Source: Gammaproteobacteria bacterium
Lineage (GTDB): Bacteria; Pseudomonadota; Gammaproteobacteria; UBA6429; Thiohalophilaceae
Direction of reading: 5' to 3'
Assembly (NCBI GenBank): GCA_024275915.1
Contig: JAJRYG010000104.1
Location: forward strand, 1-39,901
DNA: 39,901 nt
Part shown: in pieces, positions 1-39,901 of the stretch
Layout of the letters: the number at the start of each line of letters is the position of its first letter
How positions within the stretch are numbered: position 1 is the first letter of the stretch
Notes under the pieces: generated by a model
What the model was told of the DNA's origin: nothing
Database searches by the model: none
Seen by the model: the letters and a program-made list of their open reading frames with translations, nothing else
Program-made: the position numbers and the translations under genes

Positions 1-81
1 CCGCTCAGCCACACTCAACGGCGTATTCAGCGATGCCCAGGCGGCATCTTCGGCTTCGATGGGTGGGGTCGGCTCACTCAT
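1..81 (-). CDS. Start of an unidentified gene, cut by the window edge
   Basis: Reading leftwards from the ATG at 81-79 there are 27 open codons (MSEPTPPIEAEDAAWASLNT, then PLSVAER) before the window ends. The start overlaps the end of the universal stress protein gene in the sequence ATGAGTGA, so its translation is probably coupled to that gene and it is the last visible member of the same operon. The visible part is hydrophilic, acidic and proline-rich and has no recognisable domain. No function can be assigned. The gene call rests on the overlap and the open frame. Confidence 0.55.
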   Translation of the reverse strand, partial: MSEPTPPIEAEDAAWASLNTPLSVAER

Positions 82-541
82 CAGGGTAGGGGACGATCAG
101 CAGAGGGATCCGCAAGGATCGCGCCAGAGGTTCGGTTGGCATGCGTGAACGCAGACCTTTCTTGCCTCTGGGACGGGGTGAACCCATGATCACCAGGTCG
201 AAATCATCGTTCTGGCTGACTTCGAGCAGACACGCTTCCGGCTCACCAACAATAATCACGCGGCTGTACTCGATTTCATTCTGTTCCGCTTCGTCACTGA
301 CCCGTTGACAATACTCATCGATTTCCCGGCCTATCTCGCTTTCCAGATAACGACGAAAGGTATCTCGGGTCGAGCCATTGTTCAGCCAGTCATCGCCGGT
401 CATCCCTTGCCACAGTGTCGGTACCACGATCAACTGGTGCAACCTCGCACCTTTGCCACACATTTGCAAGGCCACGTTTTCCGCTGCCACGGCACCTTCC
501 GTTCCATGACTGGCCAACAGAACATTGTTTGCAGACATCAT
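74..541 (-). CDS. Universal stress protein (UspA family)
   Basis: This 155-residue protein has the length and pattern of a single-domain Usp fold. A first beta strand (NVLLASHGTEGA) is followed by an amphipathic helix, and the C-terminal nucleotide-loop region reads VIMGSPRPRGKKG and ends in the strand IPLLIVPYP. Usp proteins are cytoplasmic, often bind ATP and modulate stress physiology or partner transporters. The glycine loop is less regular than the usual G2xG9xG(S/T) pattern, so ATP binding is uncertain. Two adjacent ATGs (541 and 538) are possible, with AGGTGA upstream. It lies 69 bases after a small membrane protein gene and a YeiH-type transporter gene, and overlaps the next gene by 8 bases. 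A role in controlling that transporter is inference from the context. Confidence 0.85.
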   Translation of the reverse strand: MMSANNVLLASHGTEGAVAAENVALQMCGKGARLHQLIVVPTLWQGMTGDDWLNNGSTRDTFRRYLESEIGREIDEYCQRVSDEAEQNEIEYSRVIIVGEPEACLLEVSQNDDFDLVIMGSPRPRGKKGLRSRMPTEPLARSLRIPLLIVPYPDE

Positions 542-558
542 TGACTCACCTGAAAGAT

Positions 559-585
559 TTGGTGCCCGCAGAGTGCGGGCACCAA
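559..585 (-). other. Perfect 12-bp stem hairpin between small membrane gene and usp
   Basis: The sequence TTGGTGCCCGCA, a GAG loop and TGCGGGCACCAA form a perfect 12-bp GC-rich hairpin. It lies between the stop of the 42-residue gene (611) and the start of usp (541). No uridine run follows on the minus strand, so it is not a standard intrinsic terminator. A role in mRNA processing, stability or attenuation within the operon is inference. Confidence 0.6.
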
Positions 586-610
586 CACAAGCTCCTGACT
601 TACTCCGTTT

Positions 611-739
611 TCAATAGGAGATATACACGCCAAAGGCGATAACCAGGGCGAATAATAACGCCATGAAGTCCTCTTTACGATCACTGCCAAAGATAGACAG
701 GGAAGAGCCACGCTCGAATTTCTGTTCTTCTTCACTCAT
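611..739 (-). CDS. 42-residue single-span membrane protein
   Basis: The ATG at 739-737 opens a 43-codon frame ending in TGA at 613-611. It encodes an acidic head (MSEEEQKFERGSSLSIFGSD) and, from about residue 25, a hydrophobic span MALLFALVIAFGVYISY that ends the protein. A strong ribosome site, GAGGAGAG, lies about 5 bases upstream, and the gene starts 16 bases after the YeiH-type gene. I do not recognise the family. The predicted form is a small one-span inner-membrane protein with the charged N-terminus in the cytoplasm. Its place between a multi-span transporter and a Usp suggests an accessory subunit or regulator of the transporter, which is inference. A 65-residue frame on the same strand in another register is the less likely alternative, because it has neither this ribosome site nor a sensible composition. 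Confidence 0.75.
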   Translation of the reverse strand: MSEEEQKFERGSSLSIFGSDRKEDFMALLFALVIAFGVYISY

Positions 740-755
740 GATATCTCTCCTCGTT

Positions 756-2330
756 TCAAACCGTTTCACTAACCAGCATGATAACAACAATCAGGGACAG
801 CACCGCCTTGGTTAGACCGACAATCCCGCCAATAATCGCAGGCTGGCCACCCGCCTGTTTCATGGAGGAAACCGTGATCTGCATGCCCAGTCCAACCAGA
901 CCAAAGGCAAATAGCCAGGTTATCCACTGCCGGAAAGCCTTGATCTTTTTGGCTGTGTGGCGCACGGCCTTGTGGGCCTTTTTCAGGATCTTGCCCGACT
1001 CCTTGCCCATTACCTTTGCATTGATAAGACCACGCAGGGTTGCATCATCTTCCCGGCTGGCGATCTTGCGACCTTCGAGCAGTCTTTCCAGTGCTGCCTT
1101 GCGATCAGCGCGTTGTACCTTGCCGGCATTGGCACGCAGTATTGACACTTCCTCGTCAGTGAGCATTTTGCTGGCGGGCACATTGGTATTGTCGAAATAC
1201 TTGCCCTTGTAGTGCTGAGCCGGTGCAAAAATGCCCGTGGTCGACAGGGCAAACATGAGGATAAAGCCCAGGACGAAAACCGGGAACTTGGCAAAGATCA
1301 CCTGCCCCACATTGACGCTCTCGGTAACGCTCTCTTCGCGCTTCACGTACCAGACAGCCAGCCACAGAACGATGATGGGCAGCACCAGTACCCGGGTGAT
1401 ATTGAAGATTTCCGCCACCTTCAGGGTCTCGATGCCATCGGGCTGGTAGGCCAGCGCCGCACCGGCTACCTGGGCCGAGTTGAGAATGCCGGTACCGGCC
1501 CAGGCACCAAACTGGACATAGGACATGCCAAACAGGTTACCGATGATGGGGAAGATGAACATGCAGCCAACCCCCCAGATGAGAATCGTGCCAATGGTAT
1601 AGGCGATCTCGACCGACTTGGCCTGAACCACCGGTGCTGCCGCGACTGTCGCCGAGACACCACAAACGCCCATTCCCGCCGAGAGAACACCTCCCATGGA
1701 ATTGGGTACCTTCATCCGAGACCCCAGCCACAGAGTCATGCCCACCGAGCCCAGCACGAAGAAACCGATCATGATGATGGACAGCCCACCCAGATTGGTC
1801 AGCTCGGCCGCACTGTACAGGGTACCCAGAAGGATAACCCCGGTTTTCAGGCCCAGACGGGAAAGCCGTACTCCGTTTTGTGCCCACTCGGGAACCTTAA
1901 AGACATTGACGATGATGATGCCGGTAACAATGCCAAGCACCACATAGTTCAGACCCAGCAGTTTATGAATGTACTTGCCGGTGTCACCCACCTTGCCCAT
2001 GGACATGCTGATGACGGCAATCTCGGGGGCAATGAACCAGCGCACCAGCATGGCAATGAGCAGAATGAACATGCCTCCGGCAATCGTTGACGAGTAATAA
2101 TCCCAGTGCCCTTCCCTGTGCGTACCAAACCATTGCCATGCCCCAATGACAAGAGCAACGATACCGAAATATAACGGGATGGTCGTCAGTTCGTGACTGT
2201 ATTTGTATTTTTTGCCAGCGGCGAGATGTTCAATATAACCGGCCAGCATGCCAGAATCTGCCAGGTACCAGATTGCCAGCATGATGACCCCGATAATAAA
2301 CAGCGCCGGACCCTTCTTGGTGTACACCAT
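756..2330 (-). CDS. YeiH/UPF0324-family membrane transporter, long form (putative sulfate exporter family)
   Basis: This 524-residue multi-span inner-membrane protein carries core motifs of the UPF0324/YeiH family: GLKTGVILLG, the glycine-rich GGVLSAGMGVCGVSA with VAAAP after it, and GTGILNSAQVAGAA. Databases label the family a putative sulfate exporter, but a substrate has rarely been shown. Family members are usually about 340-350 residues. This one has extra N-terminal spans and a charged, largely helical insertion at about residues 366-469, rich in Lys, Arg and Glu, before the last two spans. The start is supported by AGGAGGAA a few bases upstream of ATG 2330. It is the first gene of a minus-strand operon with a 42-residue membrane protein and a Usp. 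In a sulfur-oxidising lineage a role in sulfur anion export is plausible but is inference. Confidence 0.8.
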   Translation of the reverse strand: MVYTKKGPALFIIGVIMLAIWYLADSGMLAGYIEHLAAGKKYKYSHELTTIPLYFGIVALVIGAWQWFGTHREGHWDYYSSTIAGGMFILLIAMLVRWFIAPEIAVISMSMGKVGDTGKYIHKLLGLNYVVLGIVTGIIIVNVFKVPEWAQNGVRLSRLGLKTGVILLGTLYSAAELTNLGGLSIIMIGFFVLGSVGMTLWLGSRMKVPNSMGGVLSAGMGVCGVSATVAAAPVVQAKSVEIAYTIGTILIWGVGCMFIFPIIGNLFGMSYVQFGAWAGTGILNSAQVAGAALAYQPDGIETLKVAEIFNITRVLVLPIIVLWLAVWYVKREESVTESVNVGQVIFAKFPVFVLGFILMFALSTTGIFAPAQHYKGKYFDNTNVPASKMLTDEEVSILRANAGKVQRADRKAALERLLEGRKIASREDDATLRGLINAKVMGKESGKILKKAHKAVRHTAKKIKAFRQWITWLFAFGLVGLGMQITVSSMKQAGGQPAIIGGIVGLTKAVLSLIVVIMLVSETV

Positions 2331-2420
2331 GATGATTCCTCCTGAGTAGACAGTGGTATTTTATTTGTAGTTCTGCTCTCCCGTACTGCTTATCCTCCCT
2401 TGAACCTGCTGGTGCTCCCT

Positions 2421-2454
2421 ATTTTATCCTGTAATTCAGGCACACCCTGTCAAT
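2421..2454 (-). promoter_or_regulatory. Possible promoter of the transporter-usp operon
   Basis: On the minus strand a perfect -35 box TTGACA (2454-2449) is followed by the AT-rich GGATAAAAT (2429-2421). The spacing to the best -10 reading, TAAAAT, is about 21 bases, longer than ideal. With 18-19 bases the -10 is weaker. It lies about 90 bases upstream of the transporter start. Confidence 0.35.
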
Positions 2455-2755
2455 AAACACAACAATCGCATGGTTATATTATTAAGTAACAATTTTCTTA
2501 CGGGGAAGAGAAAGCAGATTTTTTATCTTCCCTGTTTGCCGTCCTGGTTCACGGCCATCATCAATAACCCCTTGAAGCATAACCAGCAACATGAATATGA
2601 CGCAGGGAAAACAAACATCCGTCATGTAAGACAAAACATGGATTCGAGACTCTGTCTGAAAAAGTATGGGCAGGCATTCATTGCATACTGCAACGACATG
2701 ACAGCAGACAAACCTCAAGCCGAGCCACTAACCCCGGGGACAAAATTCGCCTCTA

Positions 2756-2845
2756 ACAGGCTGTTAAAAAAAACCGTTTTTCAACAGCCTGTGTGCAATG
2801 CAGGGAAGCCCCACCATTTTCAATGACCGCACGTCATTGAAAATG
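2756..2845. repeat. Dispersed palindromic repeat, family A, copy 1
   Basis: This copy has two hairpins. The first has arms ACAGGCTGTT-AAAAA and TTTTT-C-AACAGCCTGT (2756-2792). The second is a perfect 13-bp stem, CATTTTCAATGAC (2815-2827) against GTCATTGAAAATG (2833-2845). Related copies lie at 3471-3636, 6665-6810 and 38681-38724. Together with flanking DNA it fills the gap 2331-2926, in which I see no convincing gene. An open frame of 118 codons across it runs through the hairpins and looks fortuitous. Confidence 0.75.
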
Positions 2846-2882
2846 TGAGGGAACGGTGAACCAGGTTTGCCCTTCCCGGGTT

Positions 2883-2908
2883 GAAAAAGCCCAAGGATGG
2901 GCTTCTTC
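2883..2908 (-). terminator. Rho-independent terminator of the PPOX-fold gene
   Basis: On the minus strand, about 18 bases after the stop of the flavoprotein gene, GAAGAAGCCC, the loop ATCCTT and GGGCTTTTTC form a 10-base stem with one mismatch. The 3' arm carries a run of five T. Confidence 0.6.
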
Positions 2909-2926
2909 AGTTTCCTGCGAAAGCTA

Positions 2927-3454
2927 TCAACGATTCTTTACCGCCCGATCCAGGTATTGTGGACAATTGATAACCGCATACTCCACCTCCACCCTGATCA
3001 CCCGCAGGGCCTCCCGGTAACCGGGATGCTGCCGGTAGGCTGCCAGTTCTTGAGGTGCATCCAGAATGCTGACCCGGCCATTGACCTTGATGCGTTTGCC
3101 TTTTTCAAAGTCGATGAACAACAGGCCAACCTGCGGATTTTCCATGAAATTGCCGATGGTATGCAGCAGGCCATTGCCGTCGAAGTCGGGGAAACACAGG
3201 TGCCGGTCGTCTTCCACCACAACGAAGCCCGGTTCCCCGCCCCGGTAGTTGCACTGGCAATGGCCCTCGGCATCGGCCGAAGCCAGAAAGAAAAACGGCC
3301 GCGAGCGGATAAACTCGGCAAACCCGGGCCAGAGCCGGCGGGTGTCCTGGCTGTAGACGGGGTGATCGATGAGCGCACGGGCCCGGTCTGAGGTTCCGTA
3401 TTTCTCCTGGGCCCGACGCTGGCCCGGCGTAAATCGTTGTGCGTTGTGTGACAT
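2927..3454 (-). CDS. Pyridoxamine 5'-phosphate oxidase-like FMN-binding protein
   Basis: This 175-residue protein has the split-barrel flavin fold of the PPOX superfamily. The recognisable core is FIRSRPFFFLASADAEGHCQ, then PGFVVVEDDRHLCFPDFDGN, then NFMENPQVGLLFIDFEKGKR, and then a VNGRVSIL strand. This strand order and the dimer-forming FPDFDGN loop are typical of small flavin reductase or general-stress-type family members rather than true PdxH. It probably binds FMN in the cytoplasm; the substrate is unknown. The start ATG 3454 is well placed after GGGAGGAGG. A family A repeat begins only about 5 bases beyond the ribosome site, so the promoter must lie in or beyond the repeat. A terminator hairpin follows the stop. 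Confidence 0.82.
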   Translation of the reverse strand: MSHNAQRFTPGQRRAQEKYGTSDRARALIDHPVYSQDTRRLWPGFAEFIRSRPFFFLASADAEGHCQCNYRGGEPGFVVVEDDRHLCFPDFDGNGLLHTIGNFMENPQVGLLFIDFEKGKRIKVNGRVSILDAPQELAAYRQHPGYREALRVIRVEVEYAVINCPQYLDRAVKNR

Positions 3455-3470
3455 GTCCTCCTCCCTTTGG

Positions 3471-3636
3471 CAGGCTGATGAAAAAGGCCTTCCGTGGACT
3501 TTTCAACACCGGAAACAAAAAATGCGATTTTTTGCTTCCTCATGTTTTCAATACCCTACTGCCATTGAAAACGGCGATGCATCCCTGTATCGCCAACAGG
3601 CTGCTGAAAAAGGCCCTTGTTCAATAACCTGTCAGG
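3471..3636. repeat. Dispersed palindromic repeat, family A, copy 2
   Basis: It starts with CAGGCTGATGAAAAAGG and contains a 9-bp stem, GTTTTCAAT (3544-3552) against ATTGAAAAC (3564-3572). Next comes GGCGAT...ATCGCC around the spacer GCATCCCTGT, and it closes with CAGGCTGCTGAAAAAGGCC (3597-3615). The last two parts recur at 6665-6810. The copy sits directly upstream of the flavoprotein ribosome site and fills most of the gap before prmA. Confidence 0.7.
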
Positions 3637-3718
3637 GATGAGTGTAGGCAACAACTCGTCATGTCACTCGGCAATTTTGCCTGCAAGAACCCGCAACACA
3701 CCCTGCAGCCCTTTGGGC

Positions 3719-3724
3719 TATAAT
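3719..3724 (+). promoter_or_regulatory. -10 box upstream of prmA
   Basis: A perfect TATAAT lies 38 bases upstream of the prmA start. No good -35 box is found 16-18 bases before it, so the promoter assignment is tentative. Confidence 0.4.
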
Positions 3725-3762
3725 GACGCGTCCGAGATATAAAACAGGTATACACCGACTCC

Positions 3763-4644
3763 ATGCCCTGGCTGCAACTTGAACTGGAAACCCGTCCCGA
3801 GGAGGCCGAACTGCTCTCGGATCTGCTCAGTGAGGCGGGTGCCAGTGCGGTGACCTTTCAGGACGCCGCGGATCAGCCTCTGTTCGAACCACCGCTGGGT
3901 ACCACGCCCCTGTGGCAATCGACCCGGGTGATTGGCCTGTTCGAGGCCGACTCCAGCATGGAGGCGGTTCTCGACTACCTGCAATCCCGTCTCACAGACC
4001 AGCCAATGCCGGCCTGGCATCTCAATCCGCTGGAAGACCGCGACTGGGTGCGTGCCTGGATGGATGATTTCAAACCCATGCAGTTTGGTGAACAATTGTG
4101 GATCTGCCCCACCGGTTTCGAACCGCCAAAGCCCGAGGCGGTAAATATTCTGCTCGACCCGGGGCTGGCCTTTGGCACTGGCACCCACCCGACCACGGCC
4201 ATGTGCCTGCGCTGGCTGGATGCTCACCCCCCGACTGGTCAGCGGGTCATCGACTACGGCTGTGGCTCGGGCATTCTGGCGATTGCCGCCGGCCTGCTCG
4301 GCGCCAGCCACATCGATGCGGTGGATACCGATCCCCAGGCTCTGCTCGCCACCGGCGATAATGCGGCAAAGAACCGTCTGGAAGGCCGGATCAGCCCCTG
4401 GCTGCCCGATGACTTCCCGGCGACACCGGCGCCTCTGCTGCTGGCCAATATTCTTGCCGCGCCACTGATGTCGCTGGTGCCCCTGTTTGCCAGACTGGTC
4501 GAGACCGGAGGTGATATCGTCCTCTCGGGCATCATCGAAAATCAGGCCGAAGACGTCATGGCCTGCTACCGGGAGACCTTTGACATCCACATCCACCAGC
4601 AACAGGACGAATGGATCTGTCTGGCCGGACAGCGTAAATCGTGA
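3763..4644 (+). CDS. prmA: Ribosomal protein L11 methyltransferase
   Basis: PrmA trimethylates ribosomal protein L11 using S-adenosylmethionine, in the cytoplasm. The 293-residue length is that of the E. coli enzyme. The N-terminal L11-recognition domain begins MPWLQLELETRPEEAELLSD. The linker reads DWVRAWMDDFKPMQFGEQLW, and the Rossmann methyltransferase domain has GLAFGTGTHPTTAMCL and the SAM-binding motif VIDYGCGSGILAIAAGLLGA, followed by LLANILAAPL. All are characteristic of PrmA. It is the first gene of a conserved block, with a zinc-ribbon DUF3426 gene, dusB and fis behind it. A TATAAT box lies 38 bases upstream. Confidence 0.96.
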   Translation: MPWLQLELETRPEEAELLSDLLSEAGASAVTFQDAADQPLFEPPLGTTPLWQSTRVIGLFEADSSMEAVLDYLQSRLTDQPMPAWHLNPLEDRDWVRAWMDDFKPMQFGEQLWICPTGFEPPKPEAVNILLDPGLAFGTGTHPTTAMCLRWLDAHPPTGQRVIDYGCGSGILAIAAGLLGASHIDAVDTDPQALLATGDNAAKNRLEGRISPWLPDDFPATPAPLLLANILAAPLMSLVPLFARLVETGGDIVLSGIIENQAEDVMACYRETFDIHIHQQQDEWICLAGQRKS

Positions 4645-4753
4645 GTTTTTCCGTCAAACAGGGGCAAACCTGCAACCATCGTTGGATTGTGCATCCCCGG
4701 ACGAGTTTTTATACTGTGCGAACCACCGACCCGAAACGGCTCTGACAATACCG

Positions 4754-6664
4754 ATGTTCACCTGCTGCCCCCATTGCAAAACCTGCTTTCGCATCACCAA
4801 ACCCCAGCTTGAAATAGCCCAGGGCAAGGTGCGCTGTGGCAAGTGCAAGCAGATTTTCAACGGCAAGCTGCACCTCAGCGACGACATTCCCAAGGCCGCC
4901 AGGCCAGTCGTGCACAAACCGGCAAAAAAAGTGGTGGAAACAGTACCGGCCACCATCCAGCCCGAAACAGAGCCGCCCGCAGAGCCAGAGGCCGTCACGG
5001 CCGCCGAGCCCCTGTCCCCGCCCGAGGGAAAACCGGCGACGAAAAAGAAAAACATGCGTTCCGCCAGGGCTCCTGCGCGCAATCTGGATCTGGACCTGTT
5101 TTCCAGCCAGGATTTCACTGGCGCCATCGAAAATGAAGACGAGGATGACTCCTGGCTGGACAACCTCGATGAAGAGGAAGCCGAGGAGCATGACGAGGAA
5201 TACGAATACGACGAATTCGATGATGACGAAGATGTGGTCGAGGAGACCGAAATCATCGAAATGGATGACGAACACCTGGACATCTTTGCCTCGCTGGAAA
5301 AAATTATCCCCGCGGATCTGCATGCCGACAGCGAACAGCTAAAAGACGACGAGGAAAAGTTCCTCGATGACGAGATAACCCAGAGTGAAATCCTGCAAAG
5401 CGAGCTGGACTCTGCCATCGAAGCCCTGGCGCAGTATGAGGCGGAAGCCGAATCTGCCTCCGCAGACAGCGTTTTTGAATATCTGCCCGATGAGGAAGTG
5501 GCAGAAGATGAAGCCCGGGAACCAGAGCAGGAACCGGCCGATTTTGCCGCCGAGCCCGAGCCAGAACCACCAGCGGATGACGGCAAAGCCGAGGTCAACC
5601 AGCCCCCTTCTGCCTATGAATATGTTGATCCCGACGAGTTGCTCGATGAAGAAAAGAATATCAGCGAAATTCTCAGGGACATGGATTCCCAGCTCAAGCA
5701 GACCATTGGGGGGGATGAATACGATCAACCGCTGATCACCACAGACGAAGAAGATGAGCCGGCTGAAACTGACGATCCCAGCATTTTCTTCAAGCCGGAC
5801 GAGTGGGTGCTGTCCCAGCATGAAAATGAGGCTGAATCGCAGCATGCCCAGCCCGTCGCCAGCCGGGAAAGTCAGCAGGAAAAAGACAGCTTCGAGTCGG
5901 AATTCCTGGCCTCCCTTGACTCCACCCTGGCCGAAGCGGCCGATACGGCCGAGGCCCCCGTCGAGCCGCCAGCGGAAAAGCCCGCCAAGGCAAAAAAAAT
6001 CACCTACGAGGATGAGGAGGATCCCTTCCTCGGCTTCGACACCGGCATCGAAACCGGTGCGCCAGCCATTCCCGGCCCCATCCATGATCTGCCTGGACCA
6101 GGCGCCCATGACGACGAGCTGCCCTACCGGTTGCGTGAGGACTCCGGCACACAGGCAAGGGAACATGGCATCGCATACTACTTGGGCGGCTTCGTCGCCA
6201 TAGTACTGCTGACGGCCGGCTTACTGCTGCAGCTGGCGGTATTCCGCAGTAGCGACGTGGTAGAACACTACCCGGCGCTGGAACCCATGATGACCAGATT
6301 GTGCAGCAAACTGCCCTGCCGCTACACCAGCCGCACCGATGTTGGCCGTATCAAGCTGCTCAGTCGCGATATTCGCGTTCACCCAAGCGCACAAAATGCC
6401 CTGCTGATCACGGCCACCATGGTCAACCGTGCCGGTTTCCCCCAGCCCTATCCCGATATCCAGATCACCCTGTCCGATCTCAGCGGTGAAGTGGTGGCAC
6501 AGCGGCGCTTCAGCCCACGCGAATACCTGGGCCGTGAACCCTCGCCCTTCCTGCGCATGCAGGTTGGCAAGCCGGTAAAAATTGCCCTGGAAGTCATCGA
6601 CCCCGGCAAGGATGCCGTGAATTTTGAATTTACCTTTCACGACAAGATCCGCCAGCCGAATTAA
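4754..6664 (+). CDS. Zinc-ribbon and DUF3426 single-span membrane protein
   Basis: The chosen start gives MFTCCPHCKTCFRITKPQL, a Cys4 zinc ribbon (CPHC at about residues 5-8, CGKC at about 28-31) of the MJ0042 finger type. An upstream in-frame extension to 4487 overlaps prmA and has no family resemblance. Residues about 60-470 form a very acidic, low-complexity spacer rich in Glu, Asp and Pro. A membrane span (LGGFVAIVLLTAGLLLQLAV) lies near residue 480, and the remaining 140 or so residues are the periplasmic DUF3426 domain (CSKLPCRY, then VHPSAQNALLITATMVNRAG). Length is 636 residues, longer than many homologues because of the spacer. The gene is typically found between prmA and dusB in gammaproteobacteria. 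Its function is unknown; a zinc-dependent sensor or scaffold is only a guess. Confidence 0.85.
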   Translation: MFTCCPHCKTCFRITKPQLEIAQGKVRCGKCKQIFNGKLHLSDDIPKAARPVVHKPAKKVVETVPATIQPETEPPAEPEAVTAAEPLSPPEGKPATKKKNMRSARAPARNLDLDLFSSQDFTGAIENEDEDDSWLDNLDEEEAEEHDEEYEYDEFDDDEDVVEETEIIEMDDEHLDIFASLEKIIPADLHADSEQLKDDEEKFLDDEITQSEILQSELDSAIEALAQYEAEAESASADSVFEYLPDEEVAEDEAREPEQEPADFAAEPEPEPPADDGKAEVNQPPSAYEYVDPDELLDEEKNISEILRDMDSQLKQTIGGDEYDQPLITTDEEDEPAETDDPSIFFKPDEWVLSQHENEAESQHAQPVASRESQQEKDSFESEFLASLDSTLAEAADTAEAPVEPPAEKPAKAKKITYEDEEDPFLGFDTGIETGAPAIPGPIHDLPGPGAHDDELPYRLREDSGTQAREHGIAYYLGGFVAIVLLTAGLLLQLAVFRSSDVVEHYPALEPMMTRLCSKLPCRYTSRTDVGRIKLLSRDIRVHPSAQNALLITATMVNRAGFPQPYPDIQITLSDLSGEVVAQRRFSPREYLGREPSPFLRMQVGKPVKIALEVIDPGKDAVNFEFTFHDKIRQPN

Positions 6665-6810
6665 AAATGGCCTTGCCGGGAGGTTTTCAAGCCACGGGCG
6701 CAATCCCCGCATTTTCAATGACTTAGCAGCAATGAAAATGATAATGCTCCCTGTATCGCCAGCAGGCGGCTGAACACCCCCGTTTTTCGTGCCCACCTGT
6801 TAGACAATTT
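6665..6810. repeat. Dispersed palindromic repeat, family A, copy 3
   Basis: Directly behind the DUF3426 stop codon come CATTTTCA (6710-6717) and its partner TGAAAATG (6733-6740), then ATAATGCTCCCTGTATCGCC and CAGGCGGCTGAACA. The CTCCCTGTATCGCC segment matches copy 2 (ATCCCTGTATCGCC). The rest of the 275-base gap before dusB has no gene; AT-rich stretches around 6800-6880 may hold the dusB-fis promoter. Confidence 0.65.
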
Positions 6811-6939
6811 ATTGGAAAAAAACAAGCCCTTTTTCATCCCTCCGGCGCTTTCACCGGAGCACCATAATCGGTATGATCACCGACCGCTTGCAGAAGCCGG
6901 CGGAACCCCCATTCAAAATAAACAACAGCGACACCCGAA

Positions 6940-7926
6940 ATGAACATTGGCCCTTACGAGCTTGCTAACTCGTTGATTCTTGCCCCTATGGCAGGCGTTA
7001 CCGATTTGCCCTTTCGTCAGCTGTGCAAACAGCTGGGCGCGGGCATGGCCGTGTCGGAAATGGTCTCGTCCAATTCGCTGTTGTGGGGCAGCAAGAAAAC
7101 CCGGCGTCGAGCCAGCCACGATGGCGAAATCAAACCCCGCTCGGTACAGATCATGGGTACCGAGCCGGCGATGATGGCCGAAGCGGCCCGTTTCAATGCC
7201 GATCAGGGCGCCCAGCTCATCGACATCAACATGGGTTGCCCGGCCAAGAAGGTCTGCAACGTGCTGGCCGGTTCCGCCCTGCTGCAGGACGAGAAGCTGG
7301 TGGCACAAATCCTCCGTGCCGTGGTCGATGCCGTGGATGTGCCCGTGACCCTGAAAATCCGTACCGGCTGGGATCGGGAACACCGCAATGCGGTGCAGAT
7401 TGGCCGTATTGCCGAAGACAGCGGCATCCAGTCGCTGGCCATTCATGGCCGCACCCGTGCCGACATGTACCGCGGTGATGCCGAATACGACACCATTGCC
7501 GAGGTCAAGCAGGCCATCGGTATCCCGGTGGTTGCCAATGGCGACATCGATACGCCGGAGAAGGCCCGTTTCGTCCTCGACTACACGGGTGCCGATGCGG
7601 TGATGATTGGCCGCGCGGCCCAGGGACGTCCCTGGATCTTCCGCGAAATCGATCACTATCTGAAAACCGGCGAAAAACTGCCCGAGCCGGGTCTGTCCGA
7701 AATTCGTGACATCCTGCTCGGACATTTGCACAACCTTTATGCATTCTATGGCGAATACACCGGTGTGCGGGTTGCTCGCAAACACATCAGCTGGTACAGC
7801 AAGGGCCAGTCCCACGGTGGCGCCTTCCGCCAGGCCGTCAACCGTGTCGAGACGATCGAAGAACAGCTCGACATGACCCATGAATTTTTCGAAAAACTAA
7901 TAACCAGGGAGAAAATGGCAGCATGA
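6940..7926 (+). CDS. dusB: tRNA-dihydrouridine synthase B
   Basis: DusB is an FMN enzyme that reduces uridine to dihydrouridine in the tRNA D-loop, using NADPH. The 328-residue protein begins with the barrel strand LANSLILAPMAGVTDLPFRQ. It contains the catalytic-cysteine motif INMGCPAKKV near residue 100, the strand VTLKIRTGWD, the phosphate-binding IHGRTR, and GADAVMIGRAAQGRPWIF at the FMN site. The C-terminal helical domain carries ARKHISWYSKG. All are typical of the DusB subgroup. The last four bases overlap the fis start (ATGA), the same arrangement as in the E. coli dusB-fis operon. Confidence 0.96.
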   Translation: MNIGPYELANSLILAPMAGVTDLPFRQLCKQLGAGMAVSEMVSSNSLLWGSKKTRRRASHDGEIKPRSVQIMGTEPAMMAEAARFNADQGAQLIDINMGCPAKKVCNVLAGSALLQDEKLVAQILRAVVDAVDVPVTLKIRTGWDREHRNAVQIGRIAEDSGIQSLAIHGRTRADMYRGDAEYDTIAEVKQAIGIPVVANGDIDTPEKARFVLDYTGADAVMIGRAAQGRPWIFREIDHYLKTGEKLPEPGLSEIRDILLGHLHNLYAFYGEYTGVRVARKHISWYSKGQSHGGAFRQAVNRVETIEEQLDMTHEFFEKLITREKMAA

Positions 7927-8219
7927 CCGAAGCCATTCGACTAAAAATTCCGCAAGATCAGGAATACGTGACATCCATCGATTCAGCCGTCAAGCCACTG
8001 CGCAACTGTGTGGAAGACGCCATGGCCGTCTATTTCAAACAACTCGAAGGGCATCCCGCTGGCGACCTGTACAAGATGGTACTGGCCGAAGTGGAAGAGC
8101 CGCTGTTCCGCAGCGTCATGTCCTACACGGGGGGCAACCAGAGCAAGGCCTCGGAGCTGCTGGGCATCAACCGCGGCACCCTGCGCAAGAAACTCAAGCA
8201 ATACGGCCTGCACGAATAA
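7923..8219 (+). CDS. fis: DNA-binding protein Fis
   Basis: Fis is a small dimeric nucleoid protein that bends DNA and adjusts transcription of rRNA and many growth-phase genes. The 98-residue length matches the E. coli protein. The C-terminal helix-turn-helix reads GNQSKASELLGINRGTLRKK, followed by LKQYGLHE, almost invariant in Fis. The upstream helices (LYKMVLAEVEEPLFRSVMSY) form the dimer interface. It overlaps dusB by four bases, so both are probably translated from one message. Confidence 0.96.
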   Translation: MTEAIRLKIPQDQEYVTSIDSAVKPLRNCVEDAMAVYFKQLEGHPAGDLYKMVLAEVEEPLFRSVMSYTGGNQSKASELLGINRGTLRKKLKQYGLHE

Positions 8220-8405
8220 TTAATCGGCAAGGACGGGCGGCGGGCAAGTCAGAGATGTTCTGCCCCGCCCGGCTCCAGCAGCCCGTCAGACTGTTTTCAA
8301 AATCCGAACCCGCCGCATGGACGACATTGCAAGCACCGCTGTTGCAGTCACCATGATGCAGGGCTTTTCGGCATAACCCGCAACGTTTATCAACGGTATC
8401 CGCCC

Positions 8406-9971
8406 ATGTCCAAAATCACCCGCGCTCTGATCAGTGTTTCCGACAAATCCGGCATTGCCGATTTTGCCCGGACGCTCAGCGAAAAATTCAATGTCGAGAT
8501 CCTTTCCACCGGCGGCACTGCAAAACTGCTGGCCGATGCAGGCATCCCGGTGGTGGAAGTCTCCAGCTACACGGGCTTTCCGGAAATGATGGACGGCCGG
8601 GTCAAGACCCTGCACCCGAAGATCCACGGCGGCCTGCTGGGCCGGCGCGGCACCGATGACGCGGTGATGGCCGAACACGGTATCCCGCCCATCGACATGG
8701 TGGTGGTCAACCTCTACCCCTTCGAAGCCACCATTGCCCGGCCCGACTGCGACCTGGCCACTGCCATCGAGAACATCGACATCGGCGGCCCCACTATGCT
8801 GCGCGCCGCCGCCAAGAACCACGCCTCGGTCACCGTGGTGGTCGAAGCCGACGACTACGGCCGCCTGCTGGAAGAAATGGACTGCAACGACGGTGCCATC
8901 AGCGAAGCCACCAATTTCGACCTGGCCGTCAAGACCTTCGAGCATACCGCCCGCTACGATGGTGCCATTGCCAACTACCTGGGCACCATCCAGACCGACG
9001 GCAGCAGGAGCGCCTTCCCACGTACCTTCAACAGCCAGTTCGTCAAAAGCCAGGAAATGCGCTATGGCGAAAACCCCCATCAGGCCGCCGCCTTCTATAT
9101 GGAAACCAGCCCGGCCGAGGCCAGCATCGCCACCGCCCGGCAGTTGCAGGGCAAGGCGCTGTCCTACAACAACATCGGTGACACCGACGCGGCGCTGGAA
9201 TGCGTCAAACAGTTCGACGAGGCCCCGGCCTGTGTCATCGTCAAGCACGCCAACCCCTGCGGCGTGGCCTTGGGCGACGACCTGCTGGAGGCCTACGACC
9301 GTGCCTACCAGACCGACCCCGAATCGGCCTTCGGCGGCATCATTGCCGTCAACCGCGAACTCGATGCCAAAACCGCCAGGGCCATCGTCGAACGCCAGTT
9401 CGTCGAGGTGATCATCGCCCCGGCAGTCAGCGCCGAAGCCAGCGAAGTGATCAGTGCCAAGAAAAACGTGCGCCTGCTCGAATGCGGTCAGTGGCCCGAA
9501 CAGCCGGCCAAACGCCTGGACTTCAAACGTGTCAATGGAGGTCTGCTGGTACAGGATGCCGATCTGGAACTCTACAACCAGCTCAAGGTGGTGACCCGGC
9601 GTGAACCCTCCCAGGCGGAAATGGCCGATCTGCTGTTTACCTGGCAGGTGGCCAAGTTCGTCAAGTCCAACGCCATCGTCTACGGCAAGGACAAGATGAC
9701 CATCGGTGTCGGTGCCGGACAGATGAGCCGCATCAATTCGGCACGTATCGCCGGCATCAAGGCCGAACATGCCAACCTGCAGGTCAAGGGCTCGGTGATG
9801 GCCTCCGATGCCTTCTTCCCATTCCGCGATGGTCTGGATCAGGCAGCCGAAGCCGGCATCACTGCCGTCATTCAGCCCGGTGGCTCCATGCGTGACGATG
9901 AAGTCATCGCCGCCGCTGATGAACACGACATCGCCATGGTCTTCACCGGCATGCGCCACTTCCGCCACTGA
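8406..9971 (+). CDS. purH: Bifunctional AICAR transformylase / IMP cyclohydrolase
   Basis: PurH catalyses the last two steps of IMP synthesis: formyl transfer from 10-formyl-tetrahydrofolate to AICAR, then ring closure. The 521-residue length is normal. The N-terminal cyclohydrolase domain has [49 protein letters not shown] and [17 protein letters not shown]. The transformylase domain has the catalytic [26 protein letters not shown] and the C-terminal [10 protein letters not shown]...GMRHFRH. It stands 186 bases after fis, with no family A repeat between. purD, its frequent neighbour, is displaced to 23822. Confidence 0.97.
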
Positions 9972-9980
9972 GCCCCCAAC

Positions 9981-9998
9981 GCCGGCGCCCTCGCCGGC
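9981..9998. other. 7-bp stem hairpin after purH
   Basis: GCCGGCG, loop CCCT and CGCCGGC form a perfect hairpin 10 bases after the purH stop. No T-run follows, so termination would have to be Rho-assisted or absent. The rest of 9972-10262 contains no gene that I can support. Confidence 0.4.
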
Positions 9999-10262
9999 AG
10001 GCGAACTCCTTCCCCGTTCTGCGATCTGTTCGGGCCGCACCACTCGCCTGCAACTGAACGGCTCCAGGCATGCCCGGCCGCTCAGTATGAACCCGACAAA
10101 GGCCCTTTGCCGGCCTGCCCCGACCTCATGCCGAGGCGGCCTGCATTGGCCCCTGCTCACAACATCAAGCCGTCATCCCCGCGTCATCAGCCGTTAACAA
10201 AGCCGGCACAAACTCCCGTGCGTATTTCCCCCATCAACCTCATTCACAACGCTGGAGTAAAC

Positions 10263-11309
10263 ATGATGAACAAGAGTCTGGTTTCCGGGCTGATCCTGGC
10301 CCTTTGTCTGAGCGGCTCGGCCGCCGCCGGCAGCAATCACCAAGATCCCGAACGGGAACGCGCCGGTTTTTCCTTTGCGCTGATTGCCGACACCCCATAT
10401 GGTGATGATCAGGTCATCGCCTTCGACAATGTCATCGACGAAATCAACGAGGACGACACAGTCAAATTCGTCATGCATGCCGGTGATGTCAAGGGTGGTG
10501 GCGCCACCTGTGACGATGCCCGTCTCATCGCCCGTTTCAACCAGTTTCAGAAGTTCGAGAAGGCCTTCATCTTCACCCCCGGCGACAACGACTGGACGGA
10601 CTGTCACCGCACCAGCAACGGCCAGTACAACCCGCTGGAACGGCTGGATTTCCTGCGCAACCTGTTCTTCCCCAATCCCGACATGAGTTCCGGTCAGAAC
10701 CCCATTGCTATCCTCAGCCAGAGCCGCATCAGCGGCTATGAAAAGTTTGTGGAAAATGCCCTGTTCGAGCGCAGGGGCGTGATCTTTTCCACCTTGCATG
10801 TGGTGGGCAGCAACAACGACCTACGCCCCTGGTCCGGCATCGATGCCAGTGATTCCTATGCCCAACCCCGTGTGGACCGTATCGCCGAGTACACGGAACG
10901 ACTGGCTGCAACCCTGGACTGGATCGATCGCAGTTTCGCACTGGCGGAACAACGCCATGCCAAGGGCGTATTCCTGATGATGCAGGCCAATCCCCGCTTC
11001 GAACTGGACGGTAGTGAAAGGAACCGCCAGGGTTTCAACGCCATCATCGATCGCATTCGCAGCCGCACCATCGCCTTCAAAAAACCGGTGGTACTGGCCC
11101 ATGGTGATTACCACACCTTTTTCATCGACATGCCCCTGGATCCCGAAGACTGGCGCACCCCGACTTCCGAACTGCTCACCAACTTCATCCGGGTACAGAC
11201 CTTCGGCAGTCCTCATACCCACTGGATCAAGGTGCATGTTCGTCCCGAATCTGCCTCGGTGTTCACCTTCGAACAGAAAATCGTCGAAGAAAACATCACA
11301 CCTCGTTGA
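10263..11309 (+). CDS. Secreted metallophosphoesterase-like protein
   Basis: The chosen start gives a clear signal peptide, MMNKSLVSGLILALCLSGSA followed by AAGS, with the likely cut after SAAA and the ribosome site GGAG about 8 bases upstream. A longer frame upstream lacks a signal peptide and was not used. The mature part has calcineurin-type metal-site motifs in altered form: LIADTPYGDD at the first site, MHAGDVKGGG, FTPGDNDWTDC in place of GNHD, VVGSNNDLRPW, and LAHGDYHTF near the C-terminus. The length is 348 residues. It probably acts in the periplasm or outside the cell; the substrate is unknown. The DTPYGDD variant instead of DxH leaves activity uncertain. Confidence 0.75.
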   Translation: MMNKSLVSGLILALCLSGSAAAGSNHQDPERERAGFSFALIADTPYGDDQVIAFDNVIDEINEDDTVKFVMHAGDVKGGGATCDDARLIARFNQFQKFEKAFIFTPGDNDWTDCHRTSNGQYNPLERLDFLRNLFFPNPDMSSGQNPIAILSQSRISGYEKFVENALFERRGVIFSTLHVVGSNNDLRPWSGIDASDSYAQPRVDRIAEYTERLAATLDWIDRSFALAEQRHAKGVFLMMQANPRFELDGSERNRQGFNAIIDRIRSRTIAFKKPVVLAHGDYHTFFIDMPLDPEDWRTPTSELLTNFIRVQTFGSPHTHWIKVHVRPESASVFTFEQKIVEENITPR

Positions 11310-11322
11310 GCTGGACGAAAAC

Positions 11323-11349
11323 GCCGGTGCTCCCATGGGGAGCGCCGGC
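11323..11349 (+). other. 12-bp stem hairpin after the phosphoesterase gene
   Basis: GCCGGTGCTCCC, loop ATG and GGGAGCGCCGGC pair over 12 bases with one G-T wobble, 13 bases past the stop. No T-run follows. It may terminate or stabilise the message. The remainder of the gap up to 11711 shows no supported gene; the ribosome site for the next gene (AAGGAGCC) lies near 11700. Confidence 0.5.
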
Positions 11350-11711
11350 ATGATCCCGCACCGGGATTCACACCTTTCCGTCATCCTCGCTTCACCGTTT
11401 TGCCGACAACCCGCAAGGGCGCCTGTACAGCCGGATTCCATGCCACCGGCCACATGGCCAAAAGTCCCGGGACTCACGTGAGGTGGCGGGTTCCGTGGCC
11501 GGCAAGCGGATTTCATACACTTCTCCCCACCGGATTACTGAAGCCCGTCACGCTCCCGCCTCATGAGGCAACCCTCCGCCGCTCGAAGTGACCGCCCGGC
11601 CTCAGGAGGCTGGTTTTCCCGCTGCAAACACGTTATAAAGAAACTCGCCGACATCCACACCGGACCGCAGGAACAACAAGGTTCGGCCGCTGAAAAACAA
11701 GGAGCCAGCAC

Positions 11712-14114
11712 ATGTCTTCAAGCCGTCACCCCTTTTCTCTTTTCATTGCCTTTTTACTTCTCCCTATCCTGCTGGCTGGCTGTTCCCGACAGGATGCGGG
11801 CAACTCGGTAAATACGGCAGAACAGAACTTCGACTGGAGCGAATACATCAGTGCCTATACCGGCCCGGTGGTCTCGAAGGAGTCTCGCATCATGGTGCGT
11901 TTCGTCAACGACATCATCGACAATGACAAGATCGGCAAGAACGCCAATGATGTGCTGCTCATCACCCCGCCGGTTGCCGGCAAGATCATTTACACGACCC
12001 GCCGTGGCATCACTCTCACGCCGGATCAGCCTCTGGAGTCAGGCACCACCTATCATGTACGGGTCAGCACAGCCCGGCTCAAGGGCATGCCCGCCACGCC
12101 TGCCGAGTTCAACTTCGGCTTCTCGGTGATCAGGCAGGCACTCGACATCAATATCACCGGTCTGACCAGCGACCCCGAAAATGACGGGATTCTCGGCCTG
12201 AGTGGCACACTGGTGACTGCCGACACGGAAGACAGTGAAAAAATCGAACAGGTTCTGAGAGCCTCCTATCAGGGCAAGCCACTGGACATTCACTGGATTC
12301 ACAATGCCAATGGCAAGGAACATGTGTTTTCCGTCACCGCCATCGAACGACAGCCCCAGGCCGACAAACTGATACTGCACTGGAACGGCAGAGCCATCGG
12401 TGTCGAGTCACAGGGTCAACGGCGTATCGAAATACCGGCACTGGGGGCCTTCAAACTCAACCGCGTACGCGCCGTCAGGGATGACCGCCAGTACATTCTG
12501 GTGGAATTCTCCTCTGCCCTCAGTCGGCAGCAGAACCTCAATGGCCTGCTAACACTCGGCTTGGACAATGGCGAGGCGGTATCATTCACCACCCGCCTCA
12601 ATGGCAACCGCCTCCACCTTTATCCGGCCAATACCCTGACGGGTGCGGTAACTGTCACCATCGATGCCGGCATTCGTGACAACAAGGGCAAACAGCTGGG
12701 TGAACGGATTGTCAAGCAACTCACCTTCAGCCAGGAAAAGCCGCAGGTCAGGTTTGTTGGCAAGGGCGTGATCCTGCCTGACAATCCGCGGCTAACCATT
12801 CCCTTCGAAGCCATCAGCGTGGACTCGGTACAGGTCACCGCATTTCGTGTCTTCGACAACAACATCGGCCAGTTCCTGCAATACAATTCCCTGTCCGGCG
12901 ACACCAACCTGCGCATGGTGGGTCGATACCTGTGGCGCAAGACCCTGAAGCTCCGTGACATCAAGGCAGACAAATGGAATCGCTACCAGATCGATGCCAC
13001 CGAACTGTTACAGAAACATCCCGGAGGCCTGTTCCGTCTCACCCTGTCCATCAATCGCAGCAATGCGACCTATGGCTGTCCGCAGGCGGATCTGGCCGTG
13101 CCGGTGAAGAAGGAATCGCCACTGAAGAACTACGAAGATCTATACACGGAAGAACGCAGCAGCTGGGACTATGCTGACGAGCAGTACAACAGCAGCAGCA
13201 GATACAACTGGCAGGATCGCAACAATCCCTGCAAGGACAGCTACTACCAGTACAGCAGTGGTGTCAGCGACTCACGCAACTTCATGGCCTCCAACCTCGG
13301 CCTGCTGGCCAAAAGCGGCTCTGACAACAAACTTCATGTGGTCGTAACCGATCTGCGCAGTGCCGAACCCCTGAGTGATGTCACCATTGACGTGATGAAT
13401 TTCCAGAACCAGGTCATCGCGCAGGGCAAGACCGACGGCGAAGGCTTTGCCAGTTTCGATTTCACTACCACGCCATTCTATCTGTTGGCCCGCAAGGACA
13501 AGCAGAAAGGTTACCTCAAGCTGAGCCAGGGGCTGGCACTGCCTACCAGTCATTTCGATGTGGGTGGCGAGAAAGTCAGCAAGGGGATCAAGGGCCATAT
13601 CTATGCTGAACGAGGCGTCTGGCGTCCTGGTGATGATGTCCACCTGACGTTTGTGCTGCAGGACAGGAACAATCTGATCCCTCCTCAGCACCCGGTAACC
13701 ATGCAGCTGATCAGCCCCAAGGGTCAGGTCATGCAGACTCTCACCAACAACAAACCAGTGGGAAATTTCTATGCCTTCAAGCTGAAGACCCGCAGCAATG
13801 CCCCTACCGGCAACTGGACGGCACGGGCCATTCTCGGCGGCAGCCGCTTCAGCAAGAAGCTGAAAATCGAAACCGTGGTGCCCAACCGCCTGAAGGTGGA
13901 GCTGGACTTCGACAGCGAGGCCCTTTACCGCTCGGCCATGCCTGTCAGAGCCAGCCTGTTTGCTCAATGGCTGCATGGCGCCACCGCCAGTGAACTCAAG
14001 GCCGACGTGAAGGTACGCCTGTATCCCCTGAAGACCCGTTTCGATCGCTTTGCCGACATGGTGTTCGATGATCCGGCACGGCATTTTCGCAGCGAGGAAC
14101 AAACCGTGTTCTAA
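11712..14114 (+). CDS. Alpha-2-macroglobulin family lipoprotein, N-terminal part before an in-frame stop
   Basis: Bacterial alpha-2-macroglobulins are periplasmic protease traps that use bait cleavage and a thioester to capture attacking proteases. The first 24 residues form a lipoprotein signal with lipobox LLAGC (Cys24), so the protein should be anchored to a membrane. The part seen here (800 residues) carries the N-terminal macroglobulin-like domains, including GHIYAERGVWRPGDDVHLTF, a hallmark of the YfhM type. A TAA at 14112-14114 ends this frame, yet the same frame continues with family-like sequence (GSLDRQGHARFELDLSPGSE) into the C-terminal half at 14184. The natural gene is therefore 11712-17297, about 1,860 codons, with one nonsense codon. 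The original codon was probably GAA, CAA or AAA. Either the gene is broken, the stop is read through, or the base is a sequencing error. Confidence 0.85.
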   Translation: MSSSRHPFSLFIAFLLLPILLAGCSRQDAGNSVNTAEQNFDWSEYISAYTGPVVSKESRIMVRFVNDIIDNDKIGKNANDVLLITPPVAGKIIYTTRRGITLTPDQPLESGTTYHVRVSTARLKGMPATPAEFNFGFSVIRQALDINITGLTSDPENDGILGLSGTLVTADTEDSEKIEQVLRASYQGKPLDIHWIHNANGKEHVFSVTAIERQPQADKLILHWNGRAIGVESQGQRRIEIPALGAFKLNRVRAVRDDRQYILVEFSSALSRQQNLNGLLTLGLDNGEAVSFTTRLNGNRLHLYPANTLTGAVTVTIDAGIRDNKGKQLGERIVKQLTFSQEKPQVRFVGKGVILPDNPRLTIPFEAISVDSVQVTAFRVFDNNIGQFLQYNSLSGDTNLRMVGRYLWRKTLKLRDIKADKWNRYQIDATELLQKHPGGLFRLTLSINRSNATYGCPQADLAVPVKKESPLKNYEDLYTEERSSWDYADEQYNSSSRYNWQDRNNPCKDSYYQYSSGVSDSRNFMASNLGLLAKSGSDNKLHVVVTDLRSAEPLSDVTIDVMNFQNQVIAQGKTDGEGFASFDFTTTPFYLLARKDKQKGYLKLSQGLALPTSHFDVGGEKVSKGIKGHIYAERGVWRPGDDVHLTFVLQDRNNLIPPQHPVTMQLISPKGQVMQTLTNNKPVGNFYAFKLKTRSNAPTGNWTARAILGGSRFSKKLKIETVVPNRLKVELDFDSEALYRSAMPVRASLFAQWLHGATASELKADVKVRLYPLKTRFDRFADMVFDDPARHFRSEEQTVF

Positions 14115-14183
14115 GGCTCACTGGACAGGCAGGGTCATGCCCGCTTCGAGCTCGATCTGTCACCCGGCAGCGAAGCGCCCGGC

Positions 14184-17100
14184 ATGCTCTCGGCGGCCTT
14201 CAGCTCCCGCGTATTCGAAAGCAGCGGTGCTTTCAGCATCAGCCGCAAGCGCGTCACCTTTTACCCCTACGAGCACTTCGTTGGCATCAAGTTGCCTGAG
14301 GGTGATGCCGCACGGGGCATGTTACTGACCGACACCCCTCACAAGCTGCAGATCGGCACGCTCGATGCGCATGGTAAACCGGTTTCCCTGAAGCGGCTGC
14401 GTGTGACGCTTTACAAGATCGACTGGAAATGGTGGTGGGACAAGTCCGGCGATGATCTGGCCCGTTATGCCAGCGCCACTCACAGCAGCAGTCTCAAAAC
14501 CTCTGTCGTTTCCACCGACGAGGATGGCCGGGGTGAATGGGAATTCGAGATCAAGTATCCCGACTGGGGCCGCTACCTGGTGCGGGCCTGTGATCTCGAA
14601 GGCCAGCACTGCAGCGGCAAGATCTTCTACCTCGACTGGCCCGGCTGGGCCGGCCGTAGCCGGGAACAATCCGGTGCCGGTGCCAGTGCCCTGAGCTTCA
14701 GCGCGGACAAACCCCGCTATACGGTTGGTGAAACTGCCCACATCCAGTTACCGGAAACGACCCAGGGTCGCGCCCTGATCAGTATCGAAACCGGCAGCCG
14801 CATCCTCCAGCAACACTGGATGGTATTCGGCAAGGATCACACCCGCTTCAAGCTGCCGCTGACCGCCGACATGAGCCCCAACGTCTATGTCAGCGTAACC
14901 CTGATCCAGCCTCAGACAAACCGCGACAACGATCGCCCCATTCGTCTCTATGGCGTGATCCCCATCATGGTGGATGATCCCGCCACCCGTCTGGCTCCCA
15001 CGATACAAAGCGCCGAAGAATGGGCGCCCGAATCCCGCGTCGAGTTTGGTATCAGTGAAAACAACGGCAAGGCCATGACCTACACGGTGGCCATTGTCGA
15101 TGAAGGTCTGCTAGGCCTCACCGGTTTCAAGACCCCGGACCTGCACAGGCGCTTCTATAAAAAAGAAGCCCTGGGTGTGAACAGCTGGGATCTGTTCGAT
15201 GAAGTCACCGGTGCCTACAGCGCCGAACTGGAGCGGTTGCTGGCACTCGGCGGCGGTGACAGTGGTGACGAGGATACTGGTAAAAAGGACAGGAAACGTT
15301 TCCCCCCAGTGGTCAAGTTCCTCGGTCCCTTCCAGCTTGCCGCCGGGCAAACCCGCCTGCATGCCATCACCCTGCCCCAGTACATCGGTGCAGTGCGCAT
15401 CATGCTGGTGGCCGGCCATGAGGGTGCCTATGGCAAGGCCGACAAGTCGGTCTTCGTGCGTCAGGCCCTGACCATGTTACCCACCGTGCCGCGAGTGCTT
15501 GGCCCCGGTGAGGAGCTGACCGTACCCGTGGCCCTGTTCGTCAGTGAAGAAGACATCAGGCAGGTGGAACTGCGTCTCGAAGCCGACGCCCACTTCGAAA
15601 TCATCGGCCAGGAAAAACAGACCATCACCTTTGCCGAACCCGGTGAACAGATGGGCTTCATTCGCCTCAGGGTCCGTCCCCGGACGGGCAGGGCCCACCT
15701 GGCTTTCATTGCCACAAGTGGCAAACACCAAAGCCGCACCGATATCGACATCCCTGTCCGCAGCGCCAACCCACCCACCCGGCGCCAGTGGAGTCAGGAA
15801 CTCAAGCCCGGAGAAAGCTGGCAAAAGCACATCCGGCCTCACGGCATGCGGAACACCAACCGGGTCAGCCTGGAAGTCTCCTCCCTGCCCCCCATCAACC
15901 TGCAACGGCGGCTGGGTTATCTGATCCGGTATCCCCATGGTTGCGTGGAACAAGTCACTTCGGCGGTATTCCCGCAACTCTACCTGTCCAGCCTGGTCGG
16001 GCTCGACGAAACACGCAAAAAGCAGCTGGACAACCACGTGCATGCCGGACTGGATCGCCTGCGCAGCTTCCAGACGCCCGATGGCGGCTTCTTGTACTGG
16101 CCTGGCCAGGGCCGGCTCGACCCCTGGGCCACCAGCTACGTTGGCCACTTCCTGCTCGAAGCAGAGAAAAAAGGCTACCAGGTGCCCAGCTCCATGCTCG
16201 ACAACTGGCTTTCCTACCAGCAGATCGCCGCACGCAACTGGCTGGCTGGCAGCGGCAATTCGGTGCTGGATCAGGCCTATCGCCTTTACACCCTGGCACT
16301 GGCCGGCTACCCGGAACTGGGCGCCATGAACCGGCTGAGGGAAATGCCCGAACTCGACAACACCGCCCGCTGGCAACTGGCCGCAGCCTACGCCCTGGCC
16401 GGGGTGCAGAACGCCGCCACCGAGCTGGTCAGCAATACCCCGGCACAGGCCCTTCGGGATCCGCAAAGCAGTCTCACCTTTGGCTCGCCACTTCGTGACG
16501 AAGCCCTGATCCTCAACAGTCTGGCGCTGATGGGCATGAACGAGGAAGCCGATACGCTGGCGAAGAAAATCGCCCGCCAACTGTCGGCAGACAAGTGGTA
16601 CAGCACCCAGTCCATTGCCTGGTCGTTGCTGGCCATGGCACGCCACACGGGTGAAGCGGATCCCGATGACCACTTTCAGTACCAGTACCGCTTGGGTAAC
16701 AGTGACGCCCAGGTCGTCAAAGCCGGTGCCCCCATCGATGAGCAGACACTGACGGATTTCCCCCTGCAGGGTCGGGATGTGATCGTGAAAAATACCGACA
16801 CGCGCACCCTGTACGCCACCCTGATGGTCGAAGGTGTGCCTGAGGCCGGTACCGAGCAGGCCTCCGCCCATGACCTGGCCCTGCAGATCCGCTATACGGA
16901 TCTCAAGGGCAATGCCATCGATGTGAGCCGCCTGAGCCAAAGCACGGATCTGCTGGCCACGGTCACGATCAACAACCAGACCAATGCGAAAATCGACAAC
17001 ATTGCCCTGAGCCAGATCCTGCCCTCGGGCTGGGAGATTCATAACACCCGCATGGACAGCCAGGACGATGAATCGGCCATCAAGCAGGACTTCGATTACC

Positions 17101-17297
17101 AGGACATCCGTGACGATCGGGTCTACACCTACTTCAGCCTCAAGCCCGAAGCGCAGAAGACCTTCAGCCTCAAGCTCAATGCCAGTTACCTGGGCCGTTA
17201 TTACCTGCCGGCAGTGACAGTGGAAGCCATGTACGATGCCAACCGGCATGCGCGCAGCAAGGGCCAGTGGGTCGAGGTGATCAGCCCGGTTCGATGA
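14184..17297 (+). CDS. Alpha-2-macroglobulin family protein, C-terminal part with thioester motif
   Basis: This is the same reading frame as the upstream half. The first internal ATG after the TAA is 14184, but no good ribosome site precedes it, so independent translation is doubtful and a start here would lack a signal peptide. The part (1,037 residues) contains the A2M domain (EGLLGLTGFKTPDLHRRFYK, ALGVNSWDLF). It also has the thioester motif PHGCVEQ, with the Cys codon at 15942-15944 (codon 1,411 of the whole gene), the thioester-domain helices (FQTPDGGFLYWPGQG), and the C-terminal receptor-like domain. The thioester CxEQ is intact, so there is no other sign of decay. It overlaps pbpC by four bases, the same partnership as yfhM-pbpC in E. 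coli. Confidence 0.85.
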   Translation: MLSAAFSSRVFESSGAFSISRKRVTFYPYEHFVGIKLPEGDAARGMLLTDTPHKLQIGTLDAHGKPVSLKRLRVTLYKIDWKWWWDKSGDDLARYASATHSSSLKTSVVSTDEDGRGEWEFEIKYPDWGRYLVRACDLEGQHCSGKIFYLDWPGWAGRSREQSGAGASALSFSADKPRYTVGETAHIQLPETTQGRALISIETGSRILQQHWMVFGKDHTRFKLPLTADMSPNVYVSVTLIQPQTNRDNDRPIRLYGVIPIMVDDPATRLAPTIQSAEEWAPESRVEFGISENNGKAMTYTVAIVDEGLLGLTGFKTPDLHRRFYKKEALGVNSWDLFDEVTGAYSAELERLLALGGGDSGDEDTGKKDRKRFPPVVKFLGPFQLAAGQTRLHAITLPQYIGAVRIMLVAGHEGAYGKADKSVFVRQALTMLPTVPRVLGPGEELTVPVALFVSEEDIRQVELRLEADAHFEIIGQEKQTITFAEPGEQMGFIRLRVRPRTGRAHLAFIATSGKHQSRTDIDIPVRSANPPTRRQWSQELKPGESWQKHIRPHGMRNTNRVSLEVSSLPPINLQRRLGYLIRYPHGCVEQVTSAVFPQLYLSSLVGLDETRKKQLDNHVHAGLDRLRSFQTPDGGFLYWPGQGRLDPWATSYVGHFLLEAEKKGYQVPSSMLDNWLSYQQIAARNWLAGSGNSVLDQAYRLYTLALAGYPELGAMNRLREMPELDNTARWQLAAAYALAGVQNAATELVSNTPAQALRDPQSSLTFGSPLRDEALILNSLALMGMNEEADTLAKKIARQLSADKWYSTQSIAWSLLAMARHTGEADPDDHFQYQYRLGNSDAQVVKAGAPIDEQTLTDFPLQGRDVIVKNTDTRTLYATLMVEGVPEAGTEQASAHDLALQIRYTDLKGNAIDVSRLSQSTDLLATVTINNQTNAKIDNIALSQILPSGWEIHNTRMDSQDDESAIKQDFDYQDIRDDRVYTYFSLKPEAQKTFSLKLNASYLGRYYLPAVTVEAMYDANRHARSKGQWVEVISPVR

Positions 17298-19732
17298 AAG
17301 AAGCCATCACCCAGCATCCCTGGCGCTCGCTCACCCTGTTGGTGATGCTGGTGGCCGGCATTACCTTCTGGCGCAGCCTGCCTGATCCTCTGTTCGACGT
17401 CCCGCTGTCCTCGGTGCTGCTCAGCCGGGATCAGCAATTGCTGGGGGCACGCATAGCCGCCGATGATCAGTGGCGCTTTCCCTGTTCCGCCACGGTGCCG
17501 GACAAGTTTGCCCGCGCACTGGTGCTCTATGAAGATCAGCGATTCTATTCCCACCCCGGTGTCGATCCCCTCGCCCTGGGCCGGGCACTCTACCTCAACC
17601 TGAGCCGCAACCATATCGTCAGCGGTGCCAGCACCCTGTCCATGCAGGTACTGCGCCTGGCACGACGCAACCCGCAACGCAGTTACACGGAAAAACTCAT
17701 CGAGATTGTGCTCGCCCTGCGCCTGGAACTGAGCTACAGCAAGGCCGAGATCCTTGCCCTGTATGCCTGCCATGCCCCTTTTGGTGGCAACGTGGTAGGC
17801 GTCCAGACCGCCGCTTGGCGTTACTTTGGCCGCCATGCCGAACAGCTGTCCTGGGCCGAGTCAGCGATGCTCGCGGTGCTGCCCAACAGCCCCTCTCTCA
17901 TCCATCCTGGCCGTAACCGACAGCAGTTGAAAGACAAGCGTGATGACCTGCTCCAGCGACTCCATGACAATGGGGTGCTGTCGGCAACGGAACTGCAACT
18001 GGCCCGCCTCGAACCTCTTCCTGACCGACCTCTGCCATTGCCTTCACTGGCCCCCCACCTGCTCGACACACTGCGGGCATGGCACCCGCAACAGCAAAAG
18101 CCCTTTGTCTCAAGCCTGGATGCCTCGTTGCAACAAGCGGTAAACCACATCGTGCAACAGCACTCACGGCAACTGTCCCGGCAACACATTTACAATGCAG
18201 CCACCGTGGTGATCGACAATCACAGCTTCGAAGTCCTGGCCTACGTGGGCAACAGCCATTACCTGCATGCGGGCAACCAGCGCGGTTATGCGGTGGATCT
18301 CATTCAACGCCCGCGCAGCACCGGCAGTATCCTCAAGCCCCTGCTGTTTGCCAGCATGCTGCAGCAAGGCGAGCTGCTGCCCGATACCCTGGTTCCCGAT
18401 CTGCCCACCCAGTATGCCGGCTATCGCCCAGAGAACTATGATCATCAGTACCGTGGCGCAGTATCGGCCCGGGACGCCCTGGCCCGCTCACTCAACGTGC
18501 CAGCGGTGCGCATTCTGAAAATGCATGGTGTGGGACGCTTCTATGATTTTCTGCGCAACATGGGCATGACCACCCTGTACCGCACCGCCGAGGACTACGG
18601 CCTGACCCTGGTACTCGGCGGCGCCGAAGGTAGCCTGTGGGACATGGCTGGCATGTATGCCAACCTGGTGTGGCTCGCCCGCCAGGACCACCTCGACCCT
18701 GGCCGCCGTTACCGCCAGCCCACCCTGCTGCTGGATCTGCCCGCCGCCAGTGGCCACTACGCCGAACTCAACCCCGCCGCCGCCTGGCTGACCCTGGACG
18801 CCCTGCTCGAAGTGCGCCGGCCGGGACTGGAAAATCACTGGAAAAAATTCGCCCGCCAACGCAAGGTGGCCTGGAAGACCGGTACCAGCTACGGCCTGCG
18901 CGATGGCTGGGCCATCGGCAGCGATGCCCGTTACACGGTAGCGGTGTGGACTGGCAACGCCAGTGGCGAAGGCCGTCCGGGACTCACCGGCGTGGCCAGC
19001 GCTGCGCCCATCCTGTTCGACATTTTCAACCGCCTGGAACCCGGCCCCTGGCTGCGCAAACCGATCGAACTGATGAAGCCGGTACGGATCTGCAGAAACG
19101 ACGGCTACCTGGCCACCCCTGCGTGTGAAGCCACCACCGTGCTCATTCCCATCGGCAGCCACTTCGAAAAGACCAGCCGCCACCATGTAAAAGTGCACCT
19201 GGACGCCAGTGGCCACTGGCGGGTACACAGCCGCTGCGAGCCTGTCTCGGCCATGCGGCACGAAAGCTGGTTCGTGCTACCCGCCGGCCAGGCCTTCTAC
19301 TACCGCCGCCAGCATGCCGACTACCGCAGCCTGCCACCCTGGCGCCCCGACTGTGCCGCCCTGATCAGTTCCAGCAGCAAACAGGCCCCCATCGAGATCA
19401 TCTACCCCGGCGCCGGCACACGCCTGTATATCCCGGTAGAACTGGGCGGCAGAAAAAGCCGCGTGGTATTCGAAGCCGTACACCGCGACCAGAACGCCCA
19501 GCTCTACTGGCACCTGGACGACCAATACCTGGGCCAGACCCGCCTGTTCCACCAGCAAGCACTGGACATCACCCCCGGCCCCCACACCCTCACCCTGGTC
19601 GACAGCCAGGGCAACCGGACAAGCCGCCGATTCATGGTACTGGCCAGGGAAAGACGGGGACAAGTATCGATTTACGAGGCGGAAAGGCAAGATCAGGCGC
19701 CCCACCCGTCATTCCGGCGCAGGCCGGATTGA
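17294..19732 (+). CDS. pbpC: Penicillin-binding protein 1C
   Basis: PbpC is a bifunctional peptidoglycan glycosyltransferase and transpeptidase-fold protein of the inner membrane facing the periplasm. The start MKEAITQHP overlaps the alpha-2-macroglobulin stop (ATGA) and gives a membrane anchor at about residues 12-28. Glycosyltransferase motifs are YEDQRFYSHPGVD (catalytic Glu80), GASTLSMQVLRLA and RSYTEKLIEI. Penicillin-binding motifs are GSILKP (Ser345), SLN in ARSLNVPAVR, and KTGTS. The C-terminal BiPBP_C domain follows. The length, 812 residues, is longer than E. coli PbpC (770). The last residues, HPSFRRRPD, are encoded by a short intergenic repeat, so the natural C-terminus has been replaced. 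It is translationally coupled to the macroglobulin, with which it is thought to repair cell wall at breach sites. Confidence 0.93.
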   Translation: MKEAITQHPWRSLTLLVMLVAGITFWRSLPDPLFDVPLSSVLLSRDQQLLGARIAADDQWRFPCSATVPDKFARALVLYEDQRFYSHPGVDPLALGRALYLNLSRNHIVSGASTLSMQVLRLARRNPQRSYTEKLIEIVLALRLELSYSKAEILALYACHAPFGGNVVGVQTAAWRYFGRHAEQLSWAESAMLAVLPNSPSLIHPGRNRQQLKDKRDDLLQRLHDNGVLSATELQLARLEPLPDRPLPLPSLAPHLLDTLRAWHPQQQKPFVSSLDASLQQAVNHIVQQHSRQLSRQHIYNAATVVIDNHSFEVLAYVGNSHYLHAGNQRGYAVDLIQRPRSTGSILKPLLFASMLQQGELLPDTLVPDLPTQYAGYRPENYDHQYRGAVSARDALARSLNVPAVRILKMHGVGRFYDFLRNMGMTTLYRTAEDYGLTLVLGGAEGSLWDMAGMYANLVWLARQDHLDPGRRYRQPTLLLDLPAASGHYAELNPAAAWLTLDALLEVRRPGLENHWKKFARQRKVAWKTGTSYGLRDGWAIGSDARYTVAVWTGNASGEGRPGLTGVASAAPILFDIFNRLEPGPWLRKPIELMKPVRICRNDGYLATPACEATTVLIPIGSHFEKTSRHHVKVHLDASGHWRVHSRCEPVSAMRHESWFVLPAGQAFYYRRQHADYRSLPPWRPDCAALISSSSKQAPIEIIYPGAGTRLYIPVELGGRKSRVVFEAVHRDQNAQLYWHLDDQYLGQTRLFHQQALDITPGPHTLTLVDSQGNRTSRRFMVLARERRGQVSIYEAERQDQAPHPSFRRRPD

Positions 19733-19921
19733 AGGCAGATACAAGGGACTAGATACAAGTAAAAAAACCGGCTCCGAGGTCATTCCAGCACAGACTGGAA
19801 TCCAGGGAGGCTTCGGGCGGGTGATGCTGGCTTGTCGATGGCAGGAAGGGATTTCGTGGCAACGAACCGGCCTTTTCCCTCATCACATCCCTGCCTGGAT
19901 GCCAGCCTGCGCTGGCATGAC
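19707..19921. repeat. Cluster of GTCATTCC-type palindromic repeats
   Basis: Three copies of a short palindrome are present: CGTCATTCCGGCGCAGGCCG at 19707-19726, GTCATTCCAGCACAGACTGG at 19779 (continuing to 19806), and an inverted copy at 19894-19921 that matches the second at 24 of 28 positions. Copies two and three are inverted ends bounding about 143 bases, so that segment looks like a small non-autonomous element. The first copy supplies the pbpC stop codon. The gap 19733-19998 holds no gene. Confidence 0.75.
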
Positions 19922-19998
19922 GGCATAGCCGTCCCATGAGAGTGTCCAGGATTACTTGACCAGTACAGGGACACGAGCGTGACGATGGGTAAGAGGCG

Positions 19999-21390
19999 CT
20001 ACCGGCAGGTTATGGGTAGTTTTGTTCCCCGGCCTTTTTCAATGACAAACTCATCAGCGATTTTCCCCTGATCGGTAATGAAACGCCCGATCAGACGATG
20101 CCCTTTTATGTCGACCACAAGCGAACCCATGTTCTGTCGGCTGACTGCCATGGCAGGATGATCCAGCGGCCCCGAATCCACCTTGGAAGACGAGCCCACG
20201 ACGGCATAGATGCTGCCGCTGTTGGCGGCACGAACTGTCAGGGGTTTTTCATAGACCATCACGCCGTCCTTCTCAAAGGGGGCCTGGGCCATGTCGGTGC
20301 GGTAAGTCCCGGAACTGCCGTAGTGACAGGCCACAAGGTTGGAGCGTTCATACATGTGGCTGTGCCCCGACAACACCAGATCCACGCCGGCCTTGTCCAG
20401 CACGGGCAGGATGTTCTTGCGCAGCTTTTGCATGCGCCCCCGACTGTCGTAATTGTCGTCGGAATCATGGGAGCCCTTGGTATAGGGCGGATGATGCATG
20501 GCGACGATGATCCAGGGTTGCCGGGTGGCATACAGGTCACGCCATAACCAGCCCAGCATATCCGAATCGGGTTCGAGGCCGCTGGCCTGGCTGTCCAGTA
20601 CCACCACATGCAGCTGGGCAAAATCGAAAGAATAGTAGTTCTCGGTGCCCGACGGCACTCCGCCGGATTCAGCCTGCTCGGGGAAACTGAAGATATCGAA
20701 AAAGGCAAAGCGGCGTGCATCGTGGTTGCCATAGATGGGCCATACGGAATAATTGCGCAGCAGTTTTTCGTAGGGAACGAAGAAATTGTCCTGAAACTGC
20801 TGGTTGGTTCCGGAGCGGTAGGCGTTGTCGCCGGTGGTCATGATGAAATCGAGCATGGGCCGGTTTTTTCGTGGGTGGCCCTTCATCCAGCCGACCGCTG
20901 CATCTCGCACCGCACTTTGTCCCGGGTTGGCATAGCCGGGATCCCCCAGTACCCAGAACCGCACGGGGGTGGCCGCCCCGGCTGCAGGCGGGGTACGGAA
21001 CCGGTAATCTTCACCCTGGTAGCGAGGAATGCCATTGGCTTCGATGCGGTAATAATAGCGGGTATCGGGCTGCAGGCCGGTGATTCGAACCTCGTGTTCC
21101 TCGGCAGGCTCGGCGCCGTCATCGACGTGCTGGTCGAGTGTATCGAGACGGGTGCCATAGAAGACCTTGCCGGTGGTCGGTGCGGTTGTTTGCCAGCGCA
21201 GGGTCATGGCCGTGGGGGCGGGCATCTGCAGGTATGGTGCACGGTCCCCGGTGTAGAAACTGCCCATTGCCACGTCGATGGCGCGGCCCAGCCCGTAGAT
21301 GACGATCAGGATCAGCAGGCCATAGAGCAGTTTGCGGACTAGGCGCCGTTGCCGTTTTTCGCCCACCATCACCTCTGCTGTCACTGCCAT
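19999..21390 (-). CDS. Membrane-anchored purple-acid-phosphatase-like metallophosphoesterase
   Basis: An N-terminal membrane anchor (LLYGLLILIVIYGLGRAIDV, residues 21-40) is followed by a fibronectin-like domain of the purple acid phosphatase type (TAMTLRWQTT, then HEVRITGLQPDTRYYYRI). The metallophosphoesterase domain has all the metal-ligand motifs: VLGDPGY (Asp150), TTGDNAY, YGNHD, VAMHHPPY and SGHSHMYER. The 463-residue protein should work in the periplasm as a phosphatase of unknown substrate. It is transcribed divergently from the LTA-synthase-like gene, with 123 bases between the starts. Two start codons are possible, 21390 and a second ATG seven codons in; neither has an ideal ribosome site. 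Confidence 0.85.
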   Translation of the reverse strand: MAVTAEVMVGEKRQRRLVRKLLYGLLILIVIYGLGRAIDVAMGSFYTGDRAPYLQMPAPTAMTLRWQTTAPTTGKVFYGTRLDTLDQHVDDGAEPAEEHEVRITGLQPDTRYYYRIEANGIPRYQGEDYRFRTPPAAGAATPVRFWVLGDPGYANPGQSAVRDAAVGWMKGHPRKNRPMLDFIMTTGDNAYRSGTNQQFQDNFFVPYEKLLRNYSVWPIYGNHDARRFAFFDIFSFPEQAESGGVPSGTENYYSFDFAQLHVVVLDSQASGLEPDSDMLGWLWRDLYATRQPWIIVAMHHPPYTKGSHDSDDNYDSRGRMQKLRKNILPVLDKAGVDLVLSGHSHMYERSNLVACHYGSSGTYRTDMAQAPFEKDGVMVYEKPLTVRAANSGSIYAVVGSSSKVDSGPLDHPAMAVSRQNMGSLVVDIKGHRLIGRFITDQGKIADEFVIEKGRGTKLPITCR

Positions 21391-21513
21391 TCCTGCCCTG
21401 CTCTGTGGTTCAAAATCACAGTCTGCACTCTAGCATATTCTGCGGGGCTTTTTTGTCTGTGCCATGCCATATAGAATAGCGGCTTCCATCGATCATCCTT
21501 CGTCCGAGACTCC

Positions 21514-23610
21514 ATGCAAAAACTGCCCCGCCTGCTTCACTTCCTGGTCAACCTGATTGGCCTCAACCTGTTGCTGCTGTTCCTGCTGCGGCTGGCCTTC
21601 TGGGTGTATTTCGACAACCCCAATGACCCCATCCCCTTCGATGTGTTGCTGGACAGTTTCTACCTGGGCTTCAAGTACGATCTGCGCCTTACCCTGATCA
21701 TGGTTCTACCGCTGTTCATCCTGGGGGGGATCCGTTTTCTCAGCCCCTTCGAAAGCCGCTTCATGCACCGCCTCTGGCTGGGGCTGCTGGGACTAGTGTT
21801 CGGCATCATCGTACTGATGTATTTCATGAACTTCGGTTACTTTGCCTATCTGCAGCAACCCATGAATGCCACCGTGCTGCGCTTTGCCTACAACTTCTCC
21901 ACTTCCATGCAGATGTTGCAGGAAAGCTACCCCATGTTCTGGATCATGAGTGGCTGGCTGGCTCTGGTGGCCGGCTACTACTGGTTGCTGTCGCATCTGC
22001 TAGCGCGGGCCGAGCGCTATACCAACCCGCACTTTCACGGCTGGAAGAAGGCCGGCATGATCACCATCAGCATCGTGCTGGTGCTGTTCGGCCTGTATGG
22101 CAAGTTTTCCTGGTACCCGCTGCGCTGGAGCGAGGCCTTTACCCACCCTCACCCTTTCGCCCCCGCAGTGGCCATGAACCCGGTGCTGTACTTTCTCAAC
22201 ACCCTGAAGAACAAGGACAGCACCTTCGACGAAAAGGCCACCCGCCAGTACTACTCGCTGATGGCCGACTTCCTTGGCGTGGACAAACCCGACAGCAAGA
22301 CCCTGAACTACCGCCGCGACATCACTCGCCCCGGCCCGCTGGCCGCGTCCCGGCCCAACATCATCATGGTGTTCCTGGAATCCTTTGCCGCCTACAAGAC
22401 CGGCAGCTTCGGCAACCCCCTCAATCCCACACCCCATTTCGATGAGCTGGCCAGAAACGGGCTGCTGTTCACCCGCTACTACACGCCCCACACCGGCACC
22501 GCCCGCTCGGTGTTTGCCGCCATTACCGGCATCCCCGATGTCGAACCTGCCAAGACTGCCTCGCGTAACCCGCTGGTGGTGGATCAGCACACCATCATCA
22601 ATGCCTTCAAGGGCTACAACAAGCTCTACTTTCTCGGTGGCAGCGCCAACTGGGGCAACATCCGTGGCGTGTTGCAGCGCAATATCCCCGGCCTGGACGT
22701 GCACGAGGAAGGCGACTACGAAGCCGAGCGCGTCGATGTGTGGGGGATCTCCGATCTGAGCCTGTTCGAGGAAGCCCTCAAGGTGCTGGACAAGCGGCAC
22801 GACAAGCCCTTCTTCGCCATCATCCAGACCTCGGGCAACCACCGGCCCTACACCATTCCCGAGGACAACCGGGCCTTCCAACTGCAGCACCATGATCATG
22901 ACACCCTGCAAAAAGCCGGCTTCATCTCCGAGGGCGAATACAACTCGTTTCGCTTCATGGATCACAGCCTCGGCCTGTTCATGGGCGAGGCGCGCCAGCG
23001 GGATTACTTCGACAACACCATATTCGTCTTCTACGGCGACCACGGCATTACCGGCTATGCGGGCAAGCACAGCCCCGAGTACATCACCAAGTACCAGATC
23101 AGCGGTTTTCACACCCCGCTGGTGATCTACGCGCCCGGACTCATCCCCGAAGCAAAGACCTACGACAAGGTCGGCAGCGAGGTGGATCTGCTGCCAACCA
23201 TCGCCGGCCTGGCCGCGCCTGGCTACGTCAACACCACCCTGGGCCGGGATCTGCGGGATCCCCGCTTTGACGACCGCCGCTACGCTTTCACCATCACCCA
23301 CCAGACCATCCCCGAGATCGGCCTCATCGGCCCCGATCACTACTTCCGCATGCTCGCCAATGGCGACAACAAGGTGCTGGCCGCCATTCATTCCAACCGG
23401 CCGGTGGTCAATGTCCTCAACCAGCAACCCGAGGTGGCGAAACGCATGGAGACCCTGACCCGCGCCATCTATGAAACCGCCCGTTACATGCTGTTTCACA
23501 ACAAGGCCCGGGCCGGCATGACCGACAGGAGCCCGGCCACCGATCACGCCCCTCCACAGGGCAAGATCGTACTGCCTCATATACGGTTAGTGGACGGTGC
23601 AAGTGATTGA
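21514..23610 (+). CDS. LTA-synthase-family (sulfatase-fold) membrane phosphotransferase
   Basis: This 698-residue protein has four or five N-terminal membrane spans within about 220 residues, then a periplasmic alkaline-phosphatase/sulfatase-fold domain. Family residues are visible: FLESF (Glu289), the nucleophile region TGTARSVFA (Thr329 the likely catalytic residue), and FYGDHGITG (Asp509, His510). In Gram-positive bacteria the family polymerises glycerol phosphate. In Gram-negative bacteria relatives such as OpgB and the phosphoethanolamine transferases decorate envelope glycans or lipids. This member most probably transfers a phospholipid-derived head group to an envelope polymer; the acceptor is unknown. 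The stop codon lies inside a mobile-looking 86-bp element, so the last few residues may not be ancestral. Confidence 0.87.
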   Translation: MQKLPRLLHFLVNLIGLNLLLLFLLRLAFWVYFDNPNDPIPFDVLLDSFYLGFKYDLRLTLIMVLPLFILGGIRFLSPFESRFMHRLWLGLLGLVFGIIVLMYFMNFGYFAYLQQPMNATVLRFAYNFSTSMQMLQESYPMFWIMSGWLALVAGYYWLLSHLLARAERYTNPHFHGWKKAGMITISIVLVLFGLYGKFSWYPLRWSEAFTHPHPFAPAVAMNPVLYFLNTLKNKDSTFDEKATRQYYSLMADFLGVDKPDSKTLNYRRDITRPGPLAASRPNIIMVFLESFAAYKTGSFGNPLNPTPHFDELARNGLLFTRYYTPHTGTARSVFAAITGIPDVEPAKTASRNPLVVDQHTIINAFKGYNKLYFLGGSANWGNIRGVLQRNIPGLDVHEEGDYEAERVDVWGISDLSLFEEALKVLDKRHDKPFFAIIQTSGNHRPYTIPEDNRAFQLQHHDHDTLQKAGFISEGEYNSFRFMDHSLGLFMGEARQRDYFDNTIFVFYGDHGITGYAGKHSPEYITKYQISGFHTPLVIYAPGLIPEAKTYDKVGSEVDLLPTIAGLAAPGYVNTTLGRDLRDPRFDDRRYAFTITHQTIPEIGLIGPDHYFRMLANGDNKVLAAIHSNRPVVNVLNQQPEVAKRMETLTRAIYETARYMLFHNKARAGMTDRSPATDHAPPQGKIVLPHIRLVDGASD

Positions 23611-23686
23611 TATTCAGTGTCTGCCGCAGGGACGCGGCAGCCAAATCGACAGGGATGTCTTCACGACGCCTGAATATCAATCACTT
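23601..23686. repeat. 86-bp element with perfect 17-bp terminal inverted repeats
   Basis: AAGTGATTGATATTCAG (23601-23617) and CTGAATATCAATCACTT (23670-23686) are perfect inverted copies. The 52 bases between contain CTGCCGC...GCGGCAG and GACAGGGATGTC. Such small inverted-repeat elements are usually non-autonomous mobile or structured intergenic repeats. The left arm holds the stop codon of the LTA-synthase-like gene (TGA, 23608-23610). The remaining bases up to purD at 23822 show no gene. Confidence 0.8.
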
Positions 23687-23821
23687 ACACCGGCCGCAAG
23701 GTGAGTATGCGCTTGCCCTGCGCCCCTCCATCTCAGCCAGGCCAATAATATTGACCTGCCGGGGCCTGACAGGCATAGTCACTCCCCCAATTTACAGGCA
23801 TCTCCAACGGGTACTCAAACT

Positions 23822-25111
23822 ATGAACATTCTGGTCATCGGTGGCGGCGGGCGTGAACACGCGCTGGCCTGGAAAGCAGCCCAATCTCCCAATGTCGAAA
23901 CCGTCTACGTGGCCCCCGGCAACGCGGGCACCGCCCGGGAACCGGGGCTGGAAAACGTCGCCATCGGCGCCGAGGACATCCCCGCCCTGCTGGCCTTTGC
24001 CCGGGACAGGGCCATCGACCTGACCATCGTCGGCCCCGAGGCGCCACTGGTAGCCGGCGTGGTGGACCGCTTTGCCGAGGCCGGACTGCGCTGCTTCGGC
24101 CCCCGTGCCGGCGCCGCCCAACTGGAAGGCTCCAAGGCCTTCACCAAGGACTTCCTCGCCCGGCACCAGATTCCCACTGCCGCCTATGGCAACTTCACCG
24201 ACATCGATGAAGCGGTGGCCTACATCCGTGAACAGGGGGCCCCCATCGTGGTCAAGGCCGACGGCCTGGCCGCCGGTAAGGGCGTGATCCTTGCCCAGAC
24301 CGAGGACGAAGCCATTGCCGCGGTAAAAGACATGCTGGCAGGCAATGCCTTTGGTGATGCCGGCCACCGGGTGGTGATCGAGGAATTCCTCAGCGGCGAG
24401 GAAGCCAGCTTCATCGTCATGGTGGACGGCAAACACATCCTGCCCATGGCCACCTCCCAGGATCACAAGGCCCGCGACGAGGGTGATCTTGGGCCCAACA
24501 CCGGCGGCATGGGCGCCTACTCCCCGGCCCCGGTGGTCACACAGGAAATCCACGACCGTGCCATGGCCGAGGTCATCGAACCCACCGTGCGTGGCATGGC
24601 CGCCGAAGGCAATGACTACACCGGCTTTCTCTATGCCGGGCTGATGATCGACAGTGACGGCACGCCCAAGGTACTGGAATACAACTGCCGCTTTGGCGAC
24701 CCGGAAACCCAGCCCATCATGATGCGGCTCAAGTCCGACCTTGTGGAACTGTGCAATGCTGCCCTGGATGGCAAACTGGACCAGACCCACATCGACTGGG
24801 ATCCACGCCCGGCACTGGGCGTGGTACTGGCCGCCGGCGGCTATCCCGACAGTTATCGCAAGGGCGACGTGATCACCGGCATCCCTGAAGAAACCGCGGA
24901 CAGCAAGGTCTTCCACGCCGGCACCGCCGAAAAAGACGGCCAGGTGGTCACCAATGGTGGCCGGGTGCTGTGTGCCGTGGCCTTGGGCGACAGCGTGGCC
25001 GAGGCACAGAAAAAGGCTTACCAACTGGCCGATGCCATCCACTGGGAGGGGGTGTATTTCCGCCGTGATATCGGATATCGGGCCATTTTGCGCGAAAAGT
25101 CAGAAAACTGA
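23822..25111 (+). CDS. purD: Phosphoribosylamine-glycine ligase
   Basis: PurD joins glycine to phosphoribosylamine using ATP, step two of purine synthesis. The 429-residue length is standard. The N-terminal motif is NILVIGGGGREHALAWK. The ATP-grasp core has GSKAFTKDFL, IVVKADGLAAGKGVILA, VIEEFLSGEEAS, SQDHKARDEGDLGPNTGGMG and YNCRFGDPETQ. purH, which often lies next to purD, is 13.8 kb upstream here. The next gene, 212 bases on, is phosphoribulokinase. Confidence 0.97.
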   Translation: MNILVIGGGGREHALAWKAAQSPNVETVYVAPGNAGTAREPGLENVAIGAEDIPALLAFARDRAIDLTIVGPEAPLVAGVVDRFAEAGLRCFGPRAGAAQLEGSKAFTKDFLARHQIPTAAYGNFTDIDEAVAYIREQGAPIVVKADGLAAGKGVILAQTEDEAIAAVKDMLAGNAFGDAGHRVVIEEFLSGEEASFIVMVDGKHILPMATSQDHKARDEGDLGPNTGGMGAYSPAPVVTQEIHDRAMAEVIEPTVRGMAAEGNDYTGFLYAGLMIDSDGTPKVLEYNCRFGDPETQPIMMRLKSDLVELCNAALDGKLDQTHIDWDPRPALGVVLAAGGYPDSYRKGDVITGIPEETADSKVFHAGTAEKDGQVVTNGGRVLCAVALGDSVAEAQKKAYQLADAIHWEGVYFRRDIGYRAILREKSEN

Positions 25112-25323
25112 GCGGAATAGGCAGGTAATTGCGGGCAACTCCAATTTGCATTGAAAACGAGACTTTACCCACCGTTTTCCAGTAAAATACCCGGCAACAT
25201 AAAACATCTCCGTGGTGCCCGCATTTGGGGGAGGCATTCCGGTTTACCGAGTCCAGCGACCTGTCCGTCCGCAACAGACAGGCGCAGAGAATAATGTTTT
25301 TTAAATCTTGTTTAGGAGCAACC

Positions 25324-26211
25324 ATGTCCGTAAAACATCCTGTAATCGCCGTCACCGGCTCCTCCGGTGCCGGTACCACCACGGTGAAAAATGCCTTCGA
25401 ACACATTTTCTTCCGTGAGCACATCAATCCGCTGGTCGTCGAAGGTGACAGCTTCCACCGCTACGACCGCGCCTCCATGAAGGACGCCATCGCCGAATTC
25501 GCCAAGCAGGGCAAGCAGCTCAGCCACTTTGGCCCCGAAGCCAACCATTTCGACACCCTGGCCGAAACCTTCAAGACCTATGGCGAAACCGGCAAGTGCA
25601 AACGCCGTTACTACCTGCACAGTGAAGAAGAAGCCGCCGAGCACAATGCCCGTCTGAAAACCGACTTGGGCCCAGGCCAGTTCACCCCCTGGGAAGACAT
25701 CACCGAAGAAACCGACCTGTTGTTCTACGAAGGTCTGCACGGTGGCGTGGTCGACGGTGACGTCGATGTGGCTTCCCATACCGACCTGCTGGTGGGTGTG
25801 GTCCCCATCGTCAACCTCGAATGGATCCAGAAGATCCACCGCGACAATGCCCAGCGCGGCTACTCGGCCGAAGCCATCGTCGACACCATCCTGCGCCGCA
25901 TGGATGACTACGTACACTACATCACGCCGCAGTTCTCCAAAACGGACATCAACTTCCAGCGTGTACCCACGGTCGATACTTCCAACCCGTTCATCGCCCG
26001 TGACATACCGACGCCGGACGAAAGCTTTATCGTCATCCGTTTCCGCGACTATCATGCCGTTGATTTCCCCTACCTGCTCAACATGATCAACGACTCCTTC
26101 ATGTCACGCCCCAACACCATCGTCGTTCCCGGTGGCAAGATGGGCTTTGCCATGGAGCTGATCCTCAACCCACTGATCCACGACATGATCGAGCGAAAAC
26201 GCAAGGCGTAA
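25324..26211 (+). CDS. prk: Phosphoribulokinase
   Basis: This enzyme makes ribulose 1,5-bisphosphate from ribulose 5-phosphate and ATP, the dedicated Calvin-cycle step before RubisCO. The protein (295 residues from the ATG preceded by TAGGAGCAACC) has the P-loop GSSGAGTTTV, VEGDSFHRYDR, the bacterial-type PWEDITEETDLLFYEGLHGG, and HYITPQFSKTDINFQRVPTV. An in-frame extension to 25225 was rejected because it lacks a ribosome site and homology. No RubisCO gene is in the window. The 5' region holds the hairpin CCTGTC...GACAGG (near 25260-25283) and the inverted repeat GAAAACG...CGTTTTC (near 25154-25180); a regulator site is possible but not shown. Confidence 0.94.
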   Translation: MSVKHPVIAVTGSSGAGTTTVKNAFEHIFFREHINPLVVEGDSFHRYDRASMKDAIAEFAKQGKQLSHFGPEANHFDTLAETFKTYGETGKCKRRYYLHSEEEAAEHNARLKTDLGPGQFTPWEDITEETDLLFYEGLHGGVVDGDVDVASHTDLLVGVVPIVNLEWIQKIHRDNAQRGYSAEAIVDTILRRMDDYVHYITPQFSKTDINFQRVPTVDTSNPFIARDIPTPDESFIVIRFRDYHAVDFPYLLNMINDSFMSRPNTIVVPGGKMGFAMELILNPLIHDMIERKRKA

Positions 26212-26232
26212 TTTGCTTTCGCCAGGATCAGG

Positions 26233-26258
26233 AAAGCCGGGATAATCCCGGCTTTTTT
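26233..26258 (+). terminator. Rho-independent terminator of phosphoribulokinase
   Basis: AAAGCCGGGA, loop TAA and TCCCGGCTTTTTT make a strong stem whose 3' arm runs into six T, 21 bases after the stop. Confidence 0.92.
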
Positions 26259-26319
26259 ATTGGTGTTTCCACCTGCCCGGCTGTGCTAGCATGCCAGCCC
26301 GATCGAGGAAAAAAACCCC

Positions 26320-27423
26320 ATGAAACCATTCCAGCTTGGCCACAGCACCGAACCCGACTGGCATGGCGCCATTGATGATTGCCTGGCCCAGACCGGTCCG
26401 GCCGATGGCGCCAATCTCGGCGTCCTCTATGTCACCGATCCCCATGCCGCCGAACTTGGCAGTGTGCTGCGTGAACTGAAAAAACAGACCGGTATCGAAC
26501 ACTGGATCGGCAGTACCGCCAGTGCCGTGCTGTGCACCCGCCACGAATACTACGACCAGGCCGCCATGGTGATCCTGCTGTGCGAATTTGCCGCCGACAG
26601 TTTCAGCATTTTCAACAATGCCGAACACAGCCACCACAAACGGGATGTCGATCCCATGGCCGGCCTGCGTTTCGCCGTGGTTCACGCCGATCCGCGCAAC
26701 AGCCAGCTGACCGAACTCATCGAACAACTGCCCGAACAGCTGGGCAACGGTTACCTAGTTGGCGGCCTGACCTCGGCGGAACAATACTTCTACCAGATCG
26801 CCGACGAGATCGTCGAAGGCCAGATCTCCGGTGTGGTATTCGAGGACAACGTGCCCGTGCTCACCGGCCTGAGCCAGGGTTGCAGCCCCATCGGCCCCAC
26901 CCACACCCTTACCGAATGTGATCACCACATGGCCATGACCATCGATGGCCGCCCGGCGCTGGAAGTCTTCAAGGAGGACATCGGCGAAATCCTCGCCAAG
27001 GACATCGACCGTGCCGCCGGTTACATCTTTGCCGGCTTCCCGGTCACCGGCAGTGATACCGGTGACTACCTGGTGCGCAACATCATCGGCATCGATCCGG
27101 AAAACCAGTTGCTGGCCATCGGTGATCACATGAAGGAAAACAGCCCCATCATGTTCTGCCGCCGTGACGGCAAGACCGCCGTCGAAGACATGACGGCCAT
27201 GCTGGAAAAACTGAAAAACCGGCTCGGCGATGCCCGGCCCCGTGGCGGCATCTACATCTCCTGCCTGGGCCGGGGTCGCAACCTGTTTGGCGACAACAAC
27301 GAGGAAATGGCTATGATCGCCGAGGTGTTCGGCGACCTGCCCATCGCCGGCTTCTATGCCAATGGCGAAATCGCCGGCAACCGGCTGTATGGCTACACAG
27401 GCGTACTGACCCTGTTCCTGTAA
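26320..27423 (+). CDS. FIST-domain sensory protein
   Basis: This 367-residue soluble protein has the two halves of FIST proteins. The N-terminal FIST domain covers residues 1 to about 200 (ANLGVLYVTDPHAAELGSVL, then WIGSTASAVLC, then YLVGGLTSAEQYFYQIADEI). The FIST_C domain follows from about 205 (MTIDGRPALEVFKEDIG, then SPIMFCRRDGKTAVEDM, then LPIAGFYANGEIAGNRLYGY). FIST domains are proposed small-ligand sensors, perhaps for amino acids, often fused to or placed near signalling proteins. No signalling output domain is attached here. It stands alone after the phosphoribulokinase terminator, so a direct link with carbon fixation is not implied. Confidence 0.88.
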   Translation: MKPFQLGHSTEPDWHGAIDDCLAQTGPADGANLGVLYVTDPHAAELGSVLRELKKQTGIEHWIGSTASAVLCTRHEYYDQAAMVILLCEFAADSFSIFNNAEHSHHKRDVDPMAGLRFAVVHADPRNSQLTELIEQLPEQLGNGYLVGGLTSAEQYFYQIADEIVEGQISGVVFEDNVPVLTGLSQGCSPIGPTHTLTECDHHMAMTIDGRPALEVFKEDIGEILAKDIDRAAGYIFAGFPVTGSDTGDYLVRNIIGIDPENQLLAIGDHMKENSPIMFCRRDGKTAVEDMTAMLEKLKNRLGDARPRGGIYISCLGRGRNLFGDNNEEMAMIAEVFGDLPIAGFYANGEIAGNRLYGYTGVLTLFL

Positions 27424-27609
27424 CCCGGCCGCATTGCAAGCCGGCAAACAGGACATTGAACCCCGCCCGTCTCCCTGCGCCGACGCCAGAAAGAGAACCC
27501 GGCAGGAAACACGCGCCGAGAAGACCGGAGCCTGCCCCGAACCTGATTCGTGAATGAGGCAATAACACCTTGATTTCCCTCATCCAGCTCAACAAGCCAG
27601 GAGCCAACC

Positions 27610-28650
27610 ATGGAATACCGCAAACTCGGCAACACCGACATCGACGTCAGCGTCATCTGCCTCGGCACCATGACTTGGGGTGAGCAGAACACCCAGGCCG
27701 AAGCCTTCGCCCAGATGGACTACGCTCTGGATCAGGGCGTCAACTTCTTCGACACTGCCGAGCTGTACTCCATTCCGCCAAAGGCAAAGACCTATGGCGC
27801 CACCGAAACCATCATTGGCCAGTGGCTGAAAAAGACTGGCAAACGCGAGCAGCTCATCCTTGCCAGCAAGATCGCCGGCCCCGGCGTCGGCTGGGTGGAT
27901 CACATTCGCGGCGGCAAGACCGTGTTCGACCACAACAACATCAGCGAAGCCCTCGACAACAGCCTCCAGCGCCTGGGCACCGACTACCTTGATCTCTACC
28001 AGCTGCACTGGCCCGAACGCCAGACCAACTTCTTCGGCCAGCTCGGCTACACCCCCAGCGACGATCACTTCACCCCCATCCGGGAAACCCTCGAAGCCCT
28101 GGCGCAACAGGTCAGGGCCGGCAAGATCCGCCACATCGGCCTGTCCAATGAAACCCCCTGGGGCACCATGGAATTCCTCAGACTGGCCAAACAGCACAAC
28201 CTGCCACGCATCGTCAGCGTGCAAAACCCCTACAGCCTGCTCAACCGCAGCTACGAAGTCGGCATGGCCGAAGTCTCCTGGCGTGAACATGCCGGATTGC
28301 TCGCCTATTCACCGCTGGGCTTTGGTGTCCTCTCCGGCAAATACCTCGGCGGAAACAAACCTGCCGGCGCCCGCATCACCCTCTACCCCGACTACACCCG
28401 CTACACCGGCCCCGGCGCCCAACAAGCCACGGAAAAATACGTCGCCCTTGCCCGCCAGCACGGCCTGGATCCGGCACAGATGGCGCTGGCCTATGTGAAC
28501 AGTCGGCAATTCCTCACCAGCACCATCATCGGCGCCACCACCATGGCGCAGCTCCAAGCCAACATCGCCAGCATCGACCTCGACCTCAGCGACGAAGTCC
28601 TCGAAGGCATCGAGGCAATCCATGAGGCACATCCAAATCCGAGTCCGTGA
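27610..28650 (+). CDS. tas: Tas-type aldo/keto reductase
   Basis: This 346-residue NADP(H)-dependent oxidoreductase resembles E. coli Tas along its whole length (LGNTDIDVSVICLGTMTWGE at the start, ATTMAQLQANIASIDLDLSD near the end, C-terminal PNPSP). The aldo/keto tetrad is visible as Asp and Tyr in FFDTAELY, Lys in ILASKIAG and His in YQLHWPERQTNFFGQLGY. Cofactor-site segments are IGLSNETPWG and VQNPYSLLNRS. Tas has no firmly known physiological substrate. The stop codon is followed with no gap by a DUF559 relic in the same frame. The gene itself looks complete. Confidence 0.9.
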   Translation: MEYRKLGNTDIDVSVICLGTMTWGEQNTQAEAFAQMDYALDQGVNFFDTAELYSIPPKAKTYGATETIIGQWLKKTGKREQLILASKIAGPGVGWVDHIRGGKTVFDHNNISEALDNSLQRLGTDYLDLYQLHWPERQTNFFGQLGYTPSDDHFTPIRETLEALAQQVRAGKIRHIGLSNETPWGTMEFLRLAKQHNLPRIVSVQNPYSLLNRSYEVGMAEVSWREHAGLLAYSPLGFGVLSGKYLGGNKPAGARITLYPDYTRYTGPGAQQATEKYVALARQHGLDPAQMALAYVNSRQFLTSTIIGATTMAQLQANIASIDLDLSDEVLEGIEAIHEAHPNPSP

Positions 28651-28887
28651 GGATTGATTATCGAAGCCGATGGCGGACAACAGGCTGAACAAATCGCCCA
28701 GAGTGCCAGACGAACAACCCGGTTGGAAGCAATGGGGTATCCGCTTGTGCGTTTCTGGAATCACGAAATACCAGGCGAACGTCACAGTGTGCTTGAACAA
28801 ATACCGTCTGCCCTGATTGCCCCCTCACCCCAGCCCTCTCCGGAGGGAGAGGGAGTTGGCACCGTGGCCACCCACAAATTCTTCTGA
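28651..28887 (+). pseudogene. C-terminal relic of a DUF559 nuclease-like gene
   Basis: Immediately after the tas stop, in the same frame, the sequence reads LIIEADGGQQAEQ, then EAMGYPLVRFWNHEI, then SVLEQIPSALIAPSPQPSPE. This is the C-terminal half of a DUF559 protein, a PD-(D/E)xK/Vsr-like fold. The N-terminal strands and a proper start are missing, so it is a fragment. The tail runs into the GC-rich repeat at 28804-28901, as DUF559 genes often do. A second relic lies at 32884-33079. No activity is expected. Confidence 0.75.
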
Positions 28888-28901
28888 AGAGCCAAATTTT
28901 T
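28804..28901. repeat. GC-rich palindromic repeat, family B, copy 1
   Basis: About 95 bases: TCTGCCCTGATTGCCCCCTC, then a palindrome CCCTCTCCGGAGGGAGAGGG, then GTTGGCACCGTGGCCACCCA, ending CTTCTGAAGAGCCAAATTTT. It matches copies at 29071-29166 and 33011-33104 almost throughout. Confidence 0.85.
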
Positions 28902-28925
28902 GCATGCAGGGGCTTTGGGGACAGT

Positions 28926-29013
28926 ATTTTCAGGGTCGAGCGCAGATTTTTCCAACCGCAGCATGGCCCACCGAAGTGTAAGGATTGGAAAAAACGAGCA
29001 CGGCGCTGAAAAT
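28926..29013. repeat. Imperfect inverted repeat between two family B copies
   Basis: The left arm TATTTTCAGGGTCGAGCGCA...TTTTTCCAA (28926-28955) and the right arm TTGGAAAAAACGAGCACGGC...GCTGAAAAT (28985-29013) pair imperfectly over about 29 bases around a 29-base centre. It is probably a small structured or mobile element. The segment 28888-29254 holds this, family B copy 2 and a promoter, with no gene. Confidence 0.5.
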
Positions 29014-29070
29014 GCTGGCATGGAAGGCGCTTCGCTATCCTGCTGCGAAAATTCATGCAACGATTGGGTA

Positions 29071-29166
29071 CAGTCTGCCCTGATTGCCCCCTCACCCCTG
29101 CCCTCTTCCGGAGGGAGAGGGAGTTGGCACGGTGGCCACCCATAAACTCTTATGAAGAGCCAAAAC
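29071..29166. repeat. GC-rich palindromic repeat, family B, copy 2
   Basis: CAGTCTGCCCTGATTGCCCC up to ATGAAGAGCCAAAA. It matches copy 1, including the CGGAGGGAGAGGG palindrome arm and GTGGCCACCCA, but has no DUF559 sequence in front. Instead GCGAAAATTCATGCAACG precedes it. Confidence 0.85.
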
Positions 29167-29182
29167 CATTTATGGCACACTA

Positions 29183-29212
29183 TTGACCCCAATGATGGGT
29201 CACCGGTATTAA
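29183..29212 (+). promoter_or_regulatory. Probable promoter of the NHL lipoprotein gene
   Basis: TTGACC (29183-29188) and TATTAA (29207-29212) are separated by 18 bases, close to the sigma-70 consensus, and lie 43 bases upstream of the start codon. Because it comes right after the repeat, the gene seems to have its own promoter. Confidence 0.55.
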
Positions 29213-29254
29213 TCTGTTAAAATACAGCAGTCGTGGTGCTATCCTATTGAAACC

Positions 29255-30379
29255 ATGAATACAGTAAAATTATTCAGTTTTCTCCTTTGCCTTTCTCTTC
29301 TTGCGGGATGTGCAACTCCCGAAAAACCCGTGGAACCAGTGCGTGCCATTTTCTGGCCTTCGTTGCCGGATCTGCCCCGTTTTGAATACGAATTTACCCT
29401 GCGTACCGACCTGAGCATTGCCGACAGGTCAAAAATGGACAGCTTCAAGGCCATGGCAACCGGGGTAACTGAAAAGCCAAGGGTAAGGATGATCAAACCT
29501 CTTGATATCGCCGCTTTCGAGGGACGTATCATCGTCAGTGACAGCGTCATGCGCCTGGTGTATCTCTTCGATGTCCCGCACCGCCTTACCGTTGCTTTTG
29601 GGCTCAGTGGTGACGGCCAATTGAAACAACCTCTGGGTGTTGCGGTTGATGGTGATGTGAATTTCTACGTTACCGATGCGGGAAGACACAGTATCGCCAT
29701 CTACGACTCGGGGGGACACTTCAAACGTCGCATTGCCAAACCTGGAGAACTCATCAAACCAACCGATGTTGCAGTGAGTCCGGATGGAAAACGAATCTAC
29801 GTGGTGGATGCTGGTGGTATAAATAGCCGGCAACATCGTGTCGTAGTCTACAACGCAGAAGGTGAACTTCTGTTTACCATAGGAGAGCGTGGAACCGCAC
29901 CCGGAAAATTCAATTTGCCAACCCATGCTGCAGTTGCTCCGGATGGTACGCTCTATGTCCTTGATACAGGCAACTTTCGTGTCCAGGCCTTTACTGCAGA
30001 TGGAGAATACATCACCAGCTGGGGAAAACTGGGTAGTGGTATCGGGCATTTCTCCAGACCACGCGGTATTGCGGTAGACAAGGATGGTAATGTTTATGTT
30101 TCTGATGCGAACTTTGGCAATGTGCAGATCTTCAATCCGCAAGGGCAGTTATTGATGGCGCTTGGCCGGGGGGGCACGGTGGACAAGATGGGCGTGTATT
30201 CGCTTATTGCCGGTGTTGCGGTTGACGAAACAGGCCGCATTTACGTGGTCGACCAGAGCTTTCAGAAGGTTGAAGTAATCAAACGTTTGACCGTAAAAGA
30301 GGGCGAAGCCATCATGCGGGAGTATGGCATCGAACCCGGGCATGAAGAGGCTGACGTGCCTGCCGACAGCAACAACTGA
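29255..30379 (+). CDS. NHL-repeat beta-propeller lipoprotein
   Basis: A lipoprotein signal with lipobox LLAGC (Cys19) opens this 374-residue protein, so it is anchored on the periplasmic or outer face of a membrane. From about residue 90 there are repeated NHL-type blades: PLGVAVDGDVNFYVTDAGRH, PTDVAVSPDGKRIYVVDAGG, PTHAAVAPDGTLYVLDTGNF, PRGIAVDKDGNVYVSDANFG and IAGVAVDETGRIYVVDQSFQ. Together they should form a six-bladed propeller. Such propellers bind partners or scaffold complexes; no catalytic residue can be named. It converges with a five-haem cytochrome gene, and NHL proteins often accompany multihaem cytochromes in electron-transfer loci. A shared role is inference from that. Confidence 0.88.
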   Translation: MNTVKLFSFLLCLSLLAGCATPEKPVEPVRAIFWPSLPDLPRFEYEFTLRTDLSIADRSKMDSFKAMATGVTEKPRVRMIKPLDIAAFEGRIIVSDSVMRLVYLFDVPHRLTVAFGLSGDGQLKQPLGVAVDGDVNFYVTDAGRHSIAIYDSGGHFKRRIAKPGELIKPTDVAVSPDGKRIYVVDAGGINSRQHRVVVYNAEGELLFTIGERGTAPGKFNLPTHAAVAPDGTLYVLDTGNFRVQAFTADGEYITSWGKLGSGIGHFSRPRGIAVDKDGNVYVSDANFGNVQIFNPQGQLLMALGRGGTVDKMGVYSLIAGVAVDETGRIYVVDQSFQKVEVIKRLTVKEGEAIMREYGIEPGHEEADVPADSNN

Positions 30380-30483
30380 TGTCTGCCGGGTGATTCAGGG
30401 GGCAGGCCTCTGCGGGGGGATGGTCTCGGTCGCAGGCTGAATTCCCTTTAGCCTTAGACCACAGCCGCATTTGTCTGCGGGTG

Positions 30484-31353
30484 TTACTTGTTATGACAGG
30501 TCAGGCAGAGTTCAGTCTGATCATTGACCCGCAGGAATGATTCGGTAAAGGCACCGCCACTGGTACCCACAATGGGTGTCCCGTGAGGGTTGTGGCAAGA
30601 AGCACATTCCACTTCAAAGCCTTCGCCCGAATCGTAGAAACGCAGTTCATTGTTGTCGGCACGACCATTACCATTTCTGTCGTAGAAACTGATCCCAAGG
30701 CCAACCCCATTGGGTGCATTGAAATCATATTTGGTCGTATCAGGTAACGCTACGCCGACAGGGTGATCATCGGTCAGATCCTTGCCGATGAGAAATACGG
30801 TGAAATCAGGTGCAAAAATATTGTCTGCAGAGTGGCAGAGAATACATTCGCCGAGGTTGGCGTGCAAGGTAGGTGAATTGTCCGGCCAGGTATCGAGAAA
30901 TGCGTCATTCTGTGCGGTTTCCTGTGACTTGTTGTAGGAATCCAGCCCGGGACGATTGGGCATGTTGATCACGGAGTCAATGGCGACCGTTCCATCGTGG
31001 CAGGACAGACAGACCAGCGAGTTTACACCGGGTGCGGTCGGTGTCTGACCCGAAGTGAGTGGTTTGTTGTAAAGGGTATAGGTTGTCGATCGGTTGGTTC
31101 GATTCCAGAGTGGAGCACCAATGGTGGTGTTGGCCCCGTGCGGAGTGTGACAGTAAACACAAACCTCGCCATAATCATTGCGGGCATTGTCCATGTTGAC
31201 CGACGCCCCACCCAGATAGCTCATGGTCATGTTGTGTCGTGTGTTGACAATACTGTCAATATTGGGAGCGGCAACGGCAATGTTTGATCCCGTGAGGAGC
31301 AAGATTACTGTCGAGAGATAATATCCGTAACGCGTCATACAACTGTAATTCAT
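30484..31353 (-). CDS. Five-haem periplasmic cytochrome c
   Basis: This 289-residue protein has an N-terminal signal peptide (YYLSTVILLLTGSNIAVAA) and five CXXCH haem-attachment motifs: CVYCH, CLSCH, CILCH, CASCH and CLTCH. Two are followed by the TPHG or NPHG signature (CHTPHG, CHNPHG) of the doubled-CXXCH multihaem family. It should be exported and carry electrons in the periplasm or on the cell surface. The redox partner is unknown. Two starts are possible: ATG 31353, with GAGGAA directly in front, and an internal MTRYGYY that gives a more standard signal peptide. It ends 105 bases from the stop of the convergent NHL lipoprotein gene. Confidence 0.9.
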   Translation of the reverse strand: MNYSCMTRYGYYLSTVILLLTGSNIAVAAPNIDSIVNTRHNMTMSYLGGASVNMDNARNDYGEVCVYCHTPHGANTTIGAPLWNRTNRSTTYTLYNKPLTSGQTPTAPGVNSLVCLSCHDGTVAIDSVINMPNRPGLDSYNKSQETAQNDAFLDTWPDNSPTLHANLGECILCHSADNIFAPDFTVFLIGKDLTDDHPVGVALPDTTKYDFNAPNGVGLGISFYDRNGNGRADNNELRFYDSGEGFEVECASCHNPHGTPIVGTSGGAFTESFLRVNDQTELCLTCHNK

Positions 31354-32031
31354 TTCCTCAAACCCCAGACATACTCACAGTTTAATTTCTCAAGGTACTT
31401 CAAGTCTTTTATCTTCCACTTTTTTTAAGCATTATATATGCCATAAATATAAGTCGTTGTTTTTATAGAAGTACGCAACCAAGTTTTTCGAATTAATGAG
31501 AAATTTATCAACAACACCCTCTCACTATCGAGAATTTCTTTTTTTCTTCATGAACGGATTAGCCTGTTCGCCAGCATCTGAAATCAGCACAAGGACATGC
31601 CGCACAGGCGCAATGGCAGGACAATCATCGCCATGTATCCATCCTCCCGGTTCCTGGCTTCGAGGAAATGGTGTAGCAAAACACTCGACAAATTCCATCG
31701 GCCAGCGGATAGAACTATTATAGCCTCTCATCATCAAGGTCACTACTCTGGAAAGGCCGGCAAAAGTGAATTAACGCCCCCGTACATCATTAATTAGTAT
31801 TAAAAACGCCATATAACAGTTGCACATTGACTCACTCAGCGGCCAAATCTGTTTTTTTGGCCCCGTTCTCTGTCCGCGTGATCGCATCTCGCAAATGGTA
31901 CTTGCCTCACAGCAGCGACATCACAGCCCCTCTCCGCACCGTCTTCACAAGCAAACCCGGGCTGTCTGACAGGCTTGCAGGCACCGGCCAGTTTCGACTA
32001 CCTGCTCATCAGTTACAATGGGATCCACGAC
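31354..32031. other. Gene-free, AT-rich intergenic stretch
   Basis: These 678 bases are clearly AT-richer than the neighbours, mainly at 31380-31560. Short frames exist on both strands around 31496-31797, but none has a ribosome site, a signal peptide or a recognisable domain. It probably holds the promoters of the divergent cytochrome and MerB-like genes. Confidence 0.45.
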
Positions 32032-32751
32032 ATGAACATCAAACTCGAAAAGGCCCTGAGCCGCCTGGAACACATTCTGCCGCTGAAGAAAAGGCAGGGT
32101 GAATGTTGTGACGAGATTCACATTCTTCATCAACAGATCCTCCATTCGTTCGTAGCCAGTGGACACATTCTGTCCCGTGATGAAATGGCTTCCTGTGTTG
32201 ATGACCTCGAAGCAGCAATACAGGTGTTGCAAAGCAGGGACCTGGTCATTTTTTCTGCCGCTGGAGAACCCCTTGGCGCCTACCCCTTTACCATGGAACC
32301 CCGTCCGCACAAGATTCTGATCAATGGCCATCAGATCCATGCCATGTGTGCACTTGACAGCCTGGCAGCAAGCCCCATGTTTGGCCTGAAAGCGCGTATC
32401 GACTCACAGTGCCGTGTGACTGGTGACACCATCTGCATACAGCAATCCGATCAGCGAATCGAAAACCGGGAGGAAGCTGACGACATCCATGTCGGTATTG
32501 ACTGGGGATCGGCCAGGCATGACGATCACTGTGCAAACAACCTGTGCATGGACATGATCTTCCTGCGCAACCACGCCATTTGCCGACAATGGCTCATCGA
32601 GAGACCACAGAACAGGGAAGTCTTCACTCTTCGGGAAGCGATTGAATTTGCCAGTCGTTTTTTTGTACCACTGGTAAAGACCACGGATTTACCTTCCCGA
32701 TCGTCTTCCGCTACAGTGGGGATTAATTGCATTCACCTGCCGGGACGCTGA
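32032..32751 (+). CDS. MerB-like (alkylmercury lyase family) protein
   Basis: From ATG 32032 this is 239 residues. The N-terminal half is helical, with a winged-helix-like segment (ILHSFVASGHILSRDEMASC, then VDDLEAAIQVLQSRDLVI). The C-terminal half matches the MerB core. HQIHAMCALDSL aligns with the MerB segment carrying catalytic Cys96 and Asp99, giving Cys106 and Asp109 here. ARIDSQCRVTGDTICI follows, and HCANNLCMDMIFL supplies the counterpart of Cys159 (Cys172). MerB cleaves carbon-mercury bonds, and the three catalytic residues are retained. No merR, merA or merT lies nearby, so a role in mercury resistance is unproven. Relatives outside mer operons may handle other substrates. An upstream TTG (31975) is possible, but the ATG is preferred. 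Confidence 0.75.
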   Translation: MNIKLEKALSRLEHILPLKKRQGECCDEIHILHQQILHSFVASGHILSRDEMASCVDDLEAAIQVLQSRDLVIFSAAGEPLGAYPFTMEPRPHKILINGHQIHAMCALDSLAASPMFGLKARIDSQCRVTGDTICIQQSDQRIENREEADDIHVGIDWGSARHDDHCANNLCMDMIFLRNHAICRQWLIERPQNREVFTLREAIEFASRFFVPLVKTTDLPSRSSSATVGINCIHLPGR

Positions 32752-32883
32752 CCGTTTCCTTGTTGCAGGAGACTAAATAGCTGTTCCAAATGCCAGGTCA
32801 CTTTATGGCAAGTGATTGTTCATAAGCACCGCCCCAAGCGCAGAAGAATTTGGCATGACCACGCCATAAATACATCCATGTAA

Positions 32884-33079
32884 GCTCGACAGCCAATGGG
32901 CTTCATGTTTCGACGCCAGGGGCGTCATTGAGCCATGTATTGTTGATTTTGTTTGCACGGATGCCAAATTGATTATCGAAAGCGATGGCGGACAATAGGC
33001 TGAACAAATACAGTCTGCCCTGATTGCCCCCCCAGCCCTCACCCGGAGGGAGAGGGCGTTGGCACGTTGGCCACCCACA
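32884..33079 (+). pseudogene. Second DUF559 relic, frameshifted and internally deleted
   Basis: One frame gives ARQPMGFMFRRQ, the usual start of the DUF559 core (typically GFKFRRQ). The next frame continues CIVDFVCTDAKLIIESDGGQ, then a TAG stop and AEQIQSALIA. So there is a frameshift, a stop, and loss of the segment between AEQ and IPSALIA that relic 1 retains. It joins family B copy 3 at the same point as relic 1. The gap 32752-33211 otherwise contains no gene. Confidence 0.7.
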
Positions 33080-33104
33080 AATTCTTCTGAAGAGCCAGAT
33101 TTTT
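33011..33104. repeat. GC-rich palindromic repeat, family B, copy 3
   Basis: CAGTCTGCCCTGATTGCCCC, CCGGAGGGAGAGGGCGTTGG, then GTTGGCCACCCACAAATTCT and GAAGAGCCAGATTTTT. It matches copies 1 and 2 apart from a short deletion left of the palindrome. Confidence 0.85.
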
Positions 33105-33211
33105 AACAACGTATCAGTAAATTGGCTGAACATGAAACCAGTGGATTTTACCCCTAATGGTGTTTATCATTGTTCGATATTCCCCAGATGCCACCCGGTA
33201 GACTTCATCAC

Positions 33212-34309
33212 ATGTCAGCAAGCATGCTCTCATTCCGGCTTATCCTGCTCGGTACCACGCTGTCCATGCTTGGTGCCTGCGGCAAAGAGCCGGCTCCGGT
33301 TCCTCTTCCTGGCCCCAAACATGTTGCCGTACTGCAGCTGGCCAACCCCGAAAGAATGGAAGTGCGTACCTTCCCGGGCCATGTACGGGCAGCCGAACGT
33401 GTGGACCTTTCCTTCAATGTGCCGGGCAAGATCATCGAGCTCAATGCCGTGGAAGGCAAACAGGTAGAAAAAGGCGCCTTGCTGGCCCGTCTGGATGCAC
33501 GAAATTACGACAGCAGGCTGCGAGCCGCCCTGGCCGAGTTTGAAAATGCCAGGGTCAACTATCAGCGCGCCAAAAAACTGCTCGATAGCGGCTACATTAC
33601 CCGGGCTGAATATGATCAGCTCAAGGCAGCCCGTGACGTGGCAGCGGCCAAGGTCACCATCGCACGCAAGGCGGTCGCCGATACCGAGTTGCGGGCGCCC
33701 TTTACCGGTCTGGTGGCCCGGCGTGATGTGGAGAACTTTACCGCCGTCAAGGCCAAGAAACCGGTGCTCAGCCTGCAGGATGTGGATAATCTTGAAATTG
33801 TGGTGGATGTGCCCGAGCAGTTTGTCGTCAAGCGCAGGGACAGACGCCAGTTAAAACTGGTCGCCCGCTTTGACACCTTGCCAGATCAGGTATTTCCGCT
33901 GAGCATCAAGGAATATGCCACGGAGGCCGATGCAACAACCGGGACCTATCAATACGTTACCGCTCTCAAGCGTCCCAAGGGGGCCAGTATCCTGCCTGGC
34001 ATGACGGCCACGGTGGTCGCCCAGCGCACCGACTCTGCTCGTGCTGAAGCCAAGCGCTTTGTGCTCCCCATTCCTGCCGTGTTCGCCAGGGTCAAACCCG
34101 ATCCCCTGGTCTGGGTTGTGGAGGAGAATCACCGCGTCCACTCGCGCAAGGTAAAACCGGGGCGGCTGACTGGCGAGGGGCTCATCGAGATCCTGGCTGG
34201 ACTGAAGGCCGGGGAGCGTGTTGTGGTTGAAGCGGCCACCCAGCTGCGCGAAGGCATGGAGATCGTGCCCGTCACAAACCACCAGAACGATGCCGCCGAT
34301 GCCTCCTGA
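33212..34309 (+). CDS. RND efflux periplasmic adaptor, lipoprotein (first of two)
   Basis: Adaptors (membrane fusion proteins) link an RND pump to an outer-membrane channel. The chosen ATG gives MSASMLSFRLILLGTTLSML with lipobox MLGAC, so it is a lipid-anchored adaptor of 365 residues. Barrel-sandwich motifs are ERVDLSFNVPGKIIELNAVE and LARLDARNYDSRL. The hairpin covers FENARVNYQRAKKLLDSGYI, and RAPFTGLVARRDVENFTAVK returns to the lipoyl domain. A TTG at 33170 and ATG at 33188 are alternative starts, and no clear ribosome site separates them. It ends 76 bases before a second adaptor and begins an adaptor-adaptor-pump operon. No outer-membrane channel gene is in the window. Confidence 0.87.
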   Translation: MSASMLSFRLILLGTTLSMLGACGKEPAPVPLPGPKHVAVLQLANPERMEVRTFPGHVRAAERVDLSFNVPGKIIELNAVEGKQVEKGALLARLDARNYDSRLRAALAEFENARVNYQRAKKLLDSGYITRAEYDQLKAARDVAAAKVTIARKAVADTELRAPFTGLVARRDVENFTAVKAKKPVLSLQDVDNLEIVVDVPEQFVVKRRDRRQLKLVARFDTLPDQVFPLSIKEYATEADATTGTYQYVTALKRPKGASILPGMTATVVAQRTDSARAEAKRFVLPIPAVFARVKPDPLVWVVEENHRVHSRKVKPGRLTGEGLIEILAGLKAGERVVVEAATQLREGMEIVPVTNHQNDAADAS

Positions 34310-34385
34310 TCAGCTTGCAGTGCATGCCCGGAACACCGCCAGTGACATCAGCCGGGATATCCGGCCCATAAACGGACATTCCGCC

Positions 34386-35468
34386 ATGGAATCCAGACAC
34401 CGATCATTCTTCCTTTCCCTTGTCCTCCTCCTTGTGGGGCTGCTGTTGACACTTGCCGTTCATGCGGGTGAGGAGAAAATACCCACTGATGAATCCGTGA
34501 TCAGGCCGGTCAAATCCATGGTTCTGCCCGAATACCAGGGCAAGACCCGAACCTACCCGGGTACCGTACGCGCAACCAACCGGGTAGAACTCTCCTTCAA
34601 TGTTCTTGGCACCATCATCGAACTCCCGGTCAAGGAAGGCCAGCGGGTCAAGAAAGGCCAGCTGCTGGCCCGCCTCGACCCGAAGGATTACCAGGCCCTG
34701 GTCACGGGAGCCAAGGCCGAATATGAAAAAGCACTGGCCGATTATCGGCGCGCAAAGGAACTGGTCAAGAATGGCTACGTCTCCAGATCCGACTACGACA
34801 AGACGGTATCCGACAAGGAGGTGGCCGCATCCAGGCTTGCCCGGGCCAGGAAGTCACTGGAAGATACCTACCTGCGTGCCCCTTTCGACGGTGTGATCGC
34901 TCGCCGCTATGTGGAAAACTTCACCGATGTGCGCGCCAAGCAGCCCGTGCTGAGCCTCCAGGACACGCATGCCCTGGAAGTGGTTGCAGATCTTCCTGAA
35001 GATGTCATTGCCCTGAACCGTTCCTCCCTGCCTACATCGATAACGGCACGCTTCAGTGTGCTGCCCGGCCGGGAATTCCCCGTCACCATCAGCGAGATCG
35101 CCACCCATGCCGATCCGGTCACTCGCACCTACCAGGTGGTCTTTGCGCTCCCCGCACACGAGGGCGTAAACCTCCTGCCGGGCATGACCGCAGAAGTGTC
35201 GGTTACCCGTGGCAGCAAGACAACCGAAGGATCGCCCGTGTTCACCATTACGGCCACCGCCCTGCTCGAAGCCGACGGCAAGACCTGGGTATGGGTCATC
35301 GATCCAAAGACAAACCGCGTCAGCCGCCGGGAGGTTCAGGCCGAAGTCATCGGTGACAGGGCCGTCGTGAGTCAGGGTCTCAGGCCGCTGGAGCGTATCG
35401 CCACCGCCGGGGTACATCACCTGAAGGAAGGCCAGGTAGTCAAGCCCGTTACGGAGATTCGCTACTGA
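34386..35468 (+). CDS. RND efflux periplasmic adaptor (second of two)
   Basis: This 360-residue paralogue of the preceding adaptor has similar motifs: ATNRVELSFNVLGTIIELPV, LLARLDPKDYQALVTGA, KALADYRRAKELVKNGYVSR and LRAPFDGVIARRYVENFTDV. It begins with a standard signal peptide or anchor (SFFLSLVLLLVGLLLTLAVH, then AGEE) with no lipobox cysteine. So one adaptor is lipidated and the other is not. The stop shares one base with the pump start (TGATG), so translation of adaptor and pump is coupled. The pair resembles TriA/TriB, where both adaptors are needed for the pump to work; that need is inference here. Confidence 0.87.
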   Translation: MESRHRSFFLSLVLLLVGLLLTLAVHAGEEKIPTDESVIRPVKSMVLPEYQGKTRTYPGTVRATNRVELSFNVLGTIIELPVKEGQRVKKGQLLARLDPKDYQALVTGAKAEYEKALADYRRAKELVKNGYVSRSDYDKTVSDKEVAASRLARARKSLEDTYLRAPFDGVIARRYVENFTDVRAKQPVLSLQDTHALEVVADLPEDVIALNRSSLPTSITARFSVLPGREFPVTISEIATHADPVTRTYQVVFALPAHEGVNLLPGMTAEVSVTRGSKTTEGSPVFTITATALLEADGKTWVWVIDPKTNRVSRREVQAEVIGDRAVVSQGLRPLERIATAGVHHLKEGQVVKPVTEIRY

Positions 35469-38400
35469 TGAATATTGCCGAGTGGAGCATCAAGCACAGT
35501 ACCATCACCTGGGTGATGACCATTGTCGTGGCCATCACCGGGATCTTTGCATTCCAGAGCCTGCCCCGGCTCGAGGATCCCGAGTTCACCATCAAGGAGG
35601 CGCTGATCTTCACACCCTATCCGGGCGCCTCGGCCGCCGAGGTGGAAAAGGAAGTCGCTAATGTCATCGAGAAGGCCGTGCAGGAGCTGGGGCCACTGGA
35701 CTATGTGGAATCACGTTCATCGCGGGGGCTGTCCATCGTCCATGTGTTCATTAAACGCAGCGTGGATTCTTCCGAGCTGCCGCAGATATGGGACGAACTG
35801 CGGCGCAAGATCAATGACAAGCAGCATAAACTGCCGCCGGGTGCCGGTCCGTCCCTGGTCAACGATGACTTTGGTGACACCTATGGCGTGTACTTCGCCA
35901 TGACCAGTGATGGCTATACCTACAAGGAACTCTACGAAGTTGCCAAGTTCCTGCAGCGGGAGCTGCTCACGGTCAGGGACGTCAAGCGCATCGTCCTGTT
36001 TGGCCACCAGCCCGAAGCCATCTATGTGCAGATGCGCCGTGACAAGATGGCCCAGCTTGGTATCTCGCCATCACAAATCTACACGGCGTTGTCGGCCAAG
36101 AACGTGGTGGCCCCCTCGGGCCACCTTAGCGTGGCGGGGGAGCGCATTCCCCTCAACCCCACCGGCGAGTTCACCTCCGAACAACAGTTTGGTGATTTGC
36201 TGATCCGCGGTCGTGGCGAGGGCTCCGACCGGCTGGTCTATCTGCGCGATGTGGCCGATATCATCCGTGACTACCAGGATCCACCCAAAAACATCCTGCG
36301 TTTCAATGGTGAGCCGGCCATTGGCATGGGCATTTCCACCGTCTCGGGTGGTAACGTGGTGGTAATGGGGGATGCACTGAAGCAACGCTTCCAGCAACTC
36401 AAGAGCCAGCTCCCCATCGGTATCGAATCCCACATCATCTCCCTGCAGTCTGGCGCCGTGACCAAGGCCATCAATGGCTTCCTGGTAAATCTTCTCGAGG
36501 CCATTGCCATCGTGGTGATCGTGCTGTTGATCTTCATGGGCCTGCGTAGCGGACTCATCATCGGCACCATTCTGTTCGTCACGGTTTCGGGCACCTTCAT
36601 CTTCATGTCCATGTACGGGATCACCCTGGAACGTATTTCCCTCGGTGCGCTGGTGATCGCCCTGGGCATGCTGGTAGACAACGCCATCGTCGTCACCGAT
36701 GGCATGCGGGTACGCATGGAACAGGGCATGGACGCCGTGCGTGCCGCCCGGGAAGTGGTGGGTCAGACAGCCCTGCCCCTGCTGGGTGCCACCATTGTCG
36801 CGATAACCGCCTTCGCCGCCATTGGCACCTCCAAGGACAGCACCGGTGAATACACCCGCAGTCTGTTCACCGTGATCATGATTTCCCTGCTGCTCTCCTG
36901 GGTAACGGCTGTCACCAGCACGCCTCTGCTGTGCAAGACCTTCCTCAAGGTAAAGAAGAACGAAGGCGAGAATAAAAACGGCAAGGATCCTTACGACAAC
37001 GCCCTTTACCGGGGTTACAAAAGTGCGTTGAGAGCCTGTGTCAACTACCGTTGGGTCACCGTCAGTGTCGCACTCGTTCTGTTCGTGGTGGCCCTGCTGG
37101 GATTCGGCTATGTGAAACAGAGCTTCTTCCCCGACTCCACCCGGCCACAGTTCTACGTGGACGTCTGGTTCCCCGAGGGCACCGATATCAAGGCCACGGG
37201 GAAGAAAATGGAACGGGTCGAAGCCTTCATGCGCAAGCAGCCTGAAATCACCGCAGTGGCCACCCAGATTGGCGGCGGTTCACCCCGCTTCCTGCTTACC
37301 TATTCCCCCGAGCGCCCCAACCCCAACTTTGCCCGGGTTGTTGCCGATGTCGAAAACTATCACATCATCCCCGAGTACATCCGCCAGCTGCAGACCTGGC
37401 TGGAAGACCTGATGCCCGAGGCACTGATCAATGTACGCATGTTCGTCAATGGACCCTCCACCGGAGGCAAGATCCAGCTGCGTCTGCAGGGCCCCGATCC
37501 GGTGGAACTGCGCGCCCTGGCCAGAGAAGCGGAAGCCGTCATCTACCAGGATCCTGTCGCCAAGGCGGTACGCAGCGAATGGGGCAACCAGGTCATGGTC
37601 GTTCGTCCCGAGCTGGCCGAAACCCAGGCCCGTCGTGCCGGGCTGGATCGTCCCGAACTCGCCGCCGCCCTGCAAACTGCAGTTGAAGGTCGACGGGTAG
37701 GCATCTACCGGGAACAGGACGAATTGCTGCCCATTATCGCCCGAGCCCCTGAAGCCGAGCGCATGGATCTCTACAACCTTGGCGGTATCCAGGTCTGGAG
37801 CCCGGCCGCCCAGCGCATGATTCCCGTGGATCAGGTGGTGGATAATTTCGACATCAGCTTCGAGAATCCCATGATCTGGCGCCGCAATCGGGCGAAAATG
37901 ATCAAGATCCACATTGATCCCAGGGAAGGACTGCCCAGCGAACTGTTTGCCCGCATCAAACCACAAATCGAAAAGCGCCTAGGCGTGGATCTGGCCCAGT
38001 ATCTGGGCAAGGACATCCCGGAATCAGAATACACCGCCAAGACCATTCCGGTGAAGGTCAACGATATCCTGCCACTCAAGAACAAGCCGGGCTACTTCAT
38101 GGCCTGGGGTGGTGAAGCGGAAGACTCCCAGAAGGCCAAGAACGCTCTGAACAAGACCATGCCGATCTTCTTTGGCATCATGGTACTCATCGTGCTGTTC
38201 CTGTTCAACTCCATTCGCAAGACCCTGATCATCTGGCTCACCGTGCCACTGTCCATCATCGGCGTCACGGCAGGACTACTGCTGCTCAAACAGCCCTTCG
38301 GTTTCATGGCCCTGCTCGGTCTCATGAGCCTGTCAGGCATGCTGATCAAGAATGCCATCGTCCTCATCGATGAAATTGACACCGAGATCACTGATGGCAA

Positions 38401-38629
38401 GGCGCCCTTCCAGGCCATCATCAATTCGGGCGTCAGCCGCCTGATCCCCGTATCCATGGCGGCCGGCACCACCATCCTCGGCATGTTACCGCTGATCACC
38501 GATGCCTTCTTTGTCTCCATGGCCGTGACCATCATGTTTGGCCTGGGTTTCGCCACCTTCCTCACCCTGCTGGTAGTACCCACCCTTTACGCCATTTTCT
38601 TCAAGGTAAAAACAGGATTAACCCAATAG
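35468..38629 (+). CDS. RND efflux pump (AcrB/TriC type)
   Basis: This 1,053-residue inner-membrane pump exports hydrophobic compounds using the proton gradient. It has the RND topology: a first span (STITWVMTIVVAITGIFAFQ), a large periplasmic loop, a block of spans near residues 340-480, a second loop, and a final block of spans (residues about 895-1,045). The TM4 signature reads GMLVDNAIVVTDGM. AcrB has Asp-Asp at this point; here the second is Asn, as in several TriC-like pumps. LSGMLIKNAIVLIDEID is the matching TM10 motif. The start overlaps the second adaptor stop. The substrate cannot be told from sequence. Confidence 0.92.
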   Translation: MNIAEWSIKHSTITWVMTIVVAITGIFAFQSLPRLEDPEFTIKEALIFTPYPGASAAEVEKEVANVIEKAVQELGPLDYVESRSSRGLSIVHVFIKRSVDSSELPQIWDELRRKINDKQHKLPPGAGPSLVNDDFGDTYGVYFAMTSDGYTYKELYEVAKFLQRELLTVRDVKRIVLFGHQPEAIYVQMRRDKMAQLGISPSQIYTALSAKNVVAPSGHLSVAGERIPLNPTGEFTSEQQFGDLLIRGRGEGSDRLVYLRDVADIIRDYQDPPKNILRFNGEPAIGMGISTVSGGNVVVMGDALKQRFQQLKSQLPIGIESHIISLQSGAVTKAINGFLVNLLEAIAIVVIVLLIFMGLRSGLIIGTILFVTVSGTFIFMSMYGITLERISLGALVIALGMLVDNAIVVTDGMRVRMEQGMDAVRAAREVVGQTALPLLGATIVAITAFAAIGTSKDSTGEYTRSLFTVIMISLLLSWVTAVTSTPLLCKTFLKVKKNEGENKNGKDPYDNALYRGYKSALRACVNYRWVTVSVALVLFVVALLGFGYVKQSFFPDSTRPQFYVDVWFPEGTDIKATGKKMERVEAFMRKQPEITAVATQIGGGSPRFLLTYSPERPNPNFARVVADVENYHIIPEYIRQLQTWLEDLMPEALINVRMFVNGPSTGGKIQLRLQGPDPVELRALAREAEAVIYQDPVAKAVRSEWGNQVMVVRPELAETQARRAGLDRPELAAALQTAVEGRRVGIYREQDELLPIIARAPEAERMDLYNLGGIQVWSPAAQRMIPVDQVVDNFDISFENPMIWRRNRAKMIKIHIDPREGLPSELFARIKPQIEKRLGVDLAQYLGKDIPESEYTAKTIPVKVNDILPLKNKPGYFMAWGGEAEDSQKAKNALNKTMPIFFGIMVLIVLFLFNSIRKTLIIWLTVPLSIIGVTAGLLLLKQPFGFMALLGLMSLSGMLIKNAIVLIDEIDTEITDGKAPFQAIINSGVSRLIPVSMAAGTTILGMLPLITDAFFVSMAVTIMFGLGFATFLTLLVVPTLYAIFFKVKTGLTQ

Positions 38630-38680
38630 TTGTATAAACTTTTGGATGTGCACCGATAATTAATGCAACGATTGGGCTAA

Positions 38681-38724
38681 CAGGCTGTTGAAAAAGCCCT
38701 TCCCTGGCCTTTTTCAACAGCCTG
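38681..38724. repeat. Dispersed palindromic repeat, family A, copy 4
   Basis: CAGGCTGTTGAAAAAG (38681-38696) and CTTTTTCAACAGCCTG (38709-38724) form a perfect 16-bp inverted repeat around 12 bases. It lies 51 bases after the pump stop and may also act as a transcription stop. The segments TGCAACGATTGGG (38664-38676) and CCCAATCATTGCA (38819-38831) lie to either side of it as an inverted pair. The gap 38630-39060 has no gene. Confidence 0.8.
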
Positions 38725-38982
38725 CTAACCTGGAGCGGATTCAACAAGCACATAAACCAACACGTTCATGCCTGGCCTGGGGAGAGAGGAGGCGTGGCTC
38801 GGTCCGGGAGCTGGCACACCCAATCATTGCATGAATTTTCCGTCGCAATGTCGTGTTGAGACCTCCAGGGTCATTCCAGTTTATAGCGATGTAATGGTGA
38901 AATTTTCGTGGGATGCTATATTTACAGACTATAGATATCATTCAGGTCTCATGCCAGCCTGAGAAAACGACCTTGCATGTCT

Positions 38983-39015
38983 TGCAGTGCTCTGGATATC
39001 CTCCAGAGCACTGCA
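38983..39015 (+). other. Perfect 14-bp stem hairpin upstream of the PsiE-family gene
   Basis: TGCAGTGCTCTGGA, loop TATCC and TCCAGAGCACTGCA form a perfect hairpin ending 45 bases before the start codon. No T-run follows. It could be an upstream terminator remnant, an operator or a leader structure. Confidence 0.6.
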
Positions 39016-39060
39016 TCTGTTGTCAGTCGAGCTAGACAGCTGGTGTAAATACAGGTGGTT

Positions 39061-39528
39061 ATGATGGTTACAGAAAAAGACGACCTTGTTGAACCGGGAC
39101 ACGATCTAACCAAAAGGCACGAAGATCCTTTTCTTGAATTCCTTCACCGCATTATCCGTTTTGCAGTCAAGATATTAGCCGTGCTCATGGTTCTGGTGAT
39201 AGTTTGGGGTATCGGTGATGTCATTTTTGTTCTATACCAGCGCATCACTTCTCCTCCCTTTCTGCTTCTGAGCATCAATGATATTCTTGCAACTTTTGGT
39301 GCATTTCTTGCTGTTCTGATAGCGATCGAAATATTCATAAACATATCAATGTATCTTAAAACCAATGTAATTCCAGTCCGGCTGGTGGTTGCTACTGCCT
39401 TGATGGCTATTTCACGTAAAGTCATTATTTTCGACTTTGACGAAATAACCCCTCCTTTCATACTTGGAACCGCTGCCGTGGTACTGTCACTGGGCATAAC
39501 CTATTGGCTTATTTCAAAAAAAACCTGA
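39061..39528 (+). CDS. PsiE-family (phosphate-starvation-inducible) membrane protein
   Basis: This 155-residue protein has a short hydrophilic start (MMVTEKDDLVEPGHDLTKRH) and four membrane spans of the PsiE family: FAVKILAVLMVLVIVWGIGD, LATFGAFLAVLIAIEIFINI, VVATALMAISRKVIIFDFD and PFILGTAAVVLSLGITYWLI. The motif YLKTNVIPVRLVVATALMAI is typical of the group. PsiE itself has no known biochemical function, and the E. coli gene responds to phosphate starvation. The ATG at 39061 is preferred over GTG 39055. It stands alone, between the efflux operon and a disrupted prenyltransferase. Confidence 0.83.
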   Translation: MMVTEKDDLVEPGHDLTKRHEDPFLEFLHRIIRFAVKILAVLMVLVIVWGIGDVIFVLYQRITSPPFLLLSINDILATFGAFLAVLIAIEIFINISMYLKTNVIPVRLVVATALMAISRKVIIFDFDEITPPFILGTAAVVLSLGITYWLISKKT

Positions 39529-39612
39529 CAAACCGATCAGACACCAGATAATCGAACATATAACCGTGATCAATTTTGGCATATCTTCGTTACTGCACGG
39601 CAAGCCTGAGCC

Positions 39613-39694
39613 ATGAAACCAAATCCTGTTTTCCGGTCAATGCGGATTCCATTTCTTGTCCTAACTCCTGTGTGTGTATTTCTGGGAGCAAGTA
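39613..39694 (+). pseudogene. Start of a UbiA-type prenyltransferase, cut by an IS3-family element
   Basis: The first 27 codons read MKPNPVFRSMRIPFLVLTPV followed by CVFLGAS, typical of the N-terminal first span of UbiA/MenA-type prenyltransferases. The open frame then runs into the end of an insertion sequence at about 39695, and the protein would end in IS-encoded residues at 39840. The rest of the gene, if it survives, lies beyond the window. The identification rests on 27 residues. Confidence 0.5.
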
Positions 39695-39901
39695 TGATCT
39701 GGCAAGACTTTTCCGGACAAAAAATCACGCAACTTTTCGGTTCTCTTTCTCATAACCCACTGGCGTCTGATACCCGATCGTTGAGTGGCGTCTCTGGCGG
39801 TTATAGAACACCTCGATATATTCAAAAATCTCCTGCTTAGCTTCCTGTCTTGTCTGGTAACGCCTGTGATGGGTCAACTCCGTCTTCAGGGTGTGGAAGA
39901 A
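39695..39901 (-). mobile_element. End of an IS3-family insertion sequence (partial)
   Basis: The element edge starts TGATCTGGCAAGACTTTTCC (39695-39714) and goes on GGACA, a TG-leading terminus of the IS3 type. Thirty bases further in is the stop codon of a minus-strand transposase. The other end and any target duplication are outside the window. Confidence 0.75.
39725..39901 (-). CDS. IS3-family transposase (OrfB), C-terminal part
   Basis: Reading leftwards from the window edge, 58 codons end in TGA at 39727-39725. The sequence includes FFHTLKTELTHHRRYQTRQE, then EIFEYIEVFYNRQRRHSTIG and YQTPVGYE. This is the conserved end of the rve integrase domain of IS3-family OrfB; the catalytic Glu of the DDE triad should lie at or just before the visible start, near the KTEL segment. 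The gene continues past the right edge, so I cannot tell whether the element is intact. Confidence 0.9.
   Translation of the reverse strand, partial: FFHTLKTELTHHRRYQTRQEAKQEIFEYIEVFYNRQRRHSTIGYQTPVGYEKENRKVA

Follow-up and report, generated by a model that had tools for sequence, protein, structure and literature searches.

The window analysed here, a 39,901-nucleotide stretch of DNA from a gammaproteobacterium, carries the relics of two DUF559 genes between positions 28,651 and 33,104. Each gene remnant is followed by a GC-rich hairpin repeat (R). The features are listed below by window coordinate and strand; element positions and similarities refer to the full-length copy at L002:1133-1744.

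28653-28895, plus strand: relic 1, element 367-613 (3′ half of the DUF559 gene, downstream hairpin and right end), 92% to L002
28686-28694, plus strand: 9-bp direct repeat TGAACAAAT, copy 1, element position 400
28794-28802, plus strand: 9-bp direct repeat TGAACAAAT, copy 2, element position 508
28820-28853, plus strand: downstream hairpin repeat R of relic 1, with the tail CCCCTCACCCC facing the gene and the hairpin CCCTCTCCGGAGGGAGAGGG, assigned from sequence and copy alignment
28868-28894, minus strand: right terminal inverted repeat (TIR) of relic 1; consensus right and left ends match at 23/27
28899-29068, plus strand: repeat C, a separate repeat of about 170 bp adjoining relic 1, with 86-94% matches in L015, L005, L019, L020, L016, L011, and L021
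29069-29163, plus strand: third copy, gene-less, element right end only (516-613, hairpin and right TIR), 87% to L002
32884-33009, plus strand: gene part of relic 2, element 284-408, 91% to L002, PF04480 match with one TAG
33001-33009, plus strand: single TGAACAAAT of relic 2, remnant of a 108-bp deletion (element 408 to 508 overlap)
33001-33097, plus strand: right end of relic 2, with hairpin R at 33027-33056 and right TIR at 33071-33097, 86% to L002 element 505-612

The PF04480 profile (cut-off 20.6 bits) matches relic 1 at 28654-28812 (1.1e-11, 45.5 bits) and relic 2 at 32912-33013 (8.3e-6, 26.6 bits, one stop codon). The element's left end is absent from both relics (positions 1-366 in relic 1, 1-283 in relic 2), and the left part of relic 1 is lost immediately after the stop codon of an aldo/keto reductase gene (27610-28650). 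Repeat C also occurs next to or within several further element loci.

An earlier note on this DNA had reported the 9-mer twice in relic 1 and once in relic 2, and TGAACAAAT indeed has only three sites, at 28686, 28794, and 33001; TCTGCCCTGATTGCC lies at 28807, 29074, and 33014. Relics 1 and 2 align with each other to the left and right of a single gap. The full-length copy has the two 9-mers at element coordinates 400 and 508. Relic 2 jumps from 408 to 508, the two parts overlapping by 9 bp, which confirms the proposed deletion between 9-bp direct repeats and sets its length at 108 bp. Another direct-repeat deletion, between CCCTCTCCC arms, is present at L021. The relics had also been described as joined to an independent repeat family. 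The repeat does follow both of them, but it is the right end of the same element rather than a separate piece, and the two copies noted, both real, are accompanied by the third, gene-less one at 29069-29163.

These alignments identify both relics as decayed copies of a small, transposon-like element of about 610 bp that consists of a TIR, a hairpin R, the DUF559 gene, a second, inverted GC-rich hairpin R, and a TIR. The terminal inverted repeats are 27 bp long and match at 23/27 positions in the consensus ends of 11 copies. Insertions are flanked by an AT-rich target duplication whose signal peaks at 6 bp (80% versus 47% in shuffled data); alone among the lengths, 6 bp has 0/3000 shuffles reaching its value. 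DUF559 is present in about 12 copies in the genome, and one of them (C101, at L031:1468-1830; 139.4 bits against the cut-off of 20.6) is an intact, near-full-length gene, while gene-less, internally deleted copies of the element retain both ends. The left end was found in 0/24 other genomes searched and is present only in its own genome (77% complete), so that the element is species-specific among the genomes searched; the same left-end search of 24 genomes identified no transposase partner or autonomous relative. The earlier suggestion that the nuclease gene and its GC-rich palindrome form one cassette that then decays is supported by this single element and its 6-bp duplications, and the gene/repeat unit stands. 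The suggestion was incomplete in that R flanks the gene on either side and the spreading unit here has an outer TIR. The element probably multiplied via its TIRs through a transposase acting in trans, and its copies would have decayed afterwards through stop codons and the loss of DNA between short direct repeats, the 108 bp of relic 2 included.

The pairing of gene and hairpin extends well beyond the window. Among DUF559 genes from Pseudomonadota, Nitrospira, and Desulfobacterota, 97/147 (66%) have an inverted repeat pair in their flanks, as opposed to 2/200 (1%) control genes on the same contigs. Pairs of distal windows gave 0/200 and 1/180, and pairing the flanks of different genes gave inverted repeats in 9-23%. 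In 63/69 two-sided cases the repeats point toward the gene (R>gene<R), the other orientations accounting for 6, and the hairpin is outermost with a G-rich tail facing the gene. By eye, the hairpins start with C/T arms and finish in GGGTGAGGGG- or GGGGAGAGGGG-like tails. In relatives, most full-length DUF559 genes have the corresponding hairpin repeat downstream, as the cassette idea had predicted, and an inverted copy of it upstream. No shared outer TIR is seen at the R-gene-R loci beyond the window's genome. The genes are multi-copy, decaying, and patchily distributed, and about a third are without a clear inverted pair.

The best Pfam match of the repeat-flanked gene is DUF559, not a Y1/HUH tyrosine transposase. 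In profile comparison its product matches I-Bth0305I (3r3p), an EDxHD homing endonuclease, at 6.5e-5; in fold comparison the value is 3.1e-5, and Vsr (1vsr, 1cw0) is matched as well. Residues E65, D67, and D78 are invariant and H71 near-invariant. By these profile and fold comparisons, the protein has the catalytic-domain fold and the acidic/histidine motif of an EDxHD endonuclease, and catalysis is predicted. DUF559 also occurs in cyanobacterial inteins (PMC9403480).

Hairpin abundance follows the presence of the gene. Genomes with DUF559 hold 19.6 hairpins per Mb versus 1.0 in those without, and 28/35 genomes with the gene are hairpin-rich versus 9/114 in which it was not detected (149 genomes, p=3e-16; p=3e-6 at family level). 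In one genus of 81 species, the median is 308 hairpins with DUF559 and 2 without. These tests, run at phylum and genus scale and including a reversed-pattern control, measure association, not dependence. The species of G127's genus that carry DUF559 and are hairpin-rich partly form one clade, and an independent-pairs test comprises just 4-5 pairs and is powerless. Seven of the 35 DUF559 genomes show no excess of R, which, together with the third of genes that have no clear pair, indicates that some members of the family have another role. RAYT, considered as the driver of the hairpins, was rejected, having no association with their abundance (odds ratio 0.9); among RAYT-free genomes, 17/21 with DUF559 are hairpin-rich versus 2/53 without. 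The window's own genome has no RAYT match, and no other enzyme tracking R was found.

Repeat and protein also co-diverge, with the hairpin type changing 20 times on the protein tree versus 45 in shuffled data (within-genome P=0.0002); G062, for instance, has hairpin types A, C, and D. R exists without the gene as well, in single or dimer copies: the gene-less dimers of G062 are tail-to-tail in 5/5 cases and 77-123 bp apart, pairs in G095 have the opposite order, and the sampled stretches of G127 hold few hairpins. Orthologous filled and empty sites both exist. The acnD-prpF spacer, which together with the ribD-ribE operon spacer (L053) is a site of R, carries R-gene-R in G127, while R is absent from the relatives' spacers that were read. 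At this site, therefore, the gene did not arrive in an R that was already present.

Intact DUF559 genes lie between inverted hairpins that are abundant mainly in gene-carrying genomes, which suggests that gene and hairpin repeat are partners. The reading we favour, and consider somewhat probable, is that the window holds a decayed TIR element and that DUF559 in general serves a superfamily of REP-like repeats as their cognate nuclease, in a system that parallels RAYT/REP but uses an unrelated enzyme. DUF559 genes would form R>gene<R cassettes with lineage-specific hairpins, and their product, a small EDxHD/Vsr-type endonuclease, would recognize its own R type and cut or nick DNA. Repair would then place copies of the R-gene-R cassette, or of R pairs lacking the gene, at new sites, so that DUF559 would be to R what RAYT is to REP/REPINs.

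Whether the nuclease had any share in the spread within the window's own genome is evenly balanced against DUF559 being mere cargo of a TIR-type MITE whose hairpins play no part there. The mobile unit is delimited by TIRs and 6-bp duplications, both its ends survive in gene-less copies with internal deletions, and its left end is limited to one species among the genomes searched. In this genome, copying may have been the work of the TIRs rather than of the nuclease, and the copies in the window probably owe their multiplication to the TIR carrier and then decayed. Such a cargo role leaves unexplained the R-gene-R loci elsewhere, where a shared outer TIR is not seen, and it agrees with the favoured reading at the general level.

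It is unlikely that R is spread by something else and that DUF559 is a homing-type parasite using R as landing sites. The homing-endonuclease fold, the 9/114 genomes rich in R without DUF559, and the gene-less single or dimer copies would fit such a parasite; however, R-rich genomes without the gene are exceptional at both phylum and genus scale, the orthologous empty acnD-prpF spacers are free of R, and neither RAYT nor any other enzyme found tracks R. A purely regulatory origin, with R serving as terminators or mRNA-stabilizing hairpins of a mobile gene and multiplied as host-useful RNA/DNA parts, appears quite improbable. Although GC-rich hairpins in operon spacers (acnD-prpF; ribD-ribE) suit that role, Rfam families gave 0 matches at six loci, the hairpins have no T-run behind them in the flanks read, and neither the fixed inverted layout, with tails gene-ward on both sides, nor the co-divergence with the protein is expected of terminators. 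Similarly low is the probability that DUF559 is a host Vsr-like mismatch or short-patch repair enzyme with incidental hairpins. The fold resembles Vsr, and the Caulobacter DUF559 protein VsrA is tied to mismatch-type repair and DNA damage, not to repeats (PMC12907096), but flanking pairs at 66% of DUF559 genes versus 1% of controls and the multi-copy, decaying, patchy genes speak against it, and the flank and abundance tests have already weakened it.

Many bacterial genomes contain dispersed palindromic repeats. A well-supported candidate enzyme exists only for the repeats linked to RAYT, and none dedicated to the others was known, as PMC3733652 states for CGTC repeats. With a gene that is physically bracketed by such repeats, diverges in step with them, and is a marker of the genomes in which they occur, the origin of a large class of repeats can be put to a direct test. 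PF04480, a domain that is widespread and still of unknown function in Pfam, also gains a working hypothesis. Extended further, the cognate-nuclease reading would place DUF559 alongside RAYT as a further, independent class of enzymes that spread repeats; these EDxHD-type nucleases would recognize their own lineage-specific hairpin and raise it to hundreds of copies per genome by homing-like copying, an extension we regard as plausible with slightly more doubt than confidence. If true, a large part of the C/G-rich palindromic repeats in Proteobacteria, perhaps the RIME elements of rhizobia among them, would have their cognate enzyme. Within the open literature searched, no paper links DUF559 to dispersed palindromic repeats.

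Several known systems share parts of this organization. At the rhizobial loci L147, L148, L155, and L157, a hairpin CTTCTCCCC..GGGGAGAAG and a second hairpin GGCCC..GGGCC lie beside DUF559. These hairpins presumably resemble RIME. RIME elements of rhizobia are repeats of unknown function (PMC2573895), and the open literature searched yielded no paper connecting them with DUF559. Like bacterial MITEs (NEMIS, ERIC), the window element has TIRs, short target duplications, and many internally deleted copies and is species-specific, but its full-length form holds a nuclease gene within two further inverted hairpins. Vsr and VsrA (PMC12907096) share the fold and the Pfam domain DUF559, whereas the gene here is repeat-flanked, multi-copy, and often decayed. 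The EDxHD homing endonucleases (I-Bth0305I; PMC3943268) share the catalytic domain by profile and fold; in contrast to them, many DUF559 proteins are short (about 105-130 aa), and their genes lie between palindromic repeats in intergenic spacers, with no intron, intein, or split gene seen nearby. The closest parallel is RAYT/REP/REPIN (PMC2817692, PMC3116915, PMC3733652). RAYT is an IS200/IS605-type tyrosine transposase and DUF559 an EDxHD/Vsr-type endonuclease, the R repeats are, by eye, without the GT(A/G)G head of REP, and hairpin abundance per genome bears no relation to RAYT. In both systems, nevertheless, (i) one gene lies between two inverted palindromic repeats, (ii) the repeat is dispersed in many copies, for R apparently also as gene-less inverted doublets, and (iii) the repeat type co-diverges with the protein, with several types per genome.

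The two broken DUF559 (PF04480) genes of the window, relic 1 and relic 2, match the family profile at 1.1e-11 and 8.3e-6, respectively. Three pieces of one repeated element lie there:

28653-28895, relic 1, left end of the element lost
29069-29163, third copy, right end of the element alone
32884-33097, relic 2, left end of the element lost

The 9-mer TGAACAAAT occurs in the window only at 28686, 28794, and 33001, and TCTGCCCTGATTGCC is found at 28807, 29074, and 33014. The earlier note had reported the 9-mer twice in relic 1 and once in relic 2, with a deletion in relic 2 between these direct repeats, and both statements hold. When the relics are aligned, relic 2 shows one gap, cleanly bounded by the two 9-mer positions. 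Relative to a full-length copy elsewhere in the genome (L002:1133-1744), whose 9-mers lie at element positions 400 and 508, relic 2 has lost 108 bp: position 408 is joined directly to 508, and the two sides overlap by 9 bp.

Relic 1 is adjoined by a separate repeat of ~170 bp (28899-29068, ending AAAATTCATGCAACGATTGGG). Copies of this repeat (86-94%) are located beside or around other element copies (L005, L011, L015, L016, L019, L020, and L021); thus, small repeats are nested in one another in this genome. Another palindromic family, CAGGCTGTTGAAAAAG...CTTTTTCAACAGCCTG, occurs at 2742-2782, 3456-3496, 3582-3622, 6748-6788, and 38666-38706, and similar sequence interrupts the DUF559 elements L003, L004, and L011 of the same genome.

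The assembly (2.34 Mb, 112 contigs, 77% complete; the window is contig C93) contains 43 matches to the relic-1 sequence. All-against-all comparison of the copies reveals sharp common ends, with full-length copies of 570-612 bp and copies of 196-411 bp that keep both ends and have the interior deleted. The ends are the inverted repeats TGCCTCGTTAGAAAAATTTGTGGGTGG and TGGCTCTTCAGAAGAATTTGTGGGTGG (23/27 match), and the bases outside them are duplicated over exactly 6 bp (11 copies; 80% identity vs 47% for shuffled pairings; 0/3000 shuffles), other lengths giving weak or no excess. None of the 24 other genomes searched, which include one from the same genus and 14 from the same family, contains the left end. 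On the basis of the inverted ends, the 6-bp repeats, and this absence, the relics are identified as copies of a species-specific terminal inverted repeat (TIR) element whose 6-bp target duplications are AT-rich.

Between the TIRs, the DUF559 gene is flanked by a left hairpin, CCCTCTCCCCCGGGAGAGGGGGTGAGGG, and, in inverse order, by a right hairpin, CCCCTCACCCCAGCCCTCTCCCGGAGGGAGAGGG. In the gene-less copy L021, a deletion of the relic-2 kind runs between the CCCTCTCCC arms at positions 171 and 551, one in each hairpin. Decay of the cassette, also proposed earlier, is evident: most of about a dozen DUF559 loci in the genome are stop-interrupted or truncated, while contig C101 retains one intact near-full-length gene. 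This incomplete, fragmented assembly yielded no intact parent for the relic subfamily, and no transposase partner of the TIR element was found. The DUF559 cassette here sits inside a TIR element, and its copying was probably done by the TIRs.

The proposal that nuclease gene and GC-rich palindrome form one cassette is borne out in other bacteria. A profile scan of genome contigs gave 80 named DUF559 loci (gamma-, beta-, and alphaproteobacteria, Deltaproteobacteria, Desulfobulbaceae, and Nitrospira), most with hairpins of one architecture close on both sides. Inverted repeats between the 220 bp upstream and the 220 bp downstream, scored by local alignment, were detected for 47/69 phylum-drawn and 50/78 close genes, compared to 0/200 and 1/180 distal-window pairs. 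Flanks of different DUF559 genes pass in only 9% and 23% of pairings, which shows that the match is specific to the two flanks of a single gene. Overall, 97/147 DUF559 genes vs 2/200 other genes on the same contigs are so flanked (p=2e-45), and roughly one third of the DUF559 genes lack a clear pair. Where both hairpin directions are readable, both G-rich tails point toward the gene in 63 cases, and 6 cases differ from this. In many relatives the last codons of the gene fall within the hairpin repeat, which accounts for C-terminal tails such as PSPQPSP. In a same-genus relative (L051, G001:C132), the gene is surrounded by tandem ~197-bp units with one hairpin each. In the rhizobial loci L147, L148, L155, and L157, DUF559 occupies a single conserved position preceding a hydantoinase/dihydropyrimidinase-like gene, and only its upstream side carries a hairpin, which is RIME-like.

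Filled and empty sites, a comparison the earlier note had called for, are available between the propionate genes acnD and prpF. In genome G127 this spacer (750 bp) consists of hairpins, a DUF559 gene, and hairpins, whereas the relatives' spacers that were read are 62-128 bp long or contain other genes, e.g., a ParD/ParE-like pair. No such hairpins were seen in the plain spacers or in three longer ones checked; repeat and gene therefore arrived together in G127. The same spacer is cassette-occupied in Acidovorax and Chromobacterium (upstream hairpin in the latter; with G127, loci L116, L125, L136, L145, and L162), a pattern that suggests either that cassettes reached this site more than once or that the operon was exchanged.

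Hairpin abundance follows the gene. Of 150 Pseudomonadota genomes searched with Pfam, 36 were reported to have DUF559 (the window's own genome included), and counts of CTCCCN{2,10}GGGAGRRG, a pattern restricted to CTCCC/GGGAG stems, covered 35 positive and 114 negative genomes. Median hairpins per Mb are 19.6 with DUF559 and 1.0 without (1.0 and 0.5 for the pattern read backwards in the same genomes). Hairpin-rich genomes number 28/35 vs 9/114 (odds ratio 47, p=3e-16; p=3e-6 at the family level), and the contrast recurs in most families holding both kinds of genome. RAYT, the transposase of REP repeats, does not explain this abundance (odds ratio 0.9); of the genomes that lack RAYT, 17/21 DUF559 carriers are hairpin-rich, compared to 2/53 noncarriers. 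Across 81 species of one genus, the median (both strands) is 308 hairpins in the 14 with DUF559 and 2 in the 67 others, and all ten species with at least 75 hairpins have the gene; in an acnD tree the positive species are partly one clade, and an independent-pairs test comprises only 4-5 pairs and lacks power. One species (G226) has 64 hairpins and no DUF559 match at E<=1e-8, making it a candidate for recent loss.

Hairpin type (stems CTCTCCC, CTTCTCCC, CCCTCCC, CCTCCCC, and others) and protein diverge together. The type changes 20 times on the DUF559 tree vs 45 when shuffled (minimum 40; n=119), and 14 vs 31 in the phylum draw. Within seven multi-type genomes, same-type paralogues are closer than different-type ones (within-genome shuffle P=0.0002). 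The eight paralogues of one genome (G062) have types A, A, C, C, C, D, D, and D, with upstream and downstream types agreeing in 8/8. Its sampled gene-less hairpins are of the same types, and 5/5 gene-less pairs with two readable tails stand tail-to-tail at a distance of 77-123 bp, the arrangement also found at the gene.

The protein has a nuclease fold. Residues E25, R44, Q45, D54, E65, D67, G68, D78, R81, and R94 are kept in an alignment of 40 proteins, and the confident structure model (pLDDT 89.5) matches Neisseria gonorrhoeae NGO0050 (3hrl), Vsr (1vsr), and the catalytic domain of I-Bth0305I, a homing endonuclease (3r3p; 3.1e-5 by fold and 6.5e-5 by profile). Homing endonucleases include the EDxHD family (PMC3943268), to which a DUF559-containing gene reported with cyanobacterial inteins was assigned (PMC9403480). 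In Caulobacter, the DUF559 protein VsrA damages DNA in the absence of its partner methylase (PMC12907096).

The analysis thus shows the architecture of the cassette, the specificity of its flank pair, the abundance association, co-divergence with the protein, the nuclease fold, and empty sites that lack the repeat. As the most likely mechanism it is inferred that the nuclease recognizes its own repeat and makes breaks or nicks, whose repair would copy repeat and gene. Such a system would work like RAYT/REP without belonging to it, as its enzyme is a different one and its hairpins lack the GT(A/G)G head of REP (PMC2817692).
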